Source of the DNA: Actinomyces wuliandei
GTDB lineage: Bacteria > Actinomycetota > Actinomycetes > Actinomycetales > Actinomycetaceae
Assembly: GCF_004010955.1 (NCBI RefSeq)
Contig: NZ_CP025227.1
Span: forward strand, 2,852,001 to 2,916,000
Length of the DNA: 64,000 bases
Reading direction: 5' to 3'
Numbering within the stretch: the stretch's first letter is position 1; each line of letters opens with the position of its first letter. The translations under genes were made by a program, and so were the position numbers. Below the pieces are notes generated by a model, which had not been told where the DNA came from, ran no database searches, and saw only the letters and a program-made list of their open reading frames with translations. Of the stretch, positions 1-64,000 are shown piece by piece.

Positions 1-2177
1 ACGTCACCGCCAACGACCTCTACAACGGCCAGACCACCGACCTGCGCCTACCCGCCCTGGGGGAGGTCGCCGCCGAGGCCCCGGTGGAGGTCCTGGACCT
101 GCCCGAGGCAGACCTGGAGCCCACCACCCTGCCGCTGCCCACCGTGGTCGGCGAACTCAGGCCCCAGCGGGTGATCACCACGCCGTCAGGCAGGAAGGTC
201 CTGGACTTCGGCCAGAACCTCACCGGGCACGTCCGCCTCGCCGTTACCTCGGGTGAGCCCGGGACCACCATCACCTTGCGCCATGCCGAGGTCATGGAGG
301 ACGGCGAGCTCGGCACCCGCCCGCTGAGGCAGGCACAGTGCACCGACCGGGTCGTCCTCGCGGGTACCGCCACCCCTGAGGCCCCCGAGGTCTTCGCCCC
401 GACCCTGACCCAGCACGGCTTCCGCTACGTCGAGGTAGAGGGCCTGGAGCCGACAAGGCGTGACGACACCGGCAGCACAGACCGCGCAGGCATCCCGGAC
501 CAGGAAGGCACCTCGGGCCAGCAAGGGGGCACTACCAGCACAGACCGTACGGACGTGGTGCTCATGGAGGCCGCCACGGCCCGCGTGGTCTCGGCAGGTA
601 TGGAGCGCTCCGCCTGGTTCTCCTGCGACCAGGAGCTGGTCAACCGTCTGGTGGAGAACACACGCTGGTCCACCATCGGCAACTTCATTACCGTGCCTAC
701 TGACTGCCCGCAGCGCGACGAGCGCCTGGGGTGGACAGGTGACATCGCCGTCTTCGCGCCCACCGCCCTGTCCCTCTATGACGCGGGCGCCTTCCTGGCG
801 TCCTGGTGCCGCGACCTGGTATCAGCCCAGGCCCCGGACGGCGCTGTGCCCGTCGTCGTCCCCGACGTACTGGACGGCCCCCAACTCACCTGCGCCTGGG
901 GCGACGCCGTCACCCTGGTGCCCTGGGCCATCTACGAGGCCACGGGCGACACGGGCGTTCTCAAGACCGGTATCGAGGCGATGGAACGCTTTGTCGCGGG
1001 CGTGGCTGCCGCCGCAGGCCCCTCACGCCTGTGGTGCGGCGGCTTCCAGTTCGGCGACTGGCTCGACCCCGACGCCCCGCCGGAGGAACCTGCGGCCGCC
1101 AAGGCCGATCCCGACGTGGTGGCCACCGCCTACTTCGCCCGCTCCGCCCAGGTCGTCGCCCAGGCCTACAAGGCCCTGGGGCGTACCGAGGACGCCCAGC
1201 GCCTGGGTGCCCTGGCCGGCGAGGTGCGCCAGGCCTACCTGGACGCCTACGTCACCGCGAACGGGCTTATCGTCTCCGACTGCGCCACCGTCTACGCTCA
1301 GGCCCTGGCATGGGGGCTGCTGGACACGCCTGAGCGCGTCCAGGGTGCTGGCGACCGCCTGGCCGACCTGGTCCGTGCCCGGGCCTTCAGGATCTCGACC
1401 GGCTTCGTAGGGACCCCGCTGGTACCTGCGGCTCTGGTGCAGGGCGGGCACCCCGGCGTGGCGGCACGCCTGATCCTGGAGACAGGGTGCCCCTCATGGC
1501 TCTACCCAGTGACCATGGGGGCCACGACCACCTGGGAGCGCTGGGACTCCATGCTGCCCGACGGCTCGGTCAACCCCGGGGAGATGACCAGCTTCAACCA
1601 CTACGCCCTGGGGGCCGTGACCCAGTGGCTGGTGAGCGACCTGGCGGGTCTGGAGGTAGTCACGCCCGGGGGCGGGCGGCTTCGGGTGGCCCCGCAGGTC
1701 GGTCACGGGTTCTCCTCGGCGAGCGTGGTCCGTCGCCTCCCGGGCGGGACGACGCGCGCCTCCTGGCGGACCGACGCCGGACGGCTGCACGTACGCGTGC
1801 AGGTTCCGGTCGGAGCGCAGGCCGAGCTGGTGCTGCCGGGAGCCGAGGCTGAGACCGTGGGACACGGCCTGCACGAGCGCGTGGTTACGCTACCTGCGAG
1901 CCACGCTGGCTCCGACGCCGCTAGCCGGGCCGTCCGGACGGTCCGTGACCTCGTGGACGACCCCCGTGCCTGGCAGCGTCTTGCCGACGCGGCCACGCAG
2001 GCGGGGCACCCGATGTACACCCGGGACGCGCCGGTCCAGCTCGCCTCCCTGCTCAGGCGTGAGCTGGACCGGCCGGTGTCGGTGGTGGCGCAGGCCGCCA
2101 CCGTGTACGGCTTCGTCCCCGGTATGGAGGCCACGAGACAGGCCCTGTCCGAGGTCGTGGAGGGCCTGGCTCCCTAG
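1..2177 (+). CDS. Alpha-L-rhamnosidase, GH78 (5' end outside window)
   Basis: The reading frame is open from base 3, so the gene begins upstream of the window. The first residues (DLYNGQTTDLR) belong to the N-terminal beta domain of bacterial rhamnosidases, and the GH78 (alpha/alpha)6 catalytic signature CPQRDERLGWTGD lies near nt 705-744. Carboxylates in this block supply the catalytic acid in characterised members. A C-terminal beta-sandwich follows. About 80 residues beyond it form a helical tail that I do not recognise. The enzyme should release terminal alpha-L-rhamnose from plant or microbial glycans. No signal peptide can be judged because the start is missing. The remnants of other sugar genes at 5.9-8 kb suggest this region once had a larger glycan-use role. 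The family call is firm; the substrate is unknown. Confidence 0.9.
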   Translation, partial: VTANDLYNGQTTDLRLPALGEVAAEAPVEVLDLPEADLEPTTLPLPTVVGELRPQRVITTPSGRKVLDFGQNLTGHVRLAVTSGEPGTTITLRHAEVMEDGELGTRPLRQAQCTDRVVLAGTATPEAPEVFAPTLTQHGFRYVEVEGLEPTRRDDTGSTDRAGIPDQEGTSGQQGGTTSTDRTDVVLMEAATARVVSAGMERSAWFSCDQELVNRLVENTRWSTIGNFITVPTDCPQRDERLGWTGDIAVFAPTALSLYDAGAFLASWCRDLVSAQAPDGAVPVVVPDVLDGPQLTCAWGDAVTLVPWAIYEATGDTGVLKTGIEAMERFVAGVAAAAGPSRLWCGGFQFGDWLDPDAPPEEPAAAKADPDVVATAYFARSAQVVAQAYKALGRTEDAQRLGALAGEVRQAYLDAYVTANGLIVSDCATVYAQALAWGLLDTPERVQGAGDRLADLVRARAFRISTGFVGTPLVPAALVQGGHPGVAARLILETGCPSWLYPVTMGATTTWERWDSMLPDGSVNPGEMTSFNHYALGAVTQWLVSDLAGLEVVTPGGGRLRVAPQVGHGFSSASVVRRLPGGTTRASWRTDAGRLHVRVQVPVGAQAELVLPGAEAETVGHGLHERVVTLPASHAGSDAASRAVRTVRDLVDDPRAWQRLADAATQAGHPMYTRDAPVQLASLLRRELDRPVSVVAQAATVYGFVPGMEATRQALSEVVEGLAP

Positions 2178-2935
2178 CCAACCATACTTCCCAGGAGTTT
2201 TTCAGACAGCAGTCGTGGCTCCTTTCAGGGTGGCAGGGTTACATAGTTCTTGCCGCCGGACGGAACCGGCCCCGAGGGTTGGGGAGCCCTGGGACGGGTC
2301 GTCTTCCGAGGAGTTGCCGGGTCTTAGGGAGCCCGCGTGACACCGCTCTGGCGAAGGAGGCGGCCACCTCCCCGGGTGCATGGGAGCCCGGGAGCGGGAA
2401 GGCCCCTCGTGAGGCTTGGGCCCGTGTGCCCGGCGCCCTTCGGTGCCGGGCACACGGGCCAAGTCATGTTCTGCGCGGGGAAGACGAACCGACGGATTCG
2501 CGGCCCCTCGGAGCATGCGTGTCGGCACAGCCCAGCTTAGAGGCAGAGCCGTATCTCCCAGGGCGCGGACAGAGGCAGACAGCACGTCCTCCTCGCCCCG
2601 AACCTCAACCCAGCACGTAAGGTCCCGTCCCAGCCAGACCAGCCGATAAAACTTGTGCATGCGCACCGTTGCGTAAAGACAGCCGACCTGCCCATAACGG
2701 CCATACATGTCCTACCCCGACGGGCCGGGAACCGGGAACTTTGTACCGCTACGGTGGAGGCACCGGCAGACACAGCTGCGCCACAGGCTGGAGCCCTTCC
2801 AGCGCAAGCGCCTAGCGCACGTCCTTTAGCGCAGGTCCTGGCGAGCCACGGACCACGGCAGCAGCACTGGCAACCACTGGCAGCAGGGTCACAGACCTTG
2901 CTGCTGTACCGACCCTCTGAGTCGGCAACCTCGTC
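2178..2935. other. Noncoding gap between convergent genes
   Basis: About 760 bases lie between the convergent rhamnosidase and lipoprotein genes. Open frames here lack recognisable domains and ribosome sites. The one clear feature is a strong hairpin at 2419-2460. The stretch around 2790-2840 carries short imperfect repeats of an AGCGCA-GTCCT type without an obvious role. Confidence 0.6.
2419..2460. terminator. Strong hairpin, probable terminator between convergent genes
   Basis: A perfect 16-bp stem (arms 2419-2434 and 2445-2460) closes on a loop of the GCCCTTCGGT type that can itself pair. No U-tract follows, as is common in high-GC actinobacteria. Its place between convergent genes suggests it can end transcription from either side. 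Confidence 0.65.
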
Positions 2936-3508
2936 TCAGACCTTCCAGGAGATGCCGCTGACGAAGGTGAGGAAGTCCTTCTCGGCAGCGGAGGCAGCGG
3001 CGTCGGCTGAGGTCCCGGTGCGCTGGACCAAGACGACGACGCTGCGGCCCTCGCGTGTAGCCATGGCTGCCCGTACCGCGACGTGCTGGCCATCGGTCTG
3101 CGTGGTGCCGGTGTAGACCTGGGCGTCCTCGCCATCGACGTCCACTGCGCCCGAGCTCGTGACGTCCGACTCCCCGAGGTCCGTGGCGGCAGCGATCTCA
3201 GAGACAGCCTGGTCCTCACTCGGCTCACCGGCCCCCAGGTCGATGACGCCGCTGCCAGCCAGGTCGTCGTCCGGGTCCACGAAGACGATGCTGTGGCCCT
3301 CCTGGGAGTCGTCCTGCGTCCCCTCGGGCTGGGTGAGGCTGACCAGGTCCTCCAGGGCGACGTCCGCAACGGCGCCTTCCGAGGATGACACCTCGGCCGA
3401 GGCGCCCGGAGCGGAGGCGTCTGCGCCTGCCGAGTCGTCCGCAGTGGAGGCGCAGGCCGTCAGCGGCAGGAACAGGACGGCTGCGAGCACCAGGAACCGG
3501 GTTTTCAT
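2936..3508 (-). CDS. Putative secreted lipoprotein, unknown function
   Basis: The product is 190 residues with a lipoprotein signal: MKTR, a hydrophobic stretch, then lipobox LTAC with the lipidated Cys at residue 19. A Ser/Ala/Asp-rich linker follows, then a small globular domain of about 130 residues containing a VVVLVQRTGTSADAA segment and ending in GISWKV. That domain may be LpqN- or PsbP-like, but I do not recognise it firmly. The start was set at 3508 because an AGGACC ribosome site lies just upstream and the signal peptide begins there; the frame stays open for another 67 codons without such features. The protein should be anchored outside the membrane. It is divergent from the RloA-like gene, with 175 bp between them. 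Confident as a lipoprotein; function unknown. Confidence 0.75.
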   Translation of the reverse strand: MKTRFLVLAAVLFLPLTACASTADDSAGADASAPGASAEVSSSEGAVADVALEDLVSLTQPEGTQDDSQEGHSIVFVDPDDDLAGSGVIDLGAGEPSEDQAVSEIAAATDLGESDVTSSGAVDVDGEDAQVYTGTTQTDGQHVAVRAAMATREGRSVVVLVQRTGTSADAAASAAEKDFLTFVSGISWKV

Positions 3509-3670
3509 GCAGGTCCTTTCGTTATCGGGTAGCGGGCCACAGTCTAACCGGTCCACCACGCCAGGAGCCTCGGCTCGTGCGAGCACCACCTTCCACCGCT
3601 CCGGCCACTCCCGCACCACCCTACGAGCACCCCGAATCGGGAAGGAACTTCCCATACAAGGAACTAGCGC

Positions 3671-3676
3671 TATTAT
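3671..3676 (+). promoter_or_regulatory. -10 box, leaderless type, for RloA-like gene
   Basis: TATTAT is followed by 7 nt and then the ATG at 3684. This predicts transcription starting at or next to the start codon. It favours 3684 over the in-frame ATG at 3675, which overlaps the box. Confidence 0.55.
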
Positions 3677-3683
3677 GGGTCCT

Positions 3684-5009
3684 ATGCTGCTCGCCTTCTC
3701 GGTTGCCAACTACCGAACCTTCCGTGACGAGGTCACCCTCGACCTCACCCGTCGCAGCCTGCGCACGCTCACTCCCAGGGACGGGGAGACGTGGGAGGGG
3801 CTGACCTGGCGGGTTGCGGCCGTCTACGGTGCCAACGCCTCGGGAAAGTCCACCCTGCTGGACGCACTCCAGTCTTTCTCAGCCGCTGTTGGCGGGCACC
3901 GAGACATCCTCCACCAGCCCTACCTGCTGGACGAGCAGCACCCCGTTGCCCCGACCACCTACACCCTCGACTTCACCCGAGGGTCCCAGCGCTACAGGTA
4001 CTTCGTAGAGGCCCACGGCTGGGGCATCGCCCACGAGGAGCTGTGGGAGGCTGAGAGGCGATGGAAGAGACTCTTCCTGCGCACCCAGGACCGTGACGAC
4101 CCAGAGCCCACAGTTGTCCCCGGGCCGTCCCTGAGGGGGGCCACGGCCGAGGTCCGCCGTATCACCACGTCTAAGGACCTGTTCCTGGCGCTCGCGCTGC
4201 GCTACCGCCACGCCTCCCTGGCGCCGGTCGCCCGCTCCCTGAGGTCCATACGCCCCATCCAGCACACCGACATCGAGCGCGACGCACGCCTCAGCTGGCT
4301 GACAGAGCACCTGGCCGAGGAGACGGCGGGCGCCACACAGTGGCACGACGTTGTTGATGCTGTCGCCCACAGCGCAGACCTGGGCATCCTGCGCGTCGAA
4401 CTGGAGGAGCGGGACATCCCTCACGAGCTGCTCGCAAGGATCAGGCTCCTGTTCACCTCTGACGACGAGGAGCCACCGGAGATCCCCGACGAGCTGCTGC
4501 GCCAACTCCAGCACTCCCTCGTCTTCGTGCACCGTGGTACCGATGGCAAGGAGTACAGGCTGCCCCTGGAGGCCCAGAGCCAGGGCACGCTCACCTGGCT
4601 GGCCACTATGGGGCCGGCCGCCGACGCCCTGAGCCACGGCCACCTTCTCCTCGTCGATGAGCTGGACGCAAGCCTGCACCCGACGGCCGTCGCGTCCCTC
4701 GTCGAGCTGTTCAAGGACACCGACCTCAACCGCCACGGCGCCCAACTGGTGTTCACCACCCATGACGCCAGCCTGCTGGGCAACTCCCCCACACAACCGC
4801 TGGAGCGCGGTGAGGTGTGGCTGTGCGAGAAGGACGATGACGGCAGCGCTGACCTGTACTCCGTCGCCGACTTCACCGGTCCCCGCCAAGGCACCAACAA
4901 GGAACGACAGTACCTAGCTGGCGCCTTTGGCGCCGTGCCTCGAGTAGACACCTCCAGCCTTCGACATGCCCTCACAGCGCCCTCGCTCTACCGGGAGGTC
5001 GAGGGCTGA
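3684..5009 (+). CDS. RloA/AbiLi-like AAA-15 ATPase
   Basis: This 441-residue ATPase belongs to the AAA_15/OLD-like group (SMC/ABC-type head). It opens with MLLAFSVANYRTF, the usual start of the family. Walker A is GANASGKST (residues 49-57), Walker B is LLLVDELDASLHP (about 321-333, with Asp325/Glu326), and a switch histidine sits in FTTHDASLL. A helical insert separates the two halves. The RloB-like gene follows after one base, so the pair is an operon. RloA-RloB pairs are known as genes linked to restriction loci, and the AbiLi/AbiLii abortive-infection system has the same architecture. In related ATPase plus TOPRIM pairs (PARIS, Gabija, OLD) the ATPase senses phage and controls a nuclease. 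The family call is strong; a defence role here is inferred. Confidence 0.82.
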   Translation: MLLAFSVANYRTFRDEVTLDLTRRSLRTLTPRDGETWEGLTWRVAAVYGANASGKSTLLDALQSFSAAVGGHRDILHQPYLLDEQHPVAPTTYTLDFTRGSQRYRYFVEAHGWGIAHEELWEAERRWKRLFLRTQDRDDPEPTVVPGPSLRGATAEVRRITTSKDLFLALALRYRHASLAPVARSLRSIRPIQHTDIERDARLSWLTEHLAEETAGATQWHDVVDAVAHSADLGILRVELEERDIPHELLARIRLLFTSDDEEPPEIPDELLRQLQHSLVFVHRGTDGKEYRLPLEAQSQGTLTWLATMGPAADALSHGHLLLVDELDASLHPTAVASLVELFKDTDLNRHGAQLVFTTHDASLLGNSPTQPLERGEVWLCEKDDDGSADLYSVADFTGPRQGTNKERQYLAGAFGAVPRVDTSSLRHALTAPSLYREVEG

Positions 5010-5010
5010 C

Positions 5011-5622
5011 ATGGGTCCCAGACAGCCCAGACCGCACAGGGGACGCACAGACCGCCAACAACGTAGGACAGTCCTCATTGTCACCAACGGCCGCCAGACC
5101 GAGAAGATGTACCTTGACCACGTCAAGCAGCAGGTTAGCCGGGACGTATCCGTCACGACTCGGTTCATCAACGGTGACCCTCTGACGCTCATCAAGGAGC
5201 TCCAAAGACCTCGCACCGACCTGTCTGCATACCGGGAAGTCTGGATTGTCGTGGACCAGGACGGGCAGGACTGCTCGAAGTTCCTGAGAGGCTGCCAGAG
5301 CCTGAACACTCGGACCACAGAAGCCCACGGCGTCATCTCCGTCCCCTGCTTCGAGGTGTGGCTCAACGCCCACTACGGCCCCGTCCGCAACTACCAGAAC
5401 CAGGCTGACGCGCAGTACCACTACCGTGAGCTCACCGGCCTGTCAGCCAGGCAGGAGAAACTAGTACCTCGCGACTTCCCGTGGGCGGAGGCACAGGCTG
5501 CGGCTCAGCGGTGCTTCCTGCCCTCTGACGGGCTGCCGGGTCTCGACACCCAGCCGAGCCGCTCCGCCACCACGATGCCTCACCTGCTGCACAGCCTCAG
5601 GCTGGTAGACCTCAAGAACTGA
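5011..5622 (+). CDS. RloB/AbiLii-like protein, TOPRIM-like fold suspected
   Basis: The protein has 203 residues and begins one base after the ATPase stop, with GAGGG and GGGAGG ribosome sites inside the upstream gene's end. Family landmarks are an N-terminal VLIVTNGRQTEKMYL strand-turn-helix (residues 21-35), an acidic pair in VVDQDG (Asp82, Asp84) and CFEVWLNAHY, the most typical RloB motif. These resemble a TOPRIM metal site (Glu, then DxD). In many RloB proteins, as I recall them, the first motif reads CEG; here that glutamate position is Asn26, although Glu31 is nearby. The protein is likely the effector partner of the ATPase, but its enzymatic activity has not been established from the sequence. 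Confidence 0.75.
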   Translation: MGPRQPRPHRGRTDRQQRRTVLIVTNGRQTEKMYLDHVKQQVSRDVSVTTRFINGDPLTLIKELQRPRTDLSAYREVWIVVDQDGQDCSKFLRGCQSLNTRTTEAHGVISVPCFEVWLNAHYGPVRNYQNQADAQYHYRELTGLSARQEKLVPRDFPWAEAQAAAQRCFLPSDGLPGLDTQPSRSATTMPHLLHSLRLVDLKN

Positions 5623-5640
5623 CACAGCTCGTCGCAGCAT

Positions 5641-5693
5641 CCTCATAGATGAGTCGGCACGTCAGTCTTCCGTGAGGATCCGGTGCATCTAGG
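5641..5693. repeat. Degenerate copy of a sequence also at 37485-37537
   Basis: Both copies begin CCTCA(C/T)AGATGA, share CAGTC and TGA.GAT blocks and end in a GGT.CAT.T..GG block over 53 bases. They sit in noncoding DNA. The similarity is clear by eye but imperfect, with a one-base shift in the middle. Confidence 0.35.
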
Positions 5694-5747
5694 TGCACCA
5701 GGGAGGAGGCAGACATCAGGTCAGGCCCCAGTGACCCGCTACGTTAG

Positions 5748-5880
5748 GAGAACGCCGAGGACGTCGCCGCAGCCACCGCTGCACGAGCGGAGAGCGAGCC
5801 GCCGATCCCACATGATAAGCTCATGGCCGAGCTTCTGGTCCTCGGTCCTACGGGTAGGCCACCGCCGTCCTCACCCGCCC
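5748..5880 (+). pseudogene. Remnant of an antitoxin-like gene
   Basis: One frame reads ENAEDVAAATAARAES followed by PPIPHDKLMAEL. This resembles the C-terminal end of small type II antitoxins (RelB/Phd-like, typically ending in a PHE..M.EL motif). A stop codon (TAG at 5745) lies directly upstream and no partner toxin is visible. The fragment is too short for a firm assignment; it is described as a remnant because the frame is closed on its 5' side. Confidence 0.3.
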
Positions 5881-6244
5881 GCGTACAGGCGGACCGGAAA
5901 CTCCCCGGGCACCCGGCCGTACCCGCTGCGCCTGGGAGCCAGCACCACTGGCCCACAGACAGTCCGCCTGTCCGCCGAACCTGTCACACCTGCTGCGCCC
6001 GACAGGTCTGTACCACCCGGGTCACGCGGCACCCGTCGCAGGACCACCGGGGCCAGCGGGTCCAAGGTGAATGTGACCCGGGTGCAGCCCTTTCGGTGGC
6101 CGTGGAGCCCGGCGCCCTCAAGGCGGCGGGGACCAGGGCCTACCGCTGGGTGTCATCAGCCCAGAAACCAGGTGAGAAGGCGATCTCGACCTCGCCGAAC
6201 CCCGCTGCGGCGACGGCGCGCAGCTCCTCCACCAACTCAGCCAT
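5871..6244 (-). pseudogene. Glycoside hydrolase remnant
   Basis: On the minus strand an ATG at 6244 opens MAELVEELRAVAAAGFGEVE, continuing through IAFSPGFW to an in-frame TAG at 6140-6142. The pattern (a helix followed by AAGFGEVEIA) is typical of the start of some large glycosidases, possibly GH106-type. A second frame further downstream holds DPLAPVVLRRVPRDPG with no start of its own. The two pieces look like one gene broken by stops and frameshifts. It lies directly downstream of the GH3 remnant and in the same orientation, so it was probably part of one sugar operon. Confidence 0.4.
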
Positions 6245-6299
6245 CGGGACCGGGGGCTCACGGCCGTCTCCTCACGGGTCATGGCCCTGAAGGTGCGCG

Positions 6300-6970
6300 A
6301 GAGGCCGGTCAGGCGGCGACAGTGAGGACCAGGAGCTCAGTCCCGGAGTCCAGGCCGAGCCTGACCTCAAAGTAGGAACTGGGCTCTGGGCTCCAGGTCC
6401 TGATACTTGGAGGTGAAGGCTCTGCAGGCTAGGCGGCCCGTCCTGGCCGACGTCACAGGCGAGCCTGACCATGACCCGCTGGTGGCGGCAGGACGACCGG
6501 TGGTCTCGTGGGCATCGTATGCGGCAGGCACCTGGCCCTCGTATCGTGGGAACCCGGTAGACAGCCTTCCCGATGGGGTGACGGTACCAGTGAGGATATC
6601 GGCAATGACCTCCGGGGCGGTGGTACCCAAGTGCCAGGCCTGGAGGACAGCACCGGTCAGGTCAACCCGCTTCTCGACGACCAGCGGGCGCCCGGACACG
6701 AGCACGACCGCCAGGGGCGTACCGGTGGCGGCAACCGCATGGACAAGCGCGACCTGGTTGCCTGGAAGACGGAGGTCGGCGCGAGACACCGCCTCCTCGG
6801 TGAGGTGGCTAGGTTCCTCAAGAGCGAGGACCACCAGGTCAGCCGAGGCCACACGGCGCGCCAGGAGGTTCTCCACCCCGGAGGTATCTCCGACCACGAC
6901 GCCTTGCAGCCTCTGTGCGGACATGCTCACCGTATTAAAGTCGCGCCCGTCCTTGGCACCACCGGAGTCC
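6300..6970 (-). pseudogene. GH3 beta-glucosidase C-terminal remnant
   Basis: The frame contains the GH3 C-terminal domain: ADLVVLALEEPSHLTEEAVS, SRADLRLPGNQVALVHAVAA, VVLVSGRPLV, LQAWHLGTTAPEVIADILTG, SGRLSTGFPR and GQVPAAY. These fit the (alpha/beta)6 sandwich domain of beta-glucosidases. The N-terminal TIM barrel with the catalytic Asp is absent: the sequence runs directly, in frame, out of the transporter remnant upstream. The frame is lost again after TGRP, and a fibronectin-III-like piece (YFEVRLGLDSGTELLV) continues in another frame down to about 6300. A large internal deletion plus later frameshifts explain the arrangement. It cannot encode a working glucosidase. Confidence 0.75.
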
Positions 6971-7965
6971 TCACCCTTCTCCGCGGCCGCGCGACGCGCC
7001 TCCAGGTCGGCGGTGATCCGTTCCGCCATCGGCCGGTCCAGCCTGCAGAACAGCAGCGGAATAATGGCGACAGCAGCCAGGACGGACGGGACCAGGTTGG
7101 CTACGACGTTGATTCCGATCAGCGCCTGGTCGGTCTGGACTCTGGCCCCACCCACGTAGCCGAAGGCGCCCATGATAAGCAGACCGAGCCTCCCGAACAG
7201 CCTGACGAGGTTGATAAGGAGCAAGGCGAAGACGATCAATCAACTGCCCGTTATCCAGGACCGCCCTAACCGTGTGCCCGAAAGGAACCCTGGGCTGCTC
7301 CGGCGTCAGGGTGATGACCTCCCTGGCCCTCAAGGCCGTGACCCAGAAGAGGGGCACAGCCAGAACCGCGAGAAGGCCCATGGTCGGCACGAAGCCCCTG
7401 GCACTGTTTTCGTCGTCACCCGCGCCAGAAAAGAGGAGCGGCAGCGGCATGACAACCGCCCTCAGGAGGATCTGGGACAGGCCGCGCCCCCACCGAGCGC
7501 AGCCAGTCGAGGTCAAGACGGGTCCCGTGGCGGTCGTCATGACCCCGGCCATGGCCCAGTAGGGAATGTTGACCACGGTGTTGAGAAAGCCGTAGAGAAA
7601 GCACAGCACCACGTAGGCGACGCCCGCATACCAGACCTTGGCAGTGGACCCGGCGCTGGGCGATGTGAAGGCGAGGACAAAGGAGACGGCGAGCAGGGGC
7701 GCGTCGAAGATGATGTAGGGACGGAAGCGGCCCCCCACCGGGATCTGGTGCGCTCGGCGAGATAGCCGAGTCCCAGGTCCTGGACTCCGTCCAGGATGCA
7801 GGCCACGAGCATGATCGTGGCTGCGGTGGCAGGGGTGATCAGAGCGACATCGGTGTAGAAGATGAGGAACCAGGAGCCGACGGTGGTCCTGGGAGCCGAA
7901 CTCGGCAAAGGGAAAGGAGAGCTACGTCCGGCTCAACCTGGGGCTGGGCATGGGCATCGTCTCCG
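6971..7965 (-). pseudogene. GPH-family sugar:cation symporter, multiply frameshifted
   Basis: Pieces of one MelB/GPH-type transporter appear in order in different minus-strand frames. They are FAEFGSQ, then WFLIFYTDVALITPATAA and LGYLAERTRSRWG (to about 7737), then GGRFRPYIIFDAPLLAVSFV and NTVVNIPYWAMAGVMTT, then after a further shift near 7235 LLLINLVRLFGRLGLLIMGA, ending in PMAERITADLEARR. The motif RTRSRWG/GRFRPYI is the family's cytoplasmic loop. At least three frame changes and a TAG near the start codon are present, and parts of the middle are missing. The gene is certainly dead. Its neighbour, the GH3 remnant, was probably its functional partner in beta-glucoside uptake. Confidence 0.8.
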
Positions 7966-8233
7966 GGGCAGGTGCACCGAGGGGCTGGGGCCAACCCCGG
8001 GGAGATCGCCCACATCCAGGTCGGAGACCCGGGCGGGAGAAGGTGCCGAATGCGCGAGCTGGTCGAGCAGCGTCGCCAGGACGTGTGAGGCTGCGGTGAG
8101 CGGTACCAGCCGCCACGAGGCAAGGCAGGGAAGAGCTGCTTGGAGCACACGAAGGTCAGTCCCACGCCGGGCCGCCTCCTGCCCCCAGGGGAGTGCTAGT
8201 GTCGTGAGCACCATAACGGCAGGAGACAACGGC
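7966..8233. other. No convincing gene
   Basis: The 268 bases before the oxidoreductase hold only short frames without recognisable motifs. They may be further debris of the decayed sugar locus. The last bases contain the AGGAGA ribosome site of the next gene. Confidence 0.5.
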
Positions 8234-9280
8234 ATGGCAAGGCGCATCCTGAGCATCGGGTTCATCGGCAACGGGAAGGGGACCAACCGGTACCACATCC
8301 CCTTCTCGCAGGCGCTACCCGAGAAGTTCCGCGTCAAGACCGTGCACGCACGCCACATCAGGCACGACGTGTGGCCAGCGCTGCCCGGCGTGACCTACAC
8401 CTCCGACCTGGAGGTCGTGCTCACCGACCCCGAGATTGACGTGGTGGAGATTAGCACGCCGCACTCCACGCACTACGAGCTCAGTCGGCAGGCACTCAAG
8501 GCGGGCAAGCACGTGGTGTGCGACAAGGCCTTTGTCGGCACCGTGGCACAGGCCGAGGAGCTCTACGCGCTCGCCGACGCCCAGGGTGTCACCGTCCAGT
8601 GCTACCAGAACCGCCGATTCGACTCGGACTATCTCACGGCGCGTAAGGTCATGGAGTCGGGCAGGCTGGGCAAGGTGTTCGAGATCGTCACGCACTACGA
8701 CTACTGGCGCGAGGAGTTCGTTGAGCACGGGAGGACGGGCGTCTACGACCGCCTCTCAGGTATCGTGTACGGCCACTCCTGCCACTGCGTCGACCAGCTC
8801 ATCGACTGGCTCGGCGTGCCCGACCGCTGGCACGCCGAGGCCCGCCAGCTCTACGGGCCAGGACGTCCCGACCTGTACTTCGACTTCGACCTCTACTACG
8901 ACGACCTGGGGATCAAGGCGACCGCGGCAGCAAGCTACACGGCCGCTATCCAGCGCCCGAGCTTTGAGGTGTACGGCGACCGCGGTACCTTCATCAAGGT
9001 GGAGAAAGACCAGCAGGAGCGCGACCTCAAGCACTTCTACCTTCCGGCAGGCCACGAAGACTTCGGCCTCGACATGCCCGAGCAGTGGGGCACGCTGCGC
9101 TACTACGACGACGACAGCCGCATGCACGAGGAGCGGGTGGAGACCGTGCGGTCGACCTACTCCATGTTCTACGACGCCCTGTACGAGACCGTGGCCCACG
9201 GCGCCCCGCTGCTGGTGCGGCCCGAGGAGACCCTGGCCCAGCTGCGGATCCTTGAGGACGCGGTCAAGGACCTGAGATAG
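8234..9280 (+). CDS. Gfo/Idh/MocA family oxidoreductase
   Basis: The 348-residue protein has an N-terminal Rossmann fold (IGFIGNGKGTNRYHIPF) and the family's C-terminal alpha/beta domain. The ISTPHSTHYEL block and the HVVCDKAF segment correspond to the canonical TP...H and EKP motifs; the catalytic-region Lys is kept while EKP is changed to DKA. HSCHCVDQLIDWLGVP supplies the conserved His region. Such enzymes use NAD(P) to oxidise or epimerise sugars and polyols. The start at 8234 is set by AGGAGA seven bases upstream. The longer frame extends about 370 bases further without coding character. The gene sits beside the decayed sugar cluster and may be its only surviving member. The substrate cannot be told from the sequence. 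Confidence 0.88.
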   Translation: MARRILSIGFIGNGKGTNRYHIPFSQALPEKFRVKTVHARHIRHDVWPALPGVTYTSDLEVVLTDPEIDVVEISTPHSTHYELSRQALKAGKHVVCDKAFVGTVAQAEELYALADAQGVTVQCYQNRRFDSDYLTARKVMESGRLGKVFEIVTHYDYWREEFVEHGRTGVYDRLSGIVYGHSCHCVDQLIDWLGVPDRWHAEARQLYGPGRPDLYFDFDLYYDDLGIKATAAASYTAAIQRPSFEVYGDRGTFIKVEKDQQERDLKHFYLPAGHEDFGLDMPEQWGTLRYYDDDSRMHEERVETVRSTYSMFYDALYETVAHGAPLLVRPEETLAQLRILEDAVKDLR

Positions 9281-9464
9281 GCGGCGGCCCCGGACCTGGC
9301 TGCAAGAAGCCTGAGGACCAGGCCCGCCCGGCACCACCGTGGCGCATCGCACCTGTGCGGGCCACCTTGCAGAATGCCCCGGTGCCGTCGTTCCTCCGGG
9401 TACGTGACCACCGCCTCCACGGGCACCGCGCACCCACCCGTCCCACCTCGCAGGAAGGACACCT

Positions 9465-9749
9465 ATGATCCACGTCATCGCCACCTTTGCGGTCAGCCCC
9501 GGCCAGGTCGACAGGTTCATCGAGACGGCCCAGCCCCTTGTGTCAGCCTCACGCGCCGAGAACGGCAACATCTCCTACGAGCTGCTGCGCTCGCGTGAGG
9601 AGCCCACCCGCCTGACCTTCCTGGAGACCTGGAGAGACGACGCCGCGCTCCAGGCACACAGCGCCTCGCAGCACTTCACCACGATCATCCCCCGCCTGCT
9701 GCTGCTTGCCGAGGGGGAGCCCTCGACCGTCCAGTACGTAGCAGCCTGA
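9465..9749 (+). CDS. Putative quinol monooxygenase (ABM domain)
   Basis: This 94-residue protein is a single antibiotic-biosynthesis-monooxygenase (YgiN-like) domain. It shows the beta-alpha-beta pattern MIHVIATFAVSPGQVDRFIE, the NISYELLRS strand, the FLETWRDDAALQAH segment and a C-terminal HF....P helix. Small dimeric ABM proteins oxidise quinols or detoxify reactive compounds without a cofactor. A GGAAGGA ribosome site lies just before the ATG. It is 184 bases after the oxidoreductase, on the same strand and possibly co-transcribed. The substrate is unknown. Confidence 0.8.
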   Translation: MIHVIATFAVSPGQVDRFIETAQPLVSASRAENGNISYELLRSREEPTRLTFLETWRDDAALQAHSASQHFTTIIPRLLLLAEGEPSTVQYVAA

Positions 9750-9913
9750 CGGGTGTATCAAGCAGCCGCCTGCTGCCAGACCAGGCCCCGGGACGACGGG
9801 GCGGGGACCTCGTCTTCACCGGACCGAGCCAGGGCGACTTCGATGCCCACTTCCGCGCCACCCCGGCCAGCGGCGCCAGCCCCGCTGCACGTTGCTGGCG
9901 ACCTCCATTCCAC

Positions 9914-9932
9914 ACAGGTTAGTCTTACCTTA
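9914..9932 (+). promoter_or_regulatory. IdeR/DtxR-type iron box covering the -10 and reaching the start codon
   Basis: ACAGGTTAGTCTTACCTTA matches the DtxR/IdeR consensus TWAGGTTAGSCTWACCTWA at 16 of 19 positions. Inside it, TAGTCT (9920-9925) fits a -10 box six bases before the ATG at 9932. A bound iron repressor would therefore cover the promoter and the first base of the coding sequence. Confidence 0.7.
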
Positions 9933-10348
9933 TGGATACTAGCCCGTCACACCACAGCACACAGCACCCTGTCCTCGACCACCACTCGACCGCCCGCGTC
10001 GCCACGAGCAGCCCGTCACGCTACGGGCTGCAGCTCGTGAGCCACATGGGCCGCAAGATCCAGGCCGAGTGGAACGACACCACGTCCACCGGACAGCTGG
10101 CCTTCGACCTCGACGGCCCGGTGACCGGTGTCGTCGACCTCACCTGCGAGGCTGACACCCTGGTCATGGCGCTGTCGGCCGCCAAGGACGAGCAGGAGCG
10201 TCTGGAGCAGGTGGTCGGCTCCCACCTGGCCCGTTTTGGCTATCGCGACGGCCTGGCTGTCTCCTGGACACGGCAGGACGGCTCAGCCGGGACCACTCAG
10301 GGCCCTCTGTCCAAGGAGGACGTGGAACGCCTGAGCCGCAGGCGCTAG
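9932..10348 (+). CDS. DUF2218 protein, probably iron-regulated
   Basis: The 138-residue protein contains the DUF2218 domain: ARVATSSPSRYGLQLVSHMG at residues 21-40, a FDLDGPVTGVVDL core strand pair and an HLARFGYRDGLAVSW end. DUF2218 proteins are small, often encoded with siderophore or ferric-uptake genes, and their biochemical role is not settled. No ribosome site is present. The start codon follows directly on the iron box with an embedded -10, so the mRNA is likely leaderless and repressed when iron is ample. No siderophore genes are visible nearby. The domain is confident, iron control is well supported by the box, and the function is unknown. Confidence 0.82.
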   Translation: MDTSPSHHSTQHPVLDHHSTARVATSSPSRYGLQLVSHMGRKIQAEWNDTTSTGQLAFDLDGPVTGVVDLTCEADTLVMALSAAKDEQERLEQVVGSHLARFGYRDGLAVSWTRQDGSAGTTQGPLSKEDVERLSRRR

Positions 10349-10500
10349 GGAGCACGCTGCCCGCCAGACCATCAGGCCAGCGCCTCCGGCTGGACGCAGG
10401 AGCACGCCAGGCATGCCAGCACCCCGCCACAAGCAGGCTGGGCGGCTCCAGGCACGCTCTGACCCGCACGCCCGGCGCACAGTCTGCCCTTGGCCCAGCG

Positions 10501-12006
10501 TCACGCCCCGGCACCACCGAGGGCGACGTGCCCGTCGGTGTCTCTGACCCGCAGCATGAGCAGCAGGCCCGCCAGCACGACCGCGACGACTCCCAGGACC
10601 CCCCAGTGGGTGGCGCCCACGCCCTCGACCGAGGCGCCCACCCCGAGGAGCACCCCGTACATCGTGGGTGCCAGGAAGGACACCGCCCGCCCGGTGGTGG
10701 CGTAGAGCCCGAAGACCTCCCCCTCCTGGCCCGGCGGGATGAGCCGCGCCAGGAAGGAGCGCGACGCCGACTGGGCCGGCCCCACGCAGCCCGACAGCAC
10801 CAGCCCCAGCCCCCAGAAGACCCCGGCTCCCGCGTCGTGCAGGACGAAGACCAGGACCCCTGCCACCGCCAGGACGACAAGGCTGCCCAGGATGACCCGA
10901 CGGGCTCCGACGGCGTCGTCCAGACGCCCGGCAGCAATTGTGGTCACCCCGGCCACCAGATTCGCGGCGACGGCGAAGACGATGACGTCCCCTGCGGAGA
11001 AGCCGAAGGTCGCCTGGGCGATAACGCCGCCGTAGGTGAACACGCCCGCCAGCCCGTCCCGGAACACGGCAGAGGCCAGGAGGAACCACAGGACCTCCGG
11101 GTGGTCGTGACGCAGACGCACGAGGGTGCGCCACAGGCTCACGTAGGAGGCAGCCAGTGACTCACGAGGCCTGGGCGGCCGCTCCTGCTGGTCGTCGTCG
11201 GGCTCGGCCTCCATGCTGGCCGTCTGCCGCTCCTCCCCCCGGCTGGCCTCCTCCTGGTTGGTCACGGCGACCCGGGTACGACGGCGCCTGGCACCCCGCC
11301 CAGACTGCGTCACCACGAGCGGCAGGGCGAACAAGGCGAACCACAGGGCAGACAGCAGCACTGACACCCGGACGTCCAGTCCGTCCTCGCCAGTGACACC
11401 GAACCACCCCACCGGCGGCTGTATGAAGCCGACGTAGAGGATGAGCAGCAGGACGATGCCTCCGATATAGCCCATGCCCCACCCCAGGCCGGAGACGGCC
11501 CCGATCCTGTCCCTGGTAGCCAGGTGGCCCAGCATGCCGTTGTAGTTGACGGTAGCCAGCTCGAAGAAGACGTTGCCCACCCCCAGCAGGACGATCCCCA
11601 GCCACAGGTAGCCAGGCCTGGGCAGCACCAGGAACATCGCCGCAGACACAGCCACCACGACAGCCGTGTAGGCAGCCAGCCAGAACACGGTGCGCCCGGC
11701 CTGGTCCGAGCGCTGGCCCGTGACCGGTGCCAGGAGGGCGATGCACACGCCCGCCACGGCCAGCCCGGTGCTGAGCGCGGACTGGGTGGAGGCCTCGGGG
11801 CCAAAGGCCTCGCTGGTGAGGTAGACGGTGAAGACAAAGGTTGTGATGACGGCGTTGAAGGCCGCCGATCCCCAGTCCCACAGCCCCCAGGCGAGGACGG
11901 GCCAGGTCAGCAGCGACGGGCGGCGCGGGGAGGAGGCCGTGGGAGAGGCGGGCAGCGGGCCTGCGCCTGCCGGGGGGCGCGAGGGGGACGGGGCAGGCGT
12001 TGTCAT
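10501..12006 (-). CDS. MFS transporter, UMF1/Atg22-like
   Basis: The 501-residue membrane protein has about twelve predicted segments. It opens with WPVLAWGLWDWGSAAFNAV, the hallmark of the UMF1 (Atg22-like) family, and carries NGMLGHLATRDRIGAVSGLG and GLYATTGRAVSFLAPTMYG in the matching loops. A charged loop of about 55 residues (from SGRGARRRRTRV to LAASY) separates the two halves. The family is linked to amino-acid efflux from vacuoles in yeast; bacterial substrates are not known. The start was placed at 12006 because a TATTGT box lies seven bases upstream. It follows ispD on the same strand by 48 bases. Confidence 0.85.
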   Translation of the reverse strand: MTTPAPSPSRPPAGAGPLPASPTASSPRRPSLLTWPVLAWGLWDWGSAAFNAVITTFVFTVYLTSEAFGPEASTQSALSTGLAVAGVCIALLAPVTGQRSDQAGRTVFWLAAYTAVVVAVSAAMFLVLPRPGYLWLGIVLLGVGNVFFELATVNYNGMLGHLATRDRIGAVSGLGWGMGYIGGIVLLLILYVGFIQPPVGWFGVTGEDGLDVRVSVLLSALWFALFALPLVVTQSGRGARRRRTRVAVTNQEEASRGEERQTASMEAEPDDDQQERPPRPRESLAASYVSLWRTLVRLRHDHPEVLWFLLASAVFRDGLAGVFTYGGVIAQATFGFSAGDVIVFAVAANLVAGVTTIAAGRLDDAVGARRVILGSLVVLAVAGVLVFVLHDAGAGVFWGLGLVLSGCVGPAQSASRSFLARLIPPGQEGEVFGLYATTGRAVSFLAPTMYGVLLGVGASVEGVGATHWGVLGVVAVVLAGLLLMLRVRDTDGHVALGGAGA

Positions 12007-12013
12007 GGAGGGA

Positions 12014-12019
12014 ACAATA
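12014..12019 (-). promoter_or_regulatory. -10 box, leaderless type, for UMF1 transporter
   Basis: TATTGT on the minus strand is followed by 7 nt (TCCCTCC) and the ATG at 12006. It lies between ispD and the transporter gene and would let the transporter be transcribed independently. Confidence 0.45.
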
Positions 12020-12054
12020 CTGGCCCCGGGCAAAGGCGGGCGTGTACGGGGGAC

Positions 12055-12915
12055 CTAGTCGCGCAGGACGGCCTCGGCCAGGGCCAGGTCCAGGGGCGTG
12101 GTGATCTTGAAGGCCTGCTCATGCCCGGCCACGACGACGACCTTCCCGCCCTGGGCCTCGACCAGTCCGGCGTCGTCCGAGGCCGCCAGGGCCTCGTCCA
12201 CCTCCCTGGTGGCGCCAGCCCGGTGGGCCGACACCAGGACGTCGGCGGAGAAGCCCTGCGGAGTCTGCACGGTGCGCAGCCGCGCACGCTCGGGCGTGCC
12301 GACGACGGCCTCGGCCCACGGCCTGGGCGGCTCCTCACCTCCCGCCTCCGGACACCCGGGAAGGCCCGGCACGGCCGACAGGTACACCGCCCCGGGCTGG
12401 GCCGCCACGAGCCCCGGGGCCACCTCCTTGACCGTGTCGGTGACGGCCAGGGCGGGAACCACCGCACCGTGACCGGCACGCACCGCAGCCACGACCCGAC
12501 GCGTCACCTCCGGCGGGGTCAGTGCCCGGGCCGCGTCGTGGACCAGCACCACCTCGGCAGCTGGCATCCTGCCCAGCGCAGCCTCCAGGCCCAGGCGGAC
12601 CGAGGCCTGCCGGGAGAGGGCCGAGCCCGCCACGACCTCAGCAGCCACGGCAGCCACTCCATCCACCTCGGCACGGAAGCGGTCCAGCTCCGCAGTCGGC
12701 GCGGTCACCACGACATGGTCCACCACGCCGGAGTCGGCAAGCCCCTGGACAGCGCGACGCAACAGGGACAGCCCTCCTACCCTCACCAGGGCCTTAGGGC
12801 CTCCCGCCCCCAGTCGACGGCCTGAGCCTGCCGCAGTCAGGACAGCCACCACGCCCTCAGCGGGGTGGGCGAGGGGCACGGAAGGGGAGGAGTCGGCAGG
12901 GCAGGTGGGGCTCAC
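12055..12915 (-). CDS. ispD: 2-C-methyl-D-erythritol 4-phosphate cytidylyltransferase
   Basis: IspD transfers CMP to methylerythritol phosphate in the non-mevalonate isoprenoid pathway in the cytosol. The 286-residue protein shows the nucleotide-binding motif TAAGSGRRLGAGGPKAL, VLVHDAARALTPP, TDTVKEVAPG, RTVQTPQGF, SDDAGLVEAQG and FKITTPLDLALAE, covering all family blocks. Between the TDTVKEV and QTPQGF blocks there is an unusually long loop (about 25 extra residues rich in Pro, Gly and Glu). The GTG start at 12915 has a TACTGT box seven bases upstream and no ribosome site. CarD lies 40 bases upstream, the classic actinobacterial carD-ispD order, but ispF does not follow. Confidence 0.95.
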   Translation of the reverse strand: MSPTCPADSSPSVPLAHPAEGVVAVLTAAGSGRRLGAGGPKALVRVGGLSLLRRAVQGLADSGVVDHVVVTAPTAELDRFRAEVDGVAAVAAEVVAGSALSRQASVRLGLEAALGRMPAAEVVLVHDAARALTPPEVTRRVVAAVRAGHGAVVPALAVTDTVKEVAPGLVAAQPGAVYLSAVPGLPGCPEAGGEEPPRPWAEAVVGTPERARLRTVQTPQGFSADVLVSAHRAGATREVDEALAASDDAGLVEAQGGKVVVVAGHEQAFKITTPLDLALAEAVLRD

Positions 12916-12922
12916 ACGTGGG

Positions 12923-12928
12923 ACAGTA
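12923..12928 (-). promoter_or_regulatory. -10 box, leaderless type, for ispD
   Basis: TACTGT on the minus strand, 7 nt before the GTG start of ispD. It lies in the 40-bp carD-ispD gap, so ispD may have its own leaderless transcript besides read-through from carD. Confidence 0.45.
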
Positions 12929-12954
12929 GCGTGGAACCGTCGTGTCCGCCGGGA

Positions 12955-13437
12955 TCAGGACGCCAGCGCCTCGTCCAGCCGGGACTCGGCAACCTCCTCC
13001 GGGGTATTCTGGGCCAGGGCCAGCTCAGAGACCAGAATCTGCCTTGCTTTGGCGAGCATCCGCTTCTCTCCGGCAGACAGTCCCCGGTCCGTGTCACGGC
13101 GAGACAGGTCACGAACCACCTCAGCCACTTTGATGACATCACCAGAAGCGATCTTCTCCTGGTTGGCCTTGAAGCGCCGCGACCAGTTGGTGGGCTCCTC
13201 GGTCAGTGGCGCCCGCAGAACGTCAAAAACCCTCTCCAGACCGGTCTCATCGACAACGTCACGAACCCCGATCAGCTCGACGCTCTCCGCAGGGACAAGA
13301 ATCGTCAGATCCCCCTGAGCCACCTCAAGCTGCAGGTAGGTCTTGGACTCACCCCGCACCTTACGCTGCCGAATATCAATAATCCGGGCTGCGCCGTGAT
13401 GGGGGTAGACAACGGTCTCGCCGATCTCAAAGGTCAT
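12955..13437 (-). CDS. carD: CarD-family RNA polymerase-binding regulator
   Basis: The 160-residue protein begins [19 protein letters not shown], the start of the RNA-polymerase-interacting domain. A helical DNA-binding half follows, with [20 protein letters not shown] and [20 protein letters not shown]. CarD binds the RNA polymerase beta subunit and stabilises open promoter complexes, and it is essential in mycobacteria. Its length matches the family (about 160). The ATG at 13437 is preceded by a GGAGAG ribosome site. The gene heads the carD-ispD pair. It lies downstream of regX3 on the same strand with about 110 bases between. Confidence 0.95.
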
Positions 13438-13548
13438 AGGGATGACTCTCCAGGTTGTTTGTGGAGCCCTAGTTTATCAGGGAACCCTGCCGTAACGGCG
13501 AGGATGTATCTCACAGGAGTCTCGCCTTCTGTGCCAGAACCGGCGAGA

Positions 13549-14271
13549 TCAGGCCCCCGGACCACCTGGGATGAGCCGGTAGCCCAGGCCGCGCACGGTA
13601 ACCAGCACCGTGGGCCGGGAGGGCTCAGCCTCGATCTTGGCTCGCAGCCGCTTGACGTGGACATCAAGGGTCTTGGTGTCGCCCACGTAGTCAGCGCCCC
13701 AGACCTCGTCGAGGATCTGGCGACGGGTGAGGACCCGGTCCTGGTGACGCAGGAAGAGCTCCAGGAGCTCGAACTCACGCAGCGGCATCGCCACCACCTC
13801 CCCGCCCACCCGTACCTCGTGGCGCCCCAGGTCCATGACGACGCGCCCCGCCTCCAGCACCAGCCCCGTCTCCTGCGGCAGGCTGGCCGCCCGGCTGCGA
13901 CGCAGCACCGCGTTGACCCTGGCAGCCAGCTCACGGTAGGAGTAGGGCTTGGTGACGTAGTCGTCGGCACCCAGCTCCAGCCCCACGATCTTGTCCACCT
14001 CGGAGTCCTTGGCACTGAGCACGATGATGGGCACCGCAGAGCCGTGCCGGATCCGGCGGCAGACCTCGGTCCCGCTCAGGCGCGGCAGCATCAGGTCCAA
14101 CAGGACCAGGTCTATCGGACCGCAGCCACCGGGGGCGGAGGCGGCCTCAAAGACCTCGACCGCAGCGACCCCGTCCACGGCCTGGACCACCTCGAACCCG
14201 TCACGCCTCAGACTCAGTGTCAGCGGCTCACGGAAGTTCTCCTCGTCCTCAACCAGGAGAATACGTGTCAC
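13549..14271 (-). CDS. regX3: Response regulator RegX3-like
   Basis: This 240-residue OmpR-type regulator has a receiver domain (TRILLVEDEENF, with acidic Glu8/Asp9, phospho-acceptor Asp59 in LLDLMLP, and ADDYVTKPYS) and a winged-helix DNA-binding domain ending VRGLGYRLIP. Compared with RegX3 of mycobacteria, the receiver has a short extra loop (SAPGGCGP) before the phosphorylated strand. The GTG start at 14271 lies one base after the senX3 stop, behind a GGGAGGAGAG site, so translation is coupled. The position divergent from phoU indicates control of phosphate starvation genes. The assignment rests on synteny and homology. Confidence 0.9.
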   Translation of the reverse strand: MTRILLVEDEENFREPLTLSLRRDGFEVVQAVDGVAAVEVFEAASAPGGCGPIDLVLLDLMLPRLSGTEVCRRIRHGSAVPIIVLSAKDSEVDKIVGLELGADDYVTKPYSYRELAARVNAVLRRSRAASLPQETGLVLEAGRVVMDLGRHEVRVGGEVVAMPLREFELLELFLRHQDRVLTRRQILDEVWGADYVGDTKTLDVHVKRLRAKIEAEPSRPTVLVTVRGLGYRLIPGGPGA

Positions 14272-14272
14272 G

Positions 14273-15466
14273 TCACTCTCCTCCCAGCTGCGTCCCCTGG
14301 AGCAGCCCGGCCTCACGCTCACGCAGCCGAGGCAGGACCAGTGTGAAGGTCGAGCCCCGCCCCGGGGCGGACCACACCTCGACAGCGCCTCCGTGGTCAG
14401 CAGCGACGTGCTTGACGATGCTCAGGCCCAGCCCCGTGCCGCCAGTGGAGCGCGAACGTGCCCTGTCCACCCGGTAGAACCGCTCAAAGACCCGGTCCTG
14501 CTCATTCTTGCTGATCCCGACACCCTGGTCCACGACCGCGATGCGCACCAGACCGTCGTCACGCTCGTCCAGGGAGGTACCGACAGCCACCCGGCTGCGG
14601 GGGGCGGAGTAGCGCACCGCGTTGTCCAGGAGGTTGCGCACAGCCGTGGTGATGAGGGCGGTATCGCCACGGACCCGCAGCCCCGGCACGCCCCCGGAGA
14701 CCAGCTCGACCTGGCAGGCCTCCGCCTCCACCCTGACACGGTCCAGGGCCTCGGCGACGACCTCGTCGAGCTCGACCTCCTCGGGCTCCTCCAGGGCGTC
14801 ACCCTCCTGGAGCCGCGTCAGCTCGATGATCTCGTGGACAAGCACCTCCAGGCGACGCGCCTCCTTGCGTATGCGCCCCGCATAGTCGCTCACGAAGCCA
14901 GGGTCCAGGGAAGGGTCACGGGCGCCCTCCTCCACGGTCTCAGCCAGCAGCGCTATCGCACCGACAGGAGTCTTGAGCTCGTGAGAGACGTTGGCCACAA
15001 AGTCCCGGCGCATCTCCTCCACCCTCCGCGCCGCCGTGCGGTCCTCCGCGAGGACCAGGACACGCCCCTGCCCCAGCCCGGCGACCCGTACCTGGAGGTA
15101 GAACTGCCCCGCTCCGCTGACAGGCCCCCGCGCCACCGTCACAGGAGCCTCCTGGGGCGAGCCTGCGGCACGCACCGTTGCCACCATCGCGGCCACGGCC
15201 GGGTCGGCCACGGCGTCGTCACGCACGATGTTGTAGGTGTAGGCGCTGGCCGAGGCACGCAGGACCTCGTCGTCCTCGTCCAGGACGACGACGGTCGAGC
15301 TGAGGGCCGCCAGGACGGCGACGACCGTGTCGGTCCCGGCCAGTCCACCCGACTGCGGGGAGTCCTGGTACCGCCCCCTGCCACGCGCCCCGCCCAGGAC
15401 CCGGACAGCGACCGCCCCTGCCACCGCCCCGACGACAGCAGCGATGAGCAACCAGACAGCTTCCAC
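14273..15466 (-). CDS. senX3: Sensor histidine kinase SenX3-like
   Basis: The 397-residue kinase starts with one clear membrane segment (AVWLLIAAVVGAVAGAVAV). A PAS-like domain (STVVVLDEDDEVLRA) follows, then the dimerisation helix with phospho-acceptor His162 in VSHELKTPVG. The ATPase domain has NLLDNAVRYS, VVDQGVGI and GTGLGLSIVK. SenX3 phosphorylates RegX3 when phosphate is low. I chose the GTG at 15466 because it directly precedes the membrane segment and lies seven bases after a TAACCT box. Upstream codons in frame are hydrophilic and overlap the divergent promoter region. It is divergent from phoU by 89 bp. Confidence 0.9.
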   Translation of the reverse strand: MEAVWLLIAAVVGAVAGAVAVRVLGGARGRGRYQDSPQSGGLAGTDTVVAVLAALSSTVVVLDEDDEVLRASASAYTYNIVRDDAVADPAVAAMVATVRAAGSPQEAPVTVARGPVSGAGQFYLQVRVAGLGQGRVLVLAEDRTAARRVEEMRRDFVANVSHELKTPVGAIALLAETVEEGARDPSLDPGFVSDYAGRIRKEARRLEVLVHEIIELTRLQEGDALEEPEEVELDEVVAEALDRVRVEAEACQVELVSGGVPGLRVRGDTALITTAVRNLLDNAVRYSAPRSRVAVGTSLDERDDGLVRIAVVDQGVGISKNEQDRVFERFYRVDRARSRSTGGTGLGLSIVKHVAADHGGAVEVWSAPGRGSTFTLVLPRLREREAGLLQGTQLGGE

Positions 15467-15473
15467 GTCCTCT

Positions 15474-15479
15474 AGGTTA
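15474..15479 (-). promoter_or_regulatory. -10 box, leaderless type, for senX3
   Basis: TAACCT on the minus strand, followed by AGAGGAC (7 nt) and the GTG start. The AGAGGA could also act as a ribosome site, but its spacing of one base is too short for that. Confidence 0.5.
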
Positions 15480-15526
15480 GAAGCCGGGGCTGTTCTCGCC
15501 GACCTCCCACGCCCCCGTACGAGATC

Positions 15527-15544
15527 GAGGAACAACCGAGGAAC
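15527..15544 (-). promoter_or_regulatory. PHO-box-like direct repeat between senX3 and phoU
   Basis: Read on the minus strand, GTTCCTC occurs twice with an exact 11-bp period (GTTCCTC-N4-GTTCCTC). Actinobacterial PhoP/RegX3-type boxes are 11-bp direct repeats of the GTTCACC type. Its position in the senX3/phoU divergent region is where such a site is expected. Confidence 0.5.
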
Positions 15545-15555
15545 AGGAGCATGTC

Positions 15556-16242
15556 GTGCGTGACATCTTCCATCAGGAGCTCAGACAGCTAGGCGCCGAC
15601 CTTGAGTCCATGGCGCACCAGGTCGCCACCGCTGTCGAACGTGCCGCCGAGTCCCTGCGTCACGGCGACATTATCGTCGCTGAGCAGGTCATCGACGCCG
15701 ACGAGCGCATCAACGACCTCCAGCGCGACATCGACGACCTGTGCGTCATGCTGCTGGCCCGCCAGCAGCCAGTTGCCGGCGACCTCCGTCACGTCCTGTC
15801 CGCCCTGCGTATGGCCCAGACCCTGGAGCGCCAGGGGGACCTGGCCCGCCATGTCGCGGCAATCGCCCGGGGACGCTACCCCGAGCCACCCGCCCCCGAG
15901 CCGGTCCTTGGCCTCCTCCTGCAGATGGCGGACCTGGCGGTCCGAGCGGGCAAGGACGTGGCCCGGCTGGTCGAGAGCCGCGACCTGGGCCTGGCCAAGA
16001 CGATCGAGGCCGGGGACAGTGAGCTGGACGCCCTGCACCGCAGGTCCTTCCAGATGATCCTGGACCCGGCTCACGAGCTGAGCCGCCAGCAGGTCATTGA
16101 CGCGGTCCTGCTGGGCCGCTTCCTGGAACGGTTCGGCGACCACTCCACCTCCGTGGCCCGTCGAGTCGCCTACCTGGTCTCAGGGGCGTCGCTGCCAGAG
16201 ACCCACGACAACGAGGACGCCGACGCCCTGCACCAGCCCTGA
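15556..16242 (+). CDS. phoU: Phosphate signalling protein PhoU
   Basis: The 228-residue all-helical protein has two PhoU repeats. The first carries DADERINDLQRDIDDLCVML with the metal-binding acidic helix and QQPVAGDLRHVLSALRMAQT. The second carries ARVESRDLG-type helices, SELDALHRRSFQMI and FLERFGDHSTSVARRVAYLV. PhoU couples the Pst phosphate transporter to the sensor kinase and keeps the phosphate regulon off. A GTG start at 15556 has AGGAG six bases upstream. The gene is divergent from senX3-regX3, the usual actinobacterial arrangement, and ends at a strong hairpin shared with gpmA. Confidence 0.93.
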   Translation: MRDIFHQELRQLGADLESMAHQVATAVERAAESLRHGDIIVAEQVIDADERINDLQRDIDDLCVMLLARQQPVAGDLRHVLSALRMAQTLERQGDLARHVAAIARGRYPEPPAPEPVLGLLLQMADLAVRAGKDVARLVESRDLGLAKTIEAGDSELDALHRRSFQMILDPAHELSRQQVIDAVLLGRFLERFGDHSTSVARRVAYLVSGASLPETHDNEDADALHQP

Positions 16243-16259
16243 CCCGACCGCCACACGCC

Positions 16260-16301
16260 ACGTGGGCCGTGCACCCCTGTAGCCGGGTGCACGGCCCACG
16301 T
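16260..16301. terminator. Bidirectional terminator between phoU and gpmA
   Basis: A perfect 17-bp inverted repeat (16260-16276 and 16285-16301) encloses an 8-base loop. It lies between convergent phoU and gpmA. No U-tract is present on either side. Confidence 0.75.
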
Positions 16302-16390
16302 CAGTCCTCAGGGTCAGAGGCGCCCCGGAGACAGTCGGTAGGGGCGAGCAGCGGCAGCCGTGACAACCTCAGCCGCCGTCTGGCGGCGTC

Positions 16391-17128
16391 TCACCTGCCC
16401 TGGTTGGCCACTGCGGCGATCTTGGCCTCAGCCTCAGGGTCAAGGTAGCGGCCGCCCTTGGTCAGCGGCTTGAGAGTCTCCTCGTCGAGCTCGTAGACGA
16501 GCGGGATACCGGTCGGGATGTTGACACCGGCGATGTCCTCGTCGGAGACCTCGTCAAGGTGCTTGACGATTGCCCGCAGCGAGTTGCCGTGGGCAGCGAT
16601 CATGACGGTCCTTCCCGTCCGGATCTCCGGGACAACCGTGCCCTCCCAGTAGGGCAGCAGACGCTCCAGCACGTCCTTGAGGCACTCCGTGGCAGGAATG
16701 GGCTCCCCGGCGTAACGGGGGTCCGAGTCCTGGGAGAACTCTGAGCCCAGCTCGATCTCCGGGGGAGGGACGTCATAAGAGCGGCGCCAGAGCATGAACT
16801 GCTCCTCGCCGTACTCGTCCCGGATCTCCTTCTTGTTCTTGCCCTGGAGGGCGCCGTAGTGGCGCTCGTTGAGCCGCCAGTGCCGTTCCACCGGAATCCA
16901 GTGGCGATCTGCGGCGTCCAGGGCCAGGTTAGCGGTCATGATGGCACGACGCAGCACGGAGGTGAAGAGCTTCTCAGGCAGGACTCCCGCCTCCTTGAGG
17001 AGCTCACCGCCGCGGACAGCCTCTGCACGCCCCTTGTCAGACAGCGGCACATCGACCCAGCCGGTAAAGAGGTTCTTTGCGTTCCATTCGCTCTCGCCGT
17101 GGCGGAGCAGCACGAGGGTGTAAGCCAT
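16391..17128 (-). CDS. gpmA: 2,3-bisphosphoglycerate-dependent phosphoglycerate mutase
   Basis: This 245-residue glycolytic enzyme interconverts 3- and 2-phosphoglycerate in the cytosol. The phosphohistidine motif [10 protein letters not shown] is at residues 7-16. [15 protein letters not shown], the RHYGALQG substrate region ([13 protein letters not shown]) and the second catalytic His in [10 protein letters not shown] are intact. The length matches the family (about 245-250). The ATG at 17128 follows an AGGAT ribosome site. Its neighbours are phoU (convergent) and lsr2 (same strand, upstream). Confidence 0.97.
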
Positions 17129-17309
17129 GGGCCTATCCTGCCAGGCCTTGCCCTGCAGCGCGAGACCCCGGGGCTCCCGGGGCGCCGAGGACCCTCGTCC
17201 CGGCCGACGGCCCGGGACGCAGGGCAGAACGCCCTGGCTGTGACGCGGCTGGCGACCAGGACGTCAGCACGAGGACCGGGTCGGCCGACGGGACCTCGTG
17301 CCGCGCCCC

Positions 17310-17627
17310 TCAGTGGGCCTTGTAGTAGGCGTCACGGACCTCCGCCGAGACACGGCCGCGGTCAGAGACCTCCATACCCTGCTCCCGCGCCCACTCGCGA
17401 ATCTTCTGCGTGTCCGACGACCCGGAGGGGCGACGTCGGGTGTTACGCCGTCCACCGACGCGACGAGCCTTTGCCACCCACTCCTCAAGAGACTCACGAA
17501 GAGCGGCTGCGTGCTCGTCGTTAACGTCAATCTCGTAGGTGACGCCGTCAAGCGCGAACGTGATGGTCTGGGTCGCCTCGGAGCCGTCGACGTCGTCGAC
17601 GAGGATGACTTGCGTCTTCTGTGCCAT
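17310..17627 (-). CDS. lsr2: Nucleoid-associated protein Lsr2
   Basis: Lsr2 binds AT-rich DNA through the minor groove and silences horizontally acquired genes, working like H-NS. The 105-residue protein has the N-terminal dimerisation domain (QVILVDDVDGSEATQTITFA), a basic linker (RRNTRRRP) and the C-terminal DNA-binding domain with an RGR hook (SDRGRVSAEVRDAY). Length and motifs are typical. A clear promoter lies upstream (TTGCAT-17-TAGTCT), giving a leader of about 55 nt, and GAGGGA precedes the ATG. Confidence 0.95.
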   Translation of the reverse strand: MAQKTQVILVDDVDGSEATQTITFALDGVTYEIDVNDEHAAALRESLEEWVAKARRVGGRRNTRRRPSGSSDTQKIREWAREQGMEVSDRGRVSAEVRDAYYKAH

Positions 17628-17688
17628 GGTCCCTCAATCAGATGCAGGCGCGAGATTACCTGGACGAATCCCGCTCTGGACGGTATCC

Positions 17689-17717
17689 AGACTAAACGTC
17701 TTCCGGAATTGATGCAA
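17689..17717 (-). promoter_or_regulatory. Sigma70-type promoter of lsr2
   Basis: On the minus strand, TTGCAT (17712-17717), a 17-base spacer and TAGTCT (17689-17694) form a good -35/-10 pair. The transcript would begin near 17682. A TAACCC/GGGTTA inverted repeat (17742-17757) sits just upstream of the -35 and could be a regulator site. Confidence 0.65.
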
Positions 17718-18120
17718 CACTAGCCACCAGACCACGCCCTCTAACCCCGCAGGGTTACCCCGATAACGGACCCGGCGGGGAAGTCGGAGCGACCGACACG
17801 GACGTGCTCACGACCCAGCAGGGAAGCGGGGAAGAAGGTGGCAGGACCATGAGCCGGCCGCGTCCCGGCCGGGCGGCCGCAGGACGGCTTTTCAATATTG
17901 GCCACCTATTTTCTCAGAATCCTCCCAGGATTAGCCGACAGGCCAGAGGCACAATACCGACCTGAGGAGCCTCACACCTCCGGGCAGCCACCCTCAGCAC
18001 CCGGCCCGCCAGAGACCACAGCCCTGTCTCTCCAGCCGCCCTCGACCTGGGCCCACCCTGAATGCCGCAGCCACCGCCCCGTCCTGCAGGCACAGGCGCC
18101 CGCAGGCACCGTAGAGCGAA
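17718..18120. other. Noncoding stretch between lsr2 promoter and tRNA terminator
   Basis: About 400 bases without a supported gene. They include the TAACCC/GGGTTA inverted repeat (17742-17757) and a notably AT-rich patch around 17890-17935 that stands out from the surrounding GC-rich sequence. The patch could be a target for Lsr2 itself, but this is a guess. Confidence 0.5.
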
Positions 18121-18149
18121 GACAGCCTGGCACATAGTGCCAGGCTGTC
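18121..18149 (-). terminator. Terminator of tRNA-Thr
   Basis: A perfect 13-bp stem (18121-18133 with 18137-18149) with a 3-base ATA loop begins five bases downstream of the tRNA 3' end on the minus strand. Confidence 0.75.
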
Positions 18150-18154
18150 GGTCG

Positions 18155-18227
18155 AGCCGCCTGTGGGAATCGAACCCACGACCTATTCATTACGAGTGAA
18201 TCGCTCTGCCGACTGAGCTAAGGCGGC
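18155..18227 (-). tRNA. tRNA-Thr (anticodon CGT)
   Basis: The minus strand folds into a full 73-nt cloverleaf. The acceptor arm is GCCGCCT with AGGCGGC, the D-arm is TTAGCTCAGTCGGCAGAGC, the anticodon arm is ATTCA-CTCGTAA-TGAAT with CGT at the anticodon, and the T-arm contains GTGGGTTCGATTCCCAC. CCA is not encoded. CGT reads the threonine codon ACG. An upstream promoter and a downstream hairpin complete a single-gene transcription unit. Confidence 0.97.
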
Positions 18228-18251
18228 GCACCGCTCGACGCGGGCGCCCCG

Positions 18252-18281
18252 AACATACCGGTCCGGGCACCCTGTGTGCAA
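18252..18281 (-). promoter_or_regulatory. Promoter of tRNA-Thr
   Basis: On the minus strand, TTGCAC (18276-18281), an 18-base spacer and TATGTT (18252-18257) lie 25 bases upstream of the tRNA 5' end. Confidence 0.65.
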
Positions 18282-18628
18282 TCTGCTGCAGGACGGGCTG
18301 ACGGTGTTTCTGGACACAGCAGGAACGACCCCGGCCACCGGACAGGTGTCGTCGGCGGGAACCGCCGGGCAGGCCGTCGTTCCCGCCCTTCCAGGGAGCA
18401 GGCAGGCAGTCGGGACCGCCTTGTGCGCAGCCCCCACCGGGGGAAGGCGCTAGCCTGGTCCCAGCAGGCCCGCCTGCCCCGCACCCTGGCCGACGCCAAC
18501 GGCACCGCGACGGCACCGCAACAGCACTGCGGCTGTCCGCGCTCCCGACGGAGCACCAACTCCCACGAGAACAGGCACACGGCGACCGGCACACGCGACG
18601 CAGGACCTCCAACCCGTTAGGACCAGCC
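18282..18628. other. Upstream region of asparagine permease, no gene seen
   Basis: This GC-rich stretch of about 350 bases separates the divergent tRNA and permease transcription units. I see no supported gene. A TAGGA ribosome-site-like sequence precedes the permease ATG. No convincing -35/-10 pair could be fixed by eye. Confidence 0.5.
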
Positions 18629-20134
18629 ATGGCACAGACCCCGCACCCGCCTCGCACCTCACCCGGAGAGCGCCCTGCGCCAGGGCAGGGCGCTCTCCGG
18701 GACAGGGGGGACACCGGGTACAACAAGTCCCTGAAGAACCGTCACCTCCAGATGATCGCCATCGGCGGGTCCATCGGCACCGGCTTGTTCCTCGGCGCCG
18801 GAGGGCGTCTTGCCCAGGGCGGTCCCGGCCTGGCCATCGCCTACGCCGTGTGCGGCCTGTTCGCCTTCCTCATGGTACGAGCCCTAGGCGAGCTGGCGAT
18901 CCGCAGGCCCTCCTCCGGGGCCTTCGTCTCCTACGCACGGGAGTTCCTGGGAGAGAAGGGCGCCTTCGTCACCGGCTGGCTGTTCTTCCTGGACTGGTCG
19001 GTCACCGTCATGGCCGACATCACCGCCGTAGCCCTCTACCTGCACTACTGGAGCGCCTTCCACGTGGTACCCCAGTGGGTCCTCGCGCTTGTCGCCCTGG
19101 CTCTGGTGTTCGCCCTCAACATGATGAACGTCAAGATGTTTGGCGAGGCCGAGTTCTGGTTCGCCCTCATCAAGGTCGCCGCTATCGTCGCATTCATGGT
19201 GGCCGCCATCTGGGCCATCCTCGTGGGGGCGCCAGTCGGTGGGTCCACCGCCGGCCTCCACAACATCACCGACAACTCCGGCGTCTTTCCTGAGGGCCTG
19301 CCAATCGTCTTCGCGCTGACGCTCGGGGTGGTCTTCGCCTTCGGAGGCACGGAGATGGTAGGGGTGGCCGCCGGGGAGGCCAAGGACGCCGCACGCGTGC
19401 TTCCCAAGGCCATCAACTCCATGATCCTGCGCATCTTCGTCTTCTACGTCGGGTCCGTAGCCCTCATGGCGCTGGTCCTGCCCTACACGGCCTACTCCGC
19501 CAACGAGTCACCTTTTGTCACCTTCTTCTCCGGCCTGGGCATCCCCCACGCCGGAGACATCATCCAGGTTGTCGTCCTCACCGCAGCCATGTCCTCGCTC
19601 AACGCCGGCCTGTACGCCACCGGGCGCACCCTGCGGTCAATGGCTGTGGCAGGAGAGGCACCCAGGGTCGCGGCGGGGCTCAACAGGAACCAGGTGCCTG
19701 CCGGGGGCATCATCCTCACCTCTGCGCTGGGGCTGCTGGGGGTCGTGCTCAACGCCTACCTGCCCGAGGACGCCTTCGAGATCGTCATGAACCTTGCCGG
19801 AATCGGTATCGCGGGCACCTGGGCGGCCATTCTGGTCACCCACCTGGCCTACCTGCGAAAGGTCAGAGCGGGGGAGGAGACCCGGCCCGACTACAAGATG
19901 CCCGGGGCACCCTGGTCCACCTACGCCGCCCTCCTCTTCTTCACCGTCGTGGTGGCCTCCAACCTCGCCAGCCCCGCCGGGCGCTGGACGCTGGCACTCT
20001 TCACTGTCGTCGTCATCATGATGGTGGCTGGCTGGTACGCGGTGCGCGGCCGTATCCGTGGGGACCTCCTCGACGAGGTCCTGGCTGACAGTGCCGAGGA
20101 CGCAGGCAGCACCAAGGACGCTAAGGAGGACTGA
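18629..20134 (+). CDS. ansP: APC-family amino acid permease, probable asparagine transporter
   Basis: The 501-residue membrane protein has twelve predicted segments and the APC start LKNRHLQMIAIGGSIGTGLF, the substrate-binding glycine motif of the AAT subfamily. Further blocks are GELAIRRPSSGAFVSYAREF, FAFGGTEMVGVAAGEAKDA and LNAGLYATGRTLRSMA. It should import an amino acid with protons across the cytoplasmic membrane. The L-asparaginase gene follows after one base, so asparagine is the likely substrate. The same pairing is known for ansP-type permeases. The substrate is inferred from context. Confidence 0.85.
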   Translation: MAQTPHPPRTSPGERPAPGQGALRDRGDTGYNKSLKNRHLQMIAIGGSIGTGLFLGAGGRLAQGGPGLAIAYAVCGLFAFLMVRALGELAIRRPSSGAFVSYAREFLGEKGAFVTGWLFFLDWSVTVMADITAVALYLHYWSAFHVVPQWVLALVALALVFALNMMNVKMFGEAEFWFALIKVAAIVAFMVAAIWAILVGAPVGGSTAGLHNITDNSGVFPEGLPIVFALTLGVVFAFGGTEMVGVAAGEAKDAARVLPKAINSMILRIFVFYVGSVALMALVLPYTAYSANESPFVTFFSGLGIPHAGDIIQVVVLTAAMSSLNAGLYATGRTLRSMAVAGEAPRVAAGLNRNQVPAGGIILTSALGLLGVVLNAYLPEDAFEIVMNLAGIGIAGTWAAILVTHLAYLRKVRAGEETRPDYKMPGAPWSTYAALLFFTVVVASNLASPAGRWTLALFTVVVIMMVAGWYAVRGRIRGDLLDEVLADSAEDAGSTKDAKED

Positions 20135-20135
20135 C

Positions 20136-21152
20136 ATGCGCGTCCACATCACCTACACCGGGGGCACCATCGGGATGGTGGACTCCCCCCGTGGGCTGGT
20201 CCCGGGCGCGGATCTGGAGGGCTGGCTCGCCACCCTCCTGGACGGCACCGACCTCGCCCAGAACGTGACGATGACAGCCCTGGACCCGCTCATCGACTCC
20301 TCCAACGCCACACCGCTGTCCTGGCAGGCCGTCGTGGAGGACCTGCGCACCCACGCCGCCTCGGACCCGCACCAGGCCTTCGTGGTCCTGCACGGCACCG
20401 ACACCATGGCCTACACCTCCGCCGCCCTGTCCTACGCCCTCACCGACTTCCCCTGCCCCGTGGTCGTCACCGGCTCCCAGCTGCCGCTGGGCGTCGTGGG
20501 CTCGGACGCCGCCCCCAACGTCACCGGGGCGCTGCGGGCGGCCACGAGCGGGCGCCTGGAGACAGTGGCCCTGTTCTTCGGCCACCGTCTCCTGGCCGGC
20601 AACCGCGCCACCAAGAGCTCGTCGTGGGCCTTCAAGGGCTTCACCTCCCCCAATGCCGCGCCCCTGGCCATGACAGGCGCACCCTGGCAGTGGTCGCCCC
20701 CGCAGGCCCAGGGATCAGGCTGGCCTGGGGCGCTGCCCTACACCCGCCACGACGTGGTCGTAGTGGACCTGGCCCCTGGTATCACCGCCCAGCGGCTGGA
20801 GGCCATGCTGACCCCCCTGCCGGAGGCCGTCGTGCTGCGGGCCTTCGGCGTCGGCAACGTCCCCAGCCAGGAGCCCGGGCTGACCACCGTGATCGCGGAG
20901 GCCGTCGCGGCAGGCGCGGCGGTCGTCGTCGCCTCCCAGTGCCAGGAGGCTGAGGTCCTCCTGGGCCACTACGAGGCCGGTGACGCGCTAGCCCGCGCCG
21001 GGGCGGTCGGCAGCCGCGACATGACCCTGGAGGCTACCTACGCCAAGGTCCAGTTCCTGCTCAGCCAGGGCCTGCGCGGGGCCGACCTGGCCGCCGCCGC
21101 AGGCCGCTCAGTGGCCGGGGAGCTGACCGAGCAGGCTCATCAGCCCGGGTAG
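20136..21152 (+). CDS. ansA: L-asparaginase, type I-like
   Basis: The 338-residue enzyme hydrolyses asparagine to aspartate and ammonia. It opens with VHITYTGGTIGM, which carries the first catalytic Thr. VVLHGTDTMAYTSAAL carries the second active-site Thr-Asp pair, and VVTGSQLPLG follows. There is no signal peptide, so it acts in the cytoplasm like type I enzymes. The ATG at 20136 comes one base after the permease stop, with AAGGAGGA five bases upstream. Uptake and breakdown of asparagine therefore form one two-gene operon. Confidence 0.93.
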   Translation: MRVHITYTGGTIGMVDSPRGLVPGADLEGWLATLLDGTDLAQNVTMTALDPLIDSSNATPLSWQAVVEDLRTHAASDPHQAFVVLHGTDTMAYTSAALSYALTDFPCPVVVTGSQLPLGVVGSDAAPNVTGALRAATSGRLETVALFFGHRLLAGNRATKSSSWAFKGFTSPNAAPLAMTGAPWQWSPPQAQGSGWPGALPYTRHDVVVVDLAPGITAQRLEAMLTPLPEAVVLRAFGVGNVPSQEPGLTTVIAEAVAAGAAVVVASQCQEAEVLLGHYEAGDALARAGAVGSRDMTLEATYAKVQFLLSQGLRGADLAAAAGRSVAGELTEQAHQPG

Positions 21153-21200
21153 CCCGAGCGCCCCGGTGGGGGCAGGGAGCACACAGCCACCGACGCTCGC

Positions 21201-22787
21201 TCAACCCCCGCAGGTCAGGCCCTCCTGCGGCACGTCCCCTCTCAGCAGGTAGGCGTCAACAGCATCGTCCACGCAGTCGCCAGCCCGGCCGTAGGCCGTG
21301 TGCCCCTCACCCTCCCAGGTGAGGAGCTGACCAGACTCCAGCTGGTCGGCCAGGGAGACCGACCACTCGTAGGGGGTCGCCGGGTCACCCGTCGTGCCGA
21401 CGACCAGGATCGGTGCGGCACCACTGGCCGCGACCTCACTGTTCTCGCGGCTAGAAAAGTGGTCCCAGCCCTGACAGTAGGCGTGGCCGTAGACCAGCTC
21501 CTCGCCAAAGGTGGGCGAGGCCTGCCTCACGGCCTGCGCCTGCTCCTCCCAGGCTGCCTCGTCACCCTCAACAGGGTAGTCCTGACAGTTGACGGCGTTG
21601 ATGGCCTCCGCGCTGTTGCCCCGGTAAGCGCCCTGGCTGTCCCGCTCGGCGAGGGCGTCAGCCACAGCGAGCAGTCGCGAGCCGTCCGGGTTGTCTCCCA
21701 TGGCCTGGCTCAGCCCCGCCGTCAGAACAGGCCAGAGGTCCGTGCTGTAGAGGGCACCCAGGACAGCGGAGCGCGCCAGGGGACGGGTGAGCGGCCTGCT
21801 GGGGTCCCCGGTGGGGATCGGGGACCCAGCAGTGGAGTCCAGGAGCTGGCGGACCTGCTCGACCCCGGAGCCGACATCGCCGGTGAGAGGGCAGGACGGC
21901 CCGGACTGGCAGTCCTCGACATAGACGCGCAGTGCCCGCTCAAAGCCCTCGGCCTGGCCCTGGGTGACCTCATCCAGGCTGAGGGCGGGGTCAAGGCCGC
22001 CGTCCAGGACCATGCGCCCCACGTTGCCAGGGAACAGGTCGGCGTAGGTCGCCCCCAGGTAGGTCCCGTAGGAGTAGCCCAGGTAGGTCAGTACGTCCTG
22101 GCCGTTGACCGCGCGCAAGACGTCAAGGTCACGGGCGGCGCTCACAGTCGAGATGTGGTCCAGGAGCCCGGGCACCTCAGTGGCCTCCTGGCAGGTGGCC
22201 TCGTCCTCCTGGGCAGCGGCAGCAGCCTGCTGGGGGGAGGCGTCCTCCTCCTGCCCGTCGGCGCCGCTACGCCGCTCATCGAGCTCGGCGTCGGTCCAGC
22301 AGTCCACGGCGGTGGACTGCCCCACCCCACGTGGGTCGAAGCCGACGACGTCGTAGCTGTCCGTCACGTCCTGGGAGAACCGTTCCGTCACCCTCTCGAC
22401 AAAGGTGACTCCCGAGCCTCCAGGACCACCCGGGTTGACCAGCAGCACGCCCGCAGACTCCCTGTCTGCGGCGCGTCTCTTCATCGCGATGTCGATGGTC
22501 CGCCCCTCCGGGGCGTCATAGTCCAGGGGGACGGAGACAGTGGCGCAGGTGTAGCCGGTGTCCTCCTGCGTCCTGTCCATGCCCTCGCTGCACGGGTACC
22601 AGTCAGCCTCCTGGGAGTAGTAGGACTCCAGGCCGACCGGGACCTCCGGGGAGGCCTCGGCAGAGGCGGGTGTCGCCGCGACAGGCTCACCTCCCTGGCA
22701 GGCAGTCAGGCCCGTGCAGGCGAGCAGGAGGGCACACGGTACGACGAGAAACTGACGAACACGGCGTTTGGTCGTGGAGGTGCTCAC
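21201..22787 (-). CDS. TAP-like alpha/beta-hydrolase lipoprotein (peptidase)
   Basis: The 528-residue protein has a lipobox LTAC (Cys30) after a basic, hydrophobic signal. The alpha/beta-hydrolase core carries LLVNPGGPGGSGV (oxyanion region), VVGFDPRGVGQS, nucleophile Ser239 in GYSYGTYLG, an Asp in GTTGDPATPYEWS and the catalytic His in EGEGHTAYG. The TAP-like C-terminal domain ends in LTCGG. Relatives are tripeptidyl or prolyl aminopeptidases of Streptomyces and Mycobacterium (Tap, SlpD/E, CaeA-like). It should trim peptides outside the membrane. The GTG start has a TAGGCT box six bases upstream. The gene is divergent from the XRE regulator by 194 bp. Confidence 0.88.
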   Translation of the reverse strand: MSTSTTKRRVRQFLVVPCALLLACTGLTACQGGEPVAATPASAEASPEVPVGLESYYSQEADWYPCSEGMDRTQEDTGYTCATVSVPLDYDAPEGRTIDIAMKRRAADRESAGVLLVNPGGPGGSGVTFVERVTERFSQDVTDSYDVVGFDPRGVGQSTAVDCWTDAELDERRSGADGQEEDASPQQAAAAAQEDEATCQEATEVPGLLDHISTVSAARDLDVLRAVNGQDVLTYLGYSYGTYLGATYADLFPGNVGRMVLDGGLDPALSLDEVTQGQAEGFERALRVYVEDCQSGPSCPLTGDVGSGVEQVRQLLDSTAGSPIPTGDPSRPLTRPLARSAVLGALYSTDLWPVLTAGLSQAMGDNPDGSRLLAVADALAERDSQGAYRGNSAEAINAVNCQDYPVEGDEAAWEEQAQAVRQASPTFGEELVYGHAYCQGWDHFSSRENSEVAASGAAPILVVGTTGDPATPYEWSVSLADQLESGQLLTWEGEGHTAYGRAGDCVDDAVDAYLLRGDVPQEGLTCGG

Positions 22788-22793
22788 GACGCG

Positions 22794-22799
22794 AGCCTA
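22794..22799 (-). promoter_or_regulatory. -10 box, leaderless type, for TAP-like gene
   Basis: TAGGCT on the minus strand, then CGCGTC (6 nt) and the GTG start at 22787. No ribosome site is present. Confidence 0.5.
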
Positions 22800-22968
22800 C
22801 GGGCACGCTGGGCTCCCGTCTCTCCTTCTCAGGGCGGAGCCGCCCGTACCCGCGTCCTGCGCCGGTGCCCGGGGTGCCACGACCTCGGCCGCGTCGAGCC
22901 GTCCGTGCCTGCGTCCCGCGCCCCCTGGAGGGGACCCGAGGGGCCTCCCGGCGGGGGACGTCACCACG

Positions 22969-22974
22969 TAGCCT
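22969..22974 (+). promoter_or_regulatory. -10 box, leaderless type, for XRE regulator
   Basis: TAGCCT, then GGCTCCC (7 nt) and the ATG at 22982. No ribosome site precedes the gene. Confidence 0.5.
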
Positions 22975-22981
22975 GGCTCCC

Positions 22982-23908
22982 ATGGACATCCGCGAGGAGA
23001 TCAAGAGGTTCCTCACCACGCGCCGCGCCAGGGTGACACCACAGATGGCAGGGCTGCCTGCCGCAGGCGGCAACCGCCGGGTACCGGGGCTCCGTCGTGA
23101 GGAGGTGGCTCTTCTGGCCGGCATGAGCGTGGACTACTACACCCGCCTGGAGCGCGGGAACCTGTCGGGCGCCTCCCGGGAGGTCCTGGACGCCCTGAGC
23201 CAGGCGCTCCTCCTGGACGACGCGGAGACCCAGCACCTGCACGACCTGGCTCGTTCTGCCAGCCCCGGCGGACGGGTACGGCGCCACAGGACGTGCCGTA
23301 CCTCGGTCAGCGTGCGCCCCGAGGTCCAGTGGATCCTGGACTCCATGTCGATGCCAGCGGCTGTCTACGACACCACCGGCACCTACCTGGCTACCAACAT
23401 CATGGCCCGGGCACTCTACTCCCCGATGTTTGTCGATCCCGCACCCGGGCTGGCCGACAGAGGCAGGGGCAGCACGAGGCCGAGCATGCCCCGGTTCATG
23501 TTCCTGGACGAGCGGTCGCGCTCCTTCTTCCCCCGCTGGGAGCAGGGCGCTGAGGACCTGGTAGCCATGCTGCGGCTGGCAGCAGGATCGGACCCCGGCA
23601 ACCCCAGGCTGACCGCGCTCGTCGGCGAGCTGTCCACCCGCAGCCGCGAGTTCTCCACCATGTGGGCACGCCACGACGTGCGCTACGTGTGCCGGGCGGA
23701 CAAGCTGGTGCACCACCCGGTGGTCGGTGAGATGCACCTGGTCTACGAGCCCACCGCGATGACCAGCAGCCCAGGCCTGACCATGGCCGTCTACGGGGTG
23801 GAGCCCGGCAGCGACAGCGCCCAGGCCATGCGGCTGCTGGCCTCCTGGGCCGCCAGCGAGTTCGCCTCTCCCGCGCAGTCGGCCAAGGACACGCACATAG
23901 CCGACTAG
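22982..23908 (+). CDS. XRE-family regulator with MmyB-like ligand domain
   Basis: The 308-residue protein has an N-terminal helix-turn-helix (RVPGLRREEVALLAGMSVDY, then YYTRLERGN) of the XRE type and a C-terminal MmyB-like ligand-binding domain (PAAVYDTTGTYLATN, FMFLDERSRSFFPRWE, HHPVVGEMHLVYEP). The MmyB domain is PAS-like and binds fatty-acid-like ligands in known structures. Such regulators commonly control the neighbouring gene, often an oxidoreductase; here the divergent neighbour is the TAP-like hydrolase. The ATG at 22982 is supported by the -10 box seven bases upstream. The longer open frame upstream overlaps the divergent promoter and has no coding character. Confidence 0.88.
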   Translation: MDIREEIKRFLTTRRARVTPQMAGLPAAGGNRRVPGLRREEVALLAGMSVDYYTRLERGNLSGASREVLDALSQALLLDDAETQHLHDLARSASPGGRVRRHRTCRTSVSVRPEVQWILDSMSMPAAVYDTTGTYLATNIMARALYSPMFVDPAPGLADRGRGSTRPSMPRFMFLDERSRSFFPRWEQGAEDLVAMLRLAAGSDPGNPRLTALVGELSTRSREFSTMWARHDVRYVCRADKLVHHPVVGEMHLVYEPTAMTSSPGLTMAVYGVEPGSDSAQAMRLLASWAASEFASPAQSAKDTHIAD

Positions 23909-24091
23909 CGTCCCGAGAACCTGCCTGAGGGCTGGTCAGGGTGTCGGCTCAGCAGGCTGGCGGCCCACTCATCACACCCCTCGCAGGAGATACTCAATCC
24001 GCTCCGTGCTTCTCACCCGCGCCTGCTCCGCCTCCGCGTCGGCCAGCGGCCGGTAGACACCGTCGCCATAGACCACGCCGCGAGAGGTACC

Positions 24092-25154
24092 TCACATCCA
24101 GATCGTCTCTGCCGACTCCAGGGCGCACCACAGCGCCTGGCGCTCGTCCCTGGACCCCCACGTCAGGGCGGGCAGCAGAGCGCTGGAGCCTCCAGCAGCG
24201 ACCACGCCGACCGCTGCGGTGGTGCGCCCCTCGGAGGCGCGCAGTGTCACAAAGATGGAGGACCGCGACGTCGGCCAGTCCAGCCACCTGGTCCGCAGCC
24301 CGTCAAAGTGGGCCAGGCCCTCCCGGGTGACCGTCAGACGGGTACACGCACTCCTGTAGGCGTGGAACAGCTGGGTTGCAGCAAGCAGCAGCGGCACCAC
24401 GACAAGAAGAGTCGCAAGAAGGGAGCCCTGCGGCCAGACAGAGCCGCCGGAAGGGCCGACGGAGGAGCTGGTGGGGAAGCCCTGTGCCTCCTGAAACCGG
24501 GGCAGGACAAGGCTGGAGGCGAGCCATCCCACCACGGCGTAGAAGACGATGGCAAGGACCGTGCGCGGCAGCCAGATCACCAGCCTGCGCCTGAGGACAA
24601 GCGGTTCCTGGCTCACCAGGGACGGGTCAGCCCGCACGCTGCCGGGACCGCCCGCCTCAGTGCCGACTACAGCGCCGACCACAGGGCCGGGCGCCACGCC
24701 GGGTCCAGCGCCGGGCACGACACCGTGGACGTACCCGTTGGCCTCGGCCCGCGAGCCGGGCCAGGGCAGGTGCCTGGTACGGAGGAGTCCCCGGGAGTGG
24801 ATGCCGACGGCGTCAAAGACCGTGCGCTGCCGCAACGGCACCACCCCGGCCAGGACAGCCCCCAGGCCCACCGCCAGGCCCACGACACGTATGAGGCCGA
24901 ACAGCGGCAGGAACGGCCCAGTCCCCGCAGGTCCCTGGAACGCGGTCACCATGCGCATCAGGATGCCGCACATCACCAGCCCGACCAGGATCATGAGACC
25001 CCCGTTCACGCGGGCGGACATTGCCGAACCCCAGGTCGCCGAAGGTCACCACGATGAGACCCCCGTTCACGCGGGCGGACAGGTTGGGCCGACGCACCAG
25101 GCGCGGCGGCCCGTGGGAGGAGCCGAGGCCAGGGGCAGGGGTGGTTACTGGCAT
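24092..25154 (-). pseudogene. Membrane protein gene frameshifted by a short duplication
   Basis: Translation should start at the ATG at 25154, which has an AGAGGAA ribosome site. It reads MPVTTPAPGLGSSHGPP, then NLSARVNGGL, then runs out of frame and stops at 24813. The rest of the protein lies in a second frame from 25021: MSARVNGGLMILVGLVMCG, four membrane segments, and a C-terminal domain with LTVTREGLAHFDG and LDWPTSRSSIFVTL that looks PH-like. Both frames contain SARVNGGL because 28 bases are present twice, 61 bp apart. Removing one 61-bp unit restores a single open frame. The downstream part could still be made from the ATG at 25021, but no ribosome site is seen there. Function unknown. 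Confidence 0.7.
24993..25081. repeat. 28-bp direct repeat, 61-bp period
   Basis: Identical 28-bp copies at 24993-25020 and 25054-25081 (both beginning ATGAGACCCCCGTTCACGCG) are separated by 33 unique bases. The period of 61 is not a multiple of three and breaks the surrounding gene. Confidence 0.9.
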
Positions 25155-25272
25155 GTGCTTTCCTCTTCTTCGAGATTTCTCCGAGATCTCGCCCAGACCT
25201 TTCTCTCAGACTTCCTCGGACTCAGGTGGTTGGAGCGCGGTCCTGTGACTGGCCTGACCGAGGCGGTGCCGG

Positions 25273-26517
25273 TCAGGCCTGGGGGCGCAGCTGGACCATG
25301 AGGGCCTCCACCGCCAGCAGCGGGGCGGCGCTGGAGCGCAGGCGGGTGCGGCACTCCTCAATGGCGGCGATCCGCGCCAGGGACTGCGGGGCGCCGGTGG
25401 TGCGGGCCACCTGGTCCACCGTGTCCGCCAGGTCGATGTTGACACGCTCCACGTCGCTGCCCAGCTGGGTGGCGAGCACGTCGCGGTAGAAGGACAGCAG
25501 GTCGGTCATGGCCCGGTCCAGCACGTCGGTACGGGACCGACGGGCGCGGCGCTTCTGGTCCTCCTCCAGCTGACGCAGCTGGGCCCGCAGGGAGGGCGGG
25601 ACCTTCCCGCCCTCCTCCAGGCCCAGGGCACGGGTGAGCTCCGCCTTCTCCCGGGCGTCACGCTCCGCCGTGGCCTCCTTGGCCTCTGTCTCAGCCGCCT
25701 CCACCAGGGAGGCGGCTGCCAGGACCGCGTCGCCGACGCTGCGCAGCGACACCGGCGCCATGAGCAGCCGGTGTCGGCGCTGCCACGCGCCGGGGTCCGT
25801 GGCCAGGTGGCGGGCCAGCCCGATGTGGGACTGGCTGGCCCGCGCCGCCCGCTGCGCCAGGTCGGGGTCGGCACCGTCGCGGCGCACGAGGAGCTCGGCG
25901 ACCGCCTGGGTGGGGGGGACCCGCAGGGTCACCAGCCGACAGCGGGAGCGGATGGTGGGCAGGACGTCGTCGGCGCTGGGCGTGCACAGGAGCCACACGG
26001 TCTGCGGCGGGGGCTCCTCGACGGACTTCAGCAGCACGTTGGTGGTGCGCTCCGCCATACGGTCCGCGTCCTCCACCAGGATGACCCGCCAGCGCCCGGT
26101 CCAGGGGCGGCGCTGAGCCTCTCCGACGAGAGTCTTGACCTCCTCCATGGTGATGATGAGCCTCTCCGTGGCCACGCGCACCACGTCGGGGTGCGACCCC
26201 GCCATGACGTCACGGCAAGGCTTGCACCGCCCACACCCAGGGGCCGACCCCGTGCACTGGAGGGAGGCGGCAAAGGCCCGCGCCGCGTTGGAGCGCCCCG
26301 AGCCGGGCGGCCCGGTCACCAGCCACGCGTGGGCCATGGCTGAGTCGCCCGCGCCCGGGCCGCCAGCACCGGAGCCGCCCCAGCCACCCGGGCGGCCGGG
26401 GGCCGCCGGGCCCGCCGTGTCCTCGCGTCGCTGGGCGAGGACACGGGCCGCCTGGGCGGCTGCGGACAGGACACCCACCGCCGCCTCCTGGCCGACCACC
26501 TCGCCCCACACGCTCAT
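25273..26517 (-). CDS. holB: DNA polymerase III subunit delta'
   Basis: The 414-residue clamp-loader subunit begins SVWGEVVGQEAAV. It has the P-loop-like HAWLVTGPPGSGRSNAARAF, the four-Cys zinc module (CTGSAPGCGRCKPC), SHPDVVRV, VEDADRMAERTTNVLLKSVE, EEPPPQTVWLLCT and sensor SRCRLVTLRVPP. In delta' the P-loop Lys is normally lost (here GSGRS), because the subunit does not hydrolyse ATP. The ATG at 26517 overlaps the tmk stop as ATGA, so the two genes are translationally coupled. The C-terminal half has a charged coiled stretch (about residues 265-320) before the collar domain. Confidence 0.93.
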   Translation of the reverse strand: MSVWGEVVGQEAAVGVLSAAAQAARVLAQRREDTAGPAAPGRPGGWGGSGAGGPGAGDSAMAHAWLVTGPPGSGRSNAARAFAASLQCTGSAPGCGRCKPCRDVMAGSHPDVVRVATERLIITMEEVKTLVGEAQRRPWTGRWRVILVEDADRMAERTTNVLLKSVEEPPPQTVWLLCTPSADDVLPTIRSRCRLVTLRVPPTQAVAELLVRRDGADPDLAQRAARASQSHIGLARHLATDPGAWQRRHRLLMAPVSLRSVGDAVLAAASLVEAAETEAKEATAERDAREKAELTRALGLEEGGKVPPSLRAQLRQLEEDQKRRARRSRTDVLDRAMTDLLSFYRDVLATQLGSDVERVNIDLADTVDQVARTTGAPQSLARIAAIEECRTRLRSSAAPLLAVEALMVQLRPQA

Positions 26518-27317
26518 GCGGCCCCGTCCCCGCTGGCCCGACCGGTGGAGGACAGGAGCCCCCACACGACGGAGGTGACGTCCTCGGCGACCTCGTCCAC
26601 GCTGCGGGCGGCGTTGACAATGGTGAAGCGCTCGGGCTCAGAGGCGGCCAGGGCAAGGAACTGCTCCCGCAGCGCGGCACGGAATCCCGCCCCCTCACGC
26701 TCCATGCGGTCAGCCTCCCCACGGTCCTGCGCACGGCGGGAGGCCAGGTCGGGATCGGCGTCGAGCAGGATCGTCAGGTCCGGCAGGAGCCCGCTGGTGG
26801 CCCACAAGGACAGGTCGCGCAGCTCGTGGGGACCTAGGCTGCGGGCCGCCCCCTGGTAGGCCACGGAGGAGTCGAGGTAGCGGTCGGTGAGCACCACGGC
26901 ACCGCACTCCAGCGCGGGGCGCACGAGCGTGGCGACGTGGTGGGCACGGTCCGCAGCGTAGAGGAGGGCCTCCGCACGCGGGTCGACGTGGCCTCCGTGC
27001 AGGAGGAGGCGGCGCACGTCGGAGCCGAGCTCGGTGCCGCCCGGCTCCCGGGTGACGACGACCTCGACCCCCGCTGCGGTCAGGGCGTCGGCCAGGAGCG
27101 TCAGCTGGGTGGTCTTGCCGACGCCGTCGGCCCCCTCAAAGGAGATGAACAGCCCGGGGCGGTGCCCGCCGTGGCCGACACGGCCCGCACCGGTCCTGGC
27201 ACCCTGAGGGGCACGGCGTCTTCCGTCCCCTCCCTGGTGGGTGTGACGCCCTTCGTGCTGGTTCCCGGGCTCACCGGGCGGGTCGCTGGTCACAGGACGG
27301 TCGGCTGAGATGGTCAC
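26514..27317 (-). CDS. tmk: Thymidylate kinase
   Basis: Tmk phosphorylates dTMP to dTDP. The core starts at GLFISFEGADGVGKTTQLTL (P-loop) and contains VVVTREPGGTELG (DR/E motif region), LLYAADRAHHV, VLTDRYLDSSVAYQGAAR and the lid EADRMEREG. About 60 residues of low-complexity, basic sequence precede the core. The GTG at 27317 was chosen because a TACCCT box and a GAGGG stretch lie directly upstream; an internal GTG nearer the core is possible. The 3' end overlaps holB by ATGA. The tmk-holB order is conserved in actinobacteria. Confidence 0.93.
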   Translation of the reverse strand: MTISADRPVTSDPPGEPGNQHEGRHTHQGGDGRRRAPQGARTGAGRVGHGGHRPGLFISFEGADGVGKTTQLTLLADALTAAGVEVVVTREPGGTELGSDVRRLLLHGGHVDPRAEALLYAADRAHHVATLVRPALECGAVVLTDRYLDSSVAYQGAARSLGPHELRDLSLWATSGLLPDLTILLDADPDLASRRAQDRGEADRMEREGAGFRAALREQFLALAASEPERFTIVNAARSVDEVAEDVTSVVWGLLSSTGRASGDGAA

Positions 27318-27323
27318 GCCCTC

Positions 27324-27329
27324 AGGGTA
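27324..27329 (-). promoter_or_regulatory. -10 box, possibly leaderless, for tmk
   Basis: TACCCT on the minus strand, then GAGGGC (6 nt) and the GTG at 27317. The GAGGG could serve as a ribosome site instead, though with only one base of spacing. Confidence 0.4.
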
Positions 27330-27366
27330 GCCGGGCAGCCCGGGACGGCGCAGGCCGCAGGCCCCG

Positions 27367-28404
27367 TCACAGCACGGTGACGGGGAGCCGGGCCGTGCGC
27401 TGCGAGATCCTTCCCTGGACCACCAGCACATAGTCACCGGGGGTCAGGTCACCAGGCAGCGTGGCCGTGACCGAGTAGGGGTCCTGCCCGGTGCGGCTGC
27501 GAGGGGTGGCGCCCGTGGAGACGCCGCCGACGCGCTCGCCGGTCTTCTCCAGGACCACGTCCACGTCCTCGCCAGAGAGGAGCCCCTCACCCTGGACCGT
27601 CACCGTCTGGCCCGCGCCCAGGCTGGTGGGGTCCTCGGCCAGGACGGCGGTCACAGGAACGGCGGCAGAGCACTCGTCAGCGACCTCGTCTGGGTAGGAC
27701 ACGGAGACTCCGGCCCGTCGTGGCTCCTCATCGTTGACGTTGACACTGCCGTTGACGAGCACGCTGAGGAAGATGTCGTCAGGGAAGGTGGGGTCGGGAC
27801 GGCCCGTGATGGTCCACCTGATGACGGTCGTGGTGTCGTCCTGGGTGTCCCAGGTGGTCTCCTCCAGCAGGGCCTGGTCGTCCCAGACCCTGGCCTGGAA
27901 GGTGTAGGCCCCGGTAGTGGTGACCGGCACCGACACGGTGCAGCCCTCACGGACGGGCTCCCCGACCTGCACGCTCACGCCCTCGGGCCGGGTGGGCAGG
28001 ACCCGGACCTCCTGGGGGGCGTAGGTGACGGTGCCCCCGGGGCCGGAGCAGGTGGCCTCGTAGGTGTAGGTCCCTGGCTGGTCAGGAACCTTGACCGAGG
28101 CGAGCCAGCCTCCGCTCAGCTGACCGACGCCGCTGGTGGCCACGACCTCACCGTCGAGGCGGACGACAGCCTCACCGGCCTCACCGGCCCCCTCGGCGTC
28201 GGGGGCGGGCTGGCAGGCGAGCTTGTCGGAGAAGGTCACGTAGCTGCCGACCTGCGCCACCTGGGTGCTCACAGTCACCGAGGGGGGTTCCGGGGAGGGC
28301 GGGGGCTCCTGCGCCGCGCTGGCGGGGACGAGACCGAGCAGGAGCACGGTGGCGGTGGCTACCGCGACGACGAGACGGCGTGTGTGCAGACGGCGTGTGT
28401 GCAT
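27367..28404 (-). CDS. Secreted Ig-like protein, unknown function
   Basis: The 345-residue protein has a Sec signal (LVVAVATATVLLLGLVPASA, cleavage after ASA) and no membrane anchor. The mature part is beta-rich with three Ig-like units: VTVSTQVAQVGSYVTFSDKL up to VRVLP; VSVQVGEPVREGCTVSVPVT; and a C-terminal LGAGQTVTVQGEGLLSGEDV to LPVTVL, which resembles bacterial surface-adhesin repeats. Two internal Cys pairs could form disulfides. The N-terminus has a 15-bp duplication giving HTRRLHTRRL. The ATG at 28404 has AAAGGAG seven bases upstream, and a promoter candidate lies at 28448-28475. No sortase motif is visible. Function unknown. Confidence 0.75.
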   Translation of the reverse strand: MHTRRLHTRRLVVAVATATVLLLGLVPASAAQEPPPSPEPPSVTVSTQVAQVGSYVTFSDKLACQPAPDAEGAGEAGEAVVRLDGEVVATSGVGQLSGGWLASVKVPDQPGTYTYEATCSGPGGTVTYAPQEVRVLPTRPEGVSVQVGEPVREGCTVSVPVTTTGAYTFQARVWDDQALLEETTWDTQDDTTTVIRWTITGRPDPTFPDDIFLSVLVNGSVNVNDEEPRRAGVSVSYPDEVADECSAAVPVTAVLAEDPTSLGAGQTVTVQGEGLLSGEDVDVVLEKTGERVGGVSTGATPRSRTGQDPYSVTATLPGDLTPGDYVLVVQGRISQRTARLPVTVL

Positions 28405-28447
28405 GAGAGCACTCCTTTCATGACCGGTGGGAACGCAAACGGCCGAG

Positions 28448-28475
28448 ATAGTAACATCATGCCCATCACGACAAT
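28448..28475 (-). promoter_or_regulatory. Promoter candidate of the secreted Ig-like gene
   Basis: On the minus strand, ATTGTC (28470-28475), a 16-base spacer and TACTAT (28448-28453). The leader would be about 37 nt with an AAAGGAG site. Confidence 0.5.
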
Positions 28476-28620
28476 ATGGGGTCGCCTGGGTGGATCCTGA
28501 ACACCCCCCACGGCGCCGCTCCCACTGTCTCCGCCAGCCCTGTCATATCTGTCACCGTCACTCCTGTCGCCCCTGCCGCTGCCCGCCCGCCTTCGCCGCG
28601 CGTCGGCAGCCCCTAGAGCC

Positions 28621-29457
28621 CTAGAGGTCCTGACGCGCGTACGCCCGCAGCGTGAAGCGCCAGGACCCAGCCAACACCGCCACCCCAACCACTGCTGCGG
28701 CGCAGGCCACCACCGCCAGGAGGGAGGCAGAGTCCGGGTCCAGGAGCGGCCACGAGGCACCCGCCCAGGCCACGAGGGCACTCAGCCCGGCCAGGACCAG
28801 GACGCAGCCCACCACGCAGGCCACCCAGGCCAGCAGCACAGCGCCCAGGCTGGACCGACCCAGCGACACCCACACTGGCGGCAGGCAGCTGAAGGCCACC
28901 ACCATAAAGAAGGTGACCACCACCCACTGCAGCCAGACCCGTAGGTCGGGGTCCGTGGCACCGGCAGCCACGGTGGTGGCAAGGAAGGAGACCGGGACGG
29001 CCACCGCGAGGAAGGCGAGCAGCACCAGGTAGCGGGCAGCAACCACCTCACCGCGCCGCACCCCCAGGGCAGCGCACAGTCCGTCCAGGTGGTACCTGCG
29101 GCCTGACATCCACGAGGCGGAGACGAGTGAGAAGCCCGCCCCTGCGTACCCCGCGTGGGCGGCACCCACCATGCTCCCGTCACTGAAGGCAGGAAGGGCG
29201 GGCAGCGCCAGGAAGACCAGTAACGAGACCACCACGGCCGCCCAGCCACGCCGCCTCACGTGGACCCAGTCCAGCCTGACGATCCTGAGCAGGCCGCCCA
29301 GGCGGCTGCCCTCACCGGCACCCACCGGAGCCCGCCCACGGGCGGTCACCTGGTCCCGCCCACGAGGCGGCTGCGTAGCAGCCACCCGAGCAACCCTCGT
29401 CTGCACATCGGGGGCGCCCATCGCACCCGTCGCCCTTTCTCCCTGTTCCACGCTCAT
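28621..29457 (-). CDS. ABC-2 type transporter permease (first paralog)
   Basis: The 278-residue protein has a hydrophilic N-terminus of about 70 residues and six predicted membrane segments (for example WAAVVVSLLVFLALPALPAF, YLVLLAFLAVAVPVSFLATT, SLLAVVACAAAVVGVAVLAG). It ends in LRAYARQDL, close to the LSLRLSSRQDL end of the adjacent permease, so the two are paralogs. It sits last in a GntR-ATPase-permease-permease cluster and should form the membrane part of that transporter. The start at 29457 is the most likely, with an AAGGAC-type site; the frame extends 37 codons further upstream. Confidence 0.7.
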   Translation of the reverse strand: MSVEQGERATGAMGAPDVQTRVARVAATQPPRGRDQVTARGRAPVGAGEGSRLGGLLRIVRLDWVHVRRRGWAAVVVSLLVFLALPALPAFSDGSMVGAAHAGYAGAGFSLVSASWMSGRRYHLDGLCAALGVRRGEVVAARYLVLLAFLAVAVPVSFLATTVAAGATDPDLRVWLQWVVVTFFMVVAFSCLPPVWVSLGRSSLGAVLLAWVACVVGCVLVLAGLSALVAWAGASWPLLDPDSASLLAVVACAAAVVGVAVLAGSWRFTLRAYARQDL

Positions 29458-29596
29458 GTCCTTAACTCTTTCTTCCTCATCTTTCCCGGTCCTTCCCGGG
29501 CTTTCCCGTCGTCCGGCAGCACCCGGGTCCACGCGCCGCGTGGCGACCTTGCGGCAACCATGTGGCACCTGACAGTGACAGCCTCGCCGATCCCGC

Positions 29597-30319
29597 TCAC
29601 AGGTCCTGACGGGAGCTCAGACGCAGGCTCAGGCACCACGACCCGTAGAGCCCCACGGCACCGAGCACCGTGACCAGGGCCGCCAGTCCCACAAGTCCCT
29701 CCGGCGAGGCCACCAGCGGCTGGCCGCTCTCCTCCACCACACCAGCAACCCCAGCCCAGAACCCGAGCCAGACCACCATGAAACCTCGGAGCACCCACTG
29801 CCCGGTCTCACCGGTACCGTACATAAGGACCAGCGGGGGGACAGCCACCAGCGCCAGCGCCACCAGCACCCACACCCCGAGGGCACCGCCCCACCCCTGG
29901 ACGCCCAGACCGACGCTGGCGGACTGCGCACCCACGATGACGACGAGCAGCACCACCAAGGACACCAGGAGCTGCGTGTAACGCGCCCGCAGGATGTCGC
30001 GCCGACTCAGCGGCAGCATGCCGTGCAGCAGCCTCATCCGGTCGGCGCTGGCAGTCCATACCTGGACGCTTGGTACAGCAACGACCAGCACCGCACACCA
30101 CACCACCGGGTTCGTCACCGGGCTCTGGTCAGAAGAAAAAGTCCCCTCCCCAAGGAGCCGGGCCAGCCAGCCAGCACACACCCACAGCAGGTACACCACC
30201 CCTACCAGAGGCAGGTACCACGTCGGCACCAGGCGCAGGTCAAGGCGGACCGCCGCCATGACCGTGCTCATGGCGGTGCTGCCGCGCACCGCGCCACGAG
30301 CCTGTCTCGCCTCAGCCAC
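29597..30319 (-). CDS. ABC-2 type transporter permease (second paralog)
   Basis: The 240-residue protein has six predicted membrane segments (YLPLVGVVYLLWVCAGWLA, VVWCAVLVVAVPSVQVW, LLVSLVVLLVVIVGAQSA, VWVLVALALVAVPPLVLM and two more). The DRMRLLHGMLPLSRRDILRA loop is typical of ABC-2 permeases that accept a BcrA/YtrB-type ATPase. Its GTG start at 30319 lies inside the ATPase gene's end (8-nt overlap), with GGAGG nine bases upstream. It should pair with the downstream paralog as a heterodimer. The transported compound is unknown. Confidence 0.78.
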   Translation of the reverse strand: MAEARQARGAVRGSTAMSTVMAAVRLDLRLVPTWYLPLVGVVYLLWVCAGWLARLLGEGTFSSDQSPVTNPVVWCAVLVVAVPSVQVWTASADRMRLLHGMLPLSRRDILRARYTQLLVSLVVLLVVIVGAQSASVGLGVQGWGGALGVWVLVALALVAVPPLVLMYGTGETGQWVLRGFMVVWLGFWAGVAGVVEESGQPLVASPEGLVGLAALVTVLGAVGLYGSWCLSLRLSSRQDL

Positions 30320-31142
30320 GGCTGCCTCCCTCCTTGGCGATGTAGACGGCAAGCTCCTCAATACTGGGCGTCTCGACGACCGCCCGGTCAGCCAGGGCCT
30401 GGGCCTGGCTGGTGGGCATGAGGGCCTCCCAGCCCAGCGACGTGCTGCGCACGCCCAGGCTCACCTGCCGCACGGCACCGGTGAGGTGCTCAGGAGTGCC
30501 GCGCACCACCCGGAAGGAGGCGAGGACGTCCTGCGTCGTCCCGCTGGCTGCCACCCGGCCCTGGTTGAGGACCACCAGGTAGTCGGCCAGGCGCTCAAGG
30601 TCAGTGGTGATGTGGGTGGAGAAAAGAACCGTGTGGCTGCTGGTCGTCATGTACTGCGCCAGCGCGTCGGCCACCTCCGTGCGGGCCAGGGGGTCCAGGC
30701 CGGCGGTGGGCTCGTCGAGGATGAGCAGGTCGGGGTCGTGGGCCAGGGCTGCGGCGACCTGGAGGCGCGTGCCCATGCCGCGGCTGAGCTCCTTGACCTT
30801 GCGCTGCGGGTGCAGCCGGGCGGCAGCCACCTCACGGGCGAAGACCTCACGGTCCCAGGTGGGGTAGAAGGGCGCCAGGGCGCTCTCGACATCCATCACC
30901 CGCCACTCAGCGTGGTAGGGCACGGTGTCGAAGACGACACCGACGCGCTCGTGCGGCAGGCAGGCAGCCGTGCCGGAGTCCGGGAGGGCCATGCCCAGGA
31001 CGGCCTTGATCGTCGTGGTCTTGCCCGAGCCGTTGGCGCCGACAAACCCGGTGACGTACCCCTGCGGCACCGAGAAGGTGACGTCGTCCAGGCTGAAGCC
31101 TGGGTAGTGCTTGGTCAAGTGAGTGACCTCAATGGGGTTCAC
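30312..31142 (-). CDS. ABC transporter ATP-binding protein (YtrB/BcrA-like)
   Basis: The 276-residue ATPase has Walker A (GANGSGKTTTIKAVLG), the signature LSRGMGTRLQVAAAL, Walker B LLILDEPTAGLDPLA and a switch His in FSTHITTDLERL. The short signature variant LSRGM is common in YtrB-type antibiotic- or cell-wall-stress-linked exporters. The GTG start overlaps the GntR stop as GTGA, and the 3' end overlaps the permease. Together they form a four-gene operon of the ytr type, which in Bacillus responds to cell-wall-active compounds. The substrate here is not known. Confidence 0.88.
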   Translation of the reverse strand: MNPIEVTHLTKHYPGFSLDDVTFSVPQGYVTGFVGANGSGKTTTIKAVLGMALPDSGTAACLPHERVGVVFDTVPYHAEWRVMDVESALAPFYPTWDREVFAREVAAARLHPQRKVKELSRGMGTRLQVAAALAHDPDLLILDEPTAGLDPLARTEVADALAQYMTTSSHTVLFSTHITTDLERLADYLVVLNQGRVAASGTTQDVLASFRVVRGTPEHLTGAVRQVSLGVRSTSLGWEALMPTSQAQALADRAVVETPSIEELAVYIAKEGGSRG

Positions 31143-31564
31143 TGACTCTCCTTCGTGTTCTCGCCCGGCTCCCCGCCGGGGCTCTGGGACGTCGTCATGA
31201 CGGTGTCGAGCATGGTGTGCAGCTCCTCGCTGCTGAGCCCGACCAGGCGGGCCCGCTCGACCGCGCGGTCGAGGTGCTCCTCCACCTCCCGCAGGACCTG
31301 CTCGTGCACGAGCTCGGAGTTGCGGGGCAGGGCGAAGTACCCCTTGCCGGGGACGTTGGCGAGGAAGCCCTCAGCCACCAGGTCGGAGTAGGCCCGCGTG
31401 GTGGTGATGACACTGACGCGCAGGTCCCGGGCCAGCGCCCGGATGGAGGGCAGGGCCTCGTCAGCCTCGACCCGCCCGGTCAGGATCGCGTCACGCACCT
31501 GCTGGGCGATCTGCTCGTAGATGGGGACTCCCGCCGTGTTCGACAGGACAACCGTCAGCGGCAT
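31139..31564 (-). CDS. GntR-family repressor, YtrA subfamily
   Basis: The 141-residue protein has the GntR winged helix (PIYEQIAQQVRDAI, LPSIRALARDLRVS, TTTRAYSDLVAEGFL, VPGKGYFA) and a short helical C-terminal dimerisation segment, the size typical of the YtrA group. Such repressors control their own ABC-transporter operon. A very strong AAAGGAGGTG ribosome site precedes the ATG. The promoter upstream carries three direct 9-bp repeats covering the -10, a likely operator. It is the first gene of the operon. Confidence 0.88.
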   Translation of the reverse strand: MPLTVVLSNTAGVPIYEQIAQQVRDAILTGRVEADEALPSIRALARDLRVSVITTTRAYSDLVAEGFLANVPGKGYFALPRNSELVHEQVLREVEEHLDRAVERARLVGLSSEELHTMLDTVMTTSQSPGGEPGENTKESQ

Positions 31565-31581
31565 GACACCTCCTTTCCGTA

Positions 31582-31619
31582 CATAGACACTATAGACAGT
31601 ATGGACAGGAGTGTGTCAA
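31582..31619 (-). promoter_or_regulatory. Operon promoter with 9-bp repeat operator
   Basis: On the minus strand a perfect TTGACA (31614-31619) is followed by 17 bases and TCTATA (31591-31596). Three direct repeats of the type CTGTCTATA (31582-31590, 31591-31599, 31600-31608) cover the -10 and part of the spacer. This places a repressor site where the GntR protein would block RNA polymerase. Confidence 0.65.
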
Positions 31620-31982
31620 GTCAGAGCCGCTCGGCACCCGCCGGGTCCTTACCGCACCTCCTCCGGCCGACCTCCCGCTTGCTGCACATCTTCAGCACGG
31701 GCATCTGTTCTCCCAGAGCCGCCTTGTCCTGGCAGAAGCCGACCGATCCCTGATATCACGCGGATCTGAGCCAGGGTCACCCCTGGGCACCCGCATCTTC
31801 ACGGCTGGCCCCCTACAGAAAGAGGTTGAAGATGTGCAGCACAGGTCGCGCTGCACATCTTCAACCTTGTGAGGCACCCTTCCTCCGCGTCGTCACACCG
31901 AACCGTGCGCCAGATCCCGGCCAGGCAGGCATGAAGATGTGCAGAAGAAGAGGGTGGGTAGGGTTCAGCCTGGGGCAGGAGG
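31620..31982. other. Noncoding region with repeated TGCACATCTTCA motif
   Basis: No supported gene. The 12-mer TGCACATCTTCA (or its complement) occurs at about 31684, 31828, 31851 and 31931. Two copies form a perfect palindrome (see the repeat entry), and a shortened form GCATCTTCA occurs near 31792. Confidence 0.6.
31823..31867. repeat. 18-bp perfect palindrome built from the TGCACATCTTCA motif
   Basis: Arms 31823-31840 and 31850-31867 are exact reverse complements around a 9-base loop. It could terminate transcription from the DUF3060 gene, whose end is about 115 bases away, or act as a repeat element. No U-tract follows. Confidence 0.7.
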
Positions 31983-32705
31983 TCAGTCGTTCTCCGTGGG
32001 GCGTGCCTCCGTGTTGGATCCGGTGTCCTCGACCGTCGGGGTACTGCCAGCCCACACCACGGTGTTGTTGCCGCCGCTGACGACCACCCGGTTGACGTCA
32101 CGAATGTAGACCTTGATGTTGCTGCCGTTGACCATGACCGTGTCGGCGTACTCGGCAATCGCCGTCGCATTCGACCCGGTGACAGTCAGGGTGGTGCAGT
32201 CGCCCTCGACACGCACCCCGTCATTGCCCTGGTTGATGAGCAGCGGGCCGTTGTTGCACCCCTGCGTCTTGTCAATGAACTCCTCCTCAAACAACCAGTC
32301 CGAGTCGGTAATGGTCGCCGAGGCGCCTGGGCGGTCCGAGGAACCCAAGCCCGTCTCTGCCTCCTCCCCGACCTCCCGGGCACCGGGCGTCGCGTCAGTC
32401 CCCTCCTGCTCAGACGCCTCCGCACTGCTGCGCACCTGGACCTCAGAGGCCTGGGACGCCGGGTCCTGCCGAGACTCCTCAGCCTCGGCAGAACGAGGGG
32501 AGACCTCGGTAGCGGTCTCAACGCTCTCGCTGCTCTGCGCAGCCTCAGCGCCCGCATCTTCCTGGGCAGGCTGGGAGGAGTGCGGGGAGTCGTCACCCCC
32601 TCCCGGTGAGGACACGGAGACTGAGCAGGCCCCCAGGCTCAGGGCCACAGCGGCCGCAGCGGCGCCAGCAGCCAGGACAGGACGGAAACGGGTCACAAGG
32701 TTCAC
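31983..32705 (-). CDS. DUF3060 lipoprotein (first copy)
   Basis: The 240-residue protein has a lipobox LGAC (Cys27), then about 110 residues of Ser/Glu/Ala-rich, probably disordered linker, then a DUF3060 domain. The domain has NQGNDGVRVEGDCTTLTVTG, VMVNGSNIKVYIRDVNRV and VVSGGNNTVVWAG: short repeating strands of a right-handed beta-helix type. DUF3060 proteins are exported by actinobacteria and have no known function. A GGAG ribosome site lies upstream of the GTG start. It is the last gene of a block with an OmpA-like lipoprotein, a two-component system and a second DUF3060 lipoprotein, which suggests a shared envelope-sensing role. Confidence 0.8.
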   Translation of the reverse strand: MNLVTRFRPVLAAGAAAAAVALSLGACSVSVSSPGGGDDSPHSSQPAQEDAGAEAAQSSESVETATEVSPRSAEAEESRQDPASQASEVQVRSSAEASEQEGTDATPGAREVGEEAETGLGSSDRPGASATITDSDWLFEEEFIDKTQGCNNGPLLINQGNDGVRVEGDCTTLTVTGSNATAIAEYADTVMVNGSNIKVYIRDVNRVVVSGGNNTVVWAGSTPTVEDTGSNTEARPTEND

Positions 32706-32752
32706 AACAAACTCCGGTTCAGATCAGATAAGGGACAGCCCACCAGTCAGGC

Positions 32753-34030
32753 TCAGAAGGTGGGGATGAAGACCTCCACGCGGCGGTTGAGCTGACGCCC
32801 CGACGGGTTGTCCGAGCCGTCCTCGTTCTCGTTGGGCGCGACCGGCTGGGTCTCTCCGTAGCCGGTGGCCTCCATGGAGGCGGTCACACCCTGGCTGGTC
32901 AGCTCCTCGACGACAGCCTGGGCCCGCTCCTCGGACAGGGTCTGGTTGAAGGCCTCGTCAGACACGGAGTCGGTGTGGCCGTGGACCTGGATGGCCGGGG
33001 CGCCCGAGCCGGTCAGCACCGTGGCCAGGCTGCCCAGGGTCTGGGAGGCGTCGTCGCGGACCTCGGAGGAGCCGAAGTCAAAGAGCACGCTGTCCTCCAG
33101 GGTGATGAGCGTCCCGCAGGAGGTCACCGGCTGGATGGCGTCGATGGAGGGGAAGGAGCCGACCTTGCCCACCTGCGGCAGCGGGTCGGCGTCCACGGTC
33201 AGGGTCTCGATGGGACCGCTGACCAGGGCGGTCCCGTCGCCGCTGTTGGTGATGGACAGGGTGGGGTCGGAGTAGGTCCCTGAGCCGTCACCGTTGTTGG
33301 TGATCGTCACTGTGGGGTCAGAGTACGTGCCCGACCCGTCACCGTTGCTGGTGATCGTCACTGTGGGGTCAGAGTACGTGCCCGACCCGTCACCGTTGAC
33401 CGTCACGGACAGGGTGGGGTCGGAGTAGGTCCCCGACCCGTCACCGTTGCTGGTGATCGTCGCCGTGGGGTCAGAGTACGTGCCCGACCCGTCACCGTTG
33501 TTGGTGATCGTCACTGTGGGGTCAGAGTACGTGCCCGACCCGTCACCGTTGTTGGTCGTGGAGGAGCCCTCGGAGGAGGTGACTGCGGAGCCGTCACCAC
33601 CCAGCACGGTGTGCCCCGAGCCCGAGGCCAGCACGCCCGGTTCCTCGCAGCGGGCAGGCCCCACACTCACCCCGGGGACTGAGGCGACCTCCTGGGTCAG
33701 GTCGGGGGTGAACACGTCAGAGGACTCGGTGAGCAGGCTGAGGTCGGGCAGCGTGAACATGGGGACGGGCGGGATCTCCCCCAGCGCGTATCCAGGCACT
33801 GCGTTGTCCCCTCCAGGCGTGGGCGAGGCCGGACCTTCCGAGGACCCCGAGGAGCCCGCTGTGCCGTCCGGCTCCCGGGTCGCTGCCCCGGCGCCGGAGG
33901 TTGTGCCGTTGCCGGAGGAGTCGCCACTGGAGGGTCCGCCAGCAGTCAACGAGCAGGCAGTGAGGGAGACGGCGGTCAGGAGCGCACAAGCCAGGGCTGC
34001 CGAGCGCCGTACAGGGGAGCGATGTGTCAT
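32753..34030 (-). CDS. OmpA-domain lipoprotein with 17-residue tandem repeats
   Basis: The 425-residue protein has lipobox LTAC (Cys26), a low-complexity Ser/Gly linker and a small N-terminal segment (PPVPMFTLPDLSLLTESSD). It then has six 17-residue repeats NNGDGSGTYSDPTVTIT plus one degenerate copy (residues 160-278). Last comes an OmpA C-terminal, peptidoglycan-binding-type domain: VLFDFGSSEVRDDASQ, VHGHTDSVSDEAFNQTLSEE, ERAQAVVEEL and GRQLNRRVEVFIP. In Gram-positives this domain would tie a membrane lipoprotein to the wall. The Asp/Gly-rich repeats resemble calcium-binding strands. A TAGAGT box seven bases before the ATG suggests a leaderless mRNA separate from the kinase gene upstream. 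Confidence 0.85.
   Translation of the reverse strand: MTHRSPVRRSAALACALLTAVSLTACSLTAGGPSSGDSSGNGTTSGAGAATREPDGTAGSSGSSEGPASPTPGGDNAVPGYALGEIPPVPMFTLPDLSLLTESSDVFTPDLTQEVASVPGVSVGPARCEEPGVLASGSGHTVLGGDGSAVTSSEGSSTTNNGDGSGTYSDPTVTITNNGDGSGTYSDPTATITSNGDGSGTYSDPTLSVTVNGDGSGTYSDPTVTITSNGDGSGTYSDPTVTITNNGDGSGTYSDPTLSITNSGDGTALVSGPIETLTVDADPLPQVGKVGSFPSIDAIQPVTSCGTLITLEDSVLFDFGSSEVRDDASQTLGSLATVLTGSGAPAIQVHGHTDSVSDEAFNQTLSEERAQAVVEELTSQGVTASMEATGYGETQPVAPNENEDGSDNPSGRQLNRRVEVFIPTF
33248..33553 (-). repeat. Six 51-bp in-frame tandem repeats
   Basis: Each 51-bp unit encodes NNGDGSGTYSDPTVTIT or a close variant (TATIT, TLSVT, TLSIT). Units differ at only a few positions, so the array is likely to change in copy number between strains. 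A seventh unit (NSGDGTALVSGPIETLT) is diverged. Confidence 0.9.
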
Positions 34031-34037
34031 GGGAGGG

Positions 34038-34043
34038 ACTCTA
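34038..34043 (-). promoter_or_regulatory. -10 box, leaderless type, overlapping the kinase stop codon
   Basis: TAGAGT on the minus strand, then CCCTCCC (7 nt) and the ATG at 34030. Its first three bases are the TAG stop codon of the histidine kinase. Confidence 0.5.
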
Positions 34044-35138
34044 TGGGCTCGTTATCGCGTTGTCGTCTCTGCGCTGTCGCAGTCCTGCGACAGACGGCCC
34101 CGCCACCGGGAGGGACAGCCACACCCGTGTGCCCATGCCCTGCCGGGAGGTCATCCTCGCCCGGCCACCGTGACGACGCAGGATCGTGGCCACCAGCGAC
34201 AGGCCCAGCCCGGAGCCGGGCAGGCCGCGGGCGTTGCCCGCACGTCCCAGCTCGCTCCACACCACGGGCAGGTCTGCTGTGGGCACACCGATACCGGTGT
34301 CAGCCACCTCGACCACCACCGTGCCCGCCTCCTCCCGGCCTCGGACCTCGACAACACCTCCCGGGAGGGTGTACTTCGCGGCGTTGGACACCACGTTGTA
34401 GATCGCGGAGTAGAGCAGGTCACCGTCGCCACGCACGTGGGGCAGGGGCCAGGGCACCTGGGGCAGGTCCAGACGCATGTGGACCACCTGGTTCCTGGAG
34501 GCAGCCTCCTCGGCGACAGCCTGGACAGCGTCCTGGACGGTCTCCGCCAGGTCCACGTCCTCCAGGACCAGGGGCGCGGTCTCCAGGTCCGCCAGCTTGC
34601 GCAGATCTGCCACAAGGCGCCCCATGCGGCGGGCCTGGGCGTCTACAACGTCAGCCCGGGCGGGCAGGTCGGCGGGAGAGGTCCGAGGGAGGTCAGCCAC
34701 GGCCGCCCGCACGGCGGTCAGGGGGTTCTTCAGCTCGTGGTCCAGGCGCCGCAGGAACTGCTGGTGCTGCGCCCAGGCCTCCTCCTGGGCCTGACGCCGT
34801 GCACGCTCACCGGCGACGCGCAGGCGTCGGCGCACCAGGACCACGACCAGGGCCAGGGCCAGCAGGGCCGCGCCCGTCTCAAGCACGACCAGTGGCAGCG
34901 TCGCAGTCAGGGTGATGGTGGTGCGCGGAACGGTCAGGGACGCGGCCCCCGTCGCCACGACCACGACGAGCACAGCCAGGGTCCAGGCCCCGAGCCTGGG
35001 TCTGCGCGAGGAGGCGGCCCGACCCGTGACCTCGGACGCACCTGGCGCGCCCGGCGGCTCCGACGTGCTCGACGCCCCCGGCACGGCAGCAGCCGCCCGA
35101 GCATCCTCAGGCGCAGGCGCGGACAGGGCGCCCCTCAC
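34041..35138 (-). CDS. Sensor histidine kinase of the lipoprotein block
   Basis: The 365-residue kinase has a Pro/Ala-rich cytoplasmic N-terminus and two membrane segments (LAVLVVVVATGAASLTV and ALLALALVVVLV) with almost no extracellular loop. The phospho-acceptor is His134 in LDHELKNPLTAV. The ATPase domain has NVVSNAAKYT, VADTGIGV and GSGLGLSLVATI. With no input domain of its own, it probably senses through the membrane or through a partner such as the neighbouring lipoproteins. The GTG start overlaps the regulator stop as GTGA. It is followed directly by the OmpA-domain lipoprotein. Confidence 0.88.
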   Translation of the reverse strand: MRGALSAPAPEDARAAAAVPGASSTSEPPGAPGASEVTGRAASSRRPRLGAWTLAVLVVVVATGAASLTVPRTTITLTATLPLVVLETGAALLALALVVVLVRRRLRVAGERARRQAQEEAWAQHQQFLRRLDHELKNPLTAVRAAVADLPRTSPADLPARADVVDAQARRMGRLVADLRKLADLETAPLVLEDVDLAETVQDAVQAVAEEAASRNQVVHMRLDLPQVPWPLPHVRGDGDLLYSAIYNVVSNAAKYTLPGGVVEVRGREEAGTVVVEVADTGIGVPTADLPVVWSELGRAGNARGLPGSGLGLSLVATILRRHGGRARMTSRQGMGTRVWLSLPVAGPSVAGLRQRRDDNAITSP

Positions 35139-35911
35139 GCGTGGACCCTGGCGCGGAACCGGTACCCCACCGAGGGCACGGTCTCGACGTAGGTGGGCTG
35201 CGCGGCCGCGTCCCCCAGGACCTTACGGATCTCGCGGACACGGTGGTCCACCGCCCGCGTCGAGGCGGCGAAGTCGATCCCCCACAGGGCCGCCAGCAAG
35301 GCCTCACGCGTGTGCAGCTCACCGGGGTGACTCATGAGGTAGTCCAGGAGCATGGTCGCCTTGGGGGTCAGCGACAGCTCCCTGCCCGCGAGCGTCACCC
35401 GCCGGGAGGCGCGCTCCAGCACCAGGTCCCCGGCCACCAGGCGCGGTGCGGAGGTCAGCGGCTGGGTGCTCCCCTGGGTGCGGCGCAGCACCGCCCGAAT
35501 GCGCGAGGCCAGCTCGGCCGGGTCGAAAGGCTTGGACAGATAGTCGTCGGCACCGTCGTCCAGCGCGGAGACCCGCTCGTAGGAGGCGTCCACCTGGGTC
35601 AGGAGGATGATCGGGGTCCAGGCCCCATCCGCCCGGACCCGGCGGACAAGCTCACGACCGTCCATACGGGGCATGAGGACGTCGGAGACCACAATATCGA
35701 CGTCGCGGATCGCAAGAAGGTCCAGCGCCTCCACACCGTCAGAGGCCAGAAGCACCCGGTAGCCGCTGCGCTCCAGGTAGGGACCCAGCGAGCGGCGGAT
35801 GGCTGACTCGTCGTCCACGAGCAGGACGGTGGCCGTGGGGGCCGTGGGGGCCGCAGAAGTCGCGGACGCAACCGACTGTGGAGCGGACGGGACAGGGGTG
35901 GGCGCTGACAT
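35135..35911 (-). CDS. OmpR-family response regulator of the lipoprotein block
   Basis: The 258-residue regulator has a 27-residue Ala/Pro/Ser leader, then a receiver (TVLLVDDESAIRR, phospho-acceptor Asp77 in VSDVLMPRMDG, DDYLSKPFD) and a winged-helix domain (LSLTPKATMLLDYLMSHPGE, RAVDHRVREIRKVLG, VPSVGYRFRARV). The ATG at 35911 has a GAGGAGGA site ten bases upstream. The stop overlaps the kinase start as GTGA. It probably controls its own block, including the flanking DUF3060 lipoproteins; this is an inference from gene order. Confidence 0.88.
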   Translation of the reverse strand: MSAPTPVPSAPQSVASATSAAPTAPTATVLLVDDESAIRRSLGPYLERSGYRVLLASDGVEALDLLAIRDVDIVVSDVLMPRMDGRELVRRVRADGAWTPIILLTQVDASYERVSALDDGADDYLSKPFDPAELASRIRAVLRRTQGSTQPLTSAPRLVAGDLVLERASRRVTLAGRELSLTPKATMLLDYLMSHPGELHTREALLAALWGIDFAASTRAVDHRVREIRKVLGDAAAQPTYVETVPSVGYRFRARVHA

Positions 35912-36078
35912 GGGCGCGATCCTCCTCGGTGGTGCTCGGTGAGTCCTGGGGGCGCTCGGCAACCTCAGCCCCAGCCACTGACACCGCCCCCGTGATGCCA
36001 GCCACAGCGACCGGGGGCGTTGACCAGGCCGGGCGCCAGCGCCGCCAGGGGCAGCGCAGGAGCTGGACTACCTCAGTC

Positions 36079-36660
36079 CTAGCCGATCTGGGTGGCGATG
36101 TTGCCGGAGCCCATGTCGGTGACGTCCGGAGTGCCGCTGAGCCAGTAGACCTTGACGTCAGAGCCAGTGATCATGACCGTGCTGACGCTGCGTACGTAGA
36201 CGGTGACGTCGCTGCCCGCAACGGCCAGGGTGCCCACGTTCTCCGCAGCAACCGTGACTTCAGAGCCCAGGACGCCCAGCTCACCGTCGAGGTCACCCAC
36301 GAGGTTGACGCTCTCCCCCGACCCCGAGACGGCGTAGGAGCCGGAGACGGTCTGCCTGGTCCCGTTGCTGATGGCGTCCTGCCAGCCAGGATCGGTGATG
36401 TCGGAGGGGTCGCTGCCGGAGGTGCCCGAGCCAGCGTCGCCCTCAGAGTCTGCCGAGCCGCTGGCGCTGTCGGAGCCACTGGAGCCGTCCTGGCCCTGCG
36501 CCGCCTCGGTGGTGGCGTCACCAGAACCTGGAGAGTCAGCCCCACCGTCATCGGAGCCGCCGACCGCCACCGAGCAGGCCGTCAGGGACAGCCCCAGCAC
36601 AAGAGCTGCGGCAGGGGCCAGCAGGTATCGAGAGACACGAGAAGGGCAAGAAGCACGCAC
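36079..36660 (-). CDS. DUF3060 lipoprotein (second copy)
   Basis: The 193-residue protein has lipobox LTAC (Cys29), a linker of Gly/Ser/Asp repeats and a DUF3060 domain of short strands (VSGSYAVSGSGESVNLVG, LGSEVTVAAENVGTLAVAG, DVTVYVRSVSTVMITG, DVKVYWLSG). The order of strands matches the copy at 31983-32705, so the two are paralogs at the two ends of the block. The GTG start has GGAAAGGA upstream. It precedes the response regulator by about 170 bases. The function is unknown. Confidence 0.8.
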   Translation of the reverse strand: MRASCPSRVSRYLLAPAAALVLGLSLTACSVAVGGSDDGGADSPGSGDATTEAAQGQDGSSGSDSASGSADSEGDAGSGTSGSDPSDITDPGWQDAISNGTRQTVSGSYAVSGSGESVNLVGDLDGELGVLGSEVTVAAENVGTLAVAGSDVTVYVRSVSTVMITGSDVKVYWLSGTPDVTDMGSGNIATQIG

Positions 36661-37056
36661 AGGGATTCCTTTCCAGGGACGCTCACCGCAGCGGGAACAC
36701 TCACCGCGCTATCGCTGTGAAGCCTAGTGACCGCGTGACGCGGCCGCGTCGCGAGCCTGTCGCAGATCAGCGACAGGACAACACCCGGAAACCACACCTC
36801 GACCAGAAGACCTTGATACTGTGCTTTCCCATCGCATTTTCTGGGTGGAGGGTGGATATCCATTGAGTGAGTTCCACCTCAGCGGGAATCGTGCAAGGTA
36901 GGCTGCCACGAGTCTCGCCAGGCCGAAAGACGTCAACAGGAGCCGCTTTCATTCCAGTTCACCCTGACGGTCTCCCACCCCGAGCGCCGTGCCCGACCAG
37001 ACCAGTAGCCTCGTGCCCTGAACGCGTGACCCGCCTCAGTTGCACGCAGGGGCGCT

Positions 37057-37144
37057 AGCGCTCCCGCCCCGGGCGTGTGAGCCTGGCACTCCTCCGGGGG
37101 AACTCCTTGCCGAAGCGCTCCCACCCCGGGCGTGTGAGCCTGGC
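37057..37144. repeat. 31-bp direct repeat, two copies
   Basis: Copies at 37057-37087 and 37114-37144 begin AGCGCTCCC and contain CCCCGGGCGTGTGAGCC. They differ at one base and have a period of 57. Confidence 0.85.
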
Positions 37145-37245
37145 TCACACCGCTCCACCTGTGCTAAACGGTCTCCACCCAGGCCTGAACCGCGCCAGGC
37201 AAACCCCCGTTACTCCACCCCACCTGGAACAGCCATAACAACTAT

Positions 37246-37390
37246 ACCTGGCCCATGCCCACGACGACCGCTACAGGCCCGCTGCACGGTGTGGAGGCCT
37301 CCAACCTGGCCCATGCCCACGACGACCACTGGCCTCGTGTCCGAGAGAGGCCGCCTCGGTGCGGCCGCCTGCCCCACGCCCTCGACGACC
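37246..37390. repeat. 24-bp direct repeat, two exact and one diverged copy
   Basis: Copies at 37246-37269 and 37304-37327 are identical (ACCTGGCCCATGCCCACGAC, then GACC). A third at 37367-37390 is diverged. Spacings are 58 and 63. Confidence 0.8.
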
Positions 37391-37680
37391 ACTGGGCTGG
37401 AGGACAGGCTGGAACAGCCACAACAGGCACACAGGCGTCAGGGCCGAGTCCTCGAAAACGACCACATCCTCATAGATGCCCAATCCTCACAGATGACCGA
37501 CGTGCCAGTCGTTCTCTGACGATTTGGTACATTTCGGCAGTTGGTACATCTCGGTCCACCGCGCACCGCCCACCGCTCCGCCCCAGGTGGTGCCAGCGGC
37601 CCTGGTACCAGCCGCCTCAGCTCAGTGCTGACCAGACCCCGGCAACGAGGCAGGAAGCCACCACGACGCTACCAGCCGCC

Positions 37681-40600
37681 CTAGCCCCGACCGCCCCCTT
37701 CGGCACTGGCCGTCCTGGTACTGGCCCCCTTGACGCTGGCAGTCTTTGACGTGGTGCTGGCGGCCCCTGACGTCGCCCCGCCGCCTGCGGCCTTACGGGC
37801 CCCGGCCGTGCCTCCCGCCGTCCTGCGGGTGCTCGCCTTGCTGGCACCTGCCTTGCCAGTGCCCGCCTTGCTGCTGGCACCCGTCTTACGGGTGCTGCGC
37901 TTCTTAGCAGGCCCCTTGGCCCGCTTCTCAGCCAGCAGCTCGTAGGCGCGCTCCGCAGTGACTGTGGCAGGGTCGTCGCCCCGGCGCACGGTCACGTTGG
38001 TCTCCCCGTCGGTGAAGTACGGCCCAAAGCGGCCGTCCTTGATGACAACAGGACGCCCCGTGGCCGGGTCCGTGCCCAGCTCGCGCAGAGGAGGTCGCGC
38101 GGCAGAGTGCCCTCGGCGACGCTTCGGCTGGGAGAACAGCTCTAGGGCCTGCTCCAGGGTGACGGAGAAGATCTGCTCCTCGGCCTCCAGGGACCGCGAG
38201 TCCGACCCCTTCTTCAGATAAGGCCCGTAGCGGCCGTTCTGAGCAGTGATGTCCTCCCCGGACTCCGGGTCCTGCCCCACCACCCGAGGCAGGCTGAGCA
38301 AGTCGAGGGCCTGCTCCAGGGTGACCGTAGCCAGGTCCATCGACCTCAGCAGGCTCGCCGTGCGCGGCTTAGGCTTGGCGGCCTTCGTCCTCCTCGCTGT
38401 CTTTTTCCCAGTCTTCTGCGCGATCTCACCAGCCTGGTCGTCCGTGCCCGTCGCTGCGGCACCGTCAGCACCCTCCTCATCAGGCAGGACCTCGGTCACG
38501 TAGGGCCCATAGCGGCCGTCCCTGGCGATGATCATGTGACCGGTGGACGGGTCGGTCCCCAGCTCGCGGCCGTCGTCGGCAGCGCGGGCGAACAGCTCGC
38601 GCGCCTTGTCCAGGCTGAGCTCGTCGGGGGCGACGTCGCTAGGCACGTTCGCCCGCCGACCCTCAGCGTCCTCCAGGTAGGGGCCGTAACGCCCTACCCG
38701 CAAGGTCACGCCCTCACCGAGCTCAATGGAGTTCACCGCCCGCGCGTCAATCTCCCCCAGCCCGGCAACCAGCCCCCTGAGTCCGTGGAGCGTCAGCTCT
38801 GTGCCCCCGGTACCCCCATCATCCTCGGCGCCCCCGAGGTCCGCAGTGCCCTCAGCACGCTCAGCGTCCTCAGCACCCTCGGCGCCACCGCCCCCCTGCG
38901 AGCCGTTGTAGAAGCGGGACAGCCAGGCCACCCGGTCCTCCTCACCAGCGGCGATCCGGTCCAGGTCCCTCTCCATGGAGGCAGTGAAGTCGTAGTCGAC
39001 GAGCTCGGCGAAGTTCTCCTCCAGCAGGCGGGTGACAGAGAAGGCCAGCCACGTGGGCACCAGGGCCTGCCCACGGTGGTCCACGTAGCCACGGTCGGAG
39101 ATCGTCGACATGATCGAGGCGTAGGTAGAGGGACGCCCGATCTCACGCTCCTCCAGGGCCTTGACCAGGGAGGCCTCCGTGTAGCGGGGAGGCGGGGTGG
39201 TCTCGTGGCCGGAGGCCTCAGCCCTGAGAGCTGCCAGGTCCTGGCCCTGCGTCATGGCAGGCAGGCGCACGTCCTTGCCCGTGCCAGCTTTGCCAGCCCC
39301 GGAGGAGTCCTCGTAGCGCTCAGCGTCACGCCCCTCCTCGTAGGCTGCCAGGAAGCCACGGAAGGTAATGACCGTGCCCGAGGCACTTAGCCCCGCCACT
39401 GAGAACGTCGGCCCGGCGTCCCGGGAGCCACCCGCCGCAGGGGTCAGGGGCACCTCAACAGTCACCGTCGCGGTGGAGCCGACGGCGTCAGCCATCTGGG
39501 AGGCCACGGTGCGCCTCCAGATCAGCTCGTAGAGGCGGAACTGGGCGCCGCTGAGCTCACTGGTGACCTGGGCCGGGGTGCGGAAGTGGTCACCAGCGGG
39601 GCGGATCGCCTCGTGCGCCTCCTGAGCGCCCTTGGCCCGGGAGGCGTAGACCCTGGGACGCTGCGGGAGGTACTGGGAGCCGTAGAGCTCGGCCACCTGG
39701 GTCCGGGCCGCCTCCACAGCCTGGGAGGACAGCACCGTGGAGTCGGTACGCATGTAGGTGATGAAGCCGTTCTCGTACAGCCCCTGGGCCACACGCATCG
39801 TCTCACGGGGGTTCATCCGCAGCTTGCGCGAGGCCTCCTGCTGGAGGGTCGAGGTGGTGAACGGGGCGGCAGGACGACGCTTGTACGGCTTGTCCTCGAC
39901 AGAGGCCACTCGCGGCCGCCCGCGACCGACCGCCTCGGCGACGGCAGCCGCCCCCGCCTGGTGCAGGTGGACCACGGAGGCCTTGAGCGCGGCCGGACGC
40001 AGCTGGCCGTCGTCGTTGAAGTCGCGCCCGGTGGCCACCCTCCGTCCGTCCAGCGTGGTCAGACGGGCAGAGAAGACGGAGTCGTGCTGCTCCTGGGACT
40101 CCTGCTGGGACGGCGCAGACGCCGTTGGGGTGTCCGGGCTCCCGGGCAGCACAGTGCTCAGCTCAGCCTCCACCCTCCAGTAGGAGGCCGAGGTAAAGGC
40201 CATGCGCTCACGCTCACGCTCCACCACCAGGCGGGTCGCCACGGACTGGACCCGCCCGGCCGACAGCCCCGCCCGGACCTTGCGCCACAGGACCGGACTG
40301 ACCTCGTAGCCGACCAGCCGGTCCAGGATGCGCCTGGTCTCCTGGGCGTCCACCCGGTGAGTGTCCAGGTCACGCGTGCTGTCCAGGGCGCGGGCCACCG
40401 CCTCACGGGTGATCTCCGTGAAGGTCATGCGCCTGACCGGGATCGTGGGCTTGAGCACCTCCAGGAGGTGCCAGGCGATCGCCTCGCCCTCCCGGTCGTC
40501 GTCCGTGGCCAGGTAGAGCTCGTCAGCCCCCTTGAGCGCCTTCCGAAGCTGGGCGACCGTCTTCTTCTTGTCCGGGTTGACGACGTAGTAGGGGGTGAAG

Positions 40601-40785
40601 CCGTCCTCCACGTCCACAGCGAACTTGCCGTAGGGCCCTTTCTTCATCGAGGCAGGCAGTTCGGAGGGCTGCGGCAGGTCGCGAATGTGACCCACAGAGG
40701 CCTCGACGTCAAAGTCCTCCCCGAGGTACCCGGCGATAGAACGCACCTTGTTGGGGGACTCCACGATGACGAGCTTGGTGGACAC
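37681..40785 (-). CDS. topA: DNA topoisomerase I
   Basis: The 1034-residue type IA enzyme relaxes negative supercoils. It starts with the TOPRIM motif KLVIVESPNKVRSI and has the acidic triad in ATDDDREGEAIAWH, the hinge LSAGRVQSVATRLVVERE and the active Tyr in GFITYMRTDSTVLS. The C-terminal half has four GRYGPYL-type repeats of the TopA-C domain in place of zinc fingers. The end is a long Lys/Ala/Thr/Ser tail (about 80 residues), known in actinobacterial TopA to raise processivity. The GTG start at 40785 has GGAAGG upstream. The N-terminal half carries an unusual low-complexity insert (SQQESQEQ) near residue 225. Confidence 0.97.
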   Translation of the reverse strand: MSTKLVIVESPNKVRSIAGYLGEDFDVEASVGHIRDLPQPSELPASMKKGPYGKFAVDVEDGFTPYYVVNPDKKKTVAQLRKALKGADELYLATDDDREGEAIAWHLLEVLKPTIPVRRMTFTEITREAVARALDSTRDLDTHRVDAQETRRILDRLVGYEVSPVLWRKVRAGLSAGRVQSVATRLVVERERERMAFTSASYWRVEAELSTVLPGSPDTPTASAPSQQESQEQHDSVFSARLTTLDGRRVATGRDFNDDGQLRPAALKASVVHLHQAGAAAVAEAVGRGRPRVASVEDKPYKRRPAAPFTTSTLQQEASRKLRMNPRETMRVAQGLYENGFITYMRTDSTVLSSQAVEAARTQVAELYGSQYLPQRPRVYASRAKGAQEAHEAIRPAGDHFRTPAQVTSELSGAQFRLYELIWRRTVASQMADAVGSTATVTVEVPLTPAAGGSRDAGPTFSVAGLSASGTVITFRGFLAAYEEGRDAERYEDSSGAGKAGTGKDVRLPAMTQGQDLAALRAEASGHETTPPPRYTEASLVKALEEREIGRPSTYASIMSTISDRGYVDHRGQALVPTWLAFSVTRLLEENFAELVDYDFTASMERDLDRIAAGEEDRVAWLSRFYNGSQGGGGAEGAEDAERAEGTADLGGAEDDGGTGGTELTLHGLRGLVAGLGEIDARAVNSIELGEGVTLRVGRYGPYLEDAEGRRANVPSDVAPDELSLDKARELFARAADDGRELGTDPSTGHMIIARDGRYGPYVTEVLPDEEGADGAAATGTDDQAGEIAQKTGKKTARRTKAAKPKPRTASLLRSMDLATVTLEQALDLLSLPRVVGQDPESGEDITAQNGRYGPYLKKGSDSRSLEAEEQIFSVTLEQALELFSQPKRRRGHSAARPPLRELGTDPATGRPVVIKDGRFGPYFTDGETNVTVRRGDDPATVTAERAYELLAEKRAKGPAKKRSTRKTGASSKAGTGKAGASKASTRRTAGGTAGARKAAGGGATSGAASTTSKTASVKGASTRTASAEGGGRG

Positions 40786-41127
40786 GGGCGACCTTCCTCA
40801 CAGACGGGCGTGACGGGTGGTGGCGAGACAGGCCGACCGGCAGGCCCTCAGCCAGGACACGCCTGTACCCCGCTGTGCATCAGCCTCACAACCAGGCACG
40901 CCTACGCGTCCCAGACGTCCGGGAGCCGGTCGGGAACCGACAGGGACGGCCCCTCCCGGCCGACTGTAACGTATCGCGGCCGCCAGCACCTCGTAGCAGC
41001 CACGTCGTTGTGGAGACGGCCGTAAGGCCGTGGCGAGGCCGTGAAGAGGCCTTGGGAGCCACGGCTGCTGCGGGCCACACCCGCCGCCACGCCGGGAACC
41101 GCACGCCCAGACCCGGTCAGCCAGCCG
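40786..41127. other. No gene seen between topA and PAS protein
   Basis: About 340 GC-rich bases downstream of the first PAS-protein gene and upstream of topA, on the shared minus strand. It must contain the topA promoter, but I could not fix one with confidence. No hairpin of terminator quality was seen. Confidence 0.5.
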
Positions 41128-42459
41128 TCAGGACAGCTCCGACAGCGCGCCACGGATCGCGGCGAGCCTCTGCGTGGTCGCGGCCTCGTCATAGGGCAGG
41201 CCCAGTCCTCGGCACTCCGCAGCAAGCTGGGCAAGAGACCGCACCTCGGGGAATCCCTGGGACGCCAGGGAAGCGACCTCATCCACCACGGGGGAGCCGG
41301 AGACCCCGTTGCCGCTGCGGGCGTCCACCCACTGGCCCAGGCGGCGGGCAGCGCGGTCGAGGCTGGAGGTGACCACGCGCAGGGCGTCGTCCAGCTCGCT
41401 GACCTGGGTGCTCACACTGCGCAGGACAGGCCCCAGGTCCGCGACCCCGGACTCCAGGGCCTCGCACAGGTCTGTCAGCGAGCGGACGGCGCCCTCCTCC
41501 GAGCCGTCCAGGATAGACTGGGCGAACCGCCCCACCATGAGGGTCAGCAGCCGCATCAGGGCTACGGCGAAGCGCAGCCGTGTGACCGCCTCGTGCATGG
41601 AGTGCAGGCGCCGGGGCAGCCCGCCGAGCTCGCTGCCCGCAGTGCCAGACAGCTCGCTGATCCGCTCGGCCAGGGACTGCGCCCGGGTACGCGCGCCACC
41701 CCCACCGTCCTGGGAGACCAGCTGGCCGATACGCACGATCCGCCCCCGGGCCGCCGCGATGGAGTCGTGCGCCGCCTCCATGGCGACGATGAGGCGCATG
41801 TACTCGTCAAGCTCGTAGACCAGGGCGTTGGTCTCCCGCTCGATCACGGCCACGGTGCTGAGGATGCGGGCCACCGGCCCCAGCACGTCCGGGGCCGCAG
41901 CAGGTACACGCACCCCCGCAGCCACCAGCGCCGCCACCTCACGGGGCAGAGCAGCCTCGGTCATCTCGTGCAGGGAGCCGAATCCCAGGGCGGCAAGCTC
42001 GGTGGACAGCTCCTGGGCACCGTACTCGCCGATCTGCCGCCGTGAGGCCGCACGGGCGGCCAGCTCACGTTCCTTGGCCCGCACCCGCCGGTAGGCCTCC
42101 TCCACCCGGGTCCGGGTGCTGACATCCATCGGCTTGATCCGCACCGAGAGGAATCCGTCACGCAGAGGAACTATTGTGGCAAAGACCCGGTAGTCCAGGC
42201 CGTCCACCGCCCGGTTGACGACGTAGGCGCACACGGGCCTGCCCGCCTGGAGGTCGTCCCACATGAGCCGGAACAGGCCCGCAGGCATGTCCAGGTGCCG
42301 TATGATATTGTGGGCCGACCCGATAAGGCGCTCACGCGAGTAGCGGGAGAGGACATCAAAGGTCCTGTTGGTGTTCTGGATGACGCCCCTGAGGTCCGTC
42401 GTCGAGAAGAAGATGTCCTGCGGGTCGAACAGTCGCTCGTATCCGATCTGCGATTCCAT
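41128..42459 (-). CDS. Aer-type PAS protein without chemoreceptor tip (copy 1)
   Basis: The 443-residue protein starts with a PAS domain of the aerotaxis (Aer) type: IFFSTTDLRGVIQNTNRTF, the signature SAHNIIRHLDMPAGLFRLMW, CAYVVNRAVDGLDYRVFATI and VPLRDGFLSVRIKP. In Aer this domain binds FAD and reads redox state. The remaining 300 residues are helical (for example VARILSTVAVIERETNALVY, LHSMHEAVTRLRFAVALMRL) but contain no membrane segment and no conserved chemoreceptor hairpin tip. With no flagellar or che genes in view, it probably senses redox state or flavin and passes the signal to an unknown partner. It is a tandem paralog of the next gene. Confidence 0.75.
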   Translation of the reverse strand: MESQIGYERLFDPQDIFFSTTDLRGVIQNTNRTFDVLSRYSRERLIGSAHNIIRHLDMPAGLFRLMWDDLQAGRPVCAYVVNRAVDGLDYRVFATIVPLRDGFLSVRIKPMDVSTRTRVEEAYRRVRAKERELAARAASRRQIGEYGAQELSTELAALGFGSLHEMTEAALPREVAALVAAGVRVPAAAPDVLGPVARILSTVAVIERETNALVYELDEYMRLIVAMEAAHDSIAAARGRIVRIGQLVSQDGGGGARTRAQSLAERISELSGTAGSELGGLPRRLHSMHEAVTRLRFAVALMRLLTLMVGRFAQSILDGSEEGAVRSLTDLCEALESGVADLGPVLRSVSTQVSELDDALRVVTSSLDRAARRLGQWVDARSGNGVSGSPVVDEVASLASQGFPEVRSLAQLAAECRGLGLPYDEAATTQRLAAIRGALSELS

Positions 42460-42585
42460 GGGTGCTCTCTTCTAGTCAGTGGAACATGACGCTCAGCGGG
42501 GATCCGCTGCGCCCCGCCCTGGCACCGTCAGGACCCCGGCACTGTCACGACATGCCCCGGCCTTGGCGGTCACCCTCGCCAGCGG

Positions 42586-43938
42586 CTATCCCCCCATCTG
42601 CGCCAGGGCCTGGCGAACTGTGGAGACACGTTCACGGATAACGGGCTCGTCCAGGGTCACGACGACCCCGCGCGCCTTCGCCGCCAGCTCGGCCAGGGAG
42701 GCGGTCTCCGGGAAGCCCTGCTCCCCGAGCTCGACCGCCTCCTGGAGCACCGCCGCAGCGTCCACGCCCTCAGCCAGAGGCTGGGCGCCCTCGTCCTGGA
42801 GCGCCCGGATCCAGCGCTGGAACGGACGCTTGACCCGGTCGAGGTTGCTGACGACCGACCGCAGGTCCGCGTCCAGGCGCTCGGCGAGGTCGGCAGCGTT
42901 CTGGCAGGAGGGCGCGAGCGGCTCAAGGTCCACCAGGAGCGCCTCAGCCAGGTCGCTGATGGCGTCGGCGGAGTCGGCCTCCGCCTTGTCCAGGACCGCA
43001 GCGGCAAAGATCCCTGTCATCAGGGTGTGCAGGCGCATCATTGAGGAGCGGAAGCGCACCTCGGAGGCGACCTCGTAGAGAGCCACCAGCGAGGAGTTCA
43101 GCTGCTGGAGGACCTCCACGGCCTGGGCGCCGCGCTCTCTGACCCGCTCCGAGACGGTCGGCACAGAGGACTCCTGGTCCGGGCTGGTCACCTCCCCCAC
43201 CAGCGCCCCCACGCGGTTGGCCCGGTCGATCACCGAGCGCACACCCGCCGCCCACGCCCCCAGCCCGTTGATGAGCTCCTGGTACTCGTTGAGCTGGTAG
43301 ATCAGCTCGTCGGTGTCCCGCTCGATGACCGCCATGGTGGACAGGATGGTGGACATGGGGCTGTCCGACTCCGCACGGCGGGGCACGCGCACGCCCTCGA
43401 CCACGAGCAGGGCCAGCTCTCGCGGCAGGGCCGCCCTGGCAAAGGAGTACAGGCCATGGAACTGCGCCCGGCTGAGCTCCTCGGACAGCAGGCTGGCACC
43501 GTGGTCAGCCACCTCACGACGTCCGTGCCCCTGGTCGGCGTAGTCGCGCTCTGCGGCACGGACCCGGGCGTACATCTCCTTGACTGGGGTGAACATCGCG
43601 TGGTTGCTGGGGCGGACCCGGACCGAGAGGTAGCCGTCGGCAAGGGGGACGACCGTGGCGAAGACCCAGTAGTCCCGCCCGTCCTTGGCCCTGTTCAGGA
43701 CATAGACGCACGCGGGCCGTCCTGCCTCCAGCTCGTCCCACATCAGCCTGAAGGCGCCCGCAGGCATGTCGTCATGGCGGATGATGTTGTGCGGAGCGCC
43801 GACCAGCTCCTCAGGGCTGTAGCGGGACAGCGAGTCAAATACCCCGTTCGTCCTGCGGATGACGCCCTTGGCGTCCGTGGTCGAGAAGAACAGGTCCTCG
43901 GCACCGAAGCGGCGCTCGTTGCCATCGACGTATTCCAT
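42586..43938 (-). CDS. Aer-type PAS protein without chemoreceptor tip (copy 2)
   Basis: The 450-residue paralog of the downstream gene has the same plan. The Aer-like PAS (LFFSTTDAKGVIRRTNGVFD, GAPHNIIRHDDMPAGAFRLM, VYVLNRAKDGRDYWVFATVV) is followed by a long helical region (MSTILSTMAVIERDTDELIY, FRSSMMRLHTLMTGIFAAAV). Copy 2 keeps Trp in DYWVFA where copy 1 has Arg; Trp is the usual residue in Aer. The ATG at 43938 has an AGGAGA site. It lies 126 bases upstream of copy 1 on the same strand. It is divergent from a response regulator, across a 446-bp gap. Confidence 0.75.
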   Translation of the reverse strand: MEYVDGNERRFGAEDLFFSTTDAKGVIRRTNGVFDSLSRYSPEELVGAPHNIIRHDDMPAGAFRLMWDELEAGRPACVYVLNRAKDGRDYWVFATVVPLADGYLSVRVRPSNHAMFTPVKEMYARVRAAERDYADQGHGRREVADHGASLLSEELSRAQFHGLYSFARAALPRELALLVVEGVRVPRRAESDSPMSTILSTMAVIERDTDELIYQLNEYQELINGLGAWAAGVRSVIDRANRVGALVGEVTSPDQESSVPTVSERVRERGAQAVEVLQQLNSSLVALYEVASEVRFRSSMMRLHTLMTGIFAAAVLDKAEADSADAISDLAEALLVDLEPLAPSCQNAADLAERLDADLRSVVSNLDRVKRPFQRWIRALQDEGAQPLAEGVDAAAVLQEAVELGEQGFPETASLAELAAKARGVVVTLDEPVIRERVSTVRQALAQMGG

Positions 43939-44384
43939 GACTCTCCTGGTAGCGTAGTTATGAGGATGGCGGGCCGCAGCCGGTGGTGCGCTGGTCTACG
44001 CACCACGCAGCCGGGAGGCGACCCGGTCAGGTACAAGAGACTACGCTGCCACAGCCCTGATGGAACAGCAGGACTACGGCCTGGCACGGCGGCCTGGCAG
44101 GGCAGGAGCAGGCACAGGGGCACGTGTCCACCGGGCTCCCGCGCCGACACTTTGATTCTTTGCACCAAAACCGGATCACCGCGCGGACGCCGCCACCCGG
44201 ATGCTGCTCCGCCTGACGTGGGCCCTGGTTTCTGGCACAGGGCGACCGGTCGCACGGCGCAACCGCTCCAGCATTTCATACACCGCCAAGACATGTGGCT
44301 GTTTGTGGTCCCAACCTGATAACACAGCATTCTCCCAGGTGACGACTCGAAGGAATCCAGCAGCCTTATGCTGGAATTGGCGGC
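43939..44384. other. Divergent promoter region
   Basis: 446 bases between the PAS gene and the response regulator. I see no gene. Near the right end an inverted repeat TCCAGCA-N6-TGCTGGA (44356-44362 and 44369-44375) lies ten bases before the regulator's ATG and encloses a TATGCT box; it may be an autoregulatory site. Confidence 0.5.
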
Positions 44385-45203
44385 ATGAGCACCACCCCTG
44401 AGCCTCTTACCCGTCCGGACGGGTCTCCCGTGCGCGTCCTCGTGGTCGACGACGAGCAGATGCTGGCCGACCTGCTGGCGAGCGCCCTGCGCTACGAGGG
44501 CTGGGAGGTCACCACGGCCGCCACGGGGACGGCTGCGGTCAGGACGGCCCAGGAGATCCAGCCCGACGTCATCGTCCTCGACGTCATGCTGCCCGACTTC
44601 GACGGGCTGGAGGTCATGCGCCGCGTCCACGGCCACACCCCCGGGGTACCCGTCCTCTTCCTGACAGCCAAGGACGCCGTCTCCGACCGGGTGGCCGGGC
44701 TGACCGCCGGAGGCGACGACTACGTGACCAAACCCTTCTCCCTGGAGGAGGTCGTGGCACGGCTGCGTGCCCTGCTGCGCCGGTCGGGAGCCAGCGAGGA
44801 GAAGCCCGCCTCCCTGCTGGAGGTCGGTGACCTGCGCATGAACGAGGACTCCCACGAGGTCTGGCGGGGTGAGGACGAGATCCACCTCACCGCCACCGAG
44901 TTCGAGCTGCTGCGCTACCTCATGCGCAACCCGCGCCGCGTCCTGTCCAAGCCACAGATCCTGGACCGCGTCTGGAACTACGACTTCGGCGGGCAGGCGA
45001 ACATCGTCGAGCTCTACATCTCCTACCTGCGCCGCAAGATTGACAAGGGGAGGGAGCCCATGATCCACACGATGCGCGGTGTCGGCTACGTGCTCAAGCC
45101 CGCCGCTGACGCACCAGCCGCTGCGGGGCGCTCCCAGGAACCCGCGACGGCCGTGGGCGCCGCAGCGCAGGCCCCGGCAGGCTCCTCAGTCAGGAACCCC
45201 TGA
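44385..45203 (+). CDS. OmpR-family response regulator
   Basis: The 272-residue regulator has a receiver (VRVLVVDDEQMLADL, phospho-acceptor Asp66 in VIVLDVMLPDFDG, GDDYVTKPFSLEE) and a winged helix with ELYISYLRRKIDKG and IHTMRGVGYVLKP. The NYDFGGQANIVELYISY segment places it with the TcrA/TrcR-like actinobacterial regulators. A C-terminal tail of about 35 Ala/Pro-rich residues is extra. The kinase starts seven bases downstream, so the two form an operon. The signal is unknown. Confidence 0.9.
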   Translation: MSTTPEPLTRPDGSPVRVLVVDDEQMLADLLASALRYEGWEVTTAATGTAAVRTAQEIQPDVIVLDVMLPDFDGLEVMRRVHGHTPGVPVLFLTAKDAVSDRVAGLTAGGDDYVTKPFSLEEVVARLRALLRRSGASEEKPASLLEVGDLRMNEDSHEVWRGEDEIHLTATEFELLRYLMRNPRRVLSKPQILDRVWNYDFGGQANIVELYISYLRRKIDKGREPMIHTMRGVGYVLKPAADAPAAAGRSQEPATAVGAAAQAPAGSSVRNP

Positions 45204-45210
45204 GGCCCTC

Positions 45211-47052
45211 GTGACGGCAGCAGCTCCCGGGCCATCCCCCGGGCCATCCCCTGGACCGCCGCCCGAGCCGCTGCCTGGCCGCACGGGACAGGGCGGCCAG
45301 GTCCCCTCCGCACGCCTCCCGCGCCCGCGACGGCTGCGCAGCCTGCGCACGACTCTCGTGCTCGGCGTGCTCGGCCTGGTCCTTGTCACCGCTGCGCTCA
45401 TGAGCGCCGTCTCCACACTCACCCTTCGCTACACGCTGACCGGCCACCTCGACGAGAAGCTGGCTGCCGCCTCCGAGCGGGCCGCGAACCGCCGCAACGG
45501 CCTGGAGCAGGGACCGGCGGGCGCGCTCCAGTGCCCCGGCGCCGACAGCCCCGCTGGTGCCGCCACTGATACTGGCACGGGCAGCGCCGAGGAGCCCTCA
45601 GACCAGTGCCCCACGCTATCGGTCCCCAGCAGTCCCGTCCCTCCCGAGGGCACCGAGACCGGGGACGGCGAGCTCGGAGGCAACAAGGAGGTGGCCCCGG
45701 GGGTGGACGCCGCAGGCCAGTCCACGGGAACGCTGACCGTCATTATCGTCTCAGGCTCCGTAAGCAGCGCCACCTACATCGACGCCGAGGGCCGCTACGT
45801 CAGCCTGCCCTCACAGGCCTACGCCGACCTGCTGCCAGTTCGTACCGACGGTCACCCCATGACGGTCAGCATCACCTCCCTGGGTGACTACCGGGTGGTG
45901 GCCACCGAGGACGACTCCGGCGCTGTCGTCATCACCGGCCTGTCCACGGAGGACGACAACAGGCTGGTGCGCACCCAGCTGCTCATCGAGGCCGGGATCG
46001 CGCTGGTAGGGGCACTCGTGGTGGCCCTGGCTGGGAGGAGCATGGTCAGGTCCTCCCTGGCACCCCTGGAACGGGTGGCCGCCACCGCCCAGCACGTGGC
46101 CTCCCAGCCCCTGGAGCGCGGTGAGGTCTCCATCGACGAGCGCGTGCCCGCCCAGGACCTGGCCTCCTCCACAGAGGTCAGCCAGGTGGGAGCCGCGCTG
46201 AACACGCTGCTGGACCGGGTCGAGGACGCCTTGAGCGCCCGCCAGCGCTCGGAGACGCAGGTGCGCCAGTTCGTGGCCGACGCCTCCCACGAGCTGCGCA
46301 CGCCCCTGGCGTCCATCCGTGGCTACACCGAGCTGATCCAGCGCGAGGGGGCCGACGCGAACCTGCCCGAGGAGGCCGAGCACGCCCTGCAACGGGTGCA
46401 CTCGGAGTCCCTGAGGATGACGGCCCTGGTGGAGGACCTGCTGCTGCTGGCCAGCCTGGACGCGGGGCGCGGCCTGGTGCTCACGGAGGTGGACCTGGTC
46501 GGTCTCCTGGTCGACACCGTGGCCGACGCGCGCGCCGCAGGCCCCGACCACGACTGGGACCTGGTCCTGGAGGCGCTGGAGCCTCCCGCCAGGGAGGGCC
46601 CCGGGACCCTCCAGGCCTCCCAGCCCCCCGAGGGCCAGGAGCCCGAGGAGTTCGAGGAGTTCGTCCCCGAGCCGCCGCTGGTGATGGGAGACGAGCCCCG
46701 GCTGCGCCAGGTCCTGGTCAACCTCCTGGCAAACGCCCGCGTGCACACCCCACCGGGGACACGGGTCACCACGACCCTGCTGCGCCGTGGCAGCCACCTG
46801 GTGGTGCGGATCTCCGACGACGGGCCCGGTATCGAGCCCGCCCTGCGTGAGCGCCTCTTCGAGCGCTTCGCACGTGGAGACACCTCCCGCGGGCGCCGCA
46901 CCGGCTCCACCGGCCTGGGGATGTCGATCGCCCTGGCGATCGTGCAGTCCCACCAAGGGACGCTGACCGTGGAGTCAACGACCCTGCAGGAGGACCCCGT
47001 GCACCACGGCACCACCTTCACCATCAGCCTGCCTACCGGTGAGACCCAGTAA
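45211..47052 (+). CDS. Sensor histidine kinase
   Basis: The 613-residue kinase has a Pro-rich N-terminus, a membrane segment (TTLVLGVLGLVLVTAALMS) and an extracellular domain of about 200 residues with a disordered Gly/Thr/Pro part and a folded part (TLTVIIVSGSVSSATYIDAE). A second membrane segment (AGIALVGALVVALAG) and a HAMP linker follow, then phospho-acceptor His360 in DASHELRTPLAS. The ATPase domain has NLLANARVHT, ISDDGPGI and TGLGMSIALAI, with an acidic insert (EEFEEFVPEPP) before it. The GTG at 45211 has GAGG six bases upstream. The pair resembles mycobacterial TcrYX/TrcSR systems. Confidence 0.9.
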   Translation: MTAAAPGPSPGPSPGPPPEPLPGRTGQGGQVPSARLPRPRRLRSLRTTLVLGVLGLVLVTAALMSAVSTLTLRYTLTGHLDEKLAAASERAANRRNGLEQGPAGALQCPGADSPAGAATDTGTGSAEEPSDQCPTLSVPSSPVPPEGTETGDGELGGNKEVAPGVDAAGQSTGTLTVIIVSGSVSSATYIDAEGRYVSLPSQAYADLLPVRTDGHPMTVSITSLGDYRVVATEDDSGAVVITGLSTEDDNRLVRTQLLIEAGIALVGALVVALAGRSMVRSSLAPLERVAATAQHVASQPLERGEVSIDERVPAQDLASSTEVSQVGAALNTLLDRVEDALSARQRSETQVRQFVADASHELRTPLASIRGYTELIQREGADANLPEEAEHALQRVHSESLRMTALVEDLLLLASLDAGRGLVLTEVDLVGLLVDTVADARAAGPDHDWDLVLEALEPPAREGPGTLQASQPPEGQEPEEFEEFVPEPPLVMGDEPRLRQVLVNLLANARVHTPPGTRVTTTLLRRGSHLVVRISDDGPGIEPALRERLFERFARGDTSRGRRTGSTGLGMSIALAIVQSHQGTLTVESTTLQEDPVHHGTTFTISLPTGETQ

Positions 47053-47081
47053 TCGCACCCGGACCGGGACCTGCCGCCGCC

Positions 47082-48068
47082 CTATCGCGTCCGGTCCCGC
47101 GCCCGCCAGTCGCTCAGGCCGACCAGGGCGCCCAGGGCCAGGCAGGACACGGCGACAGTCGCCACCGACCCCGTGGTGTAGGCGGCAAAGAGGTCCCACC
47201 GCGTCAGCGGGGCGGCGCTGCGCGACCACACCCACGCCCCCAGGAGACCGGCACCGACGCAGCCCACGGCTCCTGCGGCCGTGAGCACGGTGTTCCACAG
47301 CCGCTGCGAGCCCCGGGCTGCGGCTGCCCCGCTGCCAGCACCCCCGTCGCTGTGGGCGCTGCCGCGCTGGCCGCCATCATGCTGGCCACCGCGCCCACCC
47401 GGGTCCCGGTCCCCGCCCTGCCATGCTCCACCTGCGACCGCCACCGCGCCCCAGGCGACGGCCACCAGCACGGCCGAGAGAACGTCGGAGGGCCGGTGCC
47501 ACTGGCACACCAGGGTGGAGTACCCCATGGCCGCCGTGGCGGCAGCCCCGGCCCAGGCCGCAGCCGTGCGCCAGCGGGTCCCGGCGAGCAGCACCAGGGC
47601 CACGGCGGCTGAGGCCGCCATGGTCGTGTGCCCCGAGGGCAGGGTGTTGGCGTTGTCCCAGCGCGCGGTGATGTCGTAGTCGGGACGCCACAGGACCCAC
47701 TGCTTGATGACCTGGGTGCTCAGGTTCGCCCCGACCACGGCGACCACGGCCCACAGGGCACGACGGTGGCTGCCACGCAGCCAGCCAACGAGGAGGATCA
47801 CCGCCACCAGCACCACCGCCGCAGGCATGGAGACGGTGGACAGGAGAGCGCGGGCCTGGTCGGAGACGTAGTGGGAGCCGATCTCAGAGCCCTCCAGGGC
47901 GGCCGCCTCCAGACGCTGGCCGGTGTAGGTGCCCACACACAGCCACCACAGCACGAGCACCCCCACCAGGCAGCACGACGCCAGCAGCACGGCCCGCCCG
48001 CGCGCACCTGGCGCTGCGGCACCCGGAGGTGCCGCCCTGCCTGGAGTCGTCCGGGAGCTCATCATCAC
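47082..48068 (-). CDS. PAP2-family membrane phosphatase
   Basis: The 328-residue protein has six predicted membrane segments and the PAP2 triad: KQWVLWRPDYD (motif 1), TLPSGHTTMA (motif 2) and VCQWHRPSDVLSA (motif 3, with the catalytic His). Such enzymes dephosphorylate membrane lipids such as undecaprenyl pyrophosphate or phosphatidic acid. A glycine- and His-rich loop (GDRDPGGRGGQHDGGQRG) follows the third motif. Three possible starts are adjacent (GTG 48068, ATG 48065, ATG 48062). I prefer 48068 because a TACCAT box lies six bases upstream. The C-terminal 70 residues add two more membrane segments. Confidence 0.87.
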   Translation of the reverse strand: MMMSSRTTPGRAAPPGAAAPGARGRAVLLASCCLVGVLVLWWLCVGTYTGQRLEAAALEGSEIGSHYVSDQARALLSTVSMPAAVVLVAVILLVGWLRGSHRRALWAVVAVVGANLSTQVIKQWVLWRPDYDITARWDNANTLPSGHTTMAASAAVALVLLAGTRWRTAAAWAGAAATAAMGYSTLVCQWHRPSDVLSAVLVAVAWGAVAVAGGAWQGGDRDPGGRGGQHDGGQRGSAHSDGGAGSGAAAARGSQRLWNTVLTAAGAVGCVGAGLLGAWVWSRSAAPLTRWDLFAAYTTGSVATVAVSCLALGALVGLSDWRARDRTR

Positions 48069-48074
48069 CGAGCG

Positions 48075-48080
48075 ATGGTA
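48075..48080 (-). promoter_or_regulatory. -10 box, leaderless type, for PAP2 gene
   Basis: TACCAT on the minus strand, then CGCTCG (6 nt) and GTG-ATG-ATG. It fixes the likely start of a leaderless mRNA. Confidence 0.5.
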
Positions 48081-48224
48081 GAGGCAGCGACCGGGGAACC
48101 TCCTGGTAGGTCCCAGCGATTCCACTGCGGAAGTGCTCACGTGGCGCCGCGACACGGCCTCTGTCCCGGGCCTCGTTGCAGGTCCAGGGCACTCCTGACT
48201 GACCGTGCGCTCGCCCTCAGCATC

Positions 48225-49067
48225 ATGCGGCGCTTTGATGAGCCCACGACCTCCGCGTGCGGGCAGGCTCTTCGTCGCATCACGTCGATGGGGAGGTCCC
48301 TGGACCTCGGACCGCTGCCACGCCCCGTCTCGCCGCAGATGACGAGCCAGTTCTGGGCCGAGGCCTCCCCAGAGCTGCGACGGCACGCCCGCGCTCTGGA
48401 GGTCACCGAGTCGTTCTTCTGGACCTTCTGCGACGACTACATCGAGCTGGGCAAGGACCGTGCCAACGACGCCGAGGGCACCCACACGGCTGGTGCGGTG
48501 CGCAGCGCCCGGACCACCCTGGCGCTGGCGGTGGACACCTTCGTGCGGCTGCTCGCCCCGTTCCTGCCCTACGCCACTGAGGAGGTGTGGAGCTGGTACC
48601 GCACCGGGTCCGTGCACCGCTCAGCCTGGCCTGAGGCGGCAGGGCTGCGCCAGGCCGCCCAGGGGGCGGACCCGGCCCTGGTGGCCCAGGCGGGCACCGT
48701 CCTGGCGGCGCTGCGCCGGGTGAAGTCGGAGGCCAGGACCAGCCAGAGGACCCCGATCCTCAGCGCCGTGCTGGAGGTCGCTGCCGACTACCAGCCAGCC
48801 GTGGAGTCGGTGCGCTCCGACCTGGTGGAGGCCGCCAAGGTCACCGGCTCCTTCAGCGTCAAGGTCGCCGGGGCGGTCCAGGGCGCGGACGTAGCCACTG
48901 AGCCTGTTGACAGCGGTACTGCGGCTGCCGACAGCCCGGACACCGGTGCCACGGGCCAGGACGCTGAGGCTGGCAGCACTGAGACTGGTAACAGTCACGG
49001 GGAGGCTCCGGTGCGGGTCCGCTCCGTCGAGCTCGGTGAGGCCCCGGCCCGGCCAGCCCGGTCCTAG
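48225..49067 (+). pseudogene. valS: Orphan C-terminal third of valyl-tRNA synthetase
   Basis: The 280-residue frame reads like the anticodon-binding and tail region of ValRS: ITSMGRSLD, HARALEVTESFFWTFCDDYI, IELGKDRANDAEGTHTAGAV, FVRLLAPFLPYATEEVWSWY, TGSVHRSAWPEA and VLAALRRVKSEARTSQRTP. The editing domain and the Rossmann catalytic core (HIGH, KMSKS) are missing, and upstream bases belong to the divergent PAP2 gene's promoter region. It cannot charge tRNA. It may be a remnant of a duplicated or replaced valS, with the working copy elsewhere, or a retained anticodon-binding module. The frame is intact over its whole length. No ribosome site is seen before the ATG at 48225. Confidence 0.8.
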
Positions 49068-49166
49068 GCTGGCCCAGGCCCAGCACAGCCCGGTGGCGGC
49101 GCGGAACAGGGTTGCCACCGGCGGGAGGCCCGTCGGTCCGGACGGCTTCATCCGGCCTGAGCAGCT

Positions 49167-49227
49167 TGCGAGTCTGGGGTGCGCCAGCCGAGCGCCGGGG
49201 CCTCGCACAACGTACCCCGAGCTCGCA
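49167..49227. repeat. 61-bp inverted-repeat element, left copy
   Basis: Two 17-bp arms (49167-49183 and 49211-49227) of the type TGCGAG-N3-GGGGTACG face each other across exactly 27 bases. Same structure and size as the copy at 51143-51203. It lies between the valS fragment and the toxin genes. Confidence 0.8.
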
Positions 49228-49316
49228 AACCGGGGAGGACAGGGCTGCGTGGGCTGCACGGGCGCTGTCGCGGGCACGCGGTGCGTCGAGGCTCCCGGGA
49301 CGGCTCCGGGACCCCG

Positions 49317-49622
49317 GTGGTGGGCTGGGCCGTCGAGAACCTGGGGGGTGCTGGGGCGGGGCAGGTCTACGGGCTGACCCCCGCCTGCTGTTTCACCGGG
49401 CGGGTCAGCACCAGCCAGGTCGGCATCGAGGACGCCACCGCGCACCTCACTTTTCTGGCCCAGGCCCAGGAGCACACCCTGGTGGAGGACTTCTCCGCCG
49501 CCGCCGCACAGGTCGCCGCCACCATCGCCGCAGGAGGCCAGACCACCAGCCAGGGTGACGGTCCCGGCGGCACCAGTAGCGGCCCTGGTGGCACCGGCCC
49601 CGGTCCGGGGGCGGGGTCGTGA
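49317..49622 (+). CDS. Small ORF upstream of the Ntox15 toxin
   Basis: The frame encodes about 100 residues (VVGWAVENLGGAGAGQVYG, VSTSQVGIEDATAHLTFLAQ, TLVEDFSAAAAQVAATIAAG) ending in a Gly/Pro-rich tail. Its stop overlaps the toxin start as GTGA, which suggests coupled translation or a single ancestral gene split by a frameshift. I do not recognise the domain; the helical part could be a secretion or adaptor segment. The start is uncertain (GTG at 49317 or 49320, no ribosome site). Existence as a separate protein is unproven. Confidence 0.4.
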   Translation: MVGWAVENLGGAGAGQVYGLTPACCFTGRVSTSQVGIEDATAHLTFLAQAQEHTLVEDFSAAAAQVAATIAAGGQTTSQGDGPGGTSSGPGGTGPGPGAGS

Positions 49623-51046
49623 CGCCCAGGCGCTGGCGGGACCGGCTCCGCAGGCGCGGGCGCCCCACCGCCCCTGCTGCTGGTCCCGCCGCGCCTGGCG
49701 GCGGGGCCGGTGGTGGTGGCCCAGCCCCCGGCCACGGCGGCGGTGGCGGGGATGCCTCCCTGGTGGCTGGTGACATGTTCACCCCAGGGCGGGCTGGCGG
49801 GCAGAGCGTGCTGGTGTGGGAGGGGGCCGTGGCGGCACCGGCGAGCCCGCTGGCGTGGCACTCGGCCACGCCGGTGGAGGTGTTCTTCCACACCGGCCAC
49901 CACGACTCCACCCAGGTCCTGGTGGCTGAGTTCACCCGCCAGCTGGACCGACAGCTCTCCGCCCTGTCCCTGCTCAGCGCGGAGCGCCTGCTGGAAGGCA
50001 TCCGCGCCTACCGCACCCAGGGCCGCCAGCCCACCTCCGGTACCACCAAGCGAGCCCGCAAGAACTTCATGAAGGAGGTCATGCACGACCTGCGGCACGT
50101 GCACCAGCTCTCCAAGGAGGATGCCCAGGCCAAGGCGCTGGAGGTGAACCGGGCGCTGGTGGTCCTCCACGAGCCCGACCAGCTCCTGGCGGGGCCAGGC
50201 GGCCCCGCCACCACCGGGCCGCAGCCCGGCTACCCCTCCCTGGGCCACGGGCAGGTCAACTCCTCGGTGGGCTCCCAGAACAGACCCATGGTGGCGGTCC
50301 TGGAGCAGGCCGCCCTGGCCGTCCCACCCGACCAGAGGGCGCAGGTGCGCCTCCTGGTGCGCGCCGTGCTGACCAGCTCCCCCGACCTGGCCCAGGACCT
50401 GCGTGCCGGCCAGGCGCACCTGGAGCCACGCACCCAGGCCCAGAGGAGCGCCACCAGCCCCCGCGCACCACCGTGGACACCCACCTACCTCGCCGCCACC
50501 ATCGCCACCGGGCACGACCCCTGGCACCCACCCGCCCGGGCGCAGGAGCCCGCGCCCTCGGCCACGACCCAGCCCGGGACCGGGCAGCCCCACCAGCCAG
50601 ACCGGCCCGGCCCCGCCACCGGGCAGCCAGGCCCCACCCACACGGGCGCCACCCCGGCCGGACCGGGCCAGCCGGGCCACAAGACCACCCGCGAGGAGGT
50701 CCTGGCCAACATCAAGGCCCGAGTGGCCCAGGCGGCCCGCCAGGGCAACCAGCCCCGGGCCGCACGGGAGGCACCCGCCGGGGCAGACCTCTCCCGAACC
50801 GCCCGTCTGCGCGAGGCCTCCTTCCCCCACTCGCCCACCGCCGCCGTGCGCACGCCACCAGCACAGCCCCAGGCAGGCCCCAGACCGTCCCGGGCGGGCC
50901 AGCCGGGCCACAAGACCACCCCCGAGGAGATCCTGGCCGACATCAAGGCCCGTGTCGCCCAAGCCGCCCAGCAGCCCACCCAGCCCCCCACCCCACACCA
51001 GACCCCCACCCGAAACCACCGACGCAACCGAGGTCTAGGCCGATAA
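49619..51046 (+). CDS. Polymorphic toxin with Ntox15 domain
   Basis: The 475-residue protein opens with a basic, Pro/Gly-rich segment. Residues about 75-240 match Ntox15: VLVAEFTRQLDRQLSALSLL, then RAYRTQGR, then ALEVNRALVVLHEPDQLLAG with the catalytic HxxD (His184, Asp187), and VNSSVGSQNRPMVAVLEQAA, the closing motif. Ntox15 is the nuclease domain of the Agrobacterium Tde effectors, where the HxxD motif is needed for DNA cleavage. The C-terminal 200 residues are Pro-rich and contain two near-identical modules GQPGHKTT(R/P)EE(V/I)LA with IKARVAQAA. No immunity gene is recognisable between this gene and the convergent methyltransferase. Family confident; secretion route unknown. Confidence 0.75.
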   Translation: MTPRRWRDRLRRRGRPTAPAAGPAAPGGGAGGGGPAPGHGGGGGDASLVAGDMFTPGRAGGQSVLVWEGAVAAPASPLAWHSATPVEVFFHTGHHDSTQVLVAEFTRQLDRQLSALSLLSAERLLEGIRAYRTQGRQPTSGTTKRARKNFMKEVMHDLRHVHQLSKEDAQAKALEVNRALVVLHEPDQLLAGPGGPATTGPQPGYPSLGHGQVNSSVGSQNRPMVAVLEQAALAVPPDQRAQVRLLVRAVLTSSPDLAQDLRAGQAHLEPRTQAQRSATSPRAPPWTPTYLAATIATGHDPWHPPARAQEPAPSATTQPGTGQPHQPDRPGPATGQPGPTHTGATPAGPGQPGHKTTREEVLANIKARVAQAARQGNQPRAAREAPAGADLSRTARLREASFPHSPTAAVRTPPAQPQAGPRPSRAGQPGHKTTPEEILADIKARVAQAAQQPTQPPTPHQTPTRNHRRNRGLGR

Positions 51047-51142
51047 GCCCGAACCCGCACCGGTACGTGGGCCGGAAACCGCACGCAGCAGGCCGGGACC
51101 CGCCAGCGACAGACCAGCCCCACCCCCGACCCGTCAGCGATA

Positions 51143-51203
51143 TGCGAGTCCGGGGTACGCTATGCGGCCACCCGGCCCTCCCAGGACGTACCCCAACCTC
51201 GCA
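51143..51203. repeat. 61-bp inverted-repeat element, right copy
   Basis: Arms 51143-51159 (TGCGAGTCCGGGGTACG) and 51187-51203 are inverted copies with three mismatches, separated by 27 bases. Same orientation and spacing as the left copy, 1976 bp away. It lies between the convergent toxin and methyltransferase genes. Confidence 0.8.
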
Positions 51204-51263
51204 AACCGCCAGAGGGAGAAGCCGGAACGCGAAGGGTCACAGCCTGGACCATGCCCCACCCCC

Positions 51264-52886
51264 TCACCCAAAGGTCAGGAACCCGCAGCGGGCCAGCTCG
51301 CGCACGCCCGCCACGAGCTCGGCACGCACTGCGACGGCGTCGGCGGCCGTGCCAGCCCCGGTCAGGACCGCCACCGCCTGCGCTACCTGCGCCACGCTCA
51401 GCTCGCCGTCGGCGGCCCCTGCCAGGGCGGCGACCGCTGTGCTCACCGGGACGGCACGCCCCAAGCCCCCACCCTGCCTCAGCATGATGACCGAGGGCTC
51501 TGCGGCGCCTGGCACCAGGTGGCGCTCCTCGGTGACGTCGGCAGCCAGCACGGGGTGCAGGGTGGCGACAGCGTCGTCGTCCAGGCCAGCCAGCAGGTCC
51601 TGGGCCTCCAGCACCTGGGCGACGTGCGGCCCCAGGGGAGCCTCCACTGCCGTGGTGACCTCCTCCAGCACCCGCCAGGGCCTGCGCGGTGCCTGCGGGC
51701 GGTGGAGGACCAGGTAGCCGAAGCCGACCCCCTCCACCCCCCGCTCCTCGAAGTCCCCGACCCACGCCCCGACGGCGGCGTCAAAGGCCTCCGGTGCCCG
51801 CTCGGGGGCCACCCCGCCGTCACGCAGCCACATGGCCGCGTAGGACACCGGGTCCTGCTGCTCCCGCTCGACGACCCAGGCGTCGGCCTCCTCCGGCAGC
51901 CAGTCGGCGACGTCCCGGCGCCAGTCCCTCCCCTGGTGGTGCTCCCAGTTCCCCAGCAGCACGGCGGTGCCCCCCGCCTGCAGGTGGGCACCCAGGCCCG
52001 CCACGAGCCCAGGCAGGACGTCCTCGCCGGCGTCGCGGTACTCCATGAGCGCCAGCCCCGCCTCACGGACCGCAGCAGGCGTCAGGACAAACGGGGGGTT
52101 GGAGACCACGAGGTCGAAGCGACGCCCTGCCACCGGCTCCAGCAGGGAGCCTGCCGCCAGCTCCACCCGCTCCTCCTGACCGGCGAGAGCGACGTTGAAG
52201 GCGGTGAAGTCCAGTGCCCGGCGCGAGACGTCCGTCGCAGTCACGTGCTCGGCGTGGCGCAGGAGGTAGAGCGTTTGGATCCCGCAGCCGCACCCCAGGT
52301 CCAGGGCGGTACCCACCGGTGTGCGCGGGACCAGGCCCGCCAAGGTCAGTCCCGCCCCGCCGATGCCCAGGACGTGGCCGGGTGCCAGCTCACGGCCGGT
52401 GACCATCTCACCCAGGTCGGAGGCCACCCACCAGCGCACCTGCCCGGTGTCGTCACGGGCCTCGTGGGGACGCAGGTCCACCAGGGCACGGACCCGGCCA
52501 TTGGTGTCAGGCGGGCTGACCAGGCCGGTAGCGGCCGCACCGCGGGTACGGGTGCGGCTCAGGACGTGGTCGAGCTCGGCGGCCGACACCGGCTCACCAA
52601 GCATGAACAAGGCAGTCAGGACGGCCGGGGGCGAGGGCCTCGCGCCTGCGGCCCGGTCCTCGTCCATGGCGGCCCGCAGCGCCCGCAGGGCGGGGAGGCG
52701 GACCTCTCGGCGCAGGGCGGCGTCACCCACCTCTCCCAGCAGGTGGGCGACGGCGTCCACGCCCCAGCCACTGGCCTCCAGGTCCTTGCGCAGCCTGAGG
52801 GCCTGCTCGGCGGTGGCACGCGGCGCAGGGGGCACCGCCGCCCCGGGGTCAGCGGAGGGGGCGGGCTGCGGGAGCGCGACGTTCAT
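51264..52886 (-). CDS. Class I SAM-dependent methyltransferase
   Basis: The 540-residue protein has an N-terminal helical domain (LRLRKDLEASGWGVDAVAHL, typical of the DUF7059 region of actinobacterial methyltransferases) and then a Rossmann core with GTALDLGCGCGIQTLYLLRH (SAM site), VTATDVSRRALDFTAFNVAL and the catalytic DLVVSNPPFVLTP. The NPPF motif indicates methylation of an amino group on adenine, guanine or glutamine (PrmC/RsmC-like). A C-terminal helical domain of about 170 residues follows. The substrate is unknown. The ATG at 52886 lies six bases after a TACCGT box. Codons upstream in frame have no coding character. Confidence 0.87.
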   Translation of the reverse strand: MNVALPQPAPSADPGAAVPPAPRATAEQALRLRKDLEASGWGVDAVAHLLGEVGDAALRREVRLPALRALRAAMDEDRAAGARPSPPAVLTALFMLGEPVSAAELDHVLSRTRTRGAAATGLVSPPDTNGRVRALVDLRPHEARDDTGQVRWWVASDLGEMVTGRELAPGHVLGIGGAGLTLAGLVPRTPVGTALDLGCGCGIQTLYLLRHAEHVTATDVSRRALDFTAFNVALAGQEERVELAAGSLLEPVAGRRFDLVVSNPPFVLTPAAVREAGLALMEYRDAGEDVLPGLVAGLGAHLQAGGTAVLLGNWEHHQGRDWRRDVADWLPEEADAWVVEREQQDPVSYAAMWLRDGGVAPERAPEAFDAAVGAWVGDFEERGVEGVGFGYLVLHRPQAPRRPWRVLEEVTTAVEAPLGPHVAQVLEAQDLLAGLDDDAVATLHPVLAADVTEERHLVPGAAEPSVIMLRQGGGLGRAVPVSTAVAALAGAADGELSVAQVAQAVAVLTGAGTAADAVAVRAELVAGVRELARCGFLTFG

Positions 52887-52892
52887 GAGGCG

Positions 52893-52898
52893 ACGGTA
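52893..52898 (-). promoter_or_regulatory. -10 box, leaderless type, for methyltransferase
   Basis: TACCGT on the minus strand, then CGCCTC (6 nt) and the ATG at 52886. Confidence 0.5.
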
Positions 52899-53011
52899 GC
52901 GCCTCCCAAGGACTGAGCCGGGTACGGGCTGAGCCGCCACACCACTGTCGCTACGTCCCGACACCGCCACTACGCCGTCACTACGCCGCACTGCACCGTC
53001 ACCACGACGGC

Positions 53012-53992
53012 TCAGGCCAGCCGGGCGGCGAGCTCGGTGTACTGGTGGATCTTGGTCTCGACGTCCTTGATGTAGCTGATGAGCATGACCTCCTCGGTGT
53101 GGTGGCTCTCGGCAAAGGTCGTGACCTGGGAGGCGACCTCGTCGTAGGTGCCCACGATGACAGCCGTGTCCCGCTCAAGGTAGGCCTCCACCTGGGCCCG
53201 GTAGGAGGCCTCCAGGGTGGCGGGGTCCCGGAAGCGGACCGGACGGCCGGTACGCAGCGCGTAGCGGGCGTCGGCAGCCACGAGGGCCTGCTCCCAGGCC
53301 TCCTGCCTGGTCGGGGCAGCACTGACGCACAGGGCCGACAGCGTCTGGCCGCTTTGGTGCCCAGCAGGCAGGTGTGCCCGGTAGTGGTCCATGACCTCTA
53401 CCTGCTGGCGGCCGGTGAAGAACTGCGCGTAGGCGTAGTTGAGGTCCCGGGAGCCCGCCCACGCCGCGGACTGGCCCGAGGAGCCCAGGAGCCACAGCTC
53501 GGGCAGCTGCTCGGGCCTGGGGTCCACCGTCAGGGAGGCGTAGTGGTGGTCGGCCGTGAGCTCGTTACGCAGCAGGGCCACAGCCTCCTCGACGAGGAGG
53601 TTGATGGAGTCGGGGTCGATGACACGCCCCTGGTTGAGCGCCCCCGCCGCACGCATGTCGCCGCCGGGCGCGCGCCCCAGGCCCATGTCCACGCGACCGG
53701 GGTGGAGCGCAGCCAGGGTGGCGAAGCGCTCGGCCACCTGCAGGGAGCCGTAGTGCATGGCCATGACTCCCCCCGACCCCACACGGATACGCCGGGTGCC
53801 GTCCAGGACGTGCATCATGAGCAGGTCCGGGGCCGAGGACTGGAAGACCCCCGTGCTGTGGTGCTCCGCCAGCCACAGGCGGTGGAAGCCTGCCTCCTCC
53901 ACGCCACGGGCCAGGTGGACCACGTCACGAAGGACCTGGTACGGGCTACCGCCTTCGAACAGGGGAATCTGCTCCAGGACGCTGATACGCAT
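53012..53992 (-). CDS. LLM-class flavin-dependent oxidoreductase
   Basis: The 326-residue enzyme shows the luciferase-like TIM barrel: ISVLEQIPLFEGGSPYQVL, GFHRLWLAEHHSTGVFQSSA, RVGSGGVMAMHYGSLQVAER and GRVDMGLGRAPGGDM. These are characteristic of the MsnO8-like subgroup (AEHH, GLGRAPG). A C-terminal YIKDVETKIHQYTELAARL helix closes the barrel. It should use FMN or F420 to oxidise an unknown small molecule. The ATG has GAGGAGAGA upstream. Confidence 0.9.
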   Translation of the reverse strand: MRISVLEQIPLFEGGSPYQVLRDVVHLARGVEEAGFHRLWLAEHHSTGVFQSSAPDLLMMHVLDGTRRIRVGSGGVMAMHYGSLQVAERFATLAALHPGRVDMGLGRAPGGDMRAAGALNQGRVIDPDSINLLVEEAVALLRNELTADHHYASLTVDPRPEQLPELWLLGSSGQSAAWAGSRDLNYAYAQFFTGRQQVEVMDHYRAHLPAGHQSGQTLSALCVSAAPTRQEAWEQALVAADARYALRTGRPVRFRDPATLEASYRAQVEAYLERDTAVIVGTYDEVASQVTTFAESHHTEEVMLISYIKDVETKIHQYTELAARLA

Positions 53993-54278
53993 GTCTCTCC
54001 TCAGTGTGTACGTCGGCTGGCGAGACCGGGGCTGCCGTCGTGGCGGGACGCGGCCCGCCCGCCATGTCTCTTTCTACTCCTGTCCTGCGGAATGCTGGCG
54101 CCACCGCCATCGACACCCTCTGGCCCGGGACGCACGCCCGGGCCAAGGACCTGTCCCTCAACCTGTCACCCCTGGCCCGGCCGCCACGTTCAGCGGCATC
54201 TCCCAGGCCGTCGTCGTGGTGGAGGCACGTGGCTAGGGAGGACCGAGAAAGGACGACGTCCGCCTGGTTCCGCTGAGT

Positions 54279-54317
54279 CCTGCCCGGCACCCGGCGTTGA
54301 GCCAGGCACCGGGCAGG
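54279..54317 (-). terminator. Terminator of the PH-domain gene
   Basis: Arms 54279-54295 and 54301-54317 form a 17-bp stem with a 5-base loop. On the minus strand the three non-Watson-Crick pairs are G-U wobbles, so the RNA stem is stable. It starts three bases after the stop of the minus-strand gene. Confidence 0.7.
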
Positions 54318-54319
54318 GC

Positions 54320-54832
54320 TCAGCGCCGGGGGTCCGCGTCAACAGCCCCCTGGACGTCGTTGAAGAGCAGGTTGACGATCTCGACCTGCACCGTCTCCAC
54401 GTGGGGGACGTCCCTGAGGGGGAGCGGGTCGTCTGAGCTGGTCTGGAGTATGAGGGTGCCGCAGCCGAAGAGCCGGTCGTTGAGGTCCTTGTCCTGTTGC
54501 ACGTCGGAGATACGGCTCAGGGGCAGGTCGTGACCGGTGCGCCTGAGGATGCCGGAGCGGGTGATCACCCGCCTCGTGGTGATCGTGTAGGTGTCGGTGT
54601 ACCACCTCAGCCACGGCAGGAGCAGGAGGGGGACGCTCACGACGACGACCAGTGCCCACAGCGCTACAAGGCCCCACGGCCTCCAGCCCTGCGGGGCAAG
54701 AACCGACCCCGCGACTGCGGCGGCGAGAACGACGACCTCCAGGAGGACCCGCCACAGGAGGACTTTCGCATGGGTACGCATGTGCCGCACGACGACCTCA
54801 TCGCGGCTCAGCAGCTTCTTCGACAGTGCCAT
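54320..54832 (-). CDS. PH-domain (bPH2) membrane protein
   Basis: The 170-residue protein has two membrane segments (VLLWRVLLEVVVLAAAVAGS and WGLVALWALVVVVSVPLLLL) followed by a bacterial PH-like domain (TDTYTITTRRVITRSGILRR, HDLPLSRISDVQQDK, FGCGTLILQTSSDDPLPLRD). The domain ends in VPHVETVQVEIVNLLF. Such proteins are common in actinobacteria; their role is not clear. The start at 54832 was chosen because MALSKKLLSRDEVVV begins the folded part; a GTG six bases upstream is an alternative. Confidence 0.82.
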   Translation of the reverse strand: MALSKKLLSRDEVVVRHMRTHAKVLLWRVLLEVVVLAAAVAGSVLAPQGWRPWGLVALWALVVVVSVPLLLLPWLRWYTDTYTITTRRVITRSGILRRTGHDLPLSRISDVQQDKDLNDRLFGCGTLILQTSSDDPLPLRDVPHVETVQVEIVNLLFNDVQGAVDADPRR

Positions 54833-55162
54833 GGTCACATGGTGCCAGCCCGTCGGCCTGCGACGCACGCATCCCACCGCCGCACGCAGTGCAGCCGACA
54901 GGGTGCGGTCCTTCGTGTGGAGCAGTGGTGGTCCGCCGAGCCGCAGCGTCCGCAGCACGCCTGGCCGGGTCTGACCCGGCCAGCGCGTACCCGGCCACCC
55001 CGCGGGACTGGGCCAGGCCGATGACGTCAACCACCTGCGGGGCGGGCGGGTCTCCAAGGCGGTCAGGAGCACCCATGGTTACGGAACAGACCGGGTGGGG
55101 CCGGACGGCGGGCAACCCGCCACCAGGCTCACCGTCATGAGGTCGCCGCCATCACCCTAGCG
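54833..55162. other. Gap between tad locus and PH-domain gene
   Basis: 330 bases. One minus-strand frame reads VVDVIGLAQSRGVAGYALAG, which has protein-like character and recalls the start of small ATPase-subunit-like proteins, but it is out of frame with the flanking genes and lacks family landmarks. No Flp pilin or TadE/F-like gene is present. Confidence 0.4.
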
Positions 55163-56386
55163 TCATGAGGCCAGCAGTCCCGCACCGACCGAGGCGATGA
55201 CGGGCACAAGCCCCAGGAGGACGAAGGCAGGCAGGTGGCACGCACCCAGGGGCACCACCAGACGCACCGCAAGACGCTCGGCGGCCTCCTCGTCCCTGGC
55301 CCTGCGGCCCACCCTGACCGTGGCAGCCGTGGCCGCCAGCAGCGTCTGCGGTGAGGCACCGTCCTCCCAGCCGGGCCGCAGGCACCCCTCAAGGCTGGCG
55401 TACCTGCTCCGCCACACCGGGTCCCCGGGAGCGTCCCAGGCCTCCTCCCACCCTGCCCCCAGCAGCAGTGCCCGGCCCACCACGCAGAACGCCTCCTCCT
55501 CCACGGCCTCGCCCAGAGCGACCAGCACCCCAGGCAGCGACGCCCCGGCGGCCAGGGAGGCGGAGGCCAGGTCCAGGACAAGCGCCTCGTCAGTACCGCG
55601 GGCTGAGGCGGTGGCCGCCCGCACCATGCCCCTGGTGACCTGGTGCCCGGCAACCATGAGCGCGGCTCCCGTCGCCCCCAGGACCGAACCCCATCCTCCG
55701 TCCAGGAGGAAGGAGACCGGGTCAGCACCCACCACAGCCCCCAGGCCCAGCCCTACCAGCGGCAGACACGCCAGGAGACGGGCTGTCGTACGCGGCCCGG
55801 TCAGCGCGCTGACCCGCGAGGCCTCGGCGCGCCCCGACTCGGCGACACCGGAGGCCACGGCATCCAGGACCTCAGCCAGTGGAGCACCCAGGGAGGCTGA
55901 CAGCCGACAGGCCGCAGCCGCTCCCGGGACCGCCGCCGCAGCAGCCTGAAGCCGTCGCCGCGCCGCGCCGCGGGCGGGCAGCTGCCAGCACAGGCGCCCC
56001 TGCTCCCACCGCGGCCAGGTCAGCGTCGCAGTCGGGACCCCCAGGTCCGCAAGCGCGGGAGGAACGCCGTCCTCCCCGGGGTCGATCCCCTCAACCACCC
56101 CACAGCGCCCCAGCGCCCGCGACCATGCCCGAGCCGGGGAGGCTCCCGCCCTCAGGAGGCTGGCAACCTCGGTCAGCAGCAGGCCGATATCCACCTGCCG
56201 GTGCGACGTCGTCACCCGCACCGGCAGCACCGGGCGGGTCGTGCCCCAGGCGCCGGCCCGAGCGCGTCGCAGCGGGAGCAGCACGACCGAGACCGCCAGG
56301 AAGACCGCGAGGAAGACCACCAAGAAGACTGCGAGAGAGACTGCCGGGGAGGTCGGGACTGCCGCCACCCATGCGCCCCCACTCAC
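55163..56386 (-). CDS. TadB-TadC fusion, Tad pilus inner-membrane platform
   Basis: The 407-residue protein joins two type II secretion F domains. The first half is TadB-like (HRQVDIGLLLTEVASLLRAG, LPLVGLGLGAVVGADPVSFL); the second is TadC-like (EALVLDLASASLAAGASLPG, TLLAATAATVRVGRRARDEE, HLPAFVLLGLVPVIASVGAG). TadB and TadC normally come from separate genes. It begins with a basic signal-like membrane segment. The GTG start overlaps tadA by GTGA. It would form the membrane platform on which TadA acts in pilus assembly. The gene ends the locus: no pilin, TadE, TadF or peptidase follows. Confidence 0.8.
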   Translation of the reverse strand: MSGGAWVAAVPTSPAVSLAVFLVVFLAVFLAVSVVLLPLRRARAGAWGTTRPVLPVRVTTSHRQVDIGLLLTEVASLLRAGASPARAWSRALGRCGVVEGIDPGEDGVPPALADLGVPTATLTWPRWEQGRLCWQLPARGAARRRLQAAAAAVPGAAAACRLSASLGAPLAEVLDAVASGVAESGRAEASRVSALTGPRTTARLLACLPLVGLGLGAVVGADPVSFLLDGGWGSVLGATGAALMVAGHQVTRGMVRAATASARGTDEALVLDLASASLAAGASLPGVLVALGEAVEEEAFCVVGRALLLGAGWEEAWDAPGDPVWRSRYASLEGCLRPGWEDGASPQTLLAATAATVRVGRRARDEEAAERLAVRLVVPLGACHLPAFVLLGLVPVIASVGAGLLAS

Positions 56387-57645
56387 GGCAGCCCCCTCAC
56401 GGGGCGGTGGCGGCCCCGCGTGCCTTGTGACAGGGCCGCTGACACCGGGCCCTCACCGACACGCGACACCAGGCGGTCGATGGCAGGCCCGGCGGCTGTC
56501 ACACCCTCGGCTGACACGCTCAGGGCCTCCTGGCAGGTGAGAACCGCCCCGGCTACGGTGGCCTCCCGCGTGAGCACACCGACCGAGGACACCCACCGCG
56601 CCCCCGGCGGCCCCGGCGGCCCCGGTGACGCATCCTCATGCTCCGCTCCCCCTCGGCCTCCCGGGAGACGCCGCAGGTGGACCACGGCGTCGAGGGCGCT
56701 CGCGGCCTGGGAGGCGACAGCGCCCTCGTCGAGGCGGGCCAGTGCTCCCAGGGCGGTCAGGCGCGCAGGCACGTCCGTCGCAGAGTTGGCGTGCAGGGTG
56801 GCCCAGCCTCCTTCGTGACCAGTGTTGAGCGCGGTCAGGACGTCCCTGACCTCAGGTCCCCGGCACTCTCCCAGGACAATCCTGTCCGGCCTCATCCTCA
56901 GCGCCGCCCGCACCAGGGAGGTCATGCTCACGGCACCGGCACCCTGGATGTTGTCCCCGCGCTCCTGGAGGTGGACGACGTGCGGGTGACGGGGACGCAG
57001 CTCGCTGGCCTCCTCAATGCAGACAATGCGCTCGCTGGCCGGTACCAGCCCCAGGAGGGCAGCCAGGAGGGTGGTCTTCCCCGTGCCGGTGGCCCCGGTG
57101 ACCAGGCAGCTGGCCCGCTGCGCCACCAGGGCAGCCAGCACGGCGTCAAGGCCTGGAGCCACTGTCCCCGCGCCGACAAGCTCTGCCAGGCTGAACCCCT
57201 GGGGCCTCCTGGTCCGCAGGCTGATCACCGTGCCCTGACTGCTCAGGGGCGGCAGGACGGCGTTGAGGCGCGTCCCGTCCGACAGGGTCGCGTCCACCAC
57301 CGGGCTGGCGTCGTCAAGACGGCGCCCCGCTGAGGCGGCCATCCGTACCGCGAGCGCGCGGACCTGGCTCTCCGGCATCACCGGACAGGCGACTCTCTCC
57401 ACCCCGTGCCCGCGGTCGACCCAGGTCAGGCCGGCGAGCACCAAGACGTCGGTGACACCTGGGGTGTCGATGAGGGGCTGCAGGAGCGGTCCGGCGCCTT
57501 CCGCGTCGGCGCGCACCCTGTGCCTCAGGCGGGCCAGACCCAGCTCACCGGTGGCAGGGTCGGTGACCTCCTCAAGCGCCTGGTCAAGCCGGGACCCGTG
57601 GGCGAGGGCGCGGCGGACCCGGGCCAGCTCGGAACCTGACGTCAC
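56383..57645 (-). CDS. tadA: TadA/CpaF-type secretion ATPase
   Basis: The 420-residue ATPase has the CpaF signatures: PLIDTPGVTDVLVLAG, RLDDASPVVDATLSDGTRLN, VISLRTRRPQGFSLAEL, Walker A TGATGTGKTTLLAALLG, the Asp box IVCIEEASELRP, Walker B RMRPDRIVLGECRGPE and the His box NTGHEGGWATLHANS. It powers assembly and retraction of Tad pili. The GTG at 57645 overlaps the upstream stop as GTGA; a GTG six bases earlier is also possible. Between domains it carries a Gly/Pro-rich insert (HEDASPGPPGPPGA). Confidence 0.9.
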   Translation of the reverse strand: MTSGSELARVRRALAHGSRLDQALEEVTDPATGELGLARLRHRVRADAEGAGPLLQPLIDTPGVTDVLVLAGLTWVDRGHGVERVACPVMPESQVRALAVRMAASAGRRLDDASPVVDATLSDGTRLNAVLPPLSSQGTVISLRTRRPQGFSLAELVGAGTVAPGLDAVLAALVAQRASCLVTGATGTGKTTLLAALLGLVPASERIVCIEEASELRPRHPHVVHLQERGDNIQGAGAVSMTSLVRAALRMRPDRIVLGECRGPEVRDVLTALNTGHEGGWATLHANSATDVPARLTALGALARLDEGAVASQAASALDAVVHLRRLPGGRGGAEHEDASPGPPGPPGARWVSSVGVLTREATVAGAVLTCQEALSVSAEGVTAAGPAIDRLVSRVGEGPVSAALSQGTRGRHRPVRGLP

Positions 57646-58556
57646 TGCCACGCCTGGCCCTCCCGTCGTACCACCGAGTCCTGCCACCCAGAGGGGGATG
57701 CCGTCCCGGTGCCCGGCACGAGCCGTCTCGCCAGGGCAGAGACAGCCCTGCGCATGGCGGAGCGTGAGCGCACCAGGTCCTCACCCCGGGCAGCACGCTG
57801 AAGGACAGCACGGTCCCTCGGCACGGACCCCAGGACACGGCACCCGGTGATGCGCTCAAGATCGGCGCCTGTCACGTCCTCGCCTGAGGCACGCACCACC
57901 AGGCTCACCGGGTCGCTCTCCCCCGCACCCACACAGGCGGTGTCCTGGCAGCCGCTGCTGCGCACCGCTCCCTGCCCCAGGACAGAAGCCCGCAGCCAGG
58001 GAACGAGCACCTCCGCAGCGACCGCCGAGGGCAGGTCGCGCCCGGTGAGAAGCAGGACCTGCGCGGACAGCGGGGCAGGCAGACCTCGTGGCAGGTCCAC
58101 CAGGACCACCTCGTGCTCGCGGGCCACGGCCGTCAGCACGGCGTCCACGCACCCAGGAAGGCGGCCGTCACCCCGCACGAGCGGGCCTCCCCTGGCATCG
58201 CCGGTCAGAACGGACACGGTGTGCCACACCGGTAGCGCCCCGACCAGGCGTGCCGCCCGGAAGGCCGTCTCCTGGGTCGGCAGGTCAGCCCACCGCAGAC
58301 CGGGCAGGACGTCGTCACCCAGGAGCATCCCCAGACCACCTGCCGGGTCCAGGTCGACAACCGCTGTGCGCCAGCCCCCGCGTCCGAGCGCCCAGGCCAG
58401 GTGAAGCAGGAGCGTGCTCGCGCCCAGGCCCCCCCGGGCACCGGTGACCGCGACAAGGCGCGCCCCGGGACCGCCGTCTCCGGCACCGGAGCCGTGGTCC
58501 CGCCGAGCGGGGCCTGGTGAGGGATCTGGGGTCGGCTGGGGTGGTAGGGCAGGCAT
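57642..58556 (-). CDS. tadZ: TadZ/CpaE-like ParA-family ATPase
   Basis: The 304-residue protein has a Gly/Pro-rich N-terminus and then the ParA/MinD-like VTGARGGLGASTLLLHLAWA (Walker A lacking the usual signature Lys in GGLGAS), WRTAVVDLDPAGGLGMLLGD (Walker A') and VVLVDLPRGLPAP (Walker B). TadZ places the pilus machine at the cell pole. In actinobacteria the same protein is often called Ssd, and it precedes tadA as here. The ATG has GAGAGGA upstream. It overlaps tadA by GTGA. Confidence 0.85.
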   Translation of the reverse strand: MPALPPQPTPDPSPGPARRDHGSGAGDGGPGARLVAVTGARGGLGASTLLLHLAWALGRGGWRTAVVDLDPAGGLGMLLGDDVLPGLRWADLPTQETAFRAARLVGALPVWHTVSVLTGDARGGPLVRGDGRLPGCVDAVLTAVAREHEVVLVDLPRGLPAPLSAQVLLLTGRDLPSAVAAEVLVPWLRASVLGQGAVRSSGCQDTACVGAGESDPVSLVVRASGEDVTGADLERITGCRVLGSVPRDRAVLQRAARGEDLVRSRSAMRRAVSALARRLVPGTGTASPSGWQDSVVRREGQAWQ

Positions 58557-58890
58557 TCAGTGTCCTCTCCGGCTCCGGCCACGGCCGGGGCACAAGCTGT
58601 GCATGATTGCGTGGGCGCGGGTATGCGCGGTATTCCTGGGTAGTACCGGGCATTGGTGGTCATTGATGGGTGTTGCCGGGCATCTGGGTTGAGGGCTCCA
58701 GGGTGCGCGTCCCGGCCCCAGCGCGAGACCCCGCCGCCGCATCCTTGTGAAGAGCGGCTGCCTCAGGCACCCTGTGGTGACCGGCCACAGCCACGAAAAA
58801 GGAGTGGAAAGATGAGGAAAGACGTGGAAAAACGCGGAAAAGACCTGGCAACCTGGTGCAACCACGACTGTCCAGTGTGATGATAGGGCC
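58557..58890. other. Divergent region with phased A-tracts
   Basis: 334 bases between tadZ and the HAD gene, without a gene. The right half has five A-tracts with a 10-bp period (separate entry). Confidence 0.6.
58796..58841 (+). promoter_or_regulatory. Helically phased A-tracts, likely curved DNA
   Basis: Runs of 3-5 A at 58796-58800, 58808-58810, 58818-58820, 58828-58832 and 58838-58841 recur once per helical turn. In such GC-rich DNA this is striking and predicts intrinsic curvature about 50 bp upstream of the HAD gene start. Confidence 0.65.
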
Positions 58891-59760
58891 ATGAGCCCCA
58901 CAAGCTCCGCGAGCCCCGACCAGGACACCCGCCGCCCGGCGGCGTACTTCGACCTTGACAAGACCATCCTGGCGACCTCCACGGCCTTTGCCCTGAGCAC
59001 GCCGATGCACCGCTCAGGCCTGCTGTCCACCGTGGCCCTGGCCCGTGGTGTCGTGGCGCAGCTGCCCTACCTGCTGGTGGGGGCTGGCGCCTCTCGCACG
59101 ACCCGCCTGATGGACCGCCTGGCGACCCTGACAGCCGGACTGCCCCGCAGGCGTCTGCAGGAGGTGGTCCAGGGCGCGCTGTCCACCGCTATCGAGCCCG
59201 CCGTCTACGCCGAGGCGCTCGACCTCATTGCCGGGCACCGCCAGGCCGGGCACGACGTCGTCGTGGTCTCCGCCTCCCTGGCCGAGATCGTCGAGCCGGT
59301 CGCCCAGGTGCTCGGAGCCGACCGGGCCGTGGCGACCACCCTGGAGGTGGACGCCAACGGCCGCTTCACCGGACGCATCCGGCGCCGCCTCCTCCACGAG
59401 GAGAAGAGCCGCGCCCTGGCAGAGGACGCCCAGGCCCACGGCGTGGACCTCAGTCGTTCCTGGGCCTACTCGGACTCCTCCTCCGACGAGCCGATGCTGA
59501 CCGCCGTCGGGCACCCCGTCGCCGTCAACCCTGACCGGAGCCTGCGGAGGCTGGCCGAGGCCCGGGGCTGGCCGGTACGGGACTTTGAGCGGCCAGTCAC
59601 GCTGCGTACCACGTGGCAGCCCCGCTGGCCCGCCCTGCCGCGTCCCCGTGGCCCTCTGCCCGGCGCGCTCGCAGGCAGCCTCAGCATCCTGGCCGCCGCT
59701 GGCACCGCAGGCTGGCTGGTGGCCCGTCGTCCAGAACGGGGGCACCTGAGCCGTCCCTGA
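58891..59760 (+). CDS. HAD-IB family phosphatase
   Basis: The 289-residue protein has the HAD motif I AAYFDLDKTILA (nucleophile Asp21, acid/base Asp23), motif II VVVVSASLAEIV, motif III Lys in LLHEEKSRAL and motif IV SDSSSDEPML. It belongs to the IB subfamily (SerB/YfhB-like). A C-terminal membrane segment (ALAGSLSILAAAGTAGWLV) tethers it to the membrane. Actinobacteria often carry such a gene divergent from tadZ, as here. The substrate could be phosphoserine, a lipid phosphate or another phosphomonoester. Confidence 0.87.
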   Translation: MSPTSSASPDQDTRRPAAYFDLDKTILATSTAFALSTPMHRSGLLSTVALARGVVAQLPYLLVGAGASRTTRLMDRLATLTAGLPRRRLQEVVQGALSTAIEPAVYAEALDLIAGHRQAGHDVVVVSASLAEIVEPVAQVLGADRAVATTLEVDANGRFTGRIRRRLLHEEKSRALAEDAQAHGVDLSRSWAYSDSSSDEPMLTAVGHPVAVNPDRSLRRLAEARGWPVRDFERPVTLRTTWQPRWPALPRPRGPLPGALAGSLSILAAAGTAGWLVARRPERGHLSRP

Positions 59761-59788
59761 GCCTGCTGGTCCGCAGGCCGGTGCCCGG

Positions 59789-60799
59789 CTAGCCCGCCCT
59801 CCAGGTCCCGGCCTGCACCGCCCGGCACAGGGACTCCGCCTCCTCCACGCCGAGGAGAAGCGCCTCAGCCTGCCACTGCACCCAGGACACCACCCCGTCC
59901 AGGCTTCCGGAGGCGTAAGCGCCCAGCGCCTCGGCGTAGGACGCCGGGGACCGGGCGGCCCACAGGTCCGTCACCGCCGTCCCTGTGGGCTCCAGGCCGT
60001 CACGGGTGACAAGGTGACGGGCCAGGAGCCTGCCGAGGGCGGCACTGCCCACGGTGAAGGGGCGCACCACCGCCGTCTCCGCGTGGACGACTGCAGCCCG
60101 CACCAGAGCCGGGGCGCCGGGGAGGTCCACCATCTCCAGCAGCGCACCGACCCGGGCGACCAGCTCCTCCCCCTGCGGGGCCTGCACCGGCCCGCCCTCC
60201 CGGGGTGCCGTACCGGGTGCGCGCGGGGCAGCGACCTCCTCCATGGTGATCTGGCCGGAGGCCGCCAGCGGTCCAGCAACGTCACGGTGCAGCGCGGCCA
60301 TCAGCCCCCGCGCCGAGGGCGGGGGCGGGCGCCCGGACCCGACCAGGTCCGGCATCCACCCCACCACTCGGCCTCCTGCGCGCCACAGACCTGCCACCGC
60401 GTCCAGAGCCGGGTCACCGGTGGCCGCGTCCTCCAGGCCTGCCACCACGTGCTCACGCAGCACGCTGGCTGGCAGGACCACGCCGTCCACGCCTCCTGAG
60501 GCGACCGCGCAGCGTACGGACGCCTCAGCCCGCGCCTCGCGCCACCGGCGCCTCAGGGCCTCGTGCCACCTCAGCCTGGCCGAGGCCTCCCGGACAGCCT
60601 CCTCGGCCTGGGCTACCCGCCGGTCACCCGCGATGGCCTCCAGGGCGGCCAGTGCTGCTGAGTCCGCAGCGGCCTCGCCCCTTCTACGGGAGAGCCGCCT
60701 GGCGGGGGCGGACGCCAGTCCCGCGTCCAGCCTGTCGCGCGTGTGCCCGCCACCGGCGGGAGGGCTCGTCGTGCTGTCCACGGCGTCACTGTCGCACAC
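59789..60799 (-). CDS. Degenerate Fic-like protein
   Basis: The 336-residue helical protein has the Fic fold landmarks: a long N-terminal helical part (VREASARLRWHEALRRRWRE), the segment LLEMVDLPGAPALVRAAVVH, AETAVVRPF and GSAALGRLLARHLV. The last two correspond to the Fic motif HPFx(D/E)GNGRxxR, here with HPF changed to RPF (Arg246-Phe248) and GNGR replaced by GSAALGR. The catalytic His and the GNGR loop are therefore lost, so AMP transfer is unlikely. Related proteins are encoded beside HAD and Tad genes in other actinobacteria. The GTG start lacks a clear ribosome site. Confidence 0.7.
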   Translation of the reverse strand: MCDSDAVDSTTSPPAGGGHTRDRLDAGLASAPARRLSRRRGEAAADSAALAALEAIAGDRRVAQAEEAVREASARLRWHEALRRRWREARAEASVRCAVASGGVDGVVLPASVLREHVVAGLEDAATGDPALDAVAGLWRAGGRVVGWMPDLVGSGRPPPPSARGLMAALHRDVAGPLAASGQITMEEVAAPRAPGTAPREGGPVQAPQGEELVARVGALLEMVDLPGAPALVRAAVVHAETAVVRPFTVGSAALGRLLARHLVTRDGLEPTGTAVTDLWAARSPASYAEALGAYASGSLDGVVSWVQWQAEALLLGVEEAESLCRAVQAGTWRAG

Positions 60800-61116
60800 T
60801 GCGGGAGCCGGTACCGCCTGCGTGCACAGACCGCAGGATCCGCCAGGCCCCTAGACAGGGCAGCCAGACAGGACAACAGGCCCGGGACAACCTCCCCCGA
60901 CCGATGAGCACCAGTTTGCACGTTTTCAACTGAACCGATCCCCGAGGGGCTCATCCGGATCCGCGACACCGCGCCACCTGCCCCCGCGACGACAGAGATG
61001 CTCTTGTGACCATCTGCAACAGGAGGCGGGTGCAGGCACCCGTCTCAGGCCTGCGGGAGGCCTCCGACGGGGGCAGCGTGTCCTTGTGCCGTCGGCACCC
61101 CTCTAGACTAGGCTAG
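60800..61116. other. Divergent upstream region, no gene
   Basis: 317 bases between the Fic-like and membrane-protein genes. An AT-richer patch near 60910-60935 may hold a promoter for the minus strand. The right end carries the TAGACT box of the next gene. Confidence 0.5.
61104..61109 (+). promoter_or_regulatory. -10 box, leaderless type, for membrane protein
   Basis: TAGACT, then AGGCTAG (7 nt) and the ATG at 61117. Confidence 0.5.
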
Positions 61117-62073
61117 ATGAGTACCTCCCCCTCCCTTCACCACCCTGCGCAGCCACCGGCGCCGCCCCCTGGTGCCAGTGCGGCCGCCGCTCCGCGGGGA
61201 CGACGCCGCGACCACGTCCTGGCCGCAGGTATCGGTACCGTTGTGGCCCCCGCCTCTCTGACAGTCGTCGGCCTGGCTGCTACCAGGGACGCCGCAGGGG
61301 CGGTCCTGCAGTCCCTTCTCATGCTGGCGGTCTTCGGCGTCCTGTGCACCTCGGCTGCCACCTTCTTCGCGGCCCGCTCCTCAGCCGGGGCCCTGGCCAC
61401 CGGGCTGACAGCCCTCCTGGCCCAGATGGTGATCCTCCTGGCCCCCGGGCACATTGTCACTATCTCCGCGCCCTGGGCCGGCCCCCTGGCCCACACCTGG
61501 ATGGTGCTGGTCATGGCGGGCCTGTGGCTAGGTGGGGCCTGGGGGACACGCCTGGCCCGCCGCGGCGGGCACGTCCAGGGCCGTCTGGCCTTCAGGCTCA
61601 TGCAGTCAGACAAGGAGGTCGGCACGACGCCGACGCCGCCCCCGTCCCGACGACGCGACCACCTTGCCTCACTCCCCTGGGTCCTGGGCAGCCTCGCCCT
61701 GACCGCTGTCATCCTGAACAGGTACTACCGGGTCGCGGTCTCCCCTGATGTGCACCTGAGCCTGGTGACCACCGCCAGCATCCTGGGAGCGCTGGTCCTG
61801 CTGGTTGCCGCCGGGGCGTCCGTCGGCCGCTCGACGCTGGGCGCACGGGTCACCGGGCTGCTCCTGGTCGTCGTCTCGCTGCCGCCTCTGGTCAGCACTA
61901 CCCTTGCCGAGGGATGGTTCCTGTACCACCTGCTGCCGCGCGGTCCCGGTCCCGTCGTCACGGCCGCCATCGGCCTGACCCTCCTGGTCCTGGGGTGGAG
62001 CGGCCACGCTGCGCGCCGCCAGGGGCGCGCAAAGGAGCTCGACACCCTGCGCGCCAGGCGCCGGGACTTCTAG
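61117..62073 (+). CDS. Polytopic membrane protein, unknown function
   Basis: The 318-residue protein has a Pro/Ala-rich start and eight predicted membrane segments (for example VLAAGIGTVVAPASLTVVGL, LLMLAVFGVLCTSAATFFAA, LATGLTALLAQMVILLAPGH, VTAAIGLTLLVLGWSGHA). A cytoplasmic loop of about 45 residues splits it four plus four. The C-terminus is basic (LDTLRARRRDF). I recognise no family. The start rests on the -10 box seven bases upstream. The antitoxin-like gene follows 213 bases downstream. Confidence 0.75.
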   Translation: MSTSPSLHHPAQPPAPPPGASAAAAPRGRRRDHVLAAGIGTVVAPASLTVVGLAATRDAAGAVLQSLLMLAVFGVLCTSAATFFAARSSAGALATGLTALLAQMVILLAPGHIVTISAPWAGPLAHTWMVLVMAGLWLGGAWGTRLARRGGHVQGRLAFRLMQSDKEVGTTPTPPPSRRRDHLASLPWVLGSLALTAVILNRYYRVAVSPDVHLSLVTTASILGALVLLVAAGASVGRSTLGARVTGLLLVVVSLPPLVSTTLAEGWFLYHLLPRGPGPVVTAAIGLTLLVLGWSGHAARRQGRAKELDTLRARRRDF

Positions 62074-62286
62074 GAGCCCTGCCCGCAGGCAGGAACCTCC
62101 TGAGCCTCTGGGGGCCTCCAGACCCTCTCGCACACGCGGGGAGCACCGCCCGCCGTTACCGCGCCGTACCGCCGTCACGGGCGGTCCCGCAGGCTGGTGC
62201 TCGCCTCACGGGCGGAGACCTGGCACTATATGCCACGAGGCCGACGTCAGCCGACGCCGCGCCACCCGACGGAAGGAGGCACCACT

Positions 62287-62469
62287 ATGGGACTTGAGGA
62301 CCTGACGAAGAAGGCCAGCGAGGCTCTGGGCTCCGACAAGGCGGAGGAGATCAGCGACAAGGCGCTCGACACTGCTGCGGGTGTCGCCAAGAAGGTATCC
62401 GGCGGCAAGGCTGACGCCAAGATCGACTCTGTTCGCGACGCTGCCGACAGAAAGATCGGCCGCGACTGA
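62287..62469 (+). CDS. MT0933-like antitoxin family protein
   Basis: The 60-residue protein is almost all Ala, Lys, Asp and Ser: MGLEDLTKKASEALGSDKAE, then DTAAGVAKKVSGGKADAKID and DAADRKIGRD. It matches the MT0933/Rv0909 antitoxin family (small, charged, helical). No toxin gene is adjacent, and the family also includes members of uncertain role. A strong GGAAGGAGG ribosome site precedes the ATG at 62287. A hairpin terminator follows 57 bases downstream. Confidence 0.7.
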   Translation: MGLEDLTKKASEALGSDKAEEISDKALDTAAGVAKKVSGGKADAKIDSVRDAADRKIGRD

Positions 62470-62525
62470 GGTCCTGAAGCCAGCCCTGGCCCTGAGCCAG
62501 GAACCGCAGTCTTCTGATCGCAGGG

Positions 62526-62559
62526 CGAGTGCCCCGCACACTCCGGTGCGGGGCACTCG
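62526..62559 (+). terminator. Terminator after the antitoxin-like gene
   Basis: A perfect 14-bp stem (62526-62539 with 62546-62559) with a 6-base loop lies 57 bases after the stop. No long U-tract follows. Confidence 0.7.
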
Positions 62560-62715
62560 TGCTGTCGCCAAGATCCGTGAAGGCGTCACAAAGTGTAAGA
62601 AACACGCGTGAGAAACACCGAGGACGCCAGAGCGCGAGCACACTGTCCGAGCCCGGCTTCGTCTACCGGCTGCCCCTGGCAGCCTCCTGTGGCGGTCTTT
62701 GCCTACCCTGCTCGC

Positions 62716-63465
62716 TCAGGCCCGCCGACGCGCGCCTCGGGACAGCCCCACGACAGTGACGGCAAGGCCGGTGACACCGCACAGAAGCGCCCCCAGCAGC
62801 ATGGCACCAGCCGTCACAAGACGGTCGGTGCGCAGCGGCGGCCCCACAAGCATCCCCTCGGTGCCGCCCTCACAGCGCACTGTGTAGGTCCCGCTGGCAG
62901 AGGCAGTGAACCTGGCATAGGGGATGCCCTGCTCCGGCACGGCCTTGGGGACCGCAGAGCCGTCAGGGCCGGTGATCGTGCACTCCGTGGTCTGTCCCTG
63001 GGAGCTGGAGTAGACCATGGTCTGGGTGCCCTCCTGAAGGTAGACAGCACCCGACTCCCCCAGGACCGTCGTCTCCGCACCGCTCCAGTCCACGGCCATG
63101 CGGAACGCACCAGCCGCGAGAGCCAGGGGCACGACCAGGACCAGCACCAGCCCGACAGCCACCGTACGCCACCGGCGGCGCCCTGAGGTCCTGCGGACCG
63201 GGCGGGTGCTGCGGCGGTTGCCCGGCTGGCTGGTCCAGCGCTCCAGGCCCACACCACCCGGTGGTGAGACCCACCCCGAGCCTGAGGAGGCCTGGACAGG
63301 CGCCGACAGTGTCTGCGGCACCTGCCGCGCCTGCTCCCCGTCGGCAAGGTCGGGAGCCGACCGGGCAGGCTCGATACCCTGCTCAGCCAGGATCGCCGCC
63401 AGCTCCTCAGGGCTGACGCGCCTGCCGTAGCGGGGCTGGCCATCATCGGTCTCGAAGGAGCTCAC
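62716..63465 (-). CDS. Membrane protein, unknown function
   Basis: The 249-residue protein has a hydrophilic N-terminus of about 95 residues, one segment (TVAVGLVLVLVVPLALAAGA), an extracellular domain of about 100 residues (LGESGAVYLQEGTQTMVYSS, TECTITGPDG, GTYTVRCEGG; a Cys pair that may be disulfide-linked, beta-rich) and a second segment near the C-terminus (AGAMLLGALLCGVTGLAVTV). The GTG start at 63465 has GAGGAG upstream. It lies 56 bases after the DUF4282-like gene on the same strand. No family recognised. Confidence 0.75.
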   Translation of the reverse strand: MSSFETDDGQPRYGRRVSPEELAAILAEQGIEPARSAPDLADGEQARQVPQTLSAPVQASSGSGWVSPPGGVGLERWTSQPGNRRSTRPVRRTSGRRRWRTVAVGLVLVLVVPLALAAGAFRMAVDWSGAETTVLGESGAVYLQEGTQTMVYSSSQGQTTECTITGPDGSAVPKAVPEQGIPYARFTASASGTYTVRCEGGTEGMLVGPPLRTDRLVTAGAMLLGALLCGVTGLAVTVVGLSRGARRRA

Positions 63466-63521
63466 AGCCTGCTCCTCATGTGCTTGTGCCTGTCATGGAC
63501 TCATTGGTGCAGCAGGCTGCC

Positions 63522-64000
63522 TCAGGGGCGCCCCCCGCCCCTGACCGAGCTGCGCACGAGCTCGACAAAGAGACGGATGAGCAGGATCAGGGTCATGTTC
63601 CACGGGGCGTGGAAGAGCAGGTCAACGACAAACTCGCCGAAGCTGAACCCGCTCTCAAAGGTGTCGCGGTTGAAGTAGCTGGCTCCAGTGTTGTAGGCAG
63701 AGTAGAGCCAGTTCACGACGACGGCGACGACAGCCACGACAAAGACGACCCTCCCGTACCGCTCCACGTAGCCCCTGGAGGTGTCGAAGAGGTTGCCAAA
63801 CAAGGAGTCGGGGGCCTGGGGCGGGTAGGGCTGCACCGGTGCCCCGGCTCCTGGTGCTGCAGGGGCGCTGGCGGCAGGCGCCGCCTGGAACTGCTGGGGC
63901 GGGTAGGGCTGACCCGGGGCAGGGGCCACAGGAGCGGGGGCGGAGGGTGCCGAGGGCTGCTGAGGGTAGTAGGGCTGGCCAGGGGCGGGGGGCTGGGTCA
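63522..64000 (-). CDS. DUF4282-like membrane protein (5' end outside window)
   Basis: The minus-strand frame stays open to the window edge, so the start is not seen. The visible part is a long Pro/Gln/Ala-rich segment with PGQPYPPQ-type repeats, then a compact domain with two membrane segments (VVFVVAVVAVVVNWLYSAYN and PWNMTLILLIRLFVELV) and the linker FSFGEFVVDLLFHA. This fits DUF4282, whose members have the same layout; the match is by pattern, not by firm motif. The repeats resemble those of other actinobacterial Pro-rich membrane proteins. Confidence 0.65.
   Translation of the reverse strand, partial: TQPPAPGQPYYPQQPSAPSAPAPVAPAPGQPYPPQQFQAAPAASAPAAPGAGAPVQPYPPQAPDSLFGNLFDTSRGYVERYGRVVFVVAVVAVVVNWLYSAYNTGASYFNRDTFESGFSFGEFVVDLLFHAPWNMTLILLIRLFVELVRSSVRGGGRP

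Follow-up and report, generated by a model that had tools for sequence, protein, structure and literature searches.

Introduction

Toxins of the Ntox15 (toxin_43) family and their Tdi immunity proteins are best known from bacteria with a type VI secretion system (T6SS). In Agrobacterium tumefaciens, the pairs Tde1/Tdi1 and Tde2/Tdi2 comprise T6SS effectors with an HxxD-dependent DNase activity, and the available text of the same account reports tde-tdi pairs in Firmicutes and Actinobacteria devoid of a T6SS (PMC4096383). In Bacteroidales, Tde is a Mg-dependent DNase encoded inside a T6SS locus as a fusion to Hcp (Tde1/Tdi1, PDB 8fzy), which is neutralised by Tdi, whose insertion into the Ntox15 core disrupts the HxxD site; orphan tdi genes protect across pairs in these bacteria, according to the part of the source available (PMC10470768). 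The nearest actinobacterial case in the accessible literature is that of mycobacterial prophages (MabR), where an Ntox15 toxin with an N-terminal WXG100 domain is accompanied by a small WXG100 partner gene and a downstream, Tdi-like immunity gene of the GAD-like/DUF1851 type (PMC9434293). More generally, the toxin modules of polymorphic toxin systems are described, in the consulted part of PMC3482391, as diversifying by recombination with stand-alone cassettes.

The locus analyzed here lies in a window of 64,000 nt of the Actinomyces wuliandei chromosome (NZ_CP025227.1, positions 2,852,001 to 2,916,000). It shares with Agrobacterium the Ntox15 domain with an HxxD motif (proteins with Ntox15 only are termed "class 1" there), with Bacteroidales an Ntox15 toxin paired with a Tdi, and with the mycobacterial prophages the type of immunity protein. 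The settings differ: the Agrobacterium effectors are delivered by the T6SS, and the available text on them shows no dispersed multi-site family, while the Actinomyces pairs place the immunity gene first; the Bacteroidales toxin is fused to Hcp in a T6SS locus; and, compared with the mycobacterial prophage toxin, that of Actinomyces is bare and has its immunity gene upstream instead of downstream. Unlike the cassettes of polymorphic toxin systems, those of Actinomyces are far apart, and no full-length delivery toxin was seen beside them.

We propose that the locus belongs to a multi-copy, dispersed and allele-exchanging set of immunity-first Tde/Tdi-type pairs (Ntox15 DNase; GAD-like + DUF1851 immunity protein) in this Actinomyces lineage, a reading that we consider probable. 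Both families, and their occurrence in Gram-positives, are already known. Ntox15 pairs that have the immunity gene first, lie scattered and exchange alleles were not found described in a literature search that took in only a minority of subscription papers; for Actinomyces, the same search returned nothing relevant on palindromes or on toxin-immunity cassettes at scattered sites. A Gram-positive lineage with many such pairs offers a natural system in which to ask how they move although no transposase belonging to them is evident, whether a single immunity protein can cover a large number of toxin alleles, and what role bare Ntox15 proteins have in bacteria without a visible export route.

The toxin gene and its upstream partner

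The core of the locus consists of the following features (window coordinates):

49179..49622, + strand: ORF with a 5'-truncated Tdi-type immunity gene (protein match; homology at 49299-49619, corresponding to family residues 169-272)
49619..51046, + strand: Ntox15 (Tde-type) toxin gene, 475 aa (ORF; Pfam PF15604; profile match to PDB 8fzz)
49922..50362, + strand: Ntox15 domain, residues 102-248 (Pfam PF15604)
50168..50179, + strand: HxxD motif (H184, D187)
50637..50779, + strand: tail repeat copy 1 (GQPGHKTT...IKARVAQAA)
50868..51010, + strand: tail repeat copy 2

The original prediction, made from the sequence alone, had read the 475-residue product as an Ntox15 toxin and had named an HMM search as a possible refutation. 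This reading stands: the match to PF15604 was clear (E=1.3e-12, 48.4 bits; curated cut-off 22.5), and a family profile, built from the 36 aligned rows described next, recovered three solved Ntox15 chains (8fzz, E=3.7e-9; 8g0k and 8fzy, E=0.005). In an alignment of 36 rows, consisting of the window protein and 35 hand-picked sequences from among 58 homologues, H184 and D187 of the predicted HxxD motif were invariant (36/36), and the region of the predicted VNSSVGSQ motif was conserved; the 23 homologues outside the alignment include P0001, a shorter version of the window protein, and P0058, which resembles a broken copy translated out of frame. The duplicated tail module was likewise recovered as two 143-nt copies (78% identical), as was the GTGA overlap between the GTG start of the toxin gene and the stop of the preceding ORF. 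The presence of Ntox15 in an actinobacterium, remarked on in the original prediction, is no surprise, since the family is known in Gram-positives from the accessible parts of PMC4096383 and PMC9434293. The NCBIfam search assigned the window toxin to no family, and PADLOC held no family for either the toxin or the immunity protein of the pair. The predicted structure of the toxin was a weak model, and its comparison with the PDB did not rise above background. Carriage by a phage or plasmid was considered and rejected, the toxin being without a match in phage and plasmid collections.

The absence of a visible immunity gene, also part of the original prediction, was not borne out. A genus-wide search with the 272-residue immunity protein of the 1916k locus as query gave a single match in the window, the small upstream ORF, which aligned with residues 169-272 of the query (131.7 bits, 73% identity) and represents the C-terminal part of the Tdi-type immunity family of the genus. 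Judged by this match, the immunity gene is present yet 5'-truncated, with its first two thirds missing. Tdi1_C was detected in the ORF under the curated cut-off (Pfam E=0.002-0.0035) and no Pfam match to the GAD-like domain was obtained, the two domains of the family thus not being found together in a sequence confined to residues 169-272 of 272; at the DNA level, homology to the other copies begins near 49316. Since this ORF is an immunity homologue, the suggestion that it plays the part of the immunity gene came closest among the three alternatives offered earlier, and it holds as regards homology, but not as regards a complete protein, the GAD-like N-terminal domain being absent. A TaeI identity for the same ORF (NCBIfam) was discarded as a match at chance level.

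The earlier statement that there is no room for an immunity frame downstream proved accurate, as only 217 nt separate the toxin stop (51046) from the end of the convergent methyltransferase gene (51264). The listed plus-strand ORFs that reach into this gap either overlap the toxin gene out of its frame or are antisense to the methyltransferase gene, and two long ones among them had no Pfam match; a downstream immunity gene was accordingly rejected.

The best-preserved relative in the genome is located at 1,916 kb, directly behind a full-length valS, and encodes the 272-residue immunity protein and a 441-residue toxin with a 4-nt overlap. This immunity protein matched the GAD-like family above its cut-off (PF08887; E=5.4e-16, 58.9 bits, cut-off 25) and Tdi1_C (DUF1851) below it (E=6.5e-5, 23.2 bits, cut-off 27.4), and both domains are present in many of its homologues according to precomputed Pfam annotations. 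Its match to Atu4351, an immunity protein of Agrobacterium with a crystal structure (PDB 6itw), was weak (E=0.0045).

Gene order in the genus

Among 49 genomes of the genus Actinomyces, Ntox15 was detected in 12 and the immunity family in 15. The survey of neighbouring genomes that had been suggested as a check revealed a linked immunity gene after all: the 49 genomes gave 41 Ntox15 hits (one under the family cut-off), 38 of which were preceded within 1.5 kb by a same-strand immunity match, and one of these 38 also had a downstream match. The three hits without an upstream match were one in G016 (near a contig start), one in G056 and the 1559k copy of the window's own genome, where DNA homology to the last part of the immunity gene only was found. 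The immunity-first order of the genus is the reverse of that given for the mycobacterial prophages in the available text of PMC9434293.

Scattered loci and comparison with a sister genome

The window's own chromosome contained 11 Ntox15 hits, including the window copy (ten of the close family and a divergent one at 800 kb), and the sister genome G018 contained eight, six of which have flanks in common with own Ntox15 loci. Comparison with other genomes covered five own loci and one locus found only in G018, with 2817k and the 2606k locus of G018 outside the set. Three sites occupied in the own genome are without a module in G018, with 84 nt in place of 2988 nt at 2250k, 59 in place of 3274 nt at 353k, and 30 in place of 2755 nt at 581k (77 and 2802 by local alignment). 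The 1276k module is common to both genomes and lacking in relatives, G040 and G024 among them, whose site measures about 1 kb compared with 3.6 kb. At the 1780k locus, specific to G018, the own genome retains pieces of the immunity gene and no toxin gene.

The state of the copies, judged from separate frame matches, was variable. Five of the ten own close-family copies (window, 353k, 1276k, 1916k and 2250k) encode the toxin from core through tail in one frame, the first 54 residues matching in another frame at 2250k and being unmatched at 353k. The 534k toxin has an internal deletion, and in those at 581k, 1559k, 2041k and 2817k the frame is lost or cut, behind the core or late in it. Near full-length open immunity frames were found at 1916k and 353k, whereas that at 2250k lacks the first part. 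By eye, the neighbour genes of the loci appeared mostly housekeeping-like. Upstream of the 2817k module, Pfam pointed to a WXG100-like gene under the cut-off (E=0.001), behind which lies what looked, by eye, like a C-terminal relic of a toxin.

Allele exchange between sites

At the sites common to the own genome and G018, the longer flanking matches were 91-96% identical (one 121-nt piece, 82%), while the toxin cores shared only 73-88% identity (five close-family pairs) and the immunity regions 83-86% (four pairs, nothing being left of the fifth, 1559k). None of the same-place pairs were mutually nearest. A clade uniting same-place copies was rejected by AU tests in all three cases for the toxin (p 0.0008, 0.0006 and 0.016) and in three of four for the immunity gene (p 0.015, 1e-8 and 0.008; 0.060 in the remaining one), i.e. 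in 6 of 7 tests overall; these trees assume no mosaicism within a gene, an assumption that is doubtful here. The toxin trees were built without 534k and G018 1731k (partial) and the divergent 800k/2185k pair, and the immunity trees without 1559k, 2817k and the window (absent or too short). Five own toxins formed a single clade (100/100) with no G018 row inside. The similar flanks, the diverged cores and the AU rejections taken together therefore indicate that alleles move between places inside a genome, the pairs spreading and exchanging among chromosomal sites.

History of the window site

Two further features bear on the origin of the window copy:

48371..49083, + strand: 3' piece of valS, 713 nt, 99% identical to the full valS beside the 1916k module
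48391..51275, no strand: segment at whose position G018 has 1363 nt (remainder of an AbiLi-like gene plus an AbiLii-like partner)

An Anticodon_1 domain was detected by Pfam in the ORF at 47628-49067. Despite the 99% identity of the valS piece, the window toxin and the one behind the real valS share only about 81% identity. At the same site, G018 carries an AAA ATPase gene matching AbiLi (3.3e-81, PADLOC) and a small partner gene matching part of the AbiLii profile (6.6e-11, PADLOC), and a leftover of the G018-type ATPase gene remains in the window (210 nt at 48181-48390, 95% identical). The simplest account, for which we infer the order of events, would be that a segment comprising the valS end and the module was copied into the defence gene pair and replaced most of it. 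The arrival of the window copy together with the valS piece points to ordinary recombination.

Putative function and delivery

By homology with the Tde/Tdi relatives, HxxD-dependent DNase activity of the toxin and its blocking by Tdi are to be expected, and an antibacterial DNase neutralised by Tdi is the likely function. Tdi would be made first, bind the Ntox15 core and distort the HxxD site, as shown for Bacteroidales Tdi1, and the nuclease would be kept inactive in the owner cell by the bound Tdi; a cell that lacks a matching Tdi would have its DNA cleaved should the toxin reach it. The window copy has an open toxin frame, but its Tdi has lost the GAD-like domain, so that the toxin would most likely be restrained in trans by full-length paralogues, for which 1916k and 353k would be the candidates, or else the copy is silent.

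How such a toxin would reach other cells bears on a first alternative, a doubtful one in our judgment, according to which it is a type VII (ESX) effector of Actinomyces whose Pro-rich tail and conserved short motifs act as a non-classical signal. An EccC-like FtsK/SpoIIIE protein is encoded at 282-286 kb of the own genome, which also has WXG100 genes; the sub-threshold WXG100-like gene lies near the 2817k module; and the fusion of Ntox15 to WXG100 in mycobacterial prophages, as reported in the accessible part of PMC9434293, fits as well. Against it, neither the window toxin nor the 1916k toxin had a Pfam match to WXG100/LXG or to any trafficking domain, no T7 signal was recognised by eye, and none of the four WXG100 hits of the own genome fell within 60 kb of any of the 11 Ntox15 loci.

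A decaying family without present function, in which the window copy would be a pair of silent pseudogenes that duplications left behind, is an alternative that we also consider doubtful. The truncated immunity gene and the broken frames of several copies are what it would predict, and dN/dS comes near 1 in some pairs (0.45-1.06 between the window toxin and copies in its own genome and G018). However, the window toxin retains an open frame of 475 codons with the invariant residues, the pair at 1916k is intact, and the dN/dS values of 0.45-0.56 obtained against three other species suggest constraint.

Type II toxin-antitoxin operons place the antitoxin gene first, with a short overlap, and the Actinomyces pairs resemble them in both respects, although the protein families are unrelated and the pairs show no sign of an unstable antitoxin. 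The pairs could, in this light, be intracellular, addiction-like selfish elements that are never secreted and that persist and spread because the host cell dies upon loss of Tdi. Besides the immunity-first order and the 4-nt overlap, the lack of detected trafficking domains and of WXG100 hits within 60 kb of the 11 loci and the dispersal to sites that are module-free in the sister genome agree with this, yet it appears unlikely. Immunity genes without a toxin occur in the own genome (1231, 1746 and 2475 kb), and G055, G017 and G051 have immunity matches and no Ntox15 hits, a distribution that fits better with defence against others than with addiction. In addition, several toxin copies have decayed, and no instability of Tdi is known. 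Elsewhere, Tde proteins are secreted effectors, as far as the available texts of PMC4096383 and PMC10470768 go. A bolder variant, to which we give little credence, is that the pair has given up life as an effector and turned into a bare, immunity-first, mobile and addiction-like unit that reaches many chromosomal sites and recombines freely, any full-length Tdi guarding against the whole toxin set and a 67-nt palindrome possibly helping it to spread in the window's species. The preferred reading remains that of Tde/Tdi-type pairs with a presumed antibacterial DNase.

Palindromes and IS481-like sequences

Two copies of a palindromic repeat flank the window pair:

49164..49230, no strand: 67-nt palindromic repeat, left copy
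51140..51206, no strand: 67-nt palindromic repeat, right copy

The left copy lies directly before the truncation point of the immunity gene, and the end points of the region originally delimited (49167 and 51203) sit within the two copies, which were not mentioned then. The palindrome is imperfect, with 20-nt arms that are always offset by 47 nt, and occurs at 13 places in the own genome; a search with the arm pattern at up to 2 mismatches gave 20 matches in 14 places (reversed control, 0). Eight of the 14 places have an Ntox15 domain no more than 2 kb away, a number that never exceeded 4 when places were drawn at random (100,000 placements), and 6 of the 11 modules are flanked by the palindrome. 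At up to 1 mismatch the palindrome was absent from 23 other genomes (15 of the genus, G018 not among them). The 118 kb of G018 loci, including all eight Ntox15 loci, held no complete copy, only a single arm near 1731k, and one palindrome-related stretch (80-83%) was found elsewhere in G018. A role as the general mover of the pairs was rejected, given the lack of a complete copy in these G018 loci. Its reading as a known RNA or as a terminator was rejected as well, Rfam giving no match between 48300 and 51500.

End pieces of an IS481-like element (a name based on our own reading rather than on an HMM, full copies in other genomes containing transposase ORFs) were found directly before the 581k and 2250k modules and beside no further module at the other loci examined, and are missing in G018 along with the module. 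The divergent 800k module and its counterpart in G018 have a related element at a distance of 1.7-3.1 kb (2.4-3.1 kb at the own 800k). That the modules are the cargo of one transposable element, IS481-like or ending in the palindrome, seems quite improbable, for the loss of IS pieces with the module in G018, the palindromes inside the 353k insert near its two ends and the clustering of palindromes around Ntox15 are outweighed by IS pieces adjoining just 2 of the 11 own loci and palindromes 6, by the missing complete palindrome in the 118 kb of G018 loci, by the lack of common ends or clear target duplications at the three junctions examined, and by the arrival of the window copy with a valS piece; one mobile element does not explain all loci.

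At 192k, the palindrome sits between genes that we read as divergent. Folded as single-stranded DNA, the left window copy was ordinary (z -1.4), the right one was stronger (z -3.4), and the copy at 302k was strong (z -10.2).

Palindromic repeat and window site

The following features were distinguished at and beside the window toxin (window coordinates):

48181-48390, remnant of an AbiLi-like ATPase gene
48371-49083, copy of the valS 3' end (713 nt, 99%), adjoining the toxin
49164-49230 and 51140-51206, two copies of a 67-nt imperfect palindrome
49619-51046 (+), Ntox15 toxin, 475 aa

The 67-nt imperfect palindrome was over-represented beside the Ntox15 modules (toxin plus upstream Tdi-type immunity gene) of the A. 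wuliandei genome, where it occurred with constant geometry at 14 places. No match with up to one mismatch was detected in 23 other genomes (a set that did not include the sister genome, G018), and no whole palindrome was present at the G018 loci examined. At the place matching the window site, G018 retained an AbiLi/AbiLii-like pair (L073, 2383-4368). Elsewhere in A. wuliandei, at 1916 kb (L041), an immunity-gene fragment was located behind the full valS, with the junction at a short shared sequence.

Toxin and immunity gene copies

Three toxin copies, at 581 kb (L039) and 1559 kb (L043) in A. wuliandei and at 1055 kb in G018 (L048), had one short homopolymeric tract in common as the point of frame loss, situated towards the end of the Ntox15 core or beyond it; slippage is a possible cause. 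Ten of the 11 Ntox15 matches in A. wuliandei were on the same assembly strand, which may be due to chance. Immunity-gene pieces lacking a toxin were found in this genome at 1231, 1746 and 2475 kb. In G007, another of the compared genomes, four consecutive immunity matches were located upstream of a single Ntox15 match (C1:1065960-1069367).

Possible export and mobility hints

Upstream of the 2817 kb module, two features were recorded (L015 coordinates):

3826-4122, WXG100-like gene (sub-threshold)
4210-4455, stretch that reads like a relic of a toxin C-terminus

In the window toxin, residues 280-475 form an otherwise Pro-rich tail with the short motifs SPRAPPWTP, LR.ASFPHP and a C-terminal GL.R, which were found again across species (alignment, by eye) and are possibly a signal or binding site. 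An Ntox15 pair in another genome (L055, G014:C3:165000-175000) had zeta-toxin-like and TraG/VirD4-like neighbours (recognized by eye, no HMM), suggesting that this one pair is located on a conjugative element.
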